This document shows positions 1 to 43,237 of a DNA stretch of 43,237 nucleotides, in pieces. Below the pieces are notes generated by a model. It saw only the letters and a program-made list of their open reading frames with translations, was not told where the DNA came from and made no database searches. How positions within the stretch are numbered: position 1 is the stretch's first letter; each line of letters starts with the position of its first letter. A program made the translations under genes and the position numbers. This stretch comes from Candidatus Parcubacteria bacterium (GTDB lineage: Bacteria > Patescibacteriota > Minisyncoccia > JAHIHE01 > JAGLIN01): the NCBI GenBank assembly GCA_023132875.1, contig JAGLXN010000032.1, positions 1 through 43,237 on the forward strand. Reading direction: 5' to 3'.

Positions 1-90
1 ATTATCAAGTTTATCAAAAACCGCCCCCTCCTTACCTTTCTCCTAATTTCCAAAGACAATTTCTGTTTATAAAATCTTTTGTAAATAGAA

Positions 91-159
91 ATCTCCACGG
101 AAGATCCCGGGAGATAGAAAGGATTATCTTGTAAAAGGAAAATATCCTAAGATAATCCT
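91..159. other. Two consecutive hairpins upstream of a small gene
   Basis: Two inverted repeats lie back to back. The first pairs ATCTCC (91-96) with GGAGAT (110-115). The second pairs AGGATTATCTT (120-130) perfectly with AAGATAATCCT (149-159). They sit about 100 bases before the small gene at 261 and could be its 5' leader structure, or the end of a transcript that leaves the window to the left. There is no T-run, so neither is a classical terminator. Function unknown. Confidence 0.4.
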
Positions 160-260
160 CTCATAATTCTAATAATGAAATTAAAAAGCAAAAAGATATT
201 TTAATTTTATTTAATCTTGATAAAAAAGATTATTAGAAGCTTGAGGAGGCAGCAATAATA

Positions 261-401
261 ATGAGCGATGAACAAAAAAGCAAAGAAGATATAGGAAAAA
301 ATATAAAAGAACAGCCCACTGCAACAGAGACGTCGATTGCTATTTTTATAGATAAATCAAACGATGATCGTATCGAGGAAAGAAGTCATACATTAAGATA
401 A
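261..401 (+). CDS. Small hydrophilic protein, 46 aa, unknown function
   Basis: The frame runs from ATG 261 to TAA 401 and encodes 46 residues, beginning MSDEQKSKEDIGK and ending RSHTLR. A strong ribosome binding site, GAGGAGG at 243-249, lies 11 bases before the ATG; this is the main reason to believe the gene, since most genes here lack such a site. The product is rich in Lys, Glu, Asp and Ser, has no membrane segment or signal peptide and no motif I recognise. It may be a disordered small protein. The next structured element is the possible attenuator at 466-605. Confidence 0.55.
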   Translation: MSDEQKSKEDIGKNIKEQPTATETSIAIFIDKSNDDRIEERSHTLR

Positions 402-465
402 TGTTTAATTTCTTTTCTTCATTTTTCAAACAAATCAATTTATATATACACCCAAAAAACTAAAA

Positions 466-549
466 ATGAACTTAGCCAATAAACCACAACAAAATATAAT
501 TATCAGCATTATTATTAGCCGCGGGGCTTTGTCCTGTAGGTTGGTTTGA
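466..549 (+). CDS. Possible 27-aa leader peptide with an isoleucine-codon run
   Basis: A short frame, ATG 466 to TGA 547-549, encodes MNLANKPQQN, then three Ile codons, Ser, three more Ile codons (496-516), and ends SRGALSCRLV. It is followed at once by two mutually exclusive hairpins (522-582 and 578-600), the arrangement of an amino-acid attenuator. No ribosome binding site precedes the ATG and Ile codons are common in AT-rich DNA, so translation is unproven. Confidence 0.3.
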   Translation: MNLANKPQQNIIISIIISRGALSCRLV

Positions 550-582
550 TATTTCAAATTTAATCTGCAGAACAAAGTCCCG
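522..582 (+). promoter_or_regulatory. Possible antiterminator hairpin
   Basis: The 18-base arm at 522-539 (CGGGGCTTTGTCCTGTAG) pairs with 565-582 (CTGCAGAACAAAGTCCCG) with one bulge, one mismatch and one G-U pair. A smaller hairpin TTTGA/TCAAA sits in the loop. The 3' arm shares 578-582 with the terminator stem that follows, so only one of the two can form. This suggests regulated termination; what it controls is unclear. Confidence 0.4.
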
Positions 583-605
583 AGTTTCAAAAACTCGGGA
601 TTTTT
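578..605 (+). terminator. Rho-independent terminator
   Basis: TCCCGAGTTT (578-587) pairs perfectly with AAACTCGGGA (591-600) around a three-base loop and is followed directly by TTTTT. It would end transcription from the 261 region, or act as the terminator half of an attenuator in front of the gene at 754. Confidence 0.75.
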
Positions 606-625
606 GTTGTTTGGAAAATATAAAT

Positions 626-692
626 GTCATGGTGAGCTTGTCGAATCATTATCCTTCAACAAGCAGAGCCTGTCCTGAATTTAGTTCAGGAA
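626..692. repeat. Dispersed GTCAT-type repeat with CCTGAA/TTCAGG palindrome
   Basis: Starts GTCATGGTGAGCTTGTCGAA and contains CCTGAA...TTCAGG (673-690). Related GTCAT-starting palindromic repeats lie at 3867-4025, 17184-17260, 25328-25355, 25478-25512 and 34485-34531. Non-coding. Confidence 0.6.
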
Positions 693-753
693 TAGCATTT
701 GTTATCTGAAATAAAAATCAAAAGGTTTGTAAAAAAGCAAGGAGGAACAATTA

Positions 754-942
754 GTGCCAACTGGAATAGATGTAAGTCTGTCCGATATTGAATTTGTAAA
801 TGAACTTGCTGGAGAAATAGGAATAACACTAGAGAAGGAGGAGAGCCCCTTTGGTGTTGATATGATAACTGTTTATCCGTGCGGAAGCGAAGGAAAAAAA
901 CAAGAATTTTTCAATTCTTTTTGGAAAATAAAAAAATATTAG
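754..942 (+). CDS. Small acidic protein, 62 aa, unknown function
   Basis: A 62-residue protein starting at GTG 754 with AGGAGG eight bases upstream (740-745), which decides the start. It begins MPTGIDVSLSDIEFVNELAG and ends with an aromatic, basic tail FFNSFWKIKKY. It has one Cys (YPCGSEGKK), no membrane segment and no recognised domain. It follows the possible attenuator at 466-605 and would be the gene controlled by it if that is real. A bidirectional terminator separates it from the converging gene at 1004. Confidence 0.55.
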   Translation: MPTGIDVSLSDIEFVNELAGEIGITLEKEESPFGVDMITVYPCGSEGKKQEFFNSFWKIKKY

Positions 943-945
943 CCA

Positions 946-1000
946 AAAAAAAAGCGGATTTTCAATTTTATTATTGAGATTCGCCTTTTATTTTTGAATT
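946..1000. terminator. Bidirectional terminator between converging genes
   Basis: An A-run followed by GCGGATTTTCAAT pairs imperfectly with ATTGAGATTCGCC, followed by TTTTATTTTT. With A on the left and T on the right it could stop transcription from both sides. The stem has several mismatches. Confidence 0.55.
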
Positions 1001-1003
1001 TTT

Positions 1004-1273
1004 TCATTTAGTTTTTTTAGGTTCAATATAACTGAAATAACGAATTATAGATCCTTCTATTCTATCCGTTTCAGAACTTATTAACTCTGATTTAATAAGT
1101 TCCGCAAAGCAGCTTCTAATATCTACTATAGACTCCTTGAAATCTCTTTGCTCTCTTACCTCATTTTGCAATCTTTTGGACTCACAAGGACTGTTATCTT
1201 TTAAATATTCCAGTATTATTTTTTTTATCCCCTCCTTCATCTCAGATTCTTTTTTATTGGCTATTATAGCCAC
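1004..1273 (-). CDS. Small winged-helix-like protein of unknown function
   Basis: Up to 89 residues, helical and charged, with a middle segment (KRLQNEVREQRDF) followed by a possible beta wing (GSIIRYFSYIEP). This layout recalls small winged-helix DNA-binding proteins, but I cannot name a family. The start is unsettled. GTG 1273 overlaps the ribosome binding site AAGGAGG (complement of 1273-1279), so it is too close to use. Properly spaced codons are ATA at 1267 or 1264; the first ATG is at 1240 (residue 12). A good minus-strand promoter (1286-1315) lies immediately upstream and would give a transcript beginning almost at the binding site. Confidence 0.6.
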   Translation of the reverse strand: MAIIANKKESEMKEGIKKIILEYLKDNSPCESKRLQNEVREQRDFKESIVDIRSCFAELIKSELISSETDRIEGSIIRYFSYIEPKKTK

Positions 1274-1285
1274 CTCCTTATCTAA

Positions 1286-1315
1286 ATATTATCAGAAAAT
1301 GAATTGCCCTGTCAA
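1286..1315 (-). promoter_or_regulatory. Promoter of the 1004-1273 gene
   Basis: On the minus strand TTGACA (1315-1310) is followed after 18 bases by TAATAT (1291-1286). The expected start of transcription is near 1279, next to the AAGGAGG ribosome binding site. Confidence 0.65.
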
Positions 1316-1359
1316 TTTTACATATTTCTTCCAATTCCATTTTTTAAAACTCAAAATAA

Positions 1360-1389
1360 TTGGGAAAATTTGGCTTAAGATGATATAAT
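1360..1389 (+). promoter_or_regulatory. Promoter of the SpoIIM-like gene
   Basis: TTGGGA (1360-1365), an 18-base spacer, then a perfect TATAAT (1384-1389). Transcription would start near 1396, about 37 bases before the ATG at 1433. Confidence 0.6.
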
Positions 1390-1432
1390 TTGGTCAGGAG
1401 ATAAATTCATACAATTTACCCGCATTAACTTT

Positions 1433-2020
1433 ATGGAATATTTAAAAGAAGCTAGGCAGTATTTATACGGCTTAAAGAAATATATCTTATTTTCTTCGTA
1501 TGTTTTTATTATTGCGGTTTTCTGCGGATATGTCATTGCGCAAAATTATCCGTCAGAAACACAAATGCTTATTGAAGAAATGAAATCAATGTTTCTGTTT
1601 GAAGAAGAAGTTACTTCTTTGCAGCTTTTTTTCTTTATTTTTGAAAATAACGTCAGCAAGCTTTTTGTAATATTACCGCTTGGGATCTTCGCGGGACTAA
1701 TTCCGCTTTTGTCTGTTTTTGCTAATGGACTAATTTTAGGTGTTTTTGCTCAAGTTGTGTCAGGAGAAATATCATGGATTTTTTTCTTTCTTGGAATCAT
1801 ACCTCATGGTATTATTGAGATTCCAGTTTTAATTATCTCTTCCGCAATTGGCATAAGAATTGGAAAAGTCGCAGTTTGGAGATTATTCAGCAGAAAAGAA
1901 AGTCTTAAAGAGGAATTCATAAAAGCTTTGAAATTTTTTGTTTTAATTCTTATCCCGTTATTGTTTGTTGCAGCATTGATCGAGGCTTTTCTGACAACTC
2001 TATTATTGGAGATGGTCTAA
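1433..2020 (+). CDS. SpoIIM/DUF95-family membrane protein
   Basis: A 195-residue integral membrane protein with about five hydrophobic segments (roughly residues 18-37, 75-95, 97-112, 114-140 and 166-190). The family signature is visible: an FENNV segment (70-74) before helix 2, and the helix-4 motif with PHGIIEIP near residues 124-131, followed by a Gly-rich turn (GIRIG). This family includes the stage II sporulation protein M of Firmicutes, where it acts in septal peptidoglycan remodelling. In non-sporulating organisms its role is not known, so only family membership is claimed. The length fits the family. The gene stands alone with its own promoter, followed by tRNA-Ala. Confidence 0.85.
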   Translation: MEYLKEARQYLYGLKKYILFSSYVFIIAVFCGYVIAQNYPSETQMLIEEMKSMFLFEEEVTSLQLFFFIFENNVSKLFVILPLGIFAGLIPLLSVFANGLILGVFAQVVSGEISWIFFFLGIIPHGIIEIPVLIISSAIGIRIGKVAVWRLFSRKESLKEEFIKALKFFVLILIPLLFVAALIEAFLTTLLLEMV

Positions 2021-2048
2021 TTTATTTCATTTTATATTTGCAAATATT

Positions 2049-2082
2049 TTGTTTAAATGTTTAAATGCTTATATGTTAAAAT
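2049..2082 (+). promoter_or_regulatory. Promoter of tRNA-Ala(CGC), built from TTAAATG-type repeats
   Basis: TTGTTT (2049-2054), 17 bases, then TATGTT (2072-2077); alternatively TAAAAT (2077-2082) lies six bases before the tRNA 5' end. The sequence GTTTAAATGTTTAAATG is a short tandem repeat of the kind found before several genes here. Confidence 0.5.
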
Positions 2083-2088
2083 GATTCC

Positions 2089-2159
2089 GGGCTCATAGTA
2101 AAACGGTATTACACGGCATTCGCATTGCTGAGTTCTGGGTTCGATTCCCAGTGAGTCCA
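2089..2159 (+). tRNA. tRNA-Ala (anticodon CGC)
   Basis: A full cloverleaf folds. The acceptor GGGCTCA pairs with TGAGTCC and contains the G3:U70 pair that identifies alanine tRNAs. The D arm is GTAA/TTAC, the anticodon stem CGGCA/TGCTG with loop TTCGCAT (anticodon CGC, 2121-2123), and the T arm CTGGG/CCCAG with loop TTCGATT. It is 71 bases long and the discriminator A is not followed by CCA, so the end must be added by the enzyme at 4174-5631. Two repeat units just downstream copy parts of a tRNA 3' end. Confidence 0.9.
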
Positions 2160-2189
2160 CAATTATATTCTTCACTCAAAATAGTGAGA

Positions 2190-2320
2190 GTTCTCAGCCC
2201 ATGGCTGACCCGCCACGGGCGGGGATTCTCGCCGGGTCCACCTTTACATTTTCATTATAATAATGAGGGTTCTCAGCCCATGGCTGACCCGCCACGGGCG
2301 GGGATTCCCAGTGAGTCCAC
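2190..2320 (+). repeat. Two 52-bp palindromic units carrying tRNA 3' ends
   Basis: Unit 1 is 2190-2241 and unit 2 is 2269-2320. Both begin GTTCT, contain two adjoining palindromes (CAGCC...GGCTG and CCCGCC...GGGCGG) and end in ATTC plus a tRNA-like 3' end. Unit 2 ends ATTCCCAGTGAGTCCAC, identical to the 3' end of the tRNA-Ala just upstream. Unit 1 ends ATTCTCGCCGGGTCCAC, which would fit a different tRNA. The palindromes occupy the position of the T loop. Confidence 0.75.
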
Positions 2321-2428
2321 AGAGTTTATTTTTTTCATAAAAAGAGTATAATAAATATAGCTTCTTTGGGTTGTAGTTTTTAGACAATAAAAATTAGGTA
2401 TTAAAGACACGAATGCAAAGCTCTTCTG

Positions 2429-2527
2429 GGTGACGGGCACCTCGAATATATTCAATAGGCTGAAAATTATGCTCTTTATTAAATATCTTGATATTAAAAG
2501 AACAAAATATAAGAGGTGCCCGTCACC
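2429..2527. repeat. REP-like pair in inverted orientation
   Basis: GGTGACGGGCACCTC (2429-2443) is repeated as a perfect inverted copy at 2513-2527, 69 bases away. Each arm is itself a small GGTG/CACC hairpin, so the unit resembles two REP hairpins facing each other, as in BIME elements. It lies just before nth; a longer reading of nth would start inside it and is not supported. Confidence 0.65.
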
Positions 2528-2605
2528 GTAGCGTATATTGAAATTCCGCACATTAAACTAAAATGTTCATACTTAAAGAATTTTATAACTTTTAATACTT
2601 TATCT

Positions 2606-3250
2606 ATGCCAGAAAAAAAACAAAGAGTAAAAAAAATTATAACTCTTTTAAGTAAAAAATATAAAAATCCCAAAACGGCTTTGAATTATAAAACTCCGCA
2701 TGAGCTTTTGGTCGCGACAATGCTTTCCGCACAATGCACAGACAAAAGGGTTAATGAAGTAACGAAAGATCTATTCAAAAAATATAAAAAGGTGAAAGAT
2801 TACGCGCAAGTTAGCGCTGAAGAATTTGAAAAAGATATAAGAACAACCGGATTTTTTAGAAACAAGGCAAAAAACATAGTTGAGTCTTCAAAAATAATAA
2901 TGGGAAAATTTCACTCAAAAATTCCAGATACTATGGAAAAATTGATTATGCTCCCAGGGGTCGCGAGAAAAACCGCTAATGTCGTCCTTTCGGAAGTATT
3001 TGGAAAAAATGATGGAATAGCAGTTGATACTCATGTCAGAAGGCTTTCGCAAAGACTTGGCTTATCTGAAAATTCAGATCCTGAAAAAATTGAAAAAGAT
3101 TTAATGGAAATTACAGATAAAAAAAACTGGAAGAAAGTTTCCAACCTTTTAATTTCACATGGCAGAACGATCTGCGCGGCTCGCAATCCAAAATGTAAAG
3201 CTTGTATTCTAAACAAAGATTGTCCATCGGCTTTTAGTTTTGAAAATTAA
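2606..3250 (+). CDS. nth: Endonuclease III, DNA glycosylase/AP lyase
   Basis: Base-excision repair enzyme that removes oxidised pyrimidines and cuts at the abasic site. From ATG 2606 it is 214 residues, the usual length. The helix-hairpin-helix LPGVARKTANVV carries the catalytic Lys122, and VDTHVRR carries the catalytic Asp141. The 4Fe-4S cluster ligands are C190, C197, C200 and C206 in the family spacing C-x6-C-x2-C-x5-C. The frame is open back to 2516, but that part lies in the REP-like repeat, while ATG 2606 matches family N termini and has a TAATAC box seven bases before it. The rubrerythrin-like gene follows after 14 bases and is probably co-transcribed. Confidence 0.93.
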   Translation: MPEKKQRVKKIITLLSKKYKNPKTALNYKTPHELLVATMLSAQCTDKRVNEVTKDLFKKYKKVKDYAQVSAEEFEKDIRTTGFFRNKAKNIVESSKIIMGKFHSKIPDTMEKLIMLPGVARKTANVVLSEVFGKNDGIAVDTHVRRLSQRLGLSENSDPEKIEKDLMEITDKKNWKKVSNLLISHGRTICAARNPKCKACILNKDCPSAFSFEN

Positions 3251-3264
3251 CTTTTAATAAAAAA

Positions 3265-3801
3265 ATGCTTGAAACATATAGTCTAAACATTTTTAGATGC
3301 AAACTTTGTTCGGAAGTGATCTTTGCCGAACACAAATCATCTACTTGTCCTTTTTGCGGCGCGCATGACGATTATTTAGTCCGCGCTCAGGACTGGAAAG
3401 ACGAAAATGATATTAATAATCTTTCCAAAATTTCAAGAGAGAATCTTGAAAAAGCAATGGAATTAGAGCTTGAAAACGCAAAATTTTATAGATGCGCCAT
3501 GTCTTACGCGCAAGACGCGGAAAATAAATCAATTTTTCAAAATCTTGCAAAGATTGAAATGGAACATGCTTTCTTAATTTCAAAGGTCCTGAAAAAACCC
3601 AGATCAGACATAAGTATGCAGGATATTTGTTTTCGTCTTGATAATGAAAATGTAAAAAACTCGCTTGAACTTGAAGAAAAAACAAAAGAATTTTATGTGA
3701 AAGCTTATAACCAGGCAACGGAACCGCGAGTAAAAGAAATATTTTTCGGGTTGATAGAGGCAGAAGGAGATCATATAGAGTTGCTTAAGGAAAGAATGTA
3801 A
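3265..3801 (+). CDS. Rubrerythrin-like protein with N-terminal zinc ribbon
   Basis: 178 residues. An N-terminal rubredoxin/zinc-ribbon knuckle has two Cys pairs (CKLC at 12-15 and CPFC at 28-31). A four-helix ferritin-like domain follows with the di-iron motifs expected of the family: ELE in helix 1, EMEH in helix 2, ELEEKT in helix 3 and EAEGDH in helix 4. Rubrerythrins reduce peroxide in anaerobes; the rubredoxin domain is usually C-terminal, so this is the reversed arrangement. It sits 14 bases after nth, which groups DNA oxidation repair with peroxide defence, and it ends at a terminator. An electron donor is not visible here. Confidence 0.8.
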   Translation: MLETYSLNIFRCKLCSEVIFAEHKSSTCPFCGAHDDYLVRAQDWKDENDINNLSKISRENLEKAMELELENAKFYRCAMSYAQDAENKSIFQNLAKIEMEHAFLISKVLKKPRSDISMQDICFRLDNENVKNSLELEEKTKEFYVKAYNQATEPRVKEIFFGLIEAEGDHIELLKERM

Positions 3802-3827
3802 GATAAGGAGTTGGAATTGTAAATTTT

Positions 3828-3852
3828 AAAAAGAGCTTTTAGCTTTTTTTTT
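3828..3852 (+). terminator. Rho-independent terminator after the rubrerythrin-like gene
   Basis: AAAAAGAGCT pairs with AGCTTTTTTT around a TTT loop, with one G-U pair, and runs into T residues. Confidence 0.6.
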
Positions 3853-3866
3853 ATATTTTTAGACTG

Positions 3867-4025
3867 TAGAAGAACACTTTTGTCATCTCGAAAGAGTGAT
3901 AACGACTAAGAGATCTATAAGCTAAACAAGTCTCACCTAAACCTTTCTTATTTCTGGCATAGTATAGTTCACAGATTTCTCACCCTATCGGGTTCGAAAT
4001 GACAGCTATAAAAAGTATTCTTCTA
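3867..4025. repeat. MITE-like 159-bp repeat with inverted ends
   Basis: The ends are imperfect inverted copies: TAGAAGAACACTTTTGTCAT at the left and the complement of TAGAAGAATACTTTTTATAG then CTGTCAT at the right. About 50 bases of the right half recur in opposite orientation at 17184-17235, including CCCGATAGGGTGAGAAA. It fills the 372-bp gap between two genes. No open frame is supported here. Confidence 0.7.
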
Positions 4026-4173
4026 TATTCTAATTTTATGTGAAGTTTTAAATTACGAAATGCTTAGAAATAAATTTTTATATAAAATACTGCCGTTAAA
4101 AAAGTTTAGACTTGTATTGCTCTTTATAAAAAACCTAAGAAGCTAAGAAGCTGCAATCTAAAAAGCTAGCTAG

Positions 4174-5631
4174 CTATTTCACCCAAAATTTCTTTTTATC
4201 TTTTAAATCTTCTTCTTCCTTTTTTTCTTTAATAATTTTTTCGCTTTTTTTAATTTCTTCTTCTGATAGTTTACTTAATTCTTCTACTCTCTTTTCAAGA
4301 TATTCTTTTGTATTTTTGTCTGGCTCTTCAATGACTTCAGATAAAAGAACTTTTAAGATTGCTCCGATTTTTGGACCTGGTTTTGTATTCAAAATTTTCA
4401 TAATATCCTGCCCATTCACTTTAAGCATCTTGGCTGATACGGGATCCTTGCTTACTTTTTCAATTAAATATTCAAGATGGCGCAATTTATACGGCTTTGC
4501 CTTAGGCACTCCGCTTCCAAGGCGATCAGCTATCCGAAGATCCATCAAGTCTTTCAGATTTTCTTTGCCAGTTCTCCTGATAAGCCTTCGAACGCCAGCT
4601 TCTGAAACTTCGTCAACATTATAATAAAACATGTGATTTTTAACAAGAAGCGACACTTTTTCAATCGTCTTATTTGAAAATTTTAGGCGAGTAAGTATTT
4701 TTCTCGCGAATTTTGCGCCTACAAGATCATGATTATAAAAAGTGCTATCAGGTCCAATCCCCGCTTTTGTCTGAGGTTTGGCGATATCATGAAAAAGCGC
4801 GGCCAAACGCACTTCAAGTTTTTTACTCGGACAGTGTTTTAAAGACAAAATCAAATGCTCGTAAATAGTATAGATATGATGGCGATTTTGGCTTACTCCA
4901 ATGCCCTTTTCAAGCTCAGGAACTATAAAACTTAATAATCCGGAAACGCGGAGAAATTCAATGCCTTCATACGCCCTGTCTGACAAAATTATTTTCTCAA
5001 ATTCGTCTCTAATTCTTTCTTGAGAAATAAATTTTAAAAGACTGTTGTTTTTTTGAATAGCCTTAAATGTATTTTTTTCAATTTCAAATCCAAGCTGCGA
5101 TGAAAAACGAATTGCCCGAAGCATTCTAAGAGCATCTTCGTTAAATCTCGCGCCAGGATCACCAACAGCTCTTATAATTTTACTCTTCAAATCCTCCCGC
5201 CCGCCGAATAAATCAATGATTTCATAATTCTTGATTCTTGATTCTTGATTCTTGATTCTTAATGCCATTGCATTCACTGTAAAATCCCGTCTTGCCAAAT
5301 CTTCTTCCAAGCTCGGTGTAAATTTGATCGCGTCCGGATGGCGCTTGTCGCTATAACCGACATCAATTCTATAAGTCGTGATTTCAACATTTTTTAAGCT
5401 TTCATCTTTCGCGTCTTTATTAATAACCGTAACCGTGCCGAATTTGTTATTATAAAAACTTTCCGGAAATACTTTCTGAATTTCCTCCGGTTTGGCATTT
5501 GTAGTTACATCCCAGTCTTTCGGCATTTTTTCAAGCAAAAAATCGCGCACAGGACCGCCCACAACATAAGCCTCAAATCCGCTTTTTTCAAGTTTTTCTA
5601 TAATAGATCGTATTTCTTTTGGTATATTCAT
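4174..5631 (-). CDS. cca: CCA-adding tRNA nucleotidyltransferase with HD domain
   Basis: Adds CCA to tRNA 3' ends without a template; needed here because none of the four tRNA genes encodes CCA. The class II nucleotidyltransferase head has GGPVRD (25-30), the catalytic pair in DWD (Asp39, Asp41) and RRDFTVNAMA (114-123). The neck contains RMLRAIRF (169-176). An HD domain follows with LFHDIAKP (His281, Asp282), and the C terminus is Lys/Glu-rich. Between NAMAL and EIIDLFGG a 10-residue stretch IKNQESRIKN is encoded by a 7-base tandem repeat (5227-5262), an insertion not usual in the family. The gene stands alone; a weak AGCTAGCTAGCT hairpin with T-run overlaps its stop. Confidence 0.93.
   Translation of the reverse strand: MNIPKEIRSIIEKLEKSGFEAYVVGGPVRDFLLEKMPKDWDVTTNAKPEEIQKVFPESFYNNKFGTVTVINKDAKDESLKNVEITTYRIDVGYSDKRHPDAIKFTPSLEEDLARRDFTVNAMALRIKNQESRIKNYEIIDLFGGREDLKSKIIRAVGDPGARFNEDALRMLRAIRFSSQLGFEIEKNTFKAIQKNNSLLKFISQERIRDEFEKIILSDRAYEGIEFLRVSGLLSFIVPELEKGIGVSQNRHHIYTIYEHLILSLKHCPSKKLEVRLAALFHDIAKPQTKAGIGPDSTFYNHDLVGAKFARKILTRLKFSNKTIEKVSLLVKNHMFYYNVDEVSEAGVRRLIRRTGKENLKDLMDLRIADRLGSGVPKAKPYKLRHLEYLIEKVSKDPVSAKMLKVNGQDIMKILNTKPGPKIGAILKVLLSEVIEEPDKNTKEYLEKRVEELSKLSEEEIKKSEKIIKEKKEEEDLKDKKKFWVK
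5227..5262. repeat. In-frame 7-base tandem repeat inside cca
   Basis: The unit TTGATTC is repeated almost five times. On the coding strand it gives IKNQESRIKN, with the SRIKN motif partly duplicated. It sits in a loop between strands of the nucleotidyltransferase head. Confidence 0.8.
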
Positions 5632-5654
5632 GATTCTAGTTTAACATAGATATA

Positions 5655-5770
5655 GCGTGTAACGCAAAACGTGTAACGTGTAACACAATTTTTTCTTTAT
5701 TAATTTTCTCTGAACCACAAAACAACACTCTTTGTCATTGACATTTCATAATTCATAATTCATAATTCAT
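5655..5770. repeat. Intergenic tandem repeats of two types
   Basis: CGTGTAACG units occupy 5655-5687 and AATTCAT units 5743-5770. Similar CGTGTAACG units recur at 16249-16274, and AATTCAT units at 16361-16379, 29461-29520 and 34276-34330. Non-coding. Confidence 0.7.
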
Positions 5771-5787
5771 TTCTCTGAATACATAAG

Positions 5788-5816
5788 TTGACTTACTATA
5801 AAACATTCTGTTATAT
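5788..5816 (+). promoter_or_regulatory. Promoter of the tRNA-Arg/tRNA-Ala pair
   Basis: TTGACT (5788-5793), a 17-base spacer, then TTATAT (5811-5816). Transcription would begin near 5823, about 29 bases before tRNA-Arg. Confidence 0.65.
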
Positions 5817-5851
5817 TTAATAAGCAAAACAAACTTAGTATCATAATATCC

Positions 5852-5923
5852 GTCCTCGTAGTTCAACGGATAGAACAAGAGCCTCCTAAGCTCTAGATGC
5901 AGGTTCGATTCCTGCCGAGGACA
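5852..5923 (+). tRNA. tRNA-Arg (anticodon CCT)
   Basis: A 72-base cloverleaf. The acceptor GTCCTCG pairs with CGAGGAC, the anticodon stem is AGAGC/GCTCT, and the loop CTCCTAA holds anticodon CCT (5885-5887), reading AGG. The T arm is GCAGG/CCTGC with loop TTCGATT. No CCA is encoded. It is 31 bases before tRNA-Ala(GGC) and probably shares its promoter. Confidence 0.93.
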
Positions 5924-5954
5924 CAGAATCATATTAAAATGTTAACATGATTAC

Positions 5955-6028
5955 GGGCCATTAGCTCAGTTGGCTAGAGCGCTTCCATGGCATGGAAGAG
6001 GTCAAGGGTTCAAGTCCCTTATGGTCCA
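5955..6028 (+). tRNA. tRNA-Ala (anticodon GGC)
   Basis: A 74-base cloverleaf. The acceptor GGGCCAT pairs with ATGGTCC and includes the alanine G3:U70 pair. The anticodon stem CTTCC/GGAAG encloses ATGGCAT with anticodon GGC (5989-5991). The T arm is AAGGG/CCCTT. No CCA is encoded. Confidence 0.93.
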
Positions 6029-6156
6029 CTAAAAATATAACCATTACTAACAAGGCAATATTTGTTATAATGAAAGCATTAATTTATGTTTGAATAATTT
6101 ATTTTTATAATGTGAAAAATATAAATAAATTTCAATAATTATTAACTTATTTTATT

Positions 6157-7116
6157 ATGCATATCAAAAAAGTCATTACAATCATAATTTTATTTTTTAT
6201 TTTCGCAGCCGTCTTAATATTTATGTTTAGAGATAAAATCTTTTCTAATGGCAGGATCGTAAATAACGAAACTAAACAGGAAGACTTATCTAAAAAAGAT
6301 CCTACACAAGATTATTTAATAGAAGTAAAAACGGATAAAACTATTTATAATCAAAATGAGCCTGTTAATATTTCCATAATGAATAAAGGTAAAAATGATG
6401 TTTGGCTCTTTTTTTTACCAAAACAATGCGAAAGAGAACTTTATTTTTCGGTTCAGAAATATGTTAAAGATGATTATTGGATGACGCTTTCAACGTGGTA
6501 TTCTTGCTTTTCTAGCGGAGTTGATTTTAATAGTATTGAAACAAAGAAAATAAATTCGCAAGAAGATATAGAAAGTTTTTGGGATAAGAAAATTCCTTTT
6601 GGCTATGATGAAGCTTATGCAGAATCAGGAATTTATAAAATTGTGCTCCACTACAGTAAAAATGAAATAACTGAAGATAATAGGGATGGGGAATCAAGTA
6701 TTCCGATAGATGTCTTCTCTAATGAATTTGAAATAAAACCATCTTCAGAAAATAGTTATGTTTCAGATCAACTTAAAATAGAACATGATATTATGAGAAA
6801 GTCTAGTTTGCGTCGTATAAAAAGCGCATTAGAAGCATATGCGAATAATAATGGCGGATATCCAATCAGTAACGAGATTTCTAAATTGAACAATGGCTCT
6901 TCTAAGATACGCAAAGAGCTTATGGGATATTTTGGATCAACAGATTTTCAAGATCCAAAATATCCTGAATTTTATTATGGCTATAAGTCGGATGGAACTT
7001 ATTTTGAACTTTCTGCCAGACTTGAAAATTTGAATGACGAAGAATGCGAGCTTGTAAAAAGCAATCTTTGTATTTATAAAATTGATTCAAAAGACGACAC
7101 AAGTAAAAGAGAATAA
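6157..7116 (+). CDS. Membrane-anchored protein: beta-sandwich plus pseudopilin-like C-terminal domain
   Basis: 319 residues. A single N-terminal membrane helix (about 6-25) is followed by a short linker. Next comes a beta-rich domain (about 52-195) that starts IEVKTDKTIYNQNEPVNISI, the pattern of extracellular Ig-like or BsuPI-type sandwiches, with two Cys (91, 117) that could pair. Residues 210-310 begin RRIKSALEAYANNNGGYPI and continue through a YYGYKSDGTYFELSARLEN segment, the hallmark of the mature part of type II/IV pseudopilins (helix, YP turn, beta strands). The class III prepilin leader is absent, so this domain would be displayed on an ordinary membrane anchor. Function is unknown; surface adhesion or pilus interaction is an inference. 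The gene is solitary and followed by a terminator. Confidence 0.6.
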   Translation: MHIKKVITIIILFFIFAAVLIFMFRDKIFSNGRIVNNETKQEDLSKKDPTQDYLIEVKTDKTIYNQNEPVNISIMNKGKNDVWLFFLPKQCERELYFSVQKYVKDDYWMTLSTWYSCFSSGVDFNSIETKKINSQEDIESFWDKKIPFGYDEAYAESGIYKIVLHYSKNEITEDNRDGESSIPIDVFSNEFEIKPSSENSYVSDQLKIEHDIMRKSSLRRIKSALEAYANNNGGYPISNEISKLNNGSSKIRKELMGYFGSTDFQDPKYPEFYYGYKSDGTYFELSARLENLNDEECELVKSNLCIYKIDSKDDTSKRE

Positions 7117-7169
7117 AATAATAATAAACCAATCAATCTAAAATGCACGAAGTCTATCTCATTCTAAAA

Positions 7170-7201
7170 CAAAAAAACCGTTTTTAAAAATGGTTTTTTG
7201 T
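7170..7201 (+). terminator. Rho-independent terminator
   Basis: An A-rich arm containing AACCGTTTTT pairs with AAAAATGGTT and runs into TTTT. The A-run and T-run on either side would let it work in both directions. The remaining gap to 7450 holds a palindromic repeat and no supported gene. Confidence 0.65.
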
Positions 7202-7380
7202 TTATAATACTGTCATGAGATTTAAATTTACAGACTAAAATCTGATCTCCAGATTTCTCTTTTGAAGTTCAGGTTTTAACCCGTATGACACCAAAACTTT
7301 ATTTGCCAATCAACTCTATTATATATACAATATAATAAAATGGGCATTAAAACAAATTTAATTTAAAAAGTATATTTTGC

Positions 7381-7405
7381 TGGTTCAGGCCAGAAACCTG
7401 AACCA
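7381..7405. repeat. TGGTTCAGG palindrome, copy 1
   Basis: TGGTTCAGG and CCTGAACCA pair perfectly around a seven-base loop. Further copies are at 7796-7821 and 37143-37168. Confidence 0.7.
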
Positions 7406-7450
7406 ACACCAACGGTTTTAAATAAGAAGTTTATTTTTAAAATTCACATT

Positions 7451-7768
7451 ATGCTTCATTTAAAAGAACAACCAACGCTAAAAGATCTCCAAAAATATGT
7501 CAACGAGATGGAAAACGAACGTGGATTTACAGATGAGTCCATATTGCAAAAATGCCTTTTGCTTGGTGAGGAAATTGGCGAATTATTTAAAGCAATTCGC
7601 AAATCAGAGAACATAAAGGTTGATCGCAATTCTAAATTTAGTTCTGTAGACCACGAGTTATCTGATATATTAACCTATTTATGCGCAATTGCAAATCGTC
7701 TTGATATTGATTTAGAAAAAGCGTTTAGAGAAAAAGAGGAGTTGAATAAAAAGAGAGTTTGGGAATAA
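7451..7768 (+). CDS. MazG-like nucleotide pyrophosphohydrolase
   Basis: 105 residues, the size of single-domain MazG-like proteins, which hydrolyse nucleoside triphosphates to the monophosphate and pyrophosphate and help clean the nucleotide pool. The metal-binding motifs are visible: E40-E41-x-x-E44 in LLLGEEIGELFKAI and E69-x-x-D72 in DHELSDILTYL, in two helices separated by about 25 residues. A TAAAAT box lies seven bases before the ATG (7438-7443), which suggests a very short or absent leader. The preceding sequence is a palindromic repeat and the following one is a second copy of it. Confidence 0.8.
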   Translation: MLHLKEQPTLKDLQKYVNEMENERGFTDESILQKCLLLGEEIGELFKAIRKSENIKVDRNSKFSSVDHELSDILTYLCAIANRLDIDLEKAFREKEELNKKRVWE

Positions 7769-7795
7769 ATTTGTAACTCATTTCAGATTCCGTGC

Positions 7796-7821
7796 TGGTT
7801 CAGGTCTCCTGACTTAAACCA
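7796..7821. repeat. TGGTTCAGG palindrome, copy 2
   Basis: TGGTTCAGGTCTCCTGA followed by a decayed right arm (CTTAAACCA). Same family as 7381-7405 and 37143-37168. Confidence 0.65.
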
Positions 7822-7925
7822 ACCACAATGGAGTGTTTTAAAACAGACAAAGTAATTAGTCAATAGACACAGACACTATCCTTCATCCAAAACAAAAAAC
7901 AAATTTTTAAAACCTAGAAAATAAA

Positions 7926-8315
7926 ATGAAAGTAAAATTACATCATTTTGCATATAATATCGCGCCAAACAGCTTGGAATTAGTTTTAGAACTTTTAGAA
8001 AAATTAGGATGCACGCTTGTTTACAGAGAAGAAAATGCGCGATGGTGTATGATACAACAAAAGCCAATTCCAATTAATATTCAAATGATTGAAACTAAAG
8101 ATAAACCGATTTCAATTGAAAAGAAAATTAATACTCATGTTGCCTTTTTATCAGATACTCCCAAAGAAGATATTGAAGAAATTAAACAATGGTCAGAAGA
8201 TAAGAGTATAAAATTTAGACAAGATGGCTGGTCTAATAAAGAATTATGGTTCGACTTACCCGATGTTTTCGTTAATTTTGTAATTGAAATAATACATACT
8301 TCAATAATTAAATAG
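7926..8315 (+). CDS. VOC/glyoxalase-fold-like protein, function unknown
   Basis: 129 residues. It begins MKVKLHHFAYNI and continues LELVLELLEKLGCTLVYREE, and the second half repeats the pattern with KKINTHVAFLS and FVNFVIEIIH. This is the paired beta-alpha-beta-beta-beta layout of the vicinal oxygen chelate fold used by glyoxalase I, dioxygenases and resistance proteins. Possible metal ligands are His6 or His7, the His of THVAF and the Glu of VIEII, but the set cannot be assigned with confidence, so no reaction is claimed. It is followed by a histidine phosphatase; the two are about 100 bases apart. Confidence 0.5.
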   Translation: MKVKLHHFAYNIAPNSLELVLELLEKLGCTLVYREENARWCMIQQKPIPINIQMIETKDKPISIEKKINTHVAFLSDTPKEDIEEIKQWSEDKSIKFRQDGWSNKELWFDLPDVFVNFVIEIIHTSIIK

Positions 8316-8412
8316 TTTTCCGCAAAAACTGGTTTGTAGTCAAAACAAAAAACAAATTTTAATAATATAGCTTATCAAAAGATATTTAATAAAGAATAAA
8401 TATGACGATCAT

Positions 8413-8943
8413 ATGAAAGTATATTTTGTAAGACATGGTCAGACAAACTACAATGTTTTAGATTTATGTAATGATGATCCAACTAAAGATGCGCATCTTA
8501 CTGAATTGGGCAAACAACAGGCTAAAATTGTAGGTGAAAAAATTAAAGATACTAAACTGGATATAGCCATTGTATCTGAATTGCCAAGAACAAAAGAAAC
8601 TGCTTCAATAATTGCAAATAATCATACGATTGAATTTAAAATTGAGCCAAGAATTAATGACAGAAAAACAGGCTTTGATGATAAACCAGTATCCGATTTT
8701 CTTGAAGCATTAAAACCTGATATTTTTAATTTAAAACTTAATAATGGAGAATCTTTTCAAGAAGAAAAGAAAAGAGCTTTTTCTTTCTTAGAAGAATTAA
8801 AAAATTATAATTTGACCAATGTTCTTGTTGTCTCACATAGTGAAATTTTACAAATAATAAATGGATATTTTAATAATTTTTCTGATCAAGAAATGTGGGA
8901 TACGAAAATAGACAATTGTCAGGTTTTAGAAGTCAATTTCTAA
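8413..8943 (+). CDS. Histidine phosphatase family (phosphoglycerate mutase-like)
   Basis: 176 residues. The catalytic phosphohistidine motif is at the N terminus, VRHGQT (Arg7, His8, Gly9), and the second catalytic His is His142 in VVSHSEIL. A third phosphate-binding Arg is likely in SELPRTKETA (Arg59). The length fits small branch-1 phosphatases such as CobC/GpmB-like enzymes; the substrate cannot be told from sequence. The phosphoglycerate mutase itself is usually longer (about 230-250 residues), so a general phosphatase is more likely. It sits in a run of small genes (7451-9253) with no clear common pathway. Confidence 0.82.
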   Translation: MKVYFVRHGQTNYNVLDLCNDDPTKDAHLTELGKQQAKIVGEKIKDTKLDIAIVSELPRTKETASIIANNHTIEFKIEPRINDRKTGFDDKPVSDFLEALKPDIFNLKLNNGESFQEEKKRAFSFLEELKNYNLTNVLVVSHSEILQIINGYFNNFSDQEMWDTKIDNCQVLEVNF

Positions 8944-8974
8944 AAAACAATATATAAAAAACTTAGAGAATATC

Positions 8975-9253
8975 ATGAAAATTAATATAAAAAAAAGTGA
9001 TTTAAAAGAAAATTTGTATAGCTTTCTGCGAAAGTGTGGGTATGCTCCTTTTCATGATAGTTATATAAAAGTTCTCTCTGGATCGGGATATCCCAGATTC
9101 CATCTTTATATAAACGAAAACGATAATCAATATATTTTAAATCTTCACCTTGACCAAAAACGACCCACCTACGGAAAGGAAACAGCGCATAGCGGAGAAT
9201 ATGATGGAAAAGTTGTGGAAGAAGAGAGAGAAAGAATTGAAGATTTAGTTTAA
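8975..9253 (+). CDS. Conserved-looking small protein, 92 aa, unknown function
   Basis: 92 residues, no membrane segment. It has the look of a compact domain: an N-terminal helix (SDLKENLYSFLRKCGYAPF), a beta hairpin (PRFHLYINENDNQYILNLHL) and a charged C-terminal helix. The segment LHLDQKRPTYGKETAHSGEY contains conserved-looking His, Asp and Tyr residues. I recall similar short proteins from Patescibacteria but cannot attach a function. It follows the phosphatase by 31 bases. Confidence 0.6.
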   Translation: MKINIKKSDLKENLYSFLRKCGYAPFHDSYIKVLSGSGYPRFHLYINENDNQYILNLHLDQKRPTYGKETAHSGEYDGKVVEEERERIEDLV

Positions 9254-9329
9254 CACACCATCTAGCCCCTCTCAAGAGGGGATTTGTATAAAAAATTTGG
9301 AGAAAATTAATAGACCTATCTATGTTAAA

Positions 9330-9371
9330 ATGTTAGTATGTTAGTATGCTAAAATGTTAATATGCTAAAAT
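9330..9371 (+). repeat. ATGTTAGT/ATGCTAAA octamer array before a glycosyltransferase gene
   Basis: About five units of ATGTTAGT, ATGCTAAA and ATGTTAAT in a row. The last unit gives TAAAAT (9366-9371), eight bases before ATG 9380, a spacing that would place the transcription start at the start codon. Confidence 0.7.
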
Positions 9372-9379
9372 GATATCCA

Positions 9380-10516
9380 ATGAAAATCGCGCTTGTTCAT
9401 GATTATCTGGTCCAATATGGAGGAGCAGAAAGAGTTTTGGAAGCATTTACGGAAATTTTTCCTAAGGCTCCGATTTATACCATGGTTTATGACGAAAAAC
9501 TTATGAACAGAGCTTTCTCAGACAGGAAAATATATACTTCATTCCTCCAAAAAATTCCGTTTATAGGACCTAACCACAGGCTTTTTCCGCTTCTTATGCC
9601 AATGGCAATAGAACAATTTGACCTTTCAAAATACGATGTTGTGCTTTCAGACTCAAACAGTTATGCCAAAGGCGCCATAACAATGCCGAAAACTTTGCAC
9701 GTAACATACTGCCACACGCCAATGAGATACGCATGGGACGACTGCCATAAATATCTCCGTGAATTCAAATATTCAAATATCACAAAAAAACTTGTTCCTT
9801 TCGCAATGAATTATATAAGACTGTGGGATAAAATTTCGGCAGACAGGCCTGATATATATATAGCTAATTCAAATTTTGTTTCCTTTAGAATAAAAAAATA
9901 TTATAATAAAGACACTTTTGTTATTAATCCTCCCGTAAGCACTGAAAAGTTTTATATCTCTGAAAAAATTGAAGATTACTATCTAATGATAGGCCGAGCA
10001 CTTCCATATAAGCGTTTTGACATAGTTATAGAAGCTTTCAATAAACTTGACCTTCCCCTGAAAATTATTGGCAAAGGCCCTGAAATGGACAAGTTGAAAA
10101 AAAACGCGAAAGCAAATATAGAATTTCTTGGATATCTGGACGATGAGAAAATTAGCCGCTATTATTCCAAATGCAAAGCCTTTCTTTTCCCTCCAGAAGA
10201 AGATTTTGGCATAACTCCGCTTGAAGCAATGGCCTCCGGAAGGCCCGTTATCGCGTTCCGCGGAGGAGGAGCATTGGAATCTGTAGTAGAAGATAAAACT
10301 GGATTATTTTTTGACGAGCAAACTCCTGAATCAATAGTAGAAACTGTAAAAAGTTTTAATTCTAATAAATTTAATTCTCAGGAAATAAGAAATCACGCTT
10401 TGAAATTTGACAAGGAAATATTTAAAGAAAAGATAAGAGAGTTTGTTGAAGAAAAATATGATAAATTAAACATTAAAAAACAATATGGAACTAAGAGAGT
10501 ATTTAAAAATAATTAA
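9380..10516 (+). CDS. GT4 glycosyltransferase (WbaZ-like)
   Basis: 378 residues, GT-B fold, retaining enzyme that transfers a sugar from a nucleotide donor to a growing glycan at the inner membrane face. The N-terminal domain begins MKIALVHDYLVQYGGAERVL (the GGAE acceptor-site loop of this group). The C-terminal donor domain has IGRALPYKRFDIVIEAF (204-220) and the diagnostic E-x7-E: Glu274 and Glu282 in EDFGITPLEAM. The region TLHVTYCHTPMRYAWDD (105-121) is typical of the mannosyltransferase WbaZ-like subgroup. It overlaps the next gene by 32 bases, so the two are probably translationally coupled. It opens the plus-strand polysaccharide block. Confidence 0.85.
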   Translation: MKIALVHDYLVQYGGAERVLEAFTEIFPKAPIYTMVYDEKLMNRAFSDRKIYTSFLQKIPFIGPNHRLFPLLMPMAIEQFDLSKYDVVLSDSNSYAKGAITMPKTLHVTYCHTPMRYAWDDCHKYLREFKYSNITKKLVPFAMNYIRLWDKISADRPDIYIANSNFVSFRIKKYYNKDTFVINPPVSTEKFYISEKIEDYYLMIGRALPYKRFDIVIEAFNKLDLPLKIIGKGPEMDKLKKNAKANIEFLGYLDDEKISRYYSKCKAFLFPPEEDFGITPLEAMASGRPVIAFRGGGALESVVEDKTGLFFDEQTPESIVETVKSFNSNKFNSQEIRNHALKFDKEIFKEKIREFVEEKYDKLNIKKQYGTKRVFKNN

Positions 10517-11090
10517 AAGCAATTTTAAACTAATTATAATTATTAGCATCATCACGGCTGTGTCTGCTTTTCTATTTTCCACTATGAAACCGGTTGTGTA
10601 TGAGATATCAATATCTCTTGCAATAAATAAAAATAAAACGCAAATTACAGACGATTTTAAATATGATGGATATTATGCCTTGCAAGCAAGCGAGATGTTA
10701 GCTAATACTATTGTGGAGTGGACGAAAAGTCCGACTATAGTAGATGCGATTTATCAAAAAGCCGGAGTCAATCAGAATTTTAAAAACATCAAAAGCTATA
10801 CTAAAAAATTCACGGCAAAAAAAATGTCCTCCCAGCATGTTGAAATAAAATTCAAAACGAACACAAGAGAAAATGCGGAAAAAATTTCATCGGCGACTGT
10901 GAAAATAATAAGCGATAAAATAAAAACTCTGGAAAAAGACAGTGAAAAAGAAATAGCTTTCTCAGTAAGCAGTGAAAATCCCATAATAATTGAAAATAAA
11001 CCAGATGCGTTTTTAAATTTGTTTATTGGACTTGTTTCAGGATTTATTCTCGGCATTTTTATTGTTTTTGGAAGAAGATATTTTACATAA
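10485..11090 (+). CDS. Wzz/YveK-type polysaccharide chain-length protein
   Basis: 201 residues with two membrane helices, at about 15-33 and 174-195, and a periplasm-facing middle part, the topology of Wzz-type polysaccharide co-polymerases and of the membrane half of bacterial tyrosine kinases. The N terminus MELREYLKIIKSNFKLIII and the C-terminal PDAFLNLFIGLVSGFILGI (Pro before the second helix) fit the family. There is no kinase domain. It would set the length of the glycan made by the surrounding glycosyltransferases. It starts inside the 3' end of the previous gene. Confidence 0.75.
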   Translation: MELREYLKIIKSNFKLIIIISIITAVSAFLFSTMKPVVYEISISLAINKNKTQITDDFKYDGYYALQASEMLANTIVEWTKSPTIVDAIYQKAGVNQNFKNIKSYTKKFTAKKMSSQHVEIKFKTNTRENAEKISSATVKIISDKIKTLEKDSEKEIAFSVSSENPIIIENKPDAFLNLFIGLVSGFILGIFIVFGRRYFT

Positions 11091-11094
11091 TTAT

Positions 11095-11173
11095 ATAAAC
11101 ATTTTAACATTTTAACATTTTAACATTTTAACATTTTCAAAGTGTTAGTATGTTAGTATGCTAAAATGTTAAA
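11095..11173. repeat. Inverted octamer array (AACATTTT arm, ATGTTAGT arm)
   Basis: Left arm: five AACATTTT-type units. Right arm: ATGTTAGT, ATGTTAGT, ATGCTAAA, ATGTTAAA. The arms can pair into a long hairpin with a loop near TCAAAGTG. The final repeat unit runs into ATG 11174, which serves as the start codon of the next gene. Similar inverted arrays are at 34091-34187 and 36839-36902. Confidence 0.8.
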
Positions 11174-12322
11174 ATGATCATCGGTATTGATATCCGCATG
11201 CTTGCTCGCGGAACAAAATCAGGCATTGAAGAATATACGACCAATCTTCTTTCAAATATGATTAGCTTGGACAATAATATTGAATACAAGCTTTTTTATA
11301 ATGGATACAAAAAAACTAAATTGGAATATGATTTCTTAAAACTGCCCAATGTCCAATTAAAAGAATTTAAAATCCCAAACAGGCTGCTTGATGCTTCATT
11401 TCAATTTCTAAATTATCCAAAAATTGACAAAATGCTTGAAAAAATTGATCTTTTCTTTTCTCCTCATATATTTTCATCATCTGTGTCAAAAAAATGCAAA
11501 ACTATAACAACTTTTCACGATTTGAGTTTTGAGAATTATCCTGAATTTTATTCATTCGGTAAAAATTACTGGCACTTTTTAATGAATCCCAGAAAACAGG
11601 CTCAAAAAGCAGATAAAATAATCGCTGTTTCCAAGTCAACAAAAGATGATTTAGTTAAAATTTACGGAATAGAGCCTGAAAAAATAAAAGTTATTTATTC
11701 GGGAATCATATTGGAATCTGGAATCTGGAATCTGGAATCTGAAGTTTTGAAAGTTAAAAGAAAGTATAATCTGCCTGACCATTATATTTTATATTTAGGA
11801 ACGCTGGAACCGCGAAAAAATATTATTGGATTAATTAAAGCGTTTGAAATTTTAAATACTAAATACCAAATACTAAATACTAAATACCAATTAGTTATTG
11901 CCGGTTCAAAAGGATGGCTTTATGAAGATATTTTTAAAGCAGTAAAAGACTCTCCGGTAAAAAATGATATAATTTTTACAGGATTTATTGATGATAAGGA
12001 CAAACCTGCTTTATATAGTTTAGCTGATTTATTTGTTTATCCGTCTTTTTATGAAGGCTTCGGCTTTCCCCCGCTTGAAGCAATGTCCGTTGGAACGCCT
12101 GTTATCACTTCAAATTTTTCATCTTTGCCGGAAGCGGTAGGAGACGCGGCTATTATGGTCAATCCTTATAATCTGGATGAGCTTGCAAAAACAATGGGAA
12201 TGGCTTTGTCTGACAAAAAATTAATGGATATTTTAATTGAAAGAGGATATGAAAGAGTGAAAAATTTTAGCTGGAAAAAATGCGCGGAAGAAACACTTGA
12301 AACTTTAAAAATGGCTATTTAA
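11174..12322 (+). CDS. GT4 glycosyltransferase with two repeat-derived insertions
   Basis: 382 residues, GT-B fold. It starts [21 protein letters not shown], the glycine-rich acceptor loop; [10 protein letters not shown] is at 114-123 and the donor-site motif is Glu294-x7-Glu302 in [12 protein letters not shown]. It is related to the next gene and probably adds consecutive sugars. Two segments look inserted: [12 protein letters not shown] (about 179-190), coded by four TGGAATC units, and a duplicated ILNTKYQ (226-239), coded by repeats of TACTAAA. Both fall in surface turns of the second domain. The ATG is the last ATG of an octamer array, with TAAAAT six bases before it. The next gene follows after 14 bases. 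Confidence 0.85.
11712..11739 (+). repeat. In-frame TGGAATC x4 inside a glycosyltransferase gene
   Basis: Four perfect 7-base units encode the segment [10 protein letters not shown]. Other GT4 proteins, including the neighbour at 12337, have no such segment here. Confidence 0.85.
11850..11890 (+). repeat. In-frame duplication ILNTKYQ inside the same gene
   Basis: AAATACTAAATACCAA is repeated so that ILNTKYQ occurs twice in a row before the strand LVIAG. Confidence 0.8.
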
Positions 12323-12336
12323 GCATAATCAACATT

Positions 12337-13482
12337 ATGTTAACTCAAGAGCATAAAAAATATAGAATCGGTATTGACGCGCGGATGTATGGTTACGCGC
12401 AAACTGGAATTGGAAATTATATCCGACATCTTTTGCAATGTATTTTTGAAATGGATAAGAAAAACGAATATGTTATTTTTCTTATGCCTGAAGAATATGA
12501 TAAATTCAACCTGCCAAACAAAAGAATAAAAAAAATAGGAGTTTCAGCAAAATGGTACGGATGGAAAGAACAATTGTTGTTTCCGTTTCAATTATACAAA
12601 GAAAACTTAGACCTAATACATTTCACGCATTTTAATTCTCCAATTTTATACTCTAAAAAATCAATTGTTACAATTCATGATATAACCCCTTTTTTCTTTC
12701 CAGGACATAAAATGAAATCTATTATAAGAAGAACTGGATTCAGAACAGTATTTTCTTTATCGGTTAAAAAAGCGTCAAAAGTAATAGCAGTTTCTGAAAA
12801 TACAAAGAATGATATTGTTGAACATTTTAAAATTAAAGAAGACAAAATCAATGTGATTTATGAAGGAACTGATAGTCAGTTTAAAGTAATTAGCAATAAT
12901 CAAAAAATTGCAGGGATTAAGAAAAAATACAACATAACTAAACCATTTATTTTCTATACGGGAGTTTGGAGAAACCACAAAAATCTTGTCGGACTTATTA
13001 AGGCTTTTGAGATTTTGAGAAACAAATATAAGTTAGATTATCAGCTTGTGCTTGGCGGTAAAGAAGACCCTTATTATCCGGAAGTCCGAGAAATATGGGA
13101 AAAATTGAGGCTAGAAAATGAAATTATAAGAACTGGGTTCATAGATCAAAAAGATCTTCCTCTTTTTTATAATGCGGCAGAAGTATTTGTTATTCCTTCC
13201 TTTTATGAAGGCTTTGGACTTATTGGACTTGAAGCTATGTCCTGCGGAATTCCTGTTATTTCCTCAAATACCACGAGTTTGCCGGAGATATTAGGCAATG
13301 CGGCAATATATTTTAATCCAAATAGTCCGAAAGAAATGGCTGAGAAAATAAAGCTGGTTCTAACCGATAAAAAATTGTATAATGAACTTAAAGAAAGAGG
13401 ATTTAAACAAGTTGAAAAATACAGCTGGGAGAAAATGGGGAGGAAGACAATGGAGATTTATAGGAAGGTATTGGGAAATTAA
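12337..13482 (+). CDS. GT4 glycosyltransferase
   Basis: 381 residues, GT-B fold. The N terminus YRIGIDARMYGYAQTGIGNY is the acceptor loop; VTIHDITPFFFPG follows at about 112; the donor domain has FYTGVWRNHKNLVGLIKAFE and the E-x7-E motif in FYEGFGLIGLEAM. It resembles the preceding gene throughout and the pair look like old duplicates. It lacks the two repeat-derived insertions seen there. It lies 14 bases downstream, so it is in the same transcript. Sugar and linkage cannot be predicted. Confidence 0.87.
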   Translation: MLTQEHKKYRIGIDARMYGYAQTGIGNYIRHLLQCIFEMDKKNEYVIFLMPEEYDKFNLPNKRIKKIGVSAKWYGWKEQLLFPFQLYKENLDLIHFTHFNSPILYSKKSIVTIHDITPFFFPGHKMKSIIRRTGFRTVFSLSVKKASKVIAVSENTKNDIVEHFKIKEDKINVIYEGTDSQFKVISNNQKIAGIKKKYNITKPFIFYTGVWRNHKNLVGLIKAFEILRNKYKLDYQLVLGGKEDPYYPEVREIWEKLRLENEIIRTGFIDQKDLPLFYNAAEVFVIPSFYEGFGLIGLEAMSCGIPVISSNTTSLPEILGNAAIYFNPNSPKEMAEKIKLVLTDKKLYNELKERGFKQVEKYSWEKMGRKTMEIYRKVLGN

Positions 13483-13526
13483 AATATTGAATATTAGGAT
13501 ATTTCTACTCTTATAGAACATAATAA

Positions 13527-13650
13527 ATTTCAAAATCCAAATTATACCAAATTATACCAAATCAAGTTCAAATGCCTTAAAATAACAATTTTTGAGATTT
13601 TGGATTTGATTTGGAGTAATTTGAGCTTTGAAATTTGATATTTAAAAAAA
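13527..13650. repeat. CCAAAT-rich inverted repeat
   Basis: AATTTCAAAATCCAAATTATACCAAATTATACCAAAT-type sequence on the left can pair imperfectly with ATTTTGGATTTGATTTGGAG on the right. This fills the gap before the DUF4012 gene. No frame is supported. Confidence 0.5.
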
Positions 13651-13685
13651 TTTTAAAAGAAGAAATTTATTTAAAAATCAATACT

Positions 13686-13714
13686 TTGTATAAAATAGTT
13701 AAAATTATTATAAA
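13686..13714 (+). promoter_or_regulatory. Promoter giving a leaderless start for the DUF4012 gene
   Basis: TTGTAT (13686-13691), a 17-base spacer, TATAAA (13709-13714), then six bases to GTG 13721. Transcription would start at or beside the first base of the gene. No ribosome binding site is present. Confidence 0.6.
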
Positions 13715-13720
13715 TTTACC

Positions 13721-16012
13721 GTGGACATAATCCCAAATAAAAAATCGAATCTCCTATATCAAAAAGGAGATCAAAAAATAAGAGGTGTTATTGACTTACG
13801 CTGTTTTTCTAGTGAGAAAAAGAAAATAGAGAAAGAAGAAAATAAAAAGAAAACCGTTTTTGAAATTATAAAGAAAAAAGATGAAAAAAAAGAACTTATA
13901 AAACAAGCGCCTTCTTTAAAAAACGAACACGGCATTTCTAATAAAATATATAATGCAAACAAAAAATTTAAAATAAAAGCGCCTAATCTATTGCCAAAAA
14001 CCGGATTTTTGACCAAATCAAAATTTAAATTTCCGCTTTTATGGCAAAGATCATTTATCTTTTTTGTTTTAACGGTTGTTATCACGTCGCTTACGGTTTT
14101 TTCATTATCATTTATTCAAAAGGGGATTGAAGAAAGGGGGAAAATCCTCGGAGCAAGCACTCAGGCTTATGATTATCTAAAACAAGCCGGATTATCGGCA
14201 TCAAATCAAGATTTTGAAAATAGCATAAATAGCTTTGATTCCGCAAACTTAAATTTTTCAAATATAAAAACGACAATAGAAGAATTTGGAATAGGCGTTT
14301 CCGGAAGTGTAAGTAATTTGCCGATTAGCACTCCAATTTCAACAGCAAAAAATATTGCAGAAGCTGGAGAAAATATATCTTTGGCTGGAAAAAATATTTC
14401 GGCGCTTCTTGAAAAAATTTCTAAATTAAATAAAGAAAATTTCTTAATAGGTTCTTCATTAAATTTACAAACCAAAATTGGCAACATAGCGCTAAACTTG
14501 AAAAACGCGGAAAATAACTTAGACAAAGTAGATTTAAATTATATTCCGGAAGAATTTCGAGAAAAAATAAAGTTAAGCAAAAAAGAATTACCCGTAATAG
14601 CCAATAATTTTAAAAACTTATCTGAAGATTTTGAGACGATAACCGAGATACTTGGCAATAATAAACCGCAAAAATATTTAATTCTGTTTCAAAATAACAG
14701 CGAAATAAGAGCAACTGGAGGTTTTATTGGAAGCTATGGAATTTTAGACATAGAAAATGGCGAGATAAAGAATTTATTTATTAACGGAATATTCAATCCA
14801 GACGGCCAGCTAAAAGAAAAAATAATTCCTCCGATGCCTATTCAAAAAATAAGCGCCGCGTGGAGCATGCATGACGCAAATTGGTTTTCTGATTTCCCCA
14901 CAAGCGCAAAAAAAGTTGCTCTCTTTTATGAAAAAACGGGAGGACCAACTGTTGACGGAGTTATTGCAATAACTCCCGATGTAATAGAAAAAATGCTGGA
15001 AGTAACAGGACCGATAGAAATGCAAGAGTATGGAACAATTATCAACAAAGAAAATTTTCTAATTAAGGCACAGTTACAGGTTGAAGAATTATACAATAAA
15101 GAAGAAAATAGGCCTAAAAAATTCTTATCAGACCTTGCCCCAAAAATAATTGAAAAATTGGTTAATACGGACAATTTAGATTCACAAGAAAAAATTCAAA
15201 AATATTTAAGTTTTATTGGCGCAATAGAAGAAAGTCTTAGAGAAAAACATATAATATTTTACCACAGAGACCGAGAGATAGAAAATATGATAATCAAAAG
15301 AGAGTGGGGGGGGCAAATGTTAAATTCAAGCGGCAATTATTTAAGCATTGTGCATGCTAATATAAATGGACATAAAACAGATGCTGTTATAGACGAACAA
15401 ATTGACCATAACACTGAAATTTTAAGTGACGGATCGATAATCAACACTATTAGAATTACAAGAAAACATTTAGGCGGAAACAGCGATTTTGACTGGTACA
15501 ACCGCGTAAACTCTGATTATATGAGAGTGTATGTCCCATTAGGAAGCGTTTTGCTTGAAGCTAGGGGACATACAACGCAAGAATACGAACCGCCGATTGA
15601 TTACAGCGATTTCAAAACAGATCCGGATGTTAAAAAAATTGAAGACACTATAAGAATTGATCCTGATTCTAGAACTCATATTTTTGAAGAATCGGGAAAA
15701 ACAGTCTTTGGAAATTGGGTTTATTTAAGTCCGCAAGAAACAGTTGAAGTGACTTATAAATATCGATTGCCTTACAAAATAAATTTCGATTCTTTCACGA
15801 AACCTGCTGATAAATACAGCATACTGATTCAAAAACAGCTTGGAAGTGAAGGAAGTAATTTTATTGGAACAATAAAATTGCCAGACGAGTGGAAAGCGAT
15901 TTGGAGATCGCAAAGCTTGAATATTAAAAATTTCAACGAGAGCATTATAAAAACGAATCTAAAAACTGATAGGGTTTATGGGATCGTGTTTGTGAATAAC
16001 TTAAGTGAATAG
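13721..16012 (+). CDS. DUF4012-domain surface protein
   Basis: 763 residues starting at GTG. The first 108 residues are basic and Lys-rich and would be cytoplasmic. One membrane helix follows (about 110-132). A helical stretch (140-315) precedes the DUF4012 core, which begins QKYLILFQNNSEIRATGGFI (about 317-336) and includes SAAWSMHDANWFSDFP and VDGVIAITPDVIEKMLEVTG. The rest of the protein is beta-rich. DUF4012 proteins are common in Patescibacteria and Actinobacteria near polysaccharide genes, and their biochemical role is not established; the domain is thought to lie outside the membrane. Here it closes the plus-strand glycan block, which supports a role in surface polymer attachment or assembly (inference). 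Confidence 0.85.
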   Translation: MDIIPNKKSNLLYQKGDQKIRGVIDLRCFSSEKKKIEKEENKKKTVFEIIKKKDEKKELIKQAPSLKNEHGISNKIYNANKKFKIKAPNLLPKTGFLTKSKFKFPLLWQRSFIFFVLTVVITSLTVFSLSFIQKGIEERGKILGASTQAYDYLKQAGLSASNQDFENSINSFDSANLNFSNIKTTIEEFGIGVSGSVSNLPISTPISTAKNIAEAGENISLAGKNISALLEKISKLNKENFLIGSSLNLQTKIGNIALNLKNAENNLDKVDLNYIPEEFREKIKLSKKELPVIANNFKNLSEDFETITEILGNNKPQKYLILFQNNSEIRATGGFIGSYGILDIENGEIKNLFINGIFNPDGQLKEKIIPPMPIQKISAAWSMHDANWFSDFPTSAKKVALFYEKTGGPTVDGVIAITPDVIEKMLEVTGPIEMQEYGTIINKENFLIKAQLQVEELYNKEENRPKKFLSDLAPKIIEKLVNTDNLDSQEKIQKYLSFIGAIEESLREKHIIFYHRDREIENMIIKREWGGQMLNSSGNYLSIVHANINGHKTDAVIDEQIDHNTEILSDGSIINTIRITRKHLGGNSDFDWYNRVNSDYMRVYVPLGSVLLEARGHTTQEYEPPIDYSDFKTDPDVKKIEDTIRIDPDSRTHIFEESGKTVFGNWVYLSPQETVEVTYKYRLPYKINFDSFTKPADKYSILIQKQLGSEGSNFIGTIKLPDEWKAIWRSQSLNIKNFNESIIKTNLKTDRVYGIVFVNNLSE

Positions 16013-16017
16013 AGAGA

Positions 16018-16065
16018 AAACGTCAGAGCTTTTCTCAAATTATTTGAAAAAAAGTTGACGTTTAG
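16018..16065 (+). terminator. Hairpin after the DUF4012 gene
   Basis: AACGTCA pairs with TGACGTT, with inner A/T pairing (CTTTT/AAAAG). It lacks a good T-run, so termination here would be weak. Confidence 0.35.
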
Positions 16066-16172
16066 ACTGGTATAGACCCTTTTCCATTATTTCCTTTAAA
16101 TATTGCCATTATAGACAAAATTATTTTAAAAGGAAAATATAGTGGATTTTCTTTTTCTTTTCCGATTGACAC
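16062..16172 (-). CDS. Possible 36-aa small protein
   Basis: Starting at GTG 16172 with GAGGAG about eleven bases before it, the minus strand encodes MSIGKEKENPLYFPF, a hydrophobic stretch (KIILSIMAIF) and KGNNGKGSIPV. The frame stays open upstream to 16274, but that part runs through a CGTGTAACG repeat and is unlikely to be coding. A small membrane-active or toxin-like peptide is possible. Evidence is limited to the ribosome binding site. Confidence 0.25.
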   Translation of the reverse strand: MSIGKEKENPLYFPFKIILSIMAIFKGNNGKGSIPV

Positions 16173-16248
16173 AAATATCACTCTCCTCGTTTTAATTTTA
16201 TCATTACTAAAGAAGTCCGCAAGAAAGTTATCCACAGCCATATCGCAC

Positions 16249-16379
16249 AACGTGTAACGTATAACCTGTAACATAAAATAATTTTAAATATCATATAGAC
16301 ATATCTTACGTTATACGACATTGACACAAAGACTTATTTCCTTAGAATAAAGATAGTTGTTATTCATAATTCATAATTC
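16249..16379. repeat. CGTGTAACG and AATTCAT tandem repeats
   Basis: CGTGTAACGTATAACCTGTAAC lies around 16250-16272 and AATTCATAATTCATAATTC around 16361-16379. They are the same families as 5655-5770 and flank the iscU promoter. Confidence 0.6.
16321..16348 (+). promoter_or_regulatory. Promoter of the IscU/NifU-like gene
   Basis: TTGACA (16321-16326), a 16-base spacer, TAGAAT (16343-16348). The expected leader is about 45 bases before ATG 16400. Confidence 0.55.
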
Positions 16380-16399
16380 GTTATTCTAAATTCCAATTC

Positions 16400-16771
16400 A
16401 TGTATACTAAAAAAGTAATTCAACATTTTACGAATCCGCATAATTATGGTAAAATTGAGAAAGCAGATGCGATAGGAGAGGCTGGGAACCCAATTTGCGG
16501 AGATTTAATGAAAATCTATATAAAAGTGAACAAAAATATTATAGAAAACATAAAGTTTGAAACTCTTGGATGTGTGGCCGCAATTGCCACTTCGTCAATG
16601 ATAACAGACTTAGCTAAAGAAAAAACTTTGGACGAAGCAATGAAAATCAGCAATAAAGATATAGCTAAAAGCCTTGAAGGGCTTCCGCCTATCAAAATGC
16701 ATTGTTCAAACTTAGCGGCCGATGCTTTGCATGATGCAATTGAAAAATATCAAAAAACTATTAAGTCATAA
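16400..16771 (+). CDS. IscU/NifU-type iron-sulfur cluster scaffold protein
   Basis: 123 residues, the size of IscU. Scaffold on which Fe-S clusters are built before transfer to target proteins. The three cluster Cys are present: Cys33 in NPICGDLM with the neighbouring Asp35, Cys58 in LGCVAAIATSS, and Cys102 after His101 in MHCSNLA. The N terminus (TNPHNYGKIE) is also typical. No cysteine desulfurase gene is in the window, so its sulfur source lies elsewhere. Client proteins in the window include endonuclease III. It is followed after 21 bases by the first of four TrbC-like genes, probably by chance. Confidence 0.9.
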   Translation: MYTKKVIQHFTNPHNYGKIEKADAIGEAGNPICGDLMKIYIKVNKNIIENIKFETLGCVAAIATSSMITDLAKEKTLDEAMKISNKDIAKSLEGLPPIKMHCSNLAADALHDAIEKYQKTIKS

Positions 16772-16792
16772 ATTATTAAATATAACACTTAA

Positions 16793-17152
16793 ATGTATTC
16801 CAGTATTAAACATAAAATAAAGCAATTTTCAAAATACTTGTCTATTTTCTCTTTTGTTTCTTTATTTTTTGTAAAAAAAAGTCAGGCTGTTATAACTTTA
16901 ACAAAAATATCAGGCGTCCCCACAAAACCAATTGCCGACATTTTAGATGACATAATAAAATGGATTTTAGGATTTGGACTTATGATTGCGGTAACTTTCT
17001 TGGTTTGGGGAGGAATCAATTATGTAGCATCATCGGGAGACGCCACAAAAACAGAAAACGCGAAAAAGGTTGTAAAATACTCAATATTGGGAGTTCTTGT
17101 TATAGGATTTTCTTACGCGGCCATTATTATGTTGGATGTAATTTTCAGCTAG
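16793..17152 (+). CDS. TrbC/VirB2-like two-helix membrane protein, copy 1
   Basis: 119 residues. A signal-peptide-like N terminus (1-32, ending KKSQA) is followed by a short loop with Pro residues, membrane helix IKWILGFGLMIAVTFLVWGG (about 55-74), the loop NYVASSGDATKTENAKK and a second helix (about 94-117). This is the plan of VirB2/TrbC pilin-like proteins. Three further paralogues follow. They share an I/LxGF...IWGGxxY signature, then SxGDxxK and a Lys-Lys pair before helix 2. A TATAAC box lies six bases before the ATG. Major pilin, or small membrane protein of unrelated role, are both possible; no VirB4/VirD4-type ATPase is in the window. Confidence 0.65.
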   Translation: MYSSIKHKIKQFSKYLSIFSFVSLFFVKKSQAVITLTKISGVPTKPIADILDDIIKWILGFGLMIAVTFLVWGGINYVASSGDATKTENAKKVVKYSILGVLVIGFSYAAIIMLDVIFS

Positions 17153-17183
17153 AAAATTAATAGAAATTGCTATATTTAGAACA

Positions 17184-17260
17184 TAGAAGAATATTTTTTA
17201 TAGCTGTCATTTCAAATCCCGATAGGGTGAGAAACCTACCAGCCGGCGAATTGAGATGAC
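17184..17260. repeat. GTCAT-type repeat, second copy of the 3867-4025 family
   Basis: TAGAAGAATATTTTTTATAG then CTGTCATTTC and CCCGATAGGGTGAGAAA match the reverse complement of 3974-4025 at nearly every base. The other end here is only partly preserved. Confidence 0.7.
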
Positions 17261-17330
17261 AAGATTGTTTTTCCACATTCCAATGTTATAAACAATGTAA
17301 AAATTTAGCAATACAGCAATTTAATATAAT

Positions 17331-17358
17331 TTGACCAAATAATAAAAAAGTGTAATAA
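17331..17358 (+). promoter_or_regulatory. Promoter before TrbC-like copy 2
   Basis: TTGACC (17331-17336), 16 bases, TAATAA (17353-17358), then eight bases to ATG 17367. As at 13686, this would give an almost leaderless transcript. Confidence 0.5.
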
Positions 17359-17366
17359 TAAACATA

Positions 17367-17720
17367 ATGAAAGAAAATAAATTATCAATCTTATTTGCTT
17401 TTTCTGTTTTGACAGTTTTGTTCTTATCTCTAACTAACTCTGTAAGCGCTCAATGGTCAGTTCCTAATAATGTGTTTAGTCTTCCAGAAGATATTGACCA
17501 GGGAATACTAAACCTAACTAATTGGCTTTTGTGGTTTGTCGGACTACTTTCAGTTTTAGCTATAATTTGGGGAGGAATCAATTATATATTCTCTTCAGGA
17601 GACACTCAAAAAGCAGATTTGTCCAAAAAAATAATATATTACGCGCTAATTGGATTGTTTGTTGCCGGTTTTGCTTATGCTATTATGCACGTAATAACCA
17701 CTATGATACTTACACAATAA
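17367..17720 (+). CDS. TrbC/VirB2-like two-helix membrane protein, copy 2
   Basis: 117 residues. A clear signal peptide (hydrophobic to about residue 23, cleavage likely after NSVSA at 28), then WSVPNNVFSLPEDIDQGILN, the helix LTNWLLWFVGLLSVLAIIWGG (about 50-70), the loop INYIFSSGDTQKADLSKK and the second helix to the C terminus. It shares the LNLTNW segment with copy 3 and NVTNW with copy 4. The promoter just upstream suggests that it starts a transcript with copies 3 and 4. About 214 bases with a repeat separate it from copy 1. Confidence 0.7.
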   Translation: MKENKLSILFAFSVLTVLFLSLTNSVSAQWSVPNNVFSLPEDIDQGILNLTNWLLWFVGLLSVLAIIWGGINYIFSSGDTQKADLSKKIIYYALIGLFVAGFAYAIMHVITTMILTQ

Positions 17721-17768
17721 TAAAATTTTTTAGACAAGTTAAAATGTTATTATTAAATTTATAGCGCT

Positions 17769-18119
17769 ATGAAAATAAATAAAAAAAATCTAATAGTGTC
17801 TATAAGCACTGCTTTTTACCTTTTAACCGCAAATTTAGCAATGGCAGCAAGTTCGTGGGGAGCTCCTCCACAACCGGGCGGTGTCCCTATAAATATTGAA
17901 AGCGGATTATTAAACCTGACCAATTGGATTTTAGGATTTGTTTCAATGATTGCTGTTTTGATGGTTATATGGGGCGGAGTGTTATATTTAACTTCAGCAG
18001 GCGATGAAAGCAAAGCGGAAAGCGGAAAAAAGACAGTGACTTATGCGCTTATGGGATTAATTATTGCCGGCTTAGCTTATGGAATAATAAAGGTAATAGT
18101 AGTAAATATTTTAGCATAA
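17769..18119 (+). CDS. TrbC/VirB2-like two-helix membrane protein, copy 3
   Basis: 116 residues. Signal peptide (1-26, ending NLAMA), then SSWGAPPQPGGVPINIESGL, helix NLTNWILGFVSMIAVLMVIWGG, the loop VLYLTSAGDESKAESGKK and the second helix. It is closest to copy 4: both have a WGA and a GVP motif before helix 1. It lies 48 bases after copy 2 and 50 before copy 4, so the three are likely one operon. Confidence 0.7.
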   Translation: MKINKKNLIVSISTAFYLLTANLAMAASSWGAPPQPGGVPINIESGLLNLTNWILGFVSMIAVLMVIWGGVLYLTSAGDESKAESGKKTVTYALMGLIIAGLAYGIIKVIVVNILA

Positions 18120-18169
18120 CAGATTTTTAAATAAAAAATAAATTTATAATTTGAAAGGGGGTGAAAAAA

Positions 18170-18529
18170 ATGAAGAAATTAATTAAAAGTATTTCAGCTT
18201 TGTCAATAATGGCTTTCGCATTCGCTTTTAGTTACAGTACCGCTTTCGCCGCAATTTCCACTTGGGGAGCTACATGCAAACCAGCAGGAGTTCCTACCGA
18301 TATCAGAGCAGCTATTATGAATGTTACTAACTGGATTTTGGGCTTCATTGCAATCGTCGCTACATTGGTAATTATCTACGGAGGCGTCCAATATCTTACT
18401 GCTGGAGGAAATGAAGATAATGTTGGTGCCGCAAAGAAAACTATTTCCTATGGAATTATCGGAATTGTAATTTGTGGTCTCGCATACGCTATGGTAATTG
18501 TTGTTTCTACTGTTATTTTGTCAGCATAA
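18170..18529 (+). CDS. TrbC/VirB2-like two-helix membrane protein, copy 4 (probably abundant)
   Basis: 119 residues from ATG 18170. A GTG at 18161 is in frame but lies within the ribosome binding site AAAGGGGG, which fits the ATG eight bases later. Signal peptide ends STAFA (about residue 27); then AISTWGATCKPAGVPTDIRA with one Cys, the helix NWILGFIAIVATLVIIYGG, the loop VQYLTAGGNEDNVGAAKK and helix 2. Unlike its neighbours it has a strong ribosome binding site, a TATAAT box at 18145-18150, more C-ending codons (ATC, GTC, TAC, GCC) and a strong terminator. These are signs of a highly expressed protein, so it may be the main structural subunit among the four. Confidence 0.72.
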   Translation: MKKLIKSISALSIMAFAFAFSYSTAFAAISTWGATCKPAGVPTDIRAAIMNVTNWILGFIAIVATLVIIYGGVQYLTAGGNEDNVGAAKKTISYGIIGIVICGLAYAMVIVVSTVILSA

Positions 18530-18558
18530 TAACTACACGATTATATCTATATTTAAAA

Positions 18559-18587
18559 GAAAGGCAAATATTCGCCTTTCTTTTTTT
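18559..18587 (+). terminator. Strong Rho-independent terminator after the TrbC-like genes
   Basis: GAAAGGC pairs with GCCTTTC around an eight-base loop and is followed by seven T. Confidence 0.88.
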
Positions 18588-18739
18588 ATAATTTAAAAGA
18601 GTAACAATAACACTGTTTTCTTAATACAAAAAATTGGCTTAATGCTTAAAAATTATGATTTGGATTTTTTGAGTTGTTGTTTTACGAGATAAAAGTTTTT
18701 ACCATTATTTTGTTAGTATAAAATATCATAATTTTATTC

Positions 18740-18771
18740 AAAAAAGAGAGATAAGTAGTTCTCTTTTTTTT
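18740..18771 (-). terminator. Terminator of the minus-strand glycan operon
   Basis: AAAAAAGAGA pairs with TCTCTTTTTT. Because it has A on one side and T on the other it can act in both directions; it lies just past the last gene of the minus-strand operon. The 150 bases between it and the previous terminator hold nothing else I can identify. Confidence 0.65.
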
Positions 18772-18787
18772 GGTTGGATTGTAAAAC

Positions 18788-20026
18788 TTATTTAAACTTT
18801 TGATAAATTGTCATTAAGTTACATGAAGTATAAAATAAATAAGTGGCTATTAATGAAACTAAAGAACCTTTAACTCCATAATGAGGAATTAAAATAATGG
18901 AAAGCGAAATATTTAATAGTAAACTAACATTCATAAAAACTACTCTTTTCTTTATAAGTCCCATATAATCTGAAAATCTTACTAGAAAAGTGTTTATCCC
19001 TGCCAAAAAAAAGTATGCTATCCCAATTCTCAATAAACTAACTAAACTTAAATATTCACTTTCATAGAAATAGATAATCATATGCTTTGAAAAAATAAAA
19101 ATAAACGAGAGTATAAAAATATAAATAAGTATTAAAAAAATAAAGTATTTTGTAAAAATTCTGATCAATTTATCTTTATTTCCAGTATCAATTTCAGAAA
19201 AAAGAGGAGCGATTCCCATTCCGAGAGAGAGAGGAATTATATTTATTCCCCTGTTTAAATATTTTATAATACTGAATTCAGCAACCCAAGAAAAATTACC
19301 GAATATACTAAGAAGAATTACATTAACTTCCCTTAATAAAATACCAGATCCGGATGATAATAAAAAAAAGGAGGATTCTAAAAAAACTCCCTTTTCTAAT
19401 ATTACGGTTTTTTGATAACTGACTTTCTTAAAAAATAACCATCTAACAAAAGAAGAGCTTATTATCAAACCAATTAAGTAAGATAATAATAAATACTCAA
19501 TGGTAAAACTATATATTATTGGAATTAATAGTGCTATTACCGATACAAAATTTTTTACAAAACTTGAAATAGCTAAATATTTATTCCGATGTATAGCATT
19601 AAAAAAAGTATAAAAATCTAAATAATAAGTCAAAAAGCAAGCTATTGTAATTATAATCAGCCAAATATTATATGGAGATTTATCAAAAAATAAAAATAAC
19701 AAAATAGAAAATAGAATACATAAAATAAAATTAATTCTTCTAAAATATTTATAAGAGTTTACAGCAGGAGAAATATCTTTGGTTGTTTTGATTATTCTTG
19801 AAATTCTTCGGGCAATAGCTCTATTAAGTCCAAAATCAGTAAACACTTGAATGAATAATATTAAAGAAAGATAATAATTAAACTGTCCAAAAAAATCTTT
19901 TGTAACAATTAATGGAAGAGAAATAATAAAAAGACCAAAAAGAGCATCAAGCAAATTAGCAACAAATGCCCAAATAGTTTCTTTGTTGTTTTTTTTTATA
20001 ACCCAGTTTCTTAACTCCTCCTTCAT
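18788..20026 (-). CDS. Wzx-type polysaccharide flippase
   Basis: 412 residues, almost wholly membrane-embedded with about 12 helices, the layout of the O-antigen/teichoic-acid flippase family in the MOP superfamily. It starts MKEELRNWVIKKNNKETIWA; helix 1 includes LLDALFGLFIISLPLIV, and the following FGQFNYYLSLILFIQVFTDFG resembles the conserved second-helix region, with FGLNRAIARRISR after it. It would move the lipid-linked oligosaccharide made by the operon to the outside. Its ATG overlaps the TGA of the kinase-like gene before it (ATGA), so the two are coupled. It is the last gene of the operon. Confidence 0.85.
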   Translation of the reverse strand: MKEELRNWVIKKNNKETIWAFVANLLDALFGLFIISLPLIVTKDFFGQFNYYLSLILFIQVFTDFGLNRAIARRISRIIKTTKDISPAVNSYKYFRRINFILCILFSILLFLFFDKSPYNIWLIIITIACFLTYYLDFYTFFNAIHRNKYLAISSFVKNFVSVIALLIPIIYSFTIEYLLLSYLIGLIISSSFVRWLFFKKVSYQKTVILEKGVFLESSFFLLSSGSGILLREVNVILLSIFGNFSWVAEFSIIKYLNRGINIIPLSLGMGIAPLFSEIDTGNKDKLIRIFTKYFIFLILIYIFILSFIFIFSKHMIIYFYESEYLSLVSLLRIGIAYFFLAGINTFLVRFSDYMGLIKKRVVFMNVSLLLNISLSIILIPHYGVKGSLVSLIATYLFYTSCNLMTIYQKFK

Positions 20027-20826
20027 AATTTATGATGCTTAATTATTTTTTTACTCCTTAAATGTTTCCAAAATTCTGGTTTGTTTAAACTATATTTATC
20101 TAAACAATTCAGAATCTTTTTTTTATTCTCTCCATAATCCTTCAACATTTTATTTAATAATGTAAACTTATCAAAGTTCTTAAAATAAATTTCGGAATCA
20201 GAATAATCAATAAAATAAACCTTGCCGCTTATTAAATATATGTTATCTGGAGTAAGATCGCCATGAATTAAGCATTTATTTTTTGATCCGTATAGAATAT
20301 TGAGTGAAAAGGAGATTTTTTCAAAAATATTAAAAATTTGCTTTTTTGAGTATTTGCCATGTTTTATTTCTATAGACAAACTGGGCACTTTTATAAAAAA
20401 ACATTCTGTAAAATTTTTATGGAAAATAAAAGATGGAAGATTTATTGCTGTATCATTGTTATAATATTCTGAAAAATATTTTAATTCTCTTTCAAGAATA
20501 TTTTTATTGTCAAACTTCTTCTTAATTACCAGTTTTTTATGAGTATCTTTACTTAAAGTAACTACACTTGGATAATTTCCCGTTCCAATTCTTTTAATTA
20601 AAAATTTGTTATTAAAATTTTTTGAAAATAACAAATTTATTTTAAGCTTAAAAAACACTAAAGCAATAATATAAATAAAGGATTCAAAAAAGAAGAGCAG
20701 TATTTTTGGTTTAAATACTGGGCGAAATAAAAAAAATCTATAAAAGATTTTAAATGTTTCAAAATCATTTCTGATTAAATATTCATTTTCAACTAATTTT
20801 GCAACTTTTAACTTTAGATATTTCAT
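20023..20826 (-). CDS. Kinase-fold protein (WaaP/RIO/APH-like), probable glycan or lipid kinase
   Basis: 267 residues. The protein-kinase-like fold is shown by a Gly-rich loop (RIGTGNYPSVV, 79-89), a Lys-rich strand LVIKKKF (99-105), Glu114, the catalytic loop IHGDLTPDN (His188, Asp190, Asn195) and the metal-binding FIDYSD (Asp207). This is the pattern of small-molecule and lipopolysaccharide kinases such as WaaP rather than of Ser/Thr kinases. A hydrophobic stretch (41-66) may attach it to the membrane. It overlaps the previous gene by 38 bases and the flippase gene by 4. By context it may phosphorylate a sugar of the lipid-linked glycan before export (inference). Confidence 0.7.
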   Translation of the reverse strand: MKYLKLKVAKLVENEYLIRNDFETFKIFYRFFLFRPVFKPKILLFFFESFIYIIALVFFKLKINLLFSKNFNNKFLIKRIGTGNYPSVVTLSKDTHKKLVIKKKFDNKNILERELKYFSEYYNNDTAINLPSFIFHKNFTECFFIKVPSLSIEIKHGKYSKKQIFNIFEKISFSLNILYGSKNKCLIHGDLTPDNIYLISGKVYFIDYSDSEIYFKNFDKFTLLNKMLKDYGENKKKILNCLDKYSLNKPEFWKHLRSKKIIKHHKL

Positions 20827-21982
20827 TTGGTAAACACTTAAAAATTTTCTCTGTTACTCTTTTCGCAATTTCTTCTTGTGAATATTTGCTTGTGTCAATA
20901 GATATATAATTTATATCGTTTTTTTTTCTTTCAAAAGCATCTTGCACTTGTTTTATATTTATAATACTAATTTCTGGTTTTCTTTGATACAATATTTCTG
21001 GTGAAGCTGTCAAATAGAATATTAAATTAACTTTCGGAGTTAAACAATAAAATAGTTTATACAAAAAATTATTTTTCGCCCTTATTAATCTATCATAGAA
21101 AAAGCGATCAAAAATAATAATATTTTTATTAGAGATTATCAATTTAAAATAACGAATGTGTAATTCTAAGTAAAATATTGCTAAACTAAAAAATCCAAAT
21201 TTTTTTATCTTACGGCTGTTATCTAAATACGGATTTTTTTTAGGTTTAGTAACGCTTTCATAAATCGCTATTGGAAAAATCTTAAAATTTTTCCATCCCA
21301 TATATTCTACCGCGACTTTCAAACATTTTATTTTTTTCTTTAACTCCACGATAGCAGAAGATTTACCGGAACCATCAACACCAATAAAAACAACTTTTAC
21401 TTTTTTCCCTGGCGGAAAATTTCCAAAAATTTTATACAGTATGAATTTTTTAATGTTTTTTCTTATCAATGCTTTTTTAATTATAATTGGATTTTTAACT
21501 TTTTTAATTGATAATTGTAATTTATCAGACAAAAAATCTGTAGGAATATCGTTATTATTAAGATATCTTATTATTCTTTCTTTTTTTGATTTAAAAAACA
21601 TAAAACCTAAATACCTATCCAAATAACAATAATTATTATTTAAAACATAAATATTCTGATTTAAGAAAGAAACAGAATTATTTTCAATTTTGTTAAAAGC
21701 AATTTTAAAAACACCGCAATATTCCAATCCATCAATATGAAAATCTAATAAATTCAATGCTCCTGTTTTTTTATCCAGCCGGATTACAAAGATATGGTTG
21801 TTAAAAAATAATTTTTTTCTGACTATCTTATAATTCTTAGGAAAATTTATTTTATGAAAATCTAATTTTGATATAACAATATCTATATCTCTGTCTTCTG
21901 GTAATATTTTATGCTTAAGATATATTTTTTCTAAGCTTAACTCTTTTCTAATATCAAATAAAGTTTCTTTATCGTTTTTCAT
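20789..21982 (-). CDS. Two-domain protein: nucleotidyltransferase-like plus thymidylate-kinase-like P-loop domain
   Basis: 397 residues. The N-terminal 180 residues contain PEDRDIDIVIS (28-38) and LNLLDFHIDG (76-85), acidic patterns like those of nucleotidyltransferase-fold proteins, but the family is not certain. The C-terminal half is a P-loop kinase: KVVFIGVDGSGKSSAI (Walker A at 201-208), a FDRFFYDRL motif like the DR(Y/F) of thymidylate kinases, a FYLTASPEILYQRKPE lid region and an ISIDTSKY strand. It lacks the normal short length of a real Tmk (about 210), and such fusions occur in surface-glycan operons. The next gene is also a kinase fold and overlaps by 38 bases. The substrate is unknown. 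Confidence 0.65.
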   Translation of the reverse strand: MKNDKETLFDIRKELSLEKIYLKHKILPEDRDIDIVISKLDFHKINFPKNYKIVRKKLFFNNHIFVIRLDKKTGALNLLDFHIDGLEYCGVFKIAFNKIENNSVSFLNQNIYVLNNNYCYLDRYLGFMFFKSKKERIIRYLNNNDIPTDFLSDKLQLSIKKVKNPIIIKKALIRKNIKKFILYKIFGNFPPGKKVKVVFIGVDGSGKSSAIVELKKKIKCLKVAVEYMGWKNFKIFPIAIYESVTKPKKNPYLDNSRKIKKFGFFSLAIFYLELHIRYFKLIISNKNIIIFDRFFYDRLIRAKNNFLYKLFYCLTPKVNLIFYLTASPEILYQRKPEISIINIKQVQDAFERKKNDINYISIDTSKYSQEEIAKRVTEKIFKCLPNEISKVKSCKIS

Positions 21983-23147
21983 TATGTTTGCTTATATTCA
22001 TATAAATTTTCGATGTTTCATCAACCATTTTCTCTACTGAAAAATATTTCGCTGTTTTCAATCCATTTTCTACAAACTTTTTTCTTATATTATTATTATC
22101 TAACAAAATAGAAATTTTATCAGCCAAATTTTTATAATCTTTTTTATTTATTAAAAATCCATTCTTATCGTCTTTGATTAGCTCTTTTGTTCCTCCAACG
22201 TTTCCTCCAATTACAGGAGTTCCGCAAACCATTGCTTCTAAAAATGTTATACCAAAACCCTCTCTTAAAGATGGCATGACATAAATTGAAGCTTTTTTCA
22301 TTTTATCCAAAACATATTCATTTGATTTTCTACCCTTAAATTCTACTCGTTTTTTTAAACCCATTTTATCTATAAAACCTTCAAGATATTCCTGATTTAT
22401 GTCTTGTCCAATAATAATAATTTGTAAATCAGAATATTTTTCTTTTATCAAAGAGAAAGCTTTAAATAAAGTAATAACGCCTTTCCTTTGTAAATTATTC
22501 CCTATTATCAAAATAAATTTTTCTTTTTTACTTTTGTGATTTTCAAAATTTAAAGAAATTCCATTATAAACAACCAGCGTTTTTATCTTGTCTATTTTAT
22601 AAACATCAACTATCTTTTTTTGAACATGGCCAGAAACAGAAATTATAAAATCCAGATTTTTTAAACAAATTTTTTCTATTATATTAACAAAATTATAATA
22701 AAAATACCTTTTAATCCAGTCATTATATAATTTTTTATAGAAGAATGGGTTGCAATTAGCTTCCATAAAAGTATAATCATGCATTGTCCCAATTATTACG
22801 GCTCTATTTTTCTTATAATGAAAAAGGTTAGTCCAAAAAAATTCTCTTGCGTCGGTAAAATGAATAATATCAATTTTTTCTTTTTTTATTAACCTTTTTA
22901 ATGCAAGAAAAAACTGAAAAGACAAAGTAAACCAATTTCCATGAGATGGATCGCATTTACATCTTTTTATTTCTATTAATTTGACATTTAGACTTATAAA
23001 CTCCCTTTTTTTTTCTTTCGGACATATAACAGTAACTTTATGTCCTTGCTCCGCGACTGAATTTATCAAGTTTGTAGAATAAGTCCCAACTCCGCTTGCA
23101 AAATTACCGTACTGCTGAGTTAAATAACATATATTTAGCTTTTTCAT
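21969..23147 (-). CDS. GT4 glycosyltransferase
   Basis: 392 residues. N terminus ICYLTQQYGNFASGVGTYS (acceptor-loop Gly run), then VIGTMHDYTFMEANCNPF near 120. The donor domain has ILIIGNNLQRKGVITLFKAF and the E-x7-E motif in LREGFGITFLEAM. The Cys-rich KRCKCDPSHGNWFT segment is unusual but of unknown meaning. It overlaps the next gene by 14 bases and is 24 bases after the previous one. Confidence 0.87.
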   Translation of the reverse strand: MKKLNICYLTQQYGNFASGVGTYSTNLINSVAEQGHKVTVICPKEKKREFISLNVKLIEIKRCKCDPSHGNWFTLSFQFFLALKRLIKKEKIDIIHFTDAREFFWTNLFHYKKNRAVIIGTMHDYTFMEANCNPFFYKKLYNDWIKRYFYYNFVNIIEKICLKNLDFIISVSGHVQKKIVDVYKIDKIKTLVVYNGISLNFENHKSKKEKFILIIGNNLQRKGVITLFKAFSLIKEKYSDLQIIIIGQDINQEYLEGFIDKMGLKKRVEFKGRKSNEYVLDKMKKASIYVMPSLREGFGITFLEAMVCGTPVIGGNVGGTKELIKDDKNGFLINKKDYKNLADKISILLDNNNIRKKFVENGLKTAKYFSVEKMVDETSKIYMNISKHNEKR

Positions 23148-23171
23148 TATTATATTTTATTTGCCTTTCAA

Positions 23172-24323
23172 TTATTTTTTCAAATCAATAATTATATCTG
23201 CAACCATTTTTCCTATTTTCTCAGAGTTTAAATCTTTTTGAAAAAGAAAATAACTATTTTCAGCTATTTTATTTTTTAATTCGTTGTCATTCTTTATTTC
23301 CAAAATCGCATTCTTTAAAGATTCCGCATTCCTATTTTCACAAAGCAAAATATTTTCCTTATCTGTAAATAATTCTCTTATCGCAGAAGAATCACCAGTA
23401 ATTACGGCTTTTTTACAAGCAATCGCCTGAAAAACCTTGTTTGGAATAACTCTTGACGATTTATTTGTGCCTCCGAAAATTCCTAAAATTACATCGGCTT
23501 TATTTATTTCATTTATCAGTTCATTGTACTCTATCCACTTTACAAAATCAATATTTTTAATCTTTAATTTTTTTCTTAAATTCATTATTTCCTCATCAAG
23601 CTGTCCGCTTCCAATTATCTTAATTTTAACACTTTTATCCTCATTTTCTAAAAATTTTGCGGCTTTTATAATATATTCAAGCCCATGAAGCGGGATATAT
23701 TTTCCGATAAATAAAACCGTAAAAACTCCTCCTAATCTCCCCTTATCGGAGGGGGAACATCGCGGAAAAAAAATATCTTCATCGGCTCCGACCCAAACTC
23801 TCTTAAATTTGCTTTTATCTAAGCTAAATAAGTTGCTTATGTAATTTATATGCTCATTTGTGTCAAAAATAATTATATCAGCCATTTTGAAAGAAAATCT
23901 ATCAATGTAGAATAGAAGCTTAGCAAATAGATTATTTTTACTGGAAAGACCTCTATCAGCAATCACCGTATCATAGAGAGATACAAGAGGAACGAATAAT
24001 ATTTTAGGCTTATTTTTTTTGAATAATAATAACGCTTTAAGAAAAAAAATGTCCAGTTGTCCGATATATCCGACAATAATCACATTAACATTTCTGCACT
24101 TAGAAAAAAACACAAAACAAAGCCTTGCGTAAGCAGATACTAAACCAACAGCCAGCTTAAACATAGAAAATAATTTTAAAAAATTGCCGTGCTTATTTCT
24201 ATATTTTTCCCATAAAGAAACATGGCATTCAACAATGTCTATGCCATTTTTCTTTAATCCCTTTATTATTATACGATTTGAGGGATAATTCTTTTCATAT
24301 GTTCCAAAAAAACATACCTTCAT
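23172..24323 (-). CDS. GT4-like glycosyltransferase with a palindrome-derived insertion
   Basis: 383 residues, GT-B fold. It starts MKVCFFGTYEKNYPSNRIII. The donor domain has VLFIGKYIPLHGLEYIIKAA and RVIPNKVFQAIACKKAVITG, the divergent form of the E-x7-E region also seen in some GT4 proteins (NKVFEYMA-type). Between FFPR and VFTVLFIGK an extra segment CSPSDKGRLGG is coded by a CCCCTCCGATAAGGGGAG-type palindrome (23727-23760) like the intergenic ones at 30966-30985 and 9263-9282. The gene is two bases from the GT2 gene before it. Confidence 0.82.
   Translation of the reverse strand: MKVCFFGTYEKNYPSNRIIIKGLKKNGIDIVECHVSLWEKYRNKHGNFLKLFSMFKLAVGLVSAYARLCFVFFSKCRNVNVIIVGYIGQLDIFFLKALLLFKKNKPKILFVPLVSLYDTVIADRGLSSKNNLFAKLLFYIDRFSFKMADIIIFDTNEHINYISNLFSLDKSKFKRVWVGADEDIFFPRCSPSDKGRLGGVFTVLFIGKYIPLHGLEYIIKAAKFLENEDKSVKIKIIGSGQLDEEIMNLRKKLKIKNIDFVKWIEYNELINEINKADVILGIFGGTNKSSRVIPNKVFQAIACKKAVITGDSSAIRELFTDKENILLCENRNAESLKNAILEIKNDNELKNKIAENSYFLFQKDLNSEKIGKMVADIIIDLKK
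23727..23760. repeat. Palindrome inserted in frame in a GT4 gene
   Basis: CTCCCCTTATCGGAGGGGG lies inside the coding sequence just before the conserved VLFIGK strand; it encodes CSPSDKGRLGG. Related CCCCTCC...GGGGAG-like sequences are intergenic elsewhere in the window. Confidence 0.65.
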
Positions 24324-24325
24324 AA

Positions 24326-25276
24326 TTAACTTTTTATAATTTTCTTAATCTTTAGTGATTCATCTTCTTTGGCATAATTTTTAACAAACATTTCTCCGAT
24401 CAACCCTAAAGATATAAGCTGAACGCCAACCATTATAAGAAGAATTCCGGCAATAAAAAGAGGCAATCTGTTTTGAATTGAACCAAAGACAAGTCGCAAA
24501 TAAGTTATATACAAACTAATGGCAAATCCAGATCCAAAAGCCACGGTACCCAATCCTCCGAAAAAGTGAGCTGGTCTTTTGAAATACTTAGTCAAAACCA
24601 TAACTGTAAGCAAGTCTAAAAAACCATTTAAAAATCTAATTGGACCGTATTTAGATTTTCCGAACTTTCTTTTTCTGTGATGAATAGGAATTTCAGCTAT
24701 TTTATATCCTTGATTTCTGGCTATAACGGGAATATACCGGTGAAGCTGACCGTATAAATCCAGACCTTTAGCAACTTCGCTCTTATATGCTTTAAAACCG
24801 CAATTAAAATCATGAAGCTGGACTCTGGAAAATAAAGAAGTAACAAAATTAAAAAATTTTGAACTTGTATTCTTTATAAACGAGTCTTTACGATTTTGTT
24901 TCCAACCAGATACAAGATCATAACCCTCGTTTATTTTAGCGATAAAATTCGAAATTTCTTTCGGATCGTCTTGAAGATCGGCATCCATTGTAAAAATAAT
25001 TTTCCCGCGCGCCTCGCTAAAACCAGCTTCTAATGCTGAAGCTTTTCCAAAATTAGACCTAAATTGAATTCCTCTGATATGAACATAATCGTCCTGAAAT
25101 AGCTTCTCAATAACTTCCTGTGTTTTGTCACTACTTCCGTCATTTACAATTATTATTTCATAATCACCAGTAATATTTTTCATAACAGAAGTTATCTCAT
25201 CGCGTAGTAACGGCAAATTTTCAGCTTCATTATAAGCGGGAATAATTATGGATATTTCTTTTTTATTATTGTTCAT
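24326..25276 (-). CDS. GT2 polyprenyl-phosphate sugar synthase with C-terminal helices (GtrB/DPM-like)
   Basis: 316 residues from ATG 25276. The frame is open to a TTG at 25306, but the ATG fits the family start (ISIIIPAYNEAENLPLL). Motifs: NDGSSDKT, the metal-binding MDADLQDDP, and the C-terminal catalytic segment PIHHRKRKFGKSKYG. Two membrane helices follow (about 230-255 and 268-295), as in GtrB and ArnC. It would transfer a sugar to undecaprenyl phosphate on the cytoplasmic side, giving a donor for the GT-C enzymes of this operon. The length is in the family range. Confidence 0.88.
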   Translation of the reverse strand: MNNNKKEISIIIPAYNEAENLPLLRDEITSVMKNITGDYEIIIVNDGSSDKTQEVIEKLFQDDYVHIRGIQFRSNFGKASALEAGFSEARGKIIFTMDADLQDDPKEISNFIAKINEGYDLVSGWKQNRKDSFIKNTSSKFFNFVTSLFSRVQLHDFNCGFKAYKSEVAKGLDLYGQLHRYIPVIARNQGYKIAEIPIHHRKRKFGKSKYGPIRFLNGFLDLLTVMVLTKYFKRPAHFFGGLGTVAFGSGFAISLYITYLRLVFGSIQNRLPLFIAGILLIMVGVQLISLGLIGEMFVKNYAKEDESLKIKKIIKS

Positions 25277-25327
25277 TATATACAGTATTATTTTAAATTT
25301 GTACAAAATTTTGTTATTCTAAGCCTA

Positions 25328-25355
25328 ATTGTCATCCTGAACTTGTTTCAGGATC
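25328..25355. repeat. GTCATCCTGAA palindromic repeat
   Basis: TGTCATCCTGAACTTGTTTC then AGGATCTT: CCTGAA pairs with TTCAGG. It belongs to a very widespread bacterial repeat type. Part of the 310-bp gap before the GT2 gene. Confidence 0.7.
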
Positions 25356-25477
25356 TTTGTTGTTTTGGGTTTAATTTATATTTATAATGCTAAAAGTTAT
25401 ATTACAGCTATTGTGTTTTCAATTTAATAAAAACTTATGATGTTTTGTAGGTTTGTTTAACATAATAGTCAGTAGAT

Positions 25478-25512
25478 TCTGATCCCGAAATACTTCGGGA
25501 CAGAATGACAAC
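25478..25512. repeat. GTCATTCTG palindromic repeat
   Basis: Read on the minus strand: GTCATTCTGTCCCGAAG then TATTTCGGGATCAGAAT; CCCGAA pairs with TTCGGG. Same broad family as 25328-25355, in the opposite orientation. Confidence 0.7.
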
Positions 25513-25586
25513 TTTTTGCAGATGAGTTGAAATAAGAAAACTCTAAATTCACAATATCTTAAATATTCAAATTCCTTAGCAATAAA

Positions 25587-27227
25587 TCATTTATTAAATG
25601 ACAGTCTAAATATTTTAATTGGTTTAATAGAATCATCTTCATAAAAAAGCTCGATATTCTCAGAATATTCATCTAAGCTCGCTAATTCTTCATAATTTCC
25701 CCTTATTCCAAGATATCTCTTGTCAATTATAATATAGCTAACATTTTGAGCTTTGGCAAATTTTATTACATTTTCAGCAGATGTGTATGGAATTCCAGCG
25801 CCTCTTGTCTTGCTTTGAGAGTAAAAAGAAATAAACGGTTTCCTGGACATTATAATATCTTCTTTTGAATTATAAGATGGATTATTTTTCAGGCATTCAC
25901 CTGCGATCTTATGTTCTGTCGGATAATTAAAAGTAAAATGCAAATAATATGAGATAGCTCCAATAAAATTAACAAAAATTAATATCACAACCAACAATCT
26001 TAGAGCCGTAAAAAAATGTCTGATGTTAAACCTTATACCTTTGACTGTTAATAAAATGGATTTAGTGCACAAAGAACAGCCAACTGAAGCTAATAAAATT
26101 ATAAATATCATTACTTGAAGAATATATCTGCTTTCAATGTGAAATATCGGAAAAACTGATAAAAAAACAATTGGAAAGAACGACAATATGAATATTTTTT
26201 TAAACAACTTTTTTGCCATAAGTGAAAAAAATAAAAGCGCGCTGATTGGAATCAGAAAAATATCAACTGAATACATATCAATCAATATTTTAATTTCAGA
26301 TAAAATTCCTTTCATATATCTATCCAAAAAATCAGTTGGATTGTTAAAAATATATTCTTTTAGGCTGACATTTGCAAATTCTTCAGAAAGTTTGATAGAA
26401 TTAGTTTTCTCATCATAATTTGAAAAAGTTTGCTCGTAAAAAATAGCATCGTCTTTATTTATTTTTCCAAAATCTTTTCCATCAAGAATTGCGCCTGTTA
26501 TTAGATTTGGAGCTGATTTGGCGGTCAGACTGACTTCTCCAGTATGCTGATATAAAAAAAATATATATGGAGCAATAATAAGAACAAAGGAAAAAACAAC
26601 AATCAAAAAACTTTCCATTGCTTTTTTTGTTCCCAATTTCCTTTTTTTAAAAATAAAAAGTAAAAATGGAAAAGCTAAAAAAATTATCCCCTCAGGCTTA
26701 ATTAAATAAGCATATCCTATAACAAAACCTAACATAACAGCCAGCCAAATTTTATATTGATCTAGAAGCTTTAAATATATATAAATTATCAATAAAATAA
26801 AAAATAAATACAACGATTCAGACCAGCTTTCATTAGACAATATTATAAACATATGATGAGTCGCCGCGAAAAAAGCGGCAAAAAGTCCGGCTGTTTTGTT
26901 AAACATTTTTTTTCCAACCAGATAAAAAAGATAGACTGCTAAAAAACCAAAAATAAAAGAAATAAATCTGGCAGAAAAAAGCAGATTATCAAAAAAGTAG
27001 TCTGCAATTCCTATAAAAACTGGATACCCCGGAGAAAATATAGTTTCTGGATTGCCAAAAACTTCATATTTTCCGTTTTCAATCAGATTTTTTCCCGCTA
27101 TTGCGTATCTCACTCCGTCAGTAGTGATAAACCCTTCCTGAGAAAAAAAATAAAGCCTTGAGAAAAAAGCTACGGATAGAATTAGAATAAGTATTATTGT
27201 ATTACTATGCTTTTTAAAATAATTCAT
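25587..27227 (-). CDS. GT-C (GT39/ArnT-like) membrane glycosyltransferase
   Basis: 546 residues with about 11 membrane helices. The first outer loop has FITTDGVRYAIAGKNL with a conserved acidic residue (Asp in TTDG), then FSPGYPVFIG and later ATHHMFIILSNESWSESLYLF, the order found in PMT/ArnT-like enzymes that use polyprenyl-phosphate sugars on the outer face. The C-terminal soluble part (about 440-546) has PTEHKIAGECL and the strand SYIIIDKRYLG. It starts at ATG 27227 sharing one base with the stop of the GT2 gene before it (TAATG). The acceptor, glycan or protein, is unknown. Confidence 0.8.
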   Translation of the reverse strand: MNYFKKHSNTIILILILSVAFFSRLYFFSQEGFITTDGVRYAIAGKNLIENGKYEVFGNPETIFSPGYPVFIGIADYFFDNLLFSARFISFIFGFLAVYLFYLVGKKMFNKTAGLFAAFFAATHHMFIILSNESWSESLYLFFILLIIYIYLKLLDQYKIWLAVMLGFVIGYAYLIKPEGIIFLAFPFLLFIFKKRKLGTKKAMESFLIVVFSFVLIIAPYIFFLYQHTGEVSLTAKSAPNLITGAILDGKDFGKINKDDAIFYEQTFSNYDEKTNSIKLSEEFANVSLKEYIFNNPTDFLDRYMKGILSEIKILIDMYSVDIFLIPISALLFFSLMAKKLFKKIFILSFFPIVFLSVFPIFHIESRYILQVMIFIILLASVGCSLCTKSILLTVKGIRFNIRHFFTALRLLVVILIFVNFIGAISYYLHFTFNYPTEHKIAGECLKNNPSYNSKEDIIMSRKPFISFYSQSKTRGAGIPYTSAENVIKFAKAQNVSYIIIDKRYLGIRGNYEELASLDEYSENIELFYEDDSIKPIKIFRLSFNK

Positions 27228-27958
27228 TATTTATTATATTTTTTCGTTAATAGATTTATCTTTATTTTTAAGAGTTCTTTAAAGGTAAATAAATAATCCT
27301 TGTAACGCACTCTTGTTTCTTTTCTGTTTTCCCAAATCACGGGAACAGTTTTTATTTTATATCCAAATTTATTTGCAATGGCTAATATTTCAATATCAAA
27401 ACCCCAACGATCAATTGTTAGTTTTGGAAAAATATTTTTTACAAAATTAGACGAAAAACATTTAAAACCGCACTGTGTATCGCTTATTTTGGATACTACG
27501 AAGAGTTTTATTAATTTATTTCCAATATTCCCAAACAATTCTTTATAAAACGGCTGGTGCTTTTTAATTTTACTATTTTTAAGCGCCCTGTTTCCTATTA
27601 TAATATCACAACCATTTTCTAAAAATGGAATAAAGTTTGCAAATTGATCTATGCTCGTTGAATTATCAGCATCCATAAATAATCTAAATTTTCCTTTTGC
27701 AAACAGCATCCCCCTTTTTACGGAATATCCTTTGCCTCGATTTTTATCATTTTTAATAATAGCCAAATTCTTAAAATCTGATTGTAGGCTTTTGACTATA
27801 GAAAATGTTTTGTCTCCTGAACCATCATCTACGACAACTATTTCATAATTATATTTTTGTTCAGAAAGAAAATTTTCTATTTCAATCAAAGTGCTTTTTA
27901 TTAATTTTTCTTCATTATATGCCGGCATAACCACCGATAAATATATTTCTTCTTTCAT
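27227..27958 (-). CDS. GT2 dolichyl/polyprenyl-phosphate glucosyltransferase-like (ALG5-type)
   Basis: 243 residues. It starts YLSVVMPAYNEEKLIKSTL, with VDDGSGDKT, the metal motif MDADNSTS, the acceptor region NRALKNSKI and the subgroup marker SDTQCGFKCFS followed by WGFDIEIL. These are the features of ALG5-like dolichyl-phosphate beta-glucosyltransferases and their bacterial relatives. There is no C-terminal membrane helix, unlike the other GT2 enzyme here, so it may bind the membrane peripherally. The GT-C gene starts on its stop codon, suggesting the pair work together: it makes the lipid-linked sugar, the GT-C enzyme uses it. Confidence 0.85.
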   Translation of the reverse strand: MKEEIYLSVVMPAYNEEKLIKSTLIEIENFLSEQKYNYEIVVVDDGSGDKTFSIVKSLQSDFKNLAIIKNDKNRGKGYSVKRGMLFAKGKFRLFMDADNSTSIDQFANFIPFLENGCDIIIGNRALKNSKIKKHQPFYKELFGNIGNKLIKLFVVSKISDTQCGFKCFSSNFVKNIFPKLTIDRWGFDIEILAIANKFGYKIKTVPVIWENRKETRVRYKDYLFTFKELLKIKINLLTKKYNK

Positions 27959-27980
27959 TGCTTTATTTTAATATTACCTT

Positions 27981-28105
27981 GAATTACGGAACTCTTACAA
28001 TTTGTTCGTTTAGTGTGAATATTAGCTCAATTAGTGTTTATTATAGAAGGCACTAATAAAACTAATATTTACACGAAGGTAACTAAAACTAAAATTTCGT
28101 AATCC
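27981..28105. repeat. Cruciform-like 125-bp intergenic repeat
   Basis: Nested inverted repeats: GGATTACGAA-type ends (27981-27991 with 28096-28105), GTGTGAATATTAG (28013-28025) with CTAATATTTACAC (28062-28074), and ATTAGTG (28030-28036) with CACTAAT (28051-28057). It lies in the 200-bp gap between ugd and the ALG5-like gene. Confidence 0.6.
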
Positions 28106-28159
28106 AAAGAAATTAGTTAAACCATAGAACAATACAACAATTTTATTCTTCAATTTTAC

Positions 28160-29452
28160 TCATCTGCCCACACTCAAATAATTAAACCCCAATTTTTTCA
28201 TTTTGTTCAAGTCATAGATATTTCTTCCATCAATAATATTAGGTTTTTGCAGAAGATTCTTTATTCTTTTTAAATTCGCGTTTTTAAATTCGTCCCATTC
28301 AGTGGCTATTATTAAAGCTTGGCAATTTTTAAGCGCGTCATATTTATTTGAATAAAAATTTACAGTCTTAAATTTATTATCTCGCCGAAGTTTTTCATAA
28401 TCAACCTTTGGATCATAAGCGTTTATTTTTCCTCCTTTTTTTTCAAGCAAATCAATAATATCAATTGCTGCTGATTCTCTCGTATCATCTGTATTTGGCT
28501 TAAAAGAAATCCCCCAAACGCATATTTTTTTATTTTTTAAATTGCTTAGCAATTTCTCCGTTTTTTCCGCCAATAGCAGCCTTTGATCATTATTAACTCT
28601 GACAACAGCCTTTAAAAGCTTAAATTTATAATTATTATTCAAAGCGATATTATGAAGAGCTCGGACATCTTTCGGAAAACAGCTCCCTCCATATCCGATA
28701 CCCGCGTCTAAAAATTTATTTCCTATTCTGGAATCTAATCCCATAGCATAAGCGACTTCATTAACATTCGCCCCGACCCTTTCACACACATTCGCAATTT
28801 CATTAATAAAAGATATTTTTGTCGCTAAAAACGCATTACTTGCGTACTTTATCATTTCTGCAGTTTCAATTTTCGTATTTACAATAGGACAAGAAAATGG
28901 CTCATAAAGATTTTTTATTATATCTTTTGACCCCGCGGAATCTATTCCAACAATAATTCTTTCCGGATTCATAAAATCAAATACCGCGCTTCCTTCTCTT
29001 AAAAATTCTGGATTTGAAGCTATGTTAAAATCTCCCTTATATTCTTTCTTTATTATATTTCTAACTAAACATCCGGTTCCGATCGGAACAGTGCTTTTAT
29101 TGATTATGACGGTATATCCTTTAAGATTTTTACCGATTTCCTTCGCGGCTTTCTTAACATACGACAGATCAGCTTCTCCGTTTTTTTTCTGAGGAGTGCC
29201 AACCGCTATAAATATTGCTTTTTTATTCAGAACCGCTTCTTCCGGATTTAGCGTAAAAAAGATTCTTTTCTTTTTTATATTTTTATTGATCAAATCTTCC
29301 AATTTAGGCTCAAAAAAAGGAATTCTGCCTTCTTTTAATTTTTCTATTTTTTTCTCATCTATATCATAACAAACAACATTATTTCCAAGCTCAGCAAAAC
29401 AAGCTCCTGTTACAAGCCCTACATATCCTGTGCCAAAAATTGAGATTTCCAT
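28160..29452 (-). CDS. ugd: UDP-glucose 6-dehydrogenase
   Basis: 430 residues. Converts UDP-glucose to UDP-glucuronate with two NAD+. The Rossmann motif is GTGYVG (7-12). SNPEFLREGSA (147-157), the segment EMIKYASNAFLATKISFINE (199-218, with Lys202 and Asn206) and the catalytic Cys258 in YGGSCFPKD are all present, and the C-terminal UDP-binding domain ends as usual. The length is typical. It supplies an acidic sugar to the glycan operon, so the surface polymer probably contains uronic acid or a sugar derived from it. The gene ends in TGA. Confidence 0.95.
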   Translation of the reverse strand: MEISIFGTGYVGLVTGACFAELGNNVVCYDIDEKKIEKLKEGRIPFFEPKLEDLINKNIKKKRIFFTLNPEEAVLNKKAIFIAVGTPQKKNGEADLSYVKKAAKEIGKNLKGYTVIINKSTVPIGTGCLVRNIIKKEYKGDFNIASNPEFLREGSAVFDFMNPERIIVGIDSAGSKDIIKNLYEPFSCPIVNTKIETAEMIKYASNAFLATKISFINEIANVCERVGANVNEVAYAMGLDSRIGNKFLDAGIGYGGSCFPKDVRALHNIALNNNYKFKLLKAVVRVNNDQRLLLAEKTEKLLSNLKNKKICVWGISFKPNTDDTRESAAIDIIDLLEKKGGKINAYDPKVDYEKLRRDNKFKTVNFYSNKYDALKNCQALIIATEWDEFKNANLKRIKNLLQKPNIIDGRNIYDLNKMKKLGFNYLSVGR

Positions 29453-29460
29453 AGTATTGG

Positions 29461-29520
29461 AATTATGAATTATGAATTATGAATTAAGTATAAAAATATT
29501 CCTGATTCCTGATTCATAAT
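29461..29520. repeat. GAATTAT tandem repeat
   Basis: GAATTATGAATTATGAATTA is followed by a related inverted ATTCCTGATTCCTGATTCAT stretch. Non-coding gap before ugd. Confidence 0.6.
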
Positions 29521-29530
29521 TCTATCATTA

Positions 29531-30868
29531 TTATCCAAAATACGGCAGATTTTCTATTTTCTTAATTTCTGAATAATATATCAGCAATCCCTGTGAAATT
29601 AATATAAAAATAACCGCCCAGAGATAAATCAGTTTTTTATCAGTTATATTATTTCTTTTAATAAATATATTAGCGAATTCATAAATACCGATTCCAGATA
29701 TTATCTGAAAAGCAATTAGAACTGGAACAATATATCTAAAAGAATAAGTTTTGCTAAACAAAATCACAAAAGCGAAGAATGAAAAGAAATAAATCGCTAA
29801 AATTAAAGCTTCGCTGCTTACATTCATTTTATTACTTATTCTTCTTATAATCAATAGCAAAAACCCAACAAAAATTATTATTACAAAAAGATTAAACGAC
29901 AGGACAAACGAATCAGACAAATACGCAAGCGCTACATTGGAACCGAAAAGAACGCTATGATTCTCAGTTATAATTCTTTGGGAGCTTTCTTTCGTTATCA
30001 AATTTAATACAGATCGCGGATTTGATATTATAGCGGGTAAAAAAATAACGCTTGTTGAGAAAAAAACAATGATCCAAGACGCGTAATCTTTGATTATGTT
30101 TTTTATATCACTGTAGAGACGCAATATTGCTGCGTCTCTACGAAAATATGACGCAAAACTTAACTTATAAAACATTAAAACAAATAAGCCAAAGGGGATA
30201 AGAAATAAAGCTGACATTTTTGTAAGCGCGGCCCATGAGCCAAGCACCGCTGAAAAAACAAGAAACTTTCTGCCTCCTTTACCGCTTGAATAAACCAATA
30301 AGCTTAAAAGACTTAGAATGGAAAAAATACCGACAAATTTATCGGTTGGAGTTGTAAAATATATATAGTATGGAGTAGTTACTATTAAAAGCACGGAAAA
30401 AATTACAGCCCATCTGCTAAATGCCAGTTTCCGCAATAAATAAAATAAAGAAAAAATAAAGAAAAAAATTGTTGTTAATATCGGAATATTAAACAAAAAA
30501 CTCATTTCCTTATAATTACCAAATAATTCTTGATTTCTTTCATTTATAACATTATAGCCAACACCAGATTCATTGAGATTTTTTATAAAGCTAACAATAG
30601 AATTAAAATCATAATTTAAAATCTCCATAAAGGGTCCTGCTGCCCACATTACCATAATTCCCGGATGCGGCGACTGTATTAAATTAGAAAAATCAAAACT
30701 TAAAATACTATCCATAAAAAATCTTGAACGAAACATCCACAAAAGTTCGTCAAGATTTATAAAGGTCATGGAATGTTTTATTTTAAAAAAAGATAAAAAA
30801 ACAATCCCGACAAAAACAATTACAAACACAACGAGAAAATCTTTTATGTTTTCTTTATTTTTTTTCAT
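29531..30868 (-). CDS. GT-C membrane glycosyltransferase, paralogue B, interrupted in frame by a palindrome
   Basis: 445 residues from ATG 30868; the frame is open to TTG 30898 but the ATG fits better. About 10 membrane helices. The first outer loop has MTFINLDELLWMFRSRFF with the conserved Asp-Glu of GT39-type enzymes, then LIQSPHPGIMVMWAAGP. The gene at 32750-34093 is a clear paralogue (there LDEMLW and LIQSAQPGIMVYW). Compared with it, this protein has 12 extra residues before the conserved IIKDYASW, matching a 29-base palindrome (30113-30141). The rest of the frame is intact, so it may still be active. Confidence 0.8.
   Translation of the reverse strand: MKKNKENIKDFLVVFVIVFVGIVFLSFFKIKHSMTFINLDELLWMFRSRFFMDSILSFDFSNLIQSPHPGIMVMWAAGPFMEILNYDFNSIVSFIKNLNESGVGYNVINERNQELFGNYKEMSFLFNIPILTTIFFFIFSLFYLLRKLAFSRWAVIFSVLLIVTTPYYIYFTTPTDKFVGIFSILSLLSLLVYSSGKGGRKFLVFSAVLGSWAALTKMSALFLIPFGLFVLMFYKLSFASYFRRDAAILRLYSDIKNIIKDYASWIIVFFSTSVIFLPAIISNPRSVLNLITKESSQRIITENHSVLFGSNVALAYLSDSFVLSFNLFVIIIFVGFLLLIIRRISNKMNVSSEALILAIYFFSFFAFVILFSKTYSFRYIVPVLIAFQIISGIGIYEFANIFIKRNNITDKKLIYLWAVIFILISQGLLIYYSEIKKIENLPYFG
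30113..30141. repeat. GTAGAGACGCA palindrome inside a GT-C gene
   Basis: GTAGAGACGCA and TGCGTCTCTAC pair perfectly (11 bp) around ATATTGC. With its flanks it encodes FRRDAAILRLYS, 12 residues absent from the paralogue at 32750-34093. Confidence 0.85.
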
Positions 30869-30921
30869 TTTATTGGTTGTTGTTGAAATAGTTAACAAAA
30901 ATTAAGTCTAAAGATACATAT

Positions 30922-30940
30922 CTGCCTACCGGACAGGCAG
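30922..30940. repeat. CTGCCT/AGGCAG palindrome
   Basis: CTGCCTACCGGACAGGCAG is a six-base perfect stem around ACCGGAC. The second copy, more regular, is at 37096-37115. A CCCCTCC...AGGGAG repeat follows at 30966-30985. Confidence 0.65.
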
Positions 30941-31016
30941 GCATAAAAAAGAATGATATAGCTAGCTCCCCTCCTTAAAAGGGAGAAGATTTTAGCGAAA
31001 ATCACCACATAACAAA

Positions 31017-32615
31017 TTACTCTAAAACCCAAATCCGCCCTTCTTCGTTTTCATACGATTTTTCAAACCTTTGATCTGATTCCAAAACAAATATTAATTT
31101 GCCATAATCGGTCCCGCTATTTTTGGGCACATAAACATAACTTGCTTTAAATTCTTTTTTGATTATATTATAAACAGAATATCTGCCTTCTTTTGTACAT
31201 TTTTCTTTATTACAGATGATTCCTTCGCTTATATGACTATAAAGCCAATATTTTTCAGGAGATAGTTTATAGAGAAATTTTGGATCAAGACCCATAATAT
31301 AATAATTGTGAGTATTATAAAAAAACAATTTTGAAAAATCTCCCCAATTAACATTAAAAACTACAGATTCTTTGGGAGTATTTTTTTCAAGCCACTGGGA
31401 AATTTCCTGAATGCCCCTGCTAGAACCACTTTCTCCCATTCTACCAAAAACAAATTCTGCTTTTAAGAAAAATGATATTCCTAAAATTATAATTAAAAAA
31501 ATAATGCATGCTGATTTTGACTTATACTTAACACCAGGTATCCGATTAGATACCCGATGCCTAATTAACAATGAATAATTTCTCAATAGAAACTCAAAAT
31601 AAAATGCGATAAAAATTACACAAAAGGGAATCCAGTAATCAATATATCTGCCCTGCAAAAACATTGCAACAAAAAAAACGCTAGAAACAATCAGTAAAAA
31701 ATTAATTACTATCGCATGTTCCGTTTTCTTTTTCTTGTTATTTTTATTACTAGCAATCTTTGAAATAAACATAACAAAATAAATAGCAACAAGCAATAAA
31801 AACAAAATTAAAATAATTGTAGCATCAAAAAAAACAAGACTTGCGCCGAGAGGCTGCCATTCGGATATACTCGAAGTAAGAGAATATGGCACTGATCCTA
31901 TATAATAAATATTAAAATAATTTAGATTATTTGGAAAAAACGGGTTAACAAAAAAAGCTAAAACTATGCCGAGCAAAGATGCCGAAATTGTCTTGTAGTA
32001 AATTTTCTTTTTATGTATATAATTCACAAAGACGAAGACGAAGACGAAAAAAATAGACAGCGGAAATGACGCATGACCCCACACAAATAAAAAAGAAACT
32101 GCAAAAAGCAATAAGTTATTTTTTTTAATAAGAGCGTAAAATACCAAAAGGAGAAATATCACAGCGAAACTAAGAGGTCTGGCAAGATTCATTCTAAAAA
32201 GAAAATATCCTGAACTTGAAAGCAGCAAAAAGCACCAAAATAAATTATATTTTAATCCCAGATTTTTTAATACTAAATAAAACATTGACATCATAGATGA
32301 AAAAAAGAACAATGAAGCAAGTTTCGCGCCAAAAACCAAATTTCCTAAAAAAGTAAAAGGGATGAGAAAAAAATAATACAAAAAATGAAGGCCAGTAAAA
32401 TTCCTATTCATCACAGTAGAATTAAGCCATGGAAATTCTTTTATTAATCCCTGATTTTTTGTTATCTCGGCCAGTTTTATGTATAAATGACTATCATTTC
32501 CCGCCAGATTTCCGCTTGAAAACTGTATTATAGAAAATAATAAAAAAATGACAAAAAAAACAAGAACTACATCTCTATTTCTATAAAACAAATTTAAAAT
32601 TCTTTTATTGTTCAT
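31017..32615 (-). CDS. Multi-span membrane protein, probable GT-C glycosyltransferase
   Basis: 532 residues from ATG 32615 (MNNKRILNLFYRNRDVVLVF). The frame is open to 32741, but the extra 42 codons are a translated GTAATTTATA-type repeat and are not credible. About 12 membrane helices. The first outer loop has SSGNLAGNDSHLYIKLAEI, with an Asn-Asp in the place where GT-C enzymes carry acidic residues, and GLHFLYYFFLIPFTFLG. The C-terminal 120 residues are soluble and start EISQWLEKNTPKESVVFNVNWGD, as in the outer domains of GT39/STT3-like proteins. A GGTATC palindrome sits in a cytoplasmic loop (31537-31554). Confidence 0.7.
   Translation of the reverse strand: MNNKRILNLFYRNRDVVLVFFVIFLLFSIIQFSSGNLAGNDSHLYIKLAEITKNQGLIKEFPWLNSTVMNRNFTGLHFLYYFFLIPFTFLGNLVFGAKLASLFFFSSMMSMFYLVLKNLGLKYNLFWCFLLLSSSGYFLFRMNLARPLSFAVIFLLLVFYALIKKNNLLLFAVSFLFVWGHASFPLSIFFVFVFVFVNYIHKKKIYYKTISASLLGIVLAFFVNPFFPNNLNYFNIYYIGSVPYSLTSSISEWQPLGASLVFFDATIILILFLLLVAIYFVMFISKIASNKNNKKKKTEHAIVINFLLIVSSVFFVAMFLQGRYIDYWIPFCVIFIAFYFEFLLRNYSLLIRHRVSNRIPGVKYKSKSACIIFLIIILGISFFLKAEFVFGRMGESGSSRGIQEISQWLEKNTPKESVVFNVNWGDFSKLFFYNTHNYYIMGLDPKFLYKLSPEKYWLYSHISEGIICNKEKCTKEGRYSVYNIIKKEFKASYVYVPKNSGTDYGKLIFVLESDQRFEKSYENEEGRIWVLE
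31537..31561. repeat. GGTATC palindrome inside a membrane-protein gene
   Basis: GGTATC-CGATTA-GATACC (31537-31554), followed by CGATGCC. It encodes part of RHRVSNRIPGVKYKSKS, a hydrophilic loop between membrane helices. Confidence 0.55.
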
Positions 32616-32653
32616 TGGCGATAAATTAATCCTGAGCGAAGCCGAATGGGACA

Positions 32654-32747
32654 GTAATTTATAGTAATTTATAGTAACTCGTTGTAATTTATTGTAATAA
32701 CCAATTACAATGAGTGACAATAAGTTACCATTAGTTACCATAAATTA
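32654..32747. repeat. GTAATTTATA repeat array
   Basis: AGTAATTTATAGTAATTTAT and related units, with an inverted part (TTACCATTAGTTACCATAAATTA). The same family lies at 40783-40900. It accounts for a false N-terminal extension of the gene at 31017. Confidence 0.7.
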
Positions 32748-32749
32748 AT

Positions 32750-34093
32750 CTAAAAAAACTTTAAAACACCGTCTTCAATTATTCTTTTTGATAATTGCCC
32801 GCTTGAGGTAATAAAAATAATCTGAGACAACACCACTACAATAAACACTAATGTATAAAGAATTTTCTTATCTTCATTGTCCAGTTTTATCTTTTCCGCA
32901 ATTAATTCAAAAATTCCATACAGTCCAACAGCGGAAATAATATTTAATACAACAAAAGCAGGTGACATAAATCTAATATCATGATTTTTACTTATCAGAG
33001 TAACCATGACAAAAAATAGAACTATATATAAACTTATAATATTAATGATTTTTTTAGGAAGCGAATCAAGCACATGCCTATATTCTTTTTTAAAATTAAT
33101 AATAAAATAGGCAAATAACGACATAGAAGATGCCTGTGCCATATATCCTATTATCACAAACGCAAAAGACTTTAAATAGTCAAATAAGACTCTATGTGCA
33201 TAATTACTGACTTCGTAGCTTTTTTCAATAACATGTTCCGATTTAAAAACTAAACTATAAACCTCTTGCGAATTTGTAATTATGGTCGGCAAAAATACTA
33301 TGCTTATAACAATAAAAATCAAAATCCATGATAAATAGTCTTTCAAGATAAGTTTTATCTTTTTTTTATCAATTGGCCATGCGTAAAAAACAAAAATCAA
33401 TAAATAAAAAGGTAAAATAAAAAACGCTGATAATTTAGAAAGTACAGCCCAAGCACCAAACACTGCGGATAAATATAAATATTTTTTGCTTCCAAGCTTG
33501 TTTATATATATAAGAATTGTCAAAAAACTCAGAGTCATAAAAATATTTAGCATTTTGTCGCTTGGAGTATTCCAATAAGCAAGAAATACGTTTGTTGTCA
33601 AAAATAAAAGAGCGAAACTTGATATTACTTTATTAAACCCCAATTTTCTTATTAGATAATAAAATGCTATAAAAAAAGCCACTGTTAACAATATTAACGG
33701 TGCATTAAAAGCAAAACTTATCGTTTCATATGCCATATAAACGGCTTGATTATTATCATTAATCGCGTGATTAAAATCAAGGCCTTGGGCTTCTTTCTCG
33801 GCAATTCTCCTCATAACATCATTAAAATCAAAATCTATAAACTTCATCATAAAACCGGTAAACCAATATACCATTATCCCCGGTTGGGCTGATTGAATGA
33901 GTCCTGAAAAATCAAAATTTACAATCTTGTCCCAAAAAATACTTGCTCTATAATGCCAAAGCATTTCATCAAGACTGGGGAAAGTAAAGAAATTATTTAA
34001 TTTCATAATAGCAGTCACGACAAATCCAGAAAATATAATTACCATAACACTAATAAATTCTTCAAGTTTTCGATAATTTGATTTAAAATCCAT
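32750..34093 (-). CDS. GT-C membrane glycosyltransferase, paralogue A
   Basis: 447 residues, about 10 membrane helices. The first outer loop contains FPSLDEMLWHYRASIFW with the conserved Asp-Glu, then LIQSAQPGIMVYWFTGFMM. Later markers shared with the gene at 29531 are FGAWAVLSKLSAFFILP, LILKDYLSWI and VFLPTII. These outer-face enzymes take sugar from a polyprenyl phosphate. It is the first gene of the minus-strand operon. Its ATG is the last ATG of an octamer repeat array, with TAATAT six bases before it (minus strand), which suggests a leaderless transcript. Confidence 0.82.
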   Translation of the reverse strand: MDFKSNYRKLEEFISVMVIIFSGFVVTAIMKLNNFFTFPSLDEMLWHYRASIFWDKIVNFDFSGLIQSAQPGIMVYWFTGFMMKFIDFDFNDVMRRIAEKEAQGLDFNHAINDNNQAVYMAYETISFAFNAPLILLTVAFFIAFYYLIRKLGFNKVISSFALLFLTTNVFLAYWNTPSDKMLNIFMTLSFLTILIYINKLGSKKYLYLSAVFGAWAVLSKLSAFFILPFYLLIFVFYAWPIDKKKIKLILKDYLSWILIFIVISIVFLPTIITNSQEVYSLVFKSEHVIEKSYEVSNYAHRVLFDYLKSFAFVIIGYMAQASSMSLFAYFIINFKKEYRHVLDSLPKKIINIISLYIVLFFVMVTLISKNHDIRFMSPAFVVLNIISAVGLYGIFELIAEKIKLDNEDKKILYTLVFIVVVLSQIIFITSSGQLSKRIIEDGVLKFF

Positions 34094-34187
34094 ACTAACA
34101 TATTAACATTTTAACATACTAATATTTTAACACATTTAGACATCTGAAGTGTTTGTTAAAATGTTAATATGTTAGTATGTTAAAATG
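34091..34187. repeat. Inverted octamer array between tRNA-Leu and the GT-C operon
   Basis: AACATACTAA/AACATTTT-type units on the left and ATGTTAAA/ATGTTAGT units on the right, separated by a 25-base spacer. On the minus strand the array ends ATGTTAGT and then ATG, the start codon at 34093. Confidence 0.8.
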
Positions 34188-34193
34188 ACTCTG

Positions 34194-34273
34194 TGCAGGC
34201 GGTGGGAGTCGAACCCACACTCCGAAGAACACGGTCCTAAGCCGTGCGCGTATGCCAATTCCGCCACGCCTGC
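34194..34273 (-). tRNA. tRNA-Leu (anticodon TAG)
   Basis: An 80-base type II tRNA on the minus strand. The acceptor GCAGGCG pairs with CGCCTGC. The D arm (TGGCGGAATTGGCATACGCG) has the GG-containing loop of leucine tRNAs. Anticodon stem CACGG/CCGTG, loop CTTAGGA, anticodon TAG (complement of 34237-34239). The variable arm contains TTCTTCGGAG, and the T arm is GTGGG/CCCAC. No CCA is encoded. The 308-bp gap upstream (34274-34581) holds AATTCAT repeats, ATAAACAT repeats and a GTCAT repeat, with no supported gene. Confidence 0.92.
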
Positions 34274-34484
34274 GTATTACGAATTAAGAATTATGAATAA
34301 ATTAGATGCTGATAATTCATGATTTATGATTCTTCTGTATATACTACAAAAGTATAAATCAACTATCACAAAAAATCAAGAGCACAACAAATCATTTTAA
34401 CATATAAACATATAAACATTTTAACATAATTTAGAAAAGTCTAAAAAACTAATAAATTTCTATTCTATAATCTATATTTTGCCT

Positions 34485-34531
34485 TAAATCCCGGATTCCT
34501 GCCAGAATTTATTTCAGTACTGAGATGACAA
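34485..34531. repeat. GTCAT-type repeat
   Basis: On the minus strand it begins GTCATCTCAGTACTGAAATA and ends GGAATCCGGGA, a decayed member of the GTCAT family. Confidence 0.5.
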
Positions 34532-34581
34532 AAACTATGTTTTTTAGAGGTTCCTTAATACTAAATACAGTATACTGTATA

Positions 34582-35532
34582 CTATTTATTATTTTTTGAA
34601 TGAAACTTTTTGTGAATATCTTTCAGATGACGATTTGTTATGTGAGTATATATCTGGGTTGTTGTTATGCTTGAATGCCCAAGCATTGATTGAACAGAAC
34701 GAATATCGGCTCCATTCATCAGCAAGTCCGTAGCAAAACTGTGGCGCAGAGTATGCGGAGTTACTTTTTTTATAATTCCGGCTTTTATGGCATATTTTTT
34801 GACAATTCTTTGAATGCTTCTGGGAGTTAGCCGCAGAGAGCAAACATTTTTGCTACTTTTGGTTTTTTCATTATTATTGACTTTAGCTGGTTTTTTTATA
34901 TTAACAAACAAAGCCGAGTCAATATCTTTTCTTTTTTTGATATAATTTATTATAGCATTTTTTGCTGAATCAGAAATAAAAACAAGGCGTATTTTCCCTC
35001 CTTTTCCCCGAATTGAAAATTCACCGCTTTTAAGATTGATACTGTCCCTGTCAAGACCAGACAATTCTGAAACACGAAGTCCTGTTGAAAAAAGCAGTTC
35101 CAAAATCGCCCTGTCACGCAAATCAGAAATTTTATTTCCTTTTACCGCAAGAATCAATCTCCGCACTTCTTCTAATTCTAAAAACTCAACCTCTCTTTCT
35201 TCGCTCTTGCCAAGCTCTACTTTCTCGCTTGCTAATGTTTTAATGTCTTGCTTCGCCAAATATTTCAAAAACCCCCGCAGAGCGATCACATAATAATCCT
35301 GCGTTGCTTTTTTTAAATTTCTGCCTTTATCATCCTTATACCTATTAAGATATAATCTAAATTTTCTCACTAAATCGCTTGTTATATCTTCCGGATCTCT
35401 TACCATCGCCCAATCCAAAAACCGATCCAGATAATGATCATAATTTCTAATTGTAAGCTGAGATCTGTTCTTTTCAATTTCCAGATACTCAAGAAATTCA
35501 GATTTCAGATTTTTTATTTCATCTATTGACAT
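34582..35532 (-). CDS. Xer-type tyrosine recombinase
   Basis: 316 residues. An N-terminal SAM-like core-binding domain (1-105) is followed by the catalytic domain. The six active-site residues are visible: Arg153 in STGLRVSEL, Lys177 in IRGKGGKIR, His260 and Arg263 in PHTLRHSFAT, His286 in LGHSSI and Tyr295 in TTQIYTHI. This set and the length are those of XerC/XerD, which resolve chromosome dimers at dif. No integrase-type extra domain, att repeat or prophage genes are nearby, so the housekeeping role is most likely. About 15 residues (213-230, KKPAKVNNNEKTKSSKNV) form an unusual Lys/Asn-rich loop. A pair of hairpins lies just upstream. Confidence 0.9.
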   Translation of the reverse strand: MSIDEIKNLKSEFLEYLEIEKNRSQLTIRNYDHYLDRFLDWAMVRDPEDITSDLVRKFRLYLNRYKDDKGRNLKKATQDYYVIALRGFLKYLAKQDIKTLASEKVELGKSEEREVEFLELEEVRRLILAVKGNKISDLRDRAILELLFSTGLRVSELSGLDRDSINLKSGEFSIRGKGGKIRLVFISDSAKNAIINYIKKRKDIDSALFVNIKKPAKVNNNEKTKSSKNVCSLRLTPRSIQRIVKKYAIKAGIIKKVTPHTLRHSFATDLLMNGADIRSVQSMLGHSSITTTQIYTHITNRHLKDIHKKFHSKNNK

Positions 35533-35561
35533 ATTTTAGTTATTAGGTTAGTATTTTATTG

Positions 35562-35656
35562 CCGTTCTATTCATCCCCTCAGTGCTCAATACAAGCGCTA
35601 GAACGGTCTTGAGAGTCTCCTTCTACTTAAAATTAGGCATAGAAGCATAGACTCTC
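35562..35656. other. Two adjoining hairpins between xer and rpsO
   Basis: CCGTTCTA (35562-35569) pairs with TAGAACGG (35599-35606). GAGAGTCT (35611-35618) pairs with AGACTCTC (35649-35656), with inner TTCTA/TAGAA. It could be the leader of the minus-strand recombinase gene or a small RNA. No known RNA family is recognised. The remaining gap to 35974 (total 442 bp) contains the rpsO promoter and no gene. Confidence 0.5.
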
Positions 35657-35776
35657 TCGTATTCATCTTTTCAAGTATTTAAGCCTTGTTTTAAGGTTTT
35701 TTATTTTGACAACTTTAACAATAGAGCAATGAGACAATAGAACAATATAATCTCATTTTACGACATAAAGCAAAAC

Positions 35777-35805
35777 TTGTCTATTTGACTTTTTTGTGCT
35801 ATTAT
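35777..35805 (+). promoter_or_regulatory. Promoter of rpsO
   Basis: TTGTCT (35777-35782), 17 bases, TATTAT (35800-35805). It gives a leader of about 160 bases before ATG 35975, long enough for S15 autoregulation as known in other bacteria, although no specific structure is recognised. Confidence 0.6.
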
Positions 35806-35974
35806 ATCTTAAAGAATTCTTGAAAAATAACAACTTTGTCATTTCCATAAATGTTAGATGATTCAATAACAGAATAATTAAAAATTTAGTCATTAGGATT
35901 TATTTATAAAATTACAAAATTTAAAAATTAAAAATTTTCTATACAGCAATATAATTAACATAATAACCAAAAAG

Positions 35975-36295
35975 ATGATAAAAAAAGATAAAAAAAGCAA
36001 GATAATGAAAACTTATGGAGCGCATAAAGAAGATACCGGATCTTCAGAGGTGCAGATCGCGATCCTTACAGAGAGAATAAAAGAGCTCACGGAACATTTA
36101 AAAACAAATAAAAAAGATAATCATTCAAGAAGAGGACTTTTACAAATGGTAGCTAAAAGGAAGAAACTCCTAAAAGACATTCAAGACCGCGATGAAGAAA
36201 GATTTGCTAAAATTGTAAAATCATTAAAATTAAAAGCGGCTAAAAGCTTATCAGTTAAAGACAAAGAAAATGATAAAGAAGACAAAAAAAAGTAG
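35975..36295 (+). CDS. rpsO: 30S ribosomal protein S15
   Basis: 106 residues. Binds 16S rRNA and starts assembly of the platform of the small subunit. Family motifs are TGSSEVQIAILTERI (22-36), the loop HSRRGLLQMVAKRKKLL (55-71, the rRNA-contacting HSRRGL) and the final helix. The N terminus is a little different from E. coli and there is a C-terminal extension of about 18 residues (SVKDKENDKEDKKK), highly charged and probably disordered. The following NYN gene begins 26 bases before its stop, so the two are translated as a pair. Confidence 0.96.
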   Translation: MIKKDKKSKIMKTYGAHKEDTGSSEVQIAILTERIKELTEHLKTNKKDNHSRRGLLQMVAKRKKLLKDIQDRDEERFAKIVKSLKLKAAKSLSVKDKENDKEDKKK

Positions 36296-36821
36296 CAGTG
36301 AGCTTTCGTTTGAACGCAAAAGCCTCAAGCACAAAGATCAAAGAATTGGCGTTTTTGTTGATGCCCAAAATATGTATCATAGCGCCAGAAATCTCTATAA
36401 AGCAAGAGTAAATTTTAAAGAAGTACTGAGCGTTGCCGTATCTGGAAGAATTTTAATAAGGGCAATAACTTATGTAATAAGAACCGAAAGCGGGGAAGAA
36501 AAATCATTTTTTGAAGCAATGGAAAAACTTGGATTTGAAATCAAAGAAAAGGATCTTCAAATATTCGCCGGCGGGCAAAAAAAAGCGGATTGGGATGTGG
36601 GACTTGCCGTTGACGCGATAAAACTGGCAGATAAGCTTGATGTAGTCGTTATCGTATCAGGAGACGGAGACTATGAACCTTTAGTTGAATATTTAAAAAT
36701 AAACAAAGGATGCCGGGTAGAAACTGTCGCTTTTGGAGAAAGCGCTTCAGCTAAACTCATAGAAGTAGCCGACGAATTTACGGATTTAAGCAAGGATAAA
36801 AAAAGGTTTTTGATAAAATAA
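36270..36821 (+). CDS. NYN-domain (LabA/DUF88-like) protein, probable RNase
   Basis: 183 residues. The PIN-like NYN domain begins at about 26 with GVFVDAQNMYHSAR (Asp31 and Asn34), has the middle acidic KKADWDVGLAVDAIKLAD, and ends with VVIVSGDGDYEPLVEYL. These Asp residues match the metal-binding positions of NYN nucleases; LabA itself is a circadian regulator in cyanobacteria, while others are RNases. It overlaps rpsO by 26 bases, so translation is coupled to that of a ribosomal protein, which suggests a link to RNA metabolism. The first 20 residues are basic and unlike the family; a later start is possible but no better one is seen. Confidence 0.82.
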   Translation: MIKKTKKSSSELSFERKSLKHKDQRIGVFVDAQNMYHSARNLYKARVNFKEVLSVAVSGRILIRAITYVIRTESGEEKSFFEAMEKLGFEIKEKDLQIFAGGQKKADWDVGLAVDAIKLADKLDVVVIVSGDGDYEPLVEYLKINKGCRVETVAFGESASAKLIEVADEFTDLSKDKKRFLIK

Positions 36822-36838
36822 ATATCATACTAATATAT

Positions 36839-36902
36839 CAACATTTTAACATACTAACATTCTTAAATACTTGTTAAAATGTTAGTATGTTAGTATGTTA
36901 AA
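36839..36902. repeat. Inverted octamer array
   Basis: AACATTTT/AACATACT units, a spacer (CTTAAATACTTG), then ATGTTAAA, ATGTTAGT, ATGTTAGT, ATGTTAAA running into ATG 36903. Same family as 11095-11173 and 34091-34187. Confidence 0.8.
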
Positions 36903-37079
36903 ATGAATAATATGTTCAAAAAATTAAAAGAAAAAATAAATATCAAAAAGAAAATGATGAAAAAGGCGGCTTTTTTGGCTATTATTACTTATATTTATGA
37001 TAAAGTCGCGAATAGGAAGAAACTAGGAAAAAAGAAGTATATCGAAGATGTGGAGTATGAGGTGAAAGATAAGAAATAG
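36903..37079 (+). CDS. Small basic protein, 58 aa, unknown function
   Basis: 58 residues from ATG 36903, or 55 from ATG 36912. It is highly basic: MNNMFKKLKEKINIKKKMM, a short hydrophobic helix (AAFLAIITYIYDKVA, about 22-36) and a Lys/Glu-rich tail ending VKDKK. The helix may be membrane-associated. The start codon is the last ATG of an octamer array; TAAAAT lies seven bases before ATG 36912. It is followed by a 20-base palindrome with a T-run that can end its transcript. No family is recognised. Confidence 0.5.
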   Translation: MNNMFKKLKEKINIKKKMMKKAAFLAIITYIYDKVANRKKLGKKKYIEDVEYEVKDKK

Positions 37080-37095
37080 CTTTTTAGGTTGTAGC

Positions 37096-37120
37096 CCTGC
37101 CTGCCGGCAGGCAGGTTTTT
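37096..37120 (+). terminator. CCTGCC palindrome with T-run
   Basis: A perfect 20-base palindrome (CCTGCCTGCC and GGCAGGCAGG) directly followed by TTTTT. It belongs to the repeat family seen at 30922-30940 and here probably works as a terminator. Confidence 0.65.
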
Positions 37121-37142
37121 AGCTTCTTAGAACTTTTTTCGT

Positions 37143-37168
37143 TGGTTCAGGTCTCCTGACCTGAACCA
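37143..37168. repeat. TGGTTCAGG palindrome, copy 3
   Basis: TGGTTCAGGTCTCCTGACCTGAACCA: the outer arms TGGTTCAGG and CCTGAACCA pair fully. Same family as 7381-7405 and 7796-7821. Confidence 0.75.
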
Positions 37169-37298
37169 GATATTTCTTAAAGCCGAATTAAAAAACTTGT
37201 ATTGCTGTTTATAGATTAGATGAAAAAAAAGAAAAAGCTTGAGTTAGAGGATTGAATCAACATTAGAGGATTGCGATGGAAAATAAAATAATTTGAAT

Positions 37299-37583
37299 AT
37301 GGAACTTAATAAAATCAAAATTATCAAATCTGATGAAAGGGGTATTATTTACGATTGTGGAAATTCTAGTTTCATTACAAGAAAGAAGGGAACCATTAGT
37401 GCAGACCACGCCCATGAAGATCCAGAAATTATTTATTTAGTTAAAGGAGAAATAGAATTAACTATTGGTGATGAAATTAAAATAGTTAAAGCGCCAATGA
37501 TGTTCAAAATTAATTCTAATGTTTATCATAAAGTAGTTTCTTTAACTGATATAGATTTTGTAATTGATAGAAACGGAGAGTAA
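37299..37583 (+). CDS. Small cupin-fold protein
   Basis: 94 residues from ATG 37299 (an in-frame TTG at 37293 is less likely). The single cupin domain shows ADHAHEDPEIIYLVKGEIEL (two His and a Glu of the first cupin motif), then GDEIKIVKAPMMFKINSNVYHKV with the His of the second motif. Such proteins bind a metal in a small barrel; functions range from sugar isomerase to sensor and cannot be told apart here. It is in a gap full of palindromic repeats and has no obvious partners. Confidence 0.78.
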   Translation: MELNKIKIIKSDERGIIYDCGNSSFITRKKGTISADHAHEDPEIIYLVKGEIELTIGDEIKIVKAPMMFKINSNVYHKVVSLTDIDFVIDRNGE

Positions 37584-37588
37584 TTTCT

Positions 37589-37713
37589 GCGGGAACTGTT
37601 TTGTAAACAGTTCCAAATATTTCCCAAGTACATAAACCGTATTACAAAAATCATTTATATAATAATACAATTGAGATTTAAAAACATTAGGAACGGATTG
37701 CAAATCCGTTCCC
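37589..37713. repeat. Two GGAAC palindromes
   Basis: GGAACTGTTT/AAACAGTTCC (37592-37614) and GGAACGGATT/AATCCGTTCC (37691-37713) both have 10-bp perfect stems with a three-base loop. One is preceded by GCG and the other followed by CGC, so they are inverted members of one family. The rest of the 269-bp gap has no supported gene. Confidence 0.7.
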
Positions 37714-37852
37714 GCTAAAAAGATATTAAAAAAACTGTCTTACAAAATAAAGTTAAAAGAAACTTTTAATTTTAAAACCAAAAGAGGTTTATAATTTTAA
37801 TTAATAAACTATATAATGCAACAAAAACTTTTTTAATTTTTAATTTAATTCT

Positions 37853-38389
37853 ATGCCAAATATTAAACAATCATACCAAATAAAAAATATTTCTATTGAT
37901 AATGTCTATTTAGAAAGTTTAGAAATATTGAAAAAATTAGGAGCGTCAGATATAAAAGAAAATAACACAAACATGGGCATAAAAGAATTAACAGGAACAA
38001 TATCAAGTGCGTGGGGATGGGGAGGAATGAATATTTCTGTACATTTAGAACAATCATCTGATGATGTACTTTTTGTTTTGAATGGTTATATAGCACAAAT
38101 GAGTACAAGTCCTTTAACAAAACAGATGGACAATTTCCTTCAACAATTACAATCCACACTTAAAGAAAAACATAATTGCTTGTTTGAATATGAAAAATTA
38201 ACTCGTTTTTTACCAAAGTATAAAATGTCAATAAATATTAAGGATAAAAAAGTATTTATAACAATTGCAATTGTTCTTTTTGTAACAATGTTGTTAGGCG
38301 AATTTGGAGGACGAGGAGTTGAAATATTATTAACAGGTATAGTTGTTTTAATGGGATATAAATTAGGCAAAAAATATCTTTATAAATAA
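37853..38389 (+). CDS. Membrane protein with soluble N-terminal domain, unknown function
   Basis: 178 residues. Residues 1-115 form a soluble alpha/beta domain that starts KNISIDNVYLESLEILKKLG and includes GTISSAWGWGGMNISVHLEQ and a strand LFVLNGYIAQ. Two short membrane helices follow (about 133-148 and 155-172), with a basic end GKKYLYK. The layout, with a folded domain before a C-terminal hairpin of helices, is seen in various uncharacterised proteins; I cannot name the family. It is the last gene before the pnp leader. Confidence 0.55.
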   Translation: MPNIKQSYQIKNISIDNVYLESLEILKKLGASDIKENNTNMGIKELTGTISSAWGWGGMNISVHLEQSSDDVLFVLNGYIAQMSTSPLTKQMDNFLQQLQSTLKEKHNCLFEYEKLTRFLPKYKMSINIKDKKVFITIAIVLFVTMLLGEFGGRGVEILLTGIVVLMGYKLGKKYLYK

Positions 38390-38403
38390 TTTAATTAACC
38401 AAC

Positions 38404-38644
38404 TCCCTAATCACCAAACAAGTAGATTATTTCAGTTTAAGATAAACCGAATCTTAATCTAAAGTTTGTTGATTAGGGAAATAATAAGGGCTTAAGAAAA
38501 AACAAATTGTTTAATTCGTATTCAAATTTGCGACAGATAAACTTTTAAAAAATTGAAGAATAGCCGAGTTATTTTGAAAGTTTTTAAAAGTTTAGATAGC
38601 GTGAATTTGAATACGAAGTGAATAAGTTATTTTTTCTTAAGCCC
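38404..38644 (+). promoter_or_regulatory. Large double-hairpin leader of pnp
   Basis: Hairpin A (38404-38479): TCCCTAATCACCAAAC pairs with GTTTGTTGATTAGGGA with one mismatch, and an inner AGATTA/TAATCT. Hairpin B (38488-38644) has three perfect stems: GGGCTTAAGAAAAAA with its 15-base complement, TTCGTATTCAAATT with AATTTGAATACGAA (14 bp), and AAACTTTTAAAAA with TTTTTAAAAGTTT (13 bp). It ends 18 bases before ATG 38663. In E. coli the pnp leader forms a long hairpin cut by RNase III and used for PNPase autoregulation; a similar role is inferred. Alternatively it is a mobile repeat. Confidence 0.6.
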
Positions 38645-38662
38645 TAAGAAAGGAATAAAAAA

Positions 38663-40753
38663 ATGGAAGTGAAAAGTTTTAAGAAAGATTTTGCGGGGAG
38701 GGAGCTGATCGTGGAAACAGGCAAAATGGCAAATCAAGCCAATGGTTCAGTGACAGTTCAATACGGCGGGACGGTAGTTTTGGCCACAGCCGTAATGAGC
38801 GACAATATTCGGGAAGGAATTAATTATTTTCCGCTAATGGTAGATTATGAAGAGCGGCTTTACGCGGCAGGGAAAATCAAAGGAAGCAGATTTATTAAGA
38901 GAGAAGGTCGTCCGACAGATGAGGCAATTTTGTCAGGACGAATGGTGGATCGAACGATCAGACCATTATTTAATGGTAGAATCAGAAATGATATTCAAGT
39001 TGTTTTAACGATTTTATCCGTGGATCAAGAAAACGATCCTGATATTTGCTCTTTAATCGGCGCTTCTTTGGCACTGGCGATTTCAGATATTCCATGGGAC
39101 GGACCGATCGGCGCGGTGCGAGTCGCTAAAATTGATGGAGAGTTAATTATTAACCCAACCTACGAACAAAGGGATAAATGCTTATTTGATGTTATTGTTG
39201 CCGGAAAAGATGACCAGATAAATATGATTGAAGGCGGCGGAAAAGAAGTTCTGGAAGAAGATATATTAGATAAAATTAAATTCTCCCAAAAATGCGTTAA
39301 AGAAATAATTAATTTCCAGAAAGAAATAATCGCGGAAATCGGCAAAGATAAAAAAGAAGCGAAATTAATTGAAGCAGATGAAAAAACGGAAGACGCGATG
39401 AGAAAATTTTTGGCGGACAGATTAAGCAAGGTTGTTTTCGCGAATAATAAAGATGAACAGCACAAAGAAGGAAAACAACTCAGAGAAGATTTGCATAAAT
39501 TTATAGAAGAGAAATTTAATGATGACGGAGATTTGAAATATATTGCTGATTTAGTGACAGACGAAGAAATAGATGCTTTGGTTCATAAAGAAATTTTAGA
39601 GAATAACAAACGACCAGACAAAAGAGGCGTGGAAGAAATTAGAAAAATCAGCGCACAAGTCGGGCTGTTGCCGAGAACACATGGTTCCGGACTTTTTAAC
39701 AGAGGAGAAACACAAGCCTTGACCGTGGCGACTTTAGGTTCGCCGGGAGACGAACAAACTTTAGACAGTATGGAAGAAGAAGGAACAAAAAGATTTATGC
39801 ATCACTATACTTTTCCTCCATTTTCGGTTGGTGAAGCCGCGCCAATGCGCGGACCGGGACGTAGAGAAATCGGACACGGCGCTTTGGCGGAAAAAGCGCT
39901 ACAGCCATTAATTCCAGCTGACAAAGAAAAATTTCCCTATACAATTCGTTTAGTATCTGAAATATTATCATCAAACGGATCTTCTTCAATGGCGAGCGTT
40001 TGCGGAAGTTCATTGGCGCTAATGGACGCGGGAGTTTTTATCCCAAGACCGGTAGCGGGAATCGCAATGGGACTGATTTCTGACAGTAATGGAAACCACA
40101 AAATATTAACCGACATTCAGGGATATGAAGACCACCACGGCGATATGGATTTCAAAGTCGCTGGCACAGAAAAGGGGATTACGGCAATGCAAATGGACGT
40201 AAAAGTCGCTGGGATAACTTTGGAAATAGTATCTGAGGTTCTATCTAAAGCAAGGGAAGCAAGAATGAGAATTATAGAAACAATGAATGAAGCAATTTCA
40301 GAATCGCGCGCTGATCTTTCCAAATACGCACCGCGAATTACGACAATGAAAATCAATCCCGAAAAAATAAAAGATGTTATCGGTCCGGGCGGAAAGATGA
40401 TCAATGAAATCATCGCGGAAACTGGCGTGGCAATAGATATTGAAGATGACGGGTTAGTGATGATCACTTCCAAAGATTCAGAAGCGGCGGCCAAAGCCGA
40501 AGAGTGGATTAAGAACTTAACCAGAGAAGTTGTCGCGGGAGAAATGTTTCAAGGAAAAGTTGTAAAAATTATGGACTTCGGAGCTTTTGTGGAAATTCTT
40601 CCAGGCAAAGACGGACTGGTTCATATTTCAGAGCTTGCAGAAGGTCGCGTTGAAAAAGTTGAAGACGTTGTAAAGATAGGAGATACTATTAAAGTTAAAG
40701 TAAAAGAAATTGATTCACAAGGAAGAATTAATTTGACTCACAAGGGAGTTTAA
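38663..40753 (+). CDS. pnp: Polyribonucleotide nucleotidyltransferase (PNPase)
   Basis: 696 residues, the full family length. A 3'-to-5' phosphorolytic exoribonuclease and part of RNA decay. Domains in order: RNase PH 1 (about 1-140), a helical linker (about 150-300), RNase PH 2 (about 305-540), KH (about 550-610, with VIGPGGKMINEII) and S1 (about 617-690, GKVVKIMDFGAFVEI). The active site is complete: in DIQGYEDHHGDMDFKVAG the metal and phosphate residues are Asp490, Asp496 and Lys498; the usual extra Asp (E. coli GDED) is Tyr488 here. The substrate loop has FNRGETQALTVATLG. A ribosome binding site AAAGG precedes the ATG. The common rpsO-pnp pair is separated here by four genes. Confidence 0.97.
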   Translation: MEVKSFKKDFAGRELIVETGKMANQANGSVTVQYGGTVVLATAVMSDNIREGINYFPLMVDYEERLYAAGKIKGSRFIKREGRPTDEAILSGRMVDRTIRPLFNGRIRNDIQVVLTILSVDQENDPDICSLIGASLALAISDIPWDGPIGAVRVAKIDGELIINPTYEQRDKCLFDVIVAGKDDQINMIEGGGKEVLEEDILDKIKFSQKCVKEIINFQKEIIAEIGKDKKEAKLIEADEKTEDAMRKFLADRLSKVVFANNKDEQHKEGKQLREDLHKFIEEKFNDDGDLKYIADLVTDEEIDALVHKEILENNKRPDKRGVEEIRKISAQVGLLPRTHGSGLFNRGETQALTVATLGSPGDEQTLDSMEEEGTKRFMHHYTFPPFSVGEAAPMRGPGRREIGHGALAEKALQPLIPADKEKFPYTIRLVSEILSSNGSSSMASVCGSSLALMDAGVFIPRPVAGIAMGLISDSNGNHKILTDIQGYEDHHGDMDFKVAGTEKGITAMQMDVKVAGITLEIVSEVLSKAREARMRIIETMNEAISESRADLSKYAPRITTMKINPEKIKDVIGPGGKMINEIIAETGVAIDIEDDGLVMITSKDSEAAAKAEEWIKNLTREVVAGEMFQGKVVKIMDFGAFVEILPGKDGLVHISELAEGRVEKVEDVVKIGDTIKVKVKEIDSQGRINLTHKGV

Positions 40754-40782
40754 GGCTTAGAATTATGGAATTTAAATTGAAT

Positions 40783-40900
40783 GGTAATTTATGATAACTA
40801 GTAATAATTCATTGTAATTTGTTGTAACTTGTTGTAAAAATCTACAATTAGTTACTATTAATCACTATAAATTACGCGTAGCTAGTTACTATAAATTGCG
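40783..40900. repeat. GTAATTTATA inverted repeat array
   Basis: GTAATTTATGATAACTAGTA on the left and TAGTTACTATAAATTGCG with ACTATAAATTAC on the right can pair. Same family as 32654-32747. It fills the gap between pnp and the next gene. Confidence 0.65.
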
Positions 40901-40930
40901 TAAAATTCTTAAATCTTTAATACAACACTT

Positions 40931-42874
40931 ATGAAAAATGGCGCAAAAATAAGAACAATGAGTGACGACCTCAAAGATATAAAAAGCGATTCAACTAAAC
41001 AAGATGAGCAGCAAAAATCAGTATCCGAAACTGCCGCAAAAAAAATACAGCAGCCATCCGTTCAATTAAACTCAACTCAACCCGCCAAACCCAACACTTT
41101 GCAGGCTGTTCGTTCTGATATGCAACAACAGCCGGCAGAACCCGATGATAAACAGTCTGAGATAAAAGAAAAAACGGTTCCAGAGTCTCTAAATAATGAC
41201 TCTAATAAACCATTAATCAAACCAATTAGCGATCAAGACAATAAGCTGAAAGAGCTTATAAAAAAAATATCAGACCAAACAGATAAAGACTCTGATGATA
41301 AATATAAGACAGAAAAAAAAGAAGAGGTGACAGCTATATCACAATTAGAAAGAAAAGACGTCACAGCAAAAGAAACAGAAATAGTTGACGAGCTTGCCGG
41401 CAAAAACAAAAATGAATCGGAAATAAAGAAAGAAGATATATCAAAAGAAATCGCGAACGAGCCTGTAAAAAAAGAAGTTGATGATAAAAATACGGATGAT
41501 ATAGATAAACTAAAAAAGTTAATACACAGGATTTCAGAACCAAAATCCAGCATTGAAGAAAAACCAGAAAATAAAACTGTAGATTTAGAAAACACGAAAG
41601 AAAAAAATACAGCTAGCGGTACGGCAAGCCCTTTAGTTCAAAAACCTAAACAAAATATCCAGCAAAATCAAACGATAAAAAAACCGAAAAAACCTTTTTG
41701 GGGGAATATTTCAGAAAAATTAAAAAAAACCAGTGATTCAGAAAAAATCAACGCACTTAGCAGTAAAAAGAAAATTTCCGATATTATGGAAAACGATGAC
41801 AGTAAAACAAAAGAATTAGCCAGCCGATCGGGAATATTGCAAGATAATAAAGATGCGGAACAAAAGGAAGCGTCTCAAAAAGAAAATTTATCAAAAAAAG
41901 CTTACTACGATAAAAACTATGTATCTCCTAATGAAAGATTAATACACGGAAAACAAAAATTCTATAGTTCTGTTTCAAAAAGAATAAAACTAAGAGAAGA
42001 GAAAGATGAATTAAAAGACTTAGAAGATGCCGCAAAAATGAAAAAACAGAAAAAGATTGCCACAAAAGAAGAAGAATATAAAGAATTAAAAAAGAGTATA
42101 ATACAAAAATATCACATAAAATTGTTTTCCTTGCCTTGGAAAAAAATTATTTTTATTGCAGGTATTGTGTTTATATTAACAGGAAGCGCTTTATATTTTG
42201 TTTCAAAAATTAAACCTCCCGCTCCTCCCGCTCCTCCCGCGATTGTTACTGGCATTGAACTTGAAGAGTTTTCAAATCTGGAAAAAGAAATAATAATTGA
42301 AAAAAATGGTCTAAAAGGAAATGATACATGGCTGAAAATAAAAGCTGAAGAAATTTTTGATTCCAGCACAAACATAAAAATTATAAAGCTGATTATAATT
42401 GACAATAATACAAACAAAAATATTCTAACACTGGAAGAAGCTCTTGATACTATCGGTATAATTAATATTGAAGACAATATAAATTATCTTCCAAAAAACT
42501 TTTTAGAAATATCTACAAATAACTATAATTTGTTTATGTTTCAAGCAAATAAAAACTCTCTTAGATATGGATTAGCCATAAAAGTGAATAATGCAGATTC
42601 TATGTCTGTGATAATGGAATCATGGGAACAAGAAGGGGCAAAAAACAAAAAAATGACCAGTGTTCTCAAGCCATTATTTATAGATGATAAAAATTTTGAA
42701 GATGTGTTTGTTCCTTTATCAGCAACAAGGTATAGAAATGTTGAAATAAAATATGTTAGCTTAATAGATAAAGAAACCGCTTTGGATTATTTTATTTACA
42801 ATGACATATTAGTTTTTGCGACTTCAAAAGACAGCGCTTTTATGATGGTTGACTTATTGACTTCAAATGAATAA
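40931..42874 (+). CDS. Large disordered single-span membrane protein, unknown function
   Basis: 647 residues (or from ATG 40958, MSDDLKDIK). Residues 1-390 are low-complexity and rich in Lys, Glu, Asp, Ser and Gln, without a signal peptide, so this part is cytoplasmic. It contains two copies of one motif, NKLKELIKKISDQ and DKLKKLIHRISEP. One membrane helix follows (IIFIAGIVFILTGSALYFV, about 404-422), then a Pro-rich linker KPPAPPAPPA and an outer domain of about 210 residues ending LVFATSKDSAFMMVDLL. The outer domain has the look of a compact alpha/beta fold, but I do not recognise it. A 50-residue anchored peptide follows it, perhaps in the same transcript. Confidence 0.7.
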   Translation: MKNGAKIRTMSDDLKDIKSDSTKQDEQQKSVSETAAKKIQQPSVQLNSTQPAKPNTLQAVRSDMQQQPAEPDDKQSEIKEKTVPESLNNDSNKPLIKPISDQDNKLKELIKKISDQTDKDSDDKYKTEKKEEVTAISQLERKDVTAKETEIVDELAGKNKNESEIKKEDISKEIANEPVKKEVDDKNTDDIDKLKKLIHRISEPKSSIEEKPENKTVDLENTKEKNTASGTASPLVQKPKQNIQQNQTIKKPKKPFWGNISEKLKKTSDSEKINALSSKKKISDIMENDDSKTKELASRSGILQDNKDAEQKEASQKENLSKKAYYDKNYVSPNERLIHGKQKFYSSVSKRIKLREEKDELKDLEDAAKMKKQKKIATKEEEYKELKKSIIQKYHIKLFSLPWKKIIFIAGIVFILTGSALYFVSKIKPPAPPAPPAIVTGIELEEFSNLEKEIIIEKNGLKGNDTWLKIKAEEIFDSSTNIKIIKLIIIDNNTNKNILTLEEALDTIGIINIEDNINYLPKNFLEISTNNYNLFMFQANKNSLRYGLAIKVNNADSMSVIMESWEQEGAKNKKMTSVLKPLFIDDKNFEDVFVPLSATRYRNVEIKYVSLIDKETALDYFIYNDILVFATSKDSAFMMVDLLTSNE

Positions 42875-42925
42875 AGTTGAAATGCTCGTATTCAAATTCC
42901 TTAGCAATATAACAATTTAATAAAT

Positions 42926-43078
42926 ATGAAAAAAAGTAGAATTTTTCCAATAATAAGTTTTTTACTTCTTCTTGGGGCTATATTATTAGCAACATATTTT
43001 AAGAGTGCAGAAAAAAAACTAGAAATAGAGCAGAATCAGATGCAAAATGAAAGCTCAACCGTAAATCAAACGGAATAG
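42926..43078 (+). CDS. Small single-span membrane protein, 50 aa
   Basis: ATG 42926 to TAG 43078 encodes MKKSRIFPIISFLLLLGAIL with a membrane helix (7-23), then a polar tail ATYFKSAEKKLEIEQNQMQ and an Asn/Ser/Thr-rich end. It could be a secreted or membrane-anchored small protein. It comes 51 bases after the previous gene and is closed by a strong terminator, which supports its being transcribed. A 22-base sequence before it (CGTATTCAAATTCCTTAGCAAT type) also occurs near 25563 and, in part, in the pnp leader. Confidence 0.5.
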   Translation: MKKSRIFPIISFLLLLGAILLATYFKSAEKKLEIEQNQMQNESSTVNQTE

Positions 43079-43102
43079 AAAATTATTCCTTGCGCGTTCG
43101 TT

Positions 43103-43131
43103 GGCTCCATACTCCCGTGTGGAGCCTTTTT
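43103..43131 (+). terminator. Strong Rho-independent terminator
   Basis: GGCTCCA pairs perfectly with TGGAGCC around ten bases and is followed by TTTTT. Nothing identifiable follows to the end of the window. Confidence 0.9.
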
Positions 43132-43237
43132 GCAAGATTTTCTCCAATAAACTAAATGGTAAAATACCCTTTTCTTTTTGTTTATTTATTGATAGACTGA
43201 GATTATGATAAATTAAATTGCTGTATTGTTATATTGT

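Follow-up and report, generated by a model that had tools for sequence, protein, structure and literature searches.

A REP-like palindrome read in frame within a loop of a patescibacterial membrane glycosyltransferase

Architecture of the locus

The window analyzed here, a stretch of 43,237 nucleotides from a Patescibacteria (Paceibacterota-type) MAG (the source genome, G000; other G-numbers denote the genomes of relatives), carries on its minus strand, at 29531–30868, a gene for a GT-C fold membrane glycosyltransferase of 445 residues. This assignment draws on matches of the relatives of its product to PMT_2 and on fold matches: the structure model of the product (pLDDT 81) has its best PDB folds among OST/PglB/ArnT, with borderline E-values (0.001 and worse). 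No relative of the gene was found in viral contigs. A paralogue of 447 residues with a short loop lies on the same strand at 32750–34093, and a minus-strand tRNA gene lies at 34194–34273 (Rfam RF00005). Elsewhere in the window we noted arrays of an 8-nt unit (TGTTAAAA / TGTTAGTA) at 9312–9373, 11085–11177, 34084–34188 and 36819–36906, which are largely intergenic and often in an inverted arrangement, and an imperfect hairpin of about 160 bp at 38487–38645 with the ends AGGGCTTAAG/CTTAAGCCCT. The latter has two more near-full copies (86–88%) at G000:C9:69094 and G000:C30:3722, along with partial central matches, and is therefore a MITE-like family; Rfam returned no match for the window hairpin.

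Within the glycosyltransferase gene lies a REP-like palindrome of 29 bp (30113–30141, with no strand assigned) with the layout GTAGAGACGCA-ATATTGC-TGCGTCTCTAC, in which two perfect arms of 11 bp each (30113–30123 and 30131–30141) enclose a spacer of 7 nt. None of 100 shuffled controls held a comparable palindrome, even with 3 mismatches allowed, and the RNA fold of the element reaches -20.6 kcal/mol (z -4.8). The GTAG end is paired with the terminal CTAC in this predicted fold, and hence does not stand unpaired outside the stem. Two of the three reading frames across the palindrome are free of stops, while the third starts with TAG. Together with one further base (30113–30142, minus strand) the palindrome supplies ten codons, which are read as RRDAAILRLY and correspond to residues 243–252 of the product, a low-confidence loop joining two long membrane helices in the structure model. 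Thus, the exact palindrome that the initial annotation had placed inside this gene is present as described and exceeds chance by both shuffles and fold, and its translation into protein holds as an in-frame segment of an open minus-strand gene.

A dispersed family of GTAG-ended repeats

The further claim that the palindrome is an element of a mobile type is borne out in so far as it is one copy of a family dispersed in the source genome. This family, GTAGAGACG(N)CGTCTCTAC, has 11 strict copies in G000, comprising 8 of a GTAGARAC type and 3 of a GTAGG type; one copy, G000:C67:12606-12634, is identical to that of the window at 27 of 29 bases. All strict copies begin with GTAG and finish with CTAC, both of which were required by the search patterns. 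Being 28–29 bp long, multicopy and dispersed, the element fits the 20–40 bp size of GTAG-type REPs. Of 380 genomes sampled from the phylum, 23 contain the GTAGAGACG(N)CGTCTCTAC core, with inner halves that vary yet remain self-complementary; the listed genomes yielded no match to a control with the pattern reversed. By hand-entered classes, 7 of the 11 copies in G000 are intergenic, while 12 of 14 in G003 and 10 of 12 in G009 are intragenic. Among the literature matches listed for GTAGAGACG there was none on the repeat, the matches being apparently of the primer type, and within a partial coverage of the literature we found no paper that describes REPs from the candidate phyla radiation.

Loop length and age of the element

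The initial annotation had read the paralogue at 32750–34093 as an undisturbed internal control, and on this basis had proposed a 12-residue insertion by an element that still moves or had recently moved. The two proteins indeed align (35% identity), with the loop of the paralogue being 12 residues shorter. In the tree, the gene at 29531–30868 and six orthologues form one clade, with a homologue from G016 as their sister, whereas the paralogue falls in another clade that had split off before the seven orthologues diverged from one another and from their G016 sister. Being an ancient paralogue of a separate clade on this phylogeny, it is not an empty-site control for the loop. A class-wide protein search of 384 genomes yielded no additional close orthologue, and the counts given here cover only the six true orthologues that span the loop site, in a comparison sample made up of draft MAGs in which the genus of G000 is represented by one genome.

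All six of these orthologues have the long loop, which equals that of G000 in G002, G012 and G007 and is 3 residues longer in G006, G008 and G010, and in none of the six is the palindrome intact. The extra length is thus most simply ancestral to the orthologues and not creditable to an insertion specific to G000. A gain of exactly 12 residues is not supported here, and neither is recent movement of the window copy. Homologues with the extra residues and no DNA palindrome had been named as the observation that would count against the insertion; such homologues were found as far as loop length is concerned, but their residues differ.

Evidence regarding the age of the element comes from G002, whose orthologue is the nearest to the window gene (69% identity). 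Its 29 orthologous bases are identical to the REP consensus at 16 positions, the best match of the whole gene, and of the 13 differences 9 are transitions, 8 of which run toward A or T. With a substitution matrix built from the rest of the G000/G002 gene pair, the log-odds for REP descent of this site is 9.7 nats, which ranks first among 1340 windows, whereas the G012 and G007 sites have strongly negative scores in the same test. No trace of a REP remnant was found in the loops of G006, G008, G010, G012 and G007. Given this REP-like remnant at the orthologous bases of G002, the element is probably older than the G000/G002 split: it would have been present by their common ancestor, decaying in G002 and staying near-intact in G000. 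Changes from consensus number 2 in G000 and 13 in G002, an asymmetry with p 0.004–0.02 by relative rate, and neither of the two REP subtypes tested has a strict copy left in the G002 genome. As a single site, the remnant could partly reflect a shared amino-acid constraint.

In-frame REPs and RAYT transposases in related genomes

The entry of palindromes into genes with addition of protein sequence, the more general part of the initial claim, is seen in related ultra-small bacteria, where many housekeeping genes hold such palindromes in frame and filled and empty sites can be compared. In G003 and G009, 22 of the 26 copies lie in frame inside long genes, which by names assigned by eye include mutM (two sites), iscS, topA, miaB, elp3 (two sites), recO (two sites), ileS and tsaD; further intragenic REPs occur in tgt and uvrC of G046 and in polA of G016. 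The elements are read in phase 0 (VETRQCLVST) or phase 1 (RRDEALPRLY), and never in the phase that starts with TAG. The iscS site is empty in G011, G004, G000 and G002, site b of elp3 in the congeners G009 and G011, and the site in the C28b phosphoesterase in G000; filled and empty sites were also observed in a GH57-like gene. Filled sites show a net gain of about 6–9 codons per element of 28–29 nt, with +7 to +9 codons (21–27 nt) in iscS, site b of elp3, the phosphoesterase and the GH57-like gene; as this gain is smaller than the element, its arrival seems to remove target bases. In miaB the REP occupies the position of a longer stretch found in other genomes. With regard to the MITE criterion, pairs of empty and filled sites gave no clean target-site duplication.

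At two loci of G046 (L044, tgt-like, and L126, uvrC-like) the REPs are flanked by further inverted repeats, such as gatgttgccatt-REP-aatggcaacatc, and these flanks look as if adjoining sequence had been copied in reverse. Separately, for the recO-like (L201), elp3-like (L171) and miaB-like (L186) genes of G000, the same loops contain, in other genomes, inserts that are repeat-like yet unrelated, for example a TCATTGCGAGGAGCG-type sequence in recO of G000 and G004.

A subgroup of RAYT genes, with six members from five genera (L232, L233, L234, L235, L237 and L238), carries an internal REP in phase 0 at one homologous position after the HUH motif. Its subtype is usually that of the flanking REP: the upstream REP has the internal subtype in G007, G009, G008 and G004, and is near-identical in G003. 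Internal stops occur in three members, those of G008, G004 and G005. G000 gave no match to this subgroup and no cognate RAYT was found in it; its three Y1 transposase genes fall outside the subgroup, and one of them is flanked by a different palindrome, GGCTCCAGTC..GACTGGAGCC.

Origin of the palindrome

The explanation that we consider probable is that of a non-autonomous REP-like element spread by RAYT. A RAYT-type HUH transposase of the lineage would have dispersed the GTAG-ended hairpin. By the time of the last ancestor shared by G000 and G002 at the latest, a copy would have landed between two helices of the glycosyltransferase, in a tolerant loop. There it is read through in a stop-free frame, and would have taken the place of loop residues as opposed to adding 12. 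The copy in G002 would then have decayed, while that in G000 may have stayed nearly intact through slow decay or in-place renewal. Against this explanation stand the lack of a cognate RAYT in G000 and the five orthologues with no REP trace at the site.

A refinement compatible with this explanation, which we regard as possible though somewhat doubtful, is that an older REP in the loop was overwritten or corrected by an intact subtype in G000, giving a young sequence at an old site; conversion, re-insertion into the REP and arm-templated repair are potential routes. The contrast of a near-consensus copy in G000 with a decayed one in G002 favors such renewal, as do switches of subtype at shared sites. 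In recO the subtype is GAGACG in G009 versus GGAACG in G003, that of the O-antigen ligase in G003 and G009 differs from the one in G000, and the subtypes at topA and at site 1 of mutM likewise differ among genomes, while 11–13 of 13 stem pairs are kept at the shared sites in all compared copies but one. Stem pairing alone tends to persist at intragenic REPs; we abandoned the idea that these simply exceed their flanks in conservation, as pooled identities (87% against about 84%) are about the same. The subtype in one loop of an AAG-like glycosylase also differs between G000 and G004, and the REPs within the RAYT genes match the flanking subtype. However, separate arrivals in the same permissive loops would produce a similar picture, the 9-nt offset between the two AAG-like REPs makes independent insertion into tolerant loops a possibility and favors it in that gene, and no intermediate was seen at the window site. 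We suggest only tentatively that, in this Patescibacteria family, loops of housekeeping proteins might be long-lived docking sites at which REP subtypes are swapped in place with the hairpin kept, and that the mobilizing RAYT's own coding REP, just after the HUH motif, might change subtype along with the flanking REPs.

A further reading places the insertion, and with it the lengthening of the loop, at the root of the orthologue group, with later decay in all lineages but G000 and, in part, G002; it appears unlikely. The excess of 12 residues over the paralogue clade is roughly that of a REP plus flank, but the five orthologues lacking any trace argue against it, and an intact copy over such divergence would need conservation or renewal. 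A recent in-frame insertion of 10–12 residues in G000 only is strongly disfavored, and we give it very little weight. In its favor, the palindrome is intact (27/29) in G000 alone, the paralogue and the G016 homologue are shorter, and comparable insertions occur at other genes of relatives. Against it, the loop in six orthologues equals or slightly exceeds that of G000, and G002, besides its remnant, aligns gaplessly with G000 through the element and both flanks, with no change in length at the element ends. Finally, a chance or coding-driven palindrome, for which its intragenic position is the sole point, is refuted by the shuffled controls, the near-identical copies dispersed in G000 and the occurrence of the core across the phylum.

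If the probable explanation of a RAYT-spread element is borne out, the filled and empty sites among congeners would be a natural system in which to measure RAYT/REP insertion into coding DNA, and one could determine how much target sequence is removed and how frequently mobile palindromes give rise to protein loops. The case of the gene at 32750–34093 cautions that a paralogue is not equivalent to an empty-site control.

Comparison with known palindromic elements

GTAG-tagged REPs are dispersed palindromes of 20–40 bp that start with GTAG (Di Nocera et al. 2013, PMC3733652), and RAYT genes are flanked by the same repeat (PMC3733652, PMC2817692); intragenic copies in frame have been reported in several species, including in DNA repair genes (PMC3733652). 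The present family resembles them (PMC3733652, PMC2817692) in its size, GTAG start, dispersal, association with RAYT in relatives of G000 and in-frame intragenic copies. It differs in that GTAG, an unpaired tag in the known elements, is here paired with CTAC in a symmetric palindrome, in that the copies of G003 and G009 are mostly intragenic, and in that the RAYT genes hold a REP within their own coding sequence. RPE-1, RPE-4 and RPE-6 are Rickettsia palindromic elements of R. conorii, of which RPE-4 and RPE-6 have been treated as CGTC-type REPs that lack a dedicated transposase (PMC3733652). By their description, these are likewise palindromes read in frame within many protein genes, but RPE-1 is longer and Rickettsia belongs to a different phylum. 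Intragenic REPs are thus already known elsewhere, and the palindrome of the window is a real element of an ordinary, known kind, while the lineage around it shows in-frame REPs with unusual clarity.
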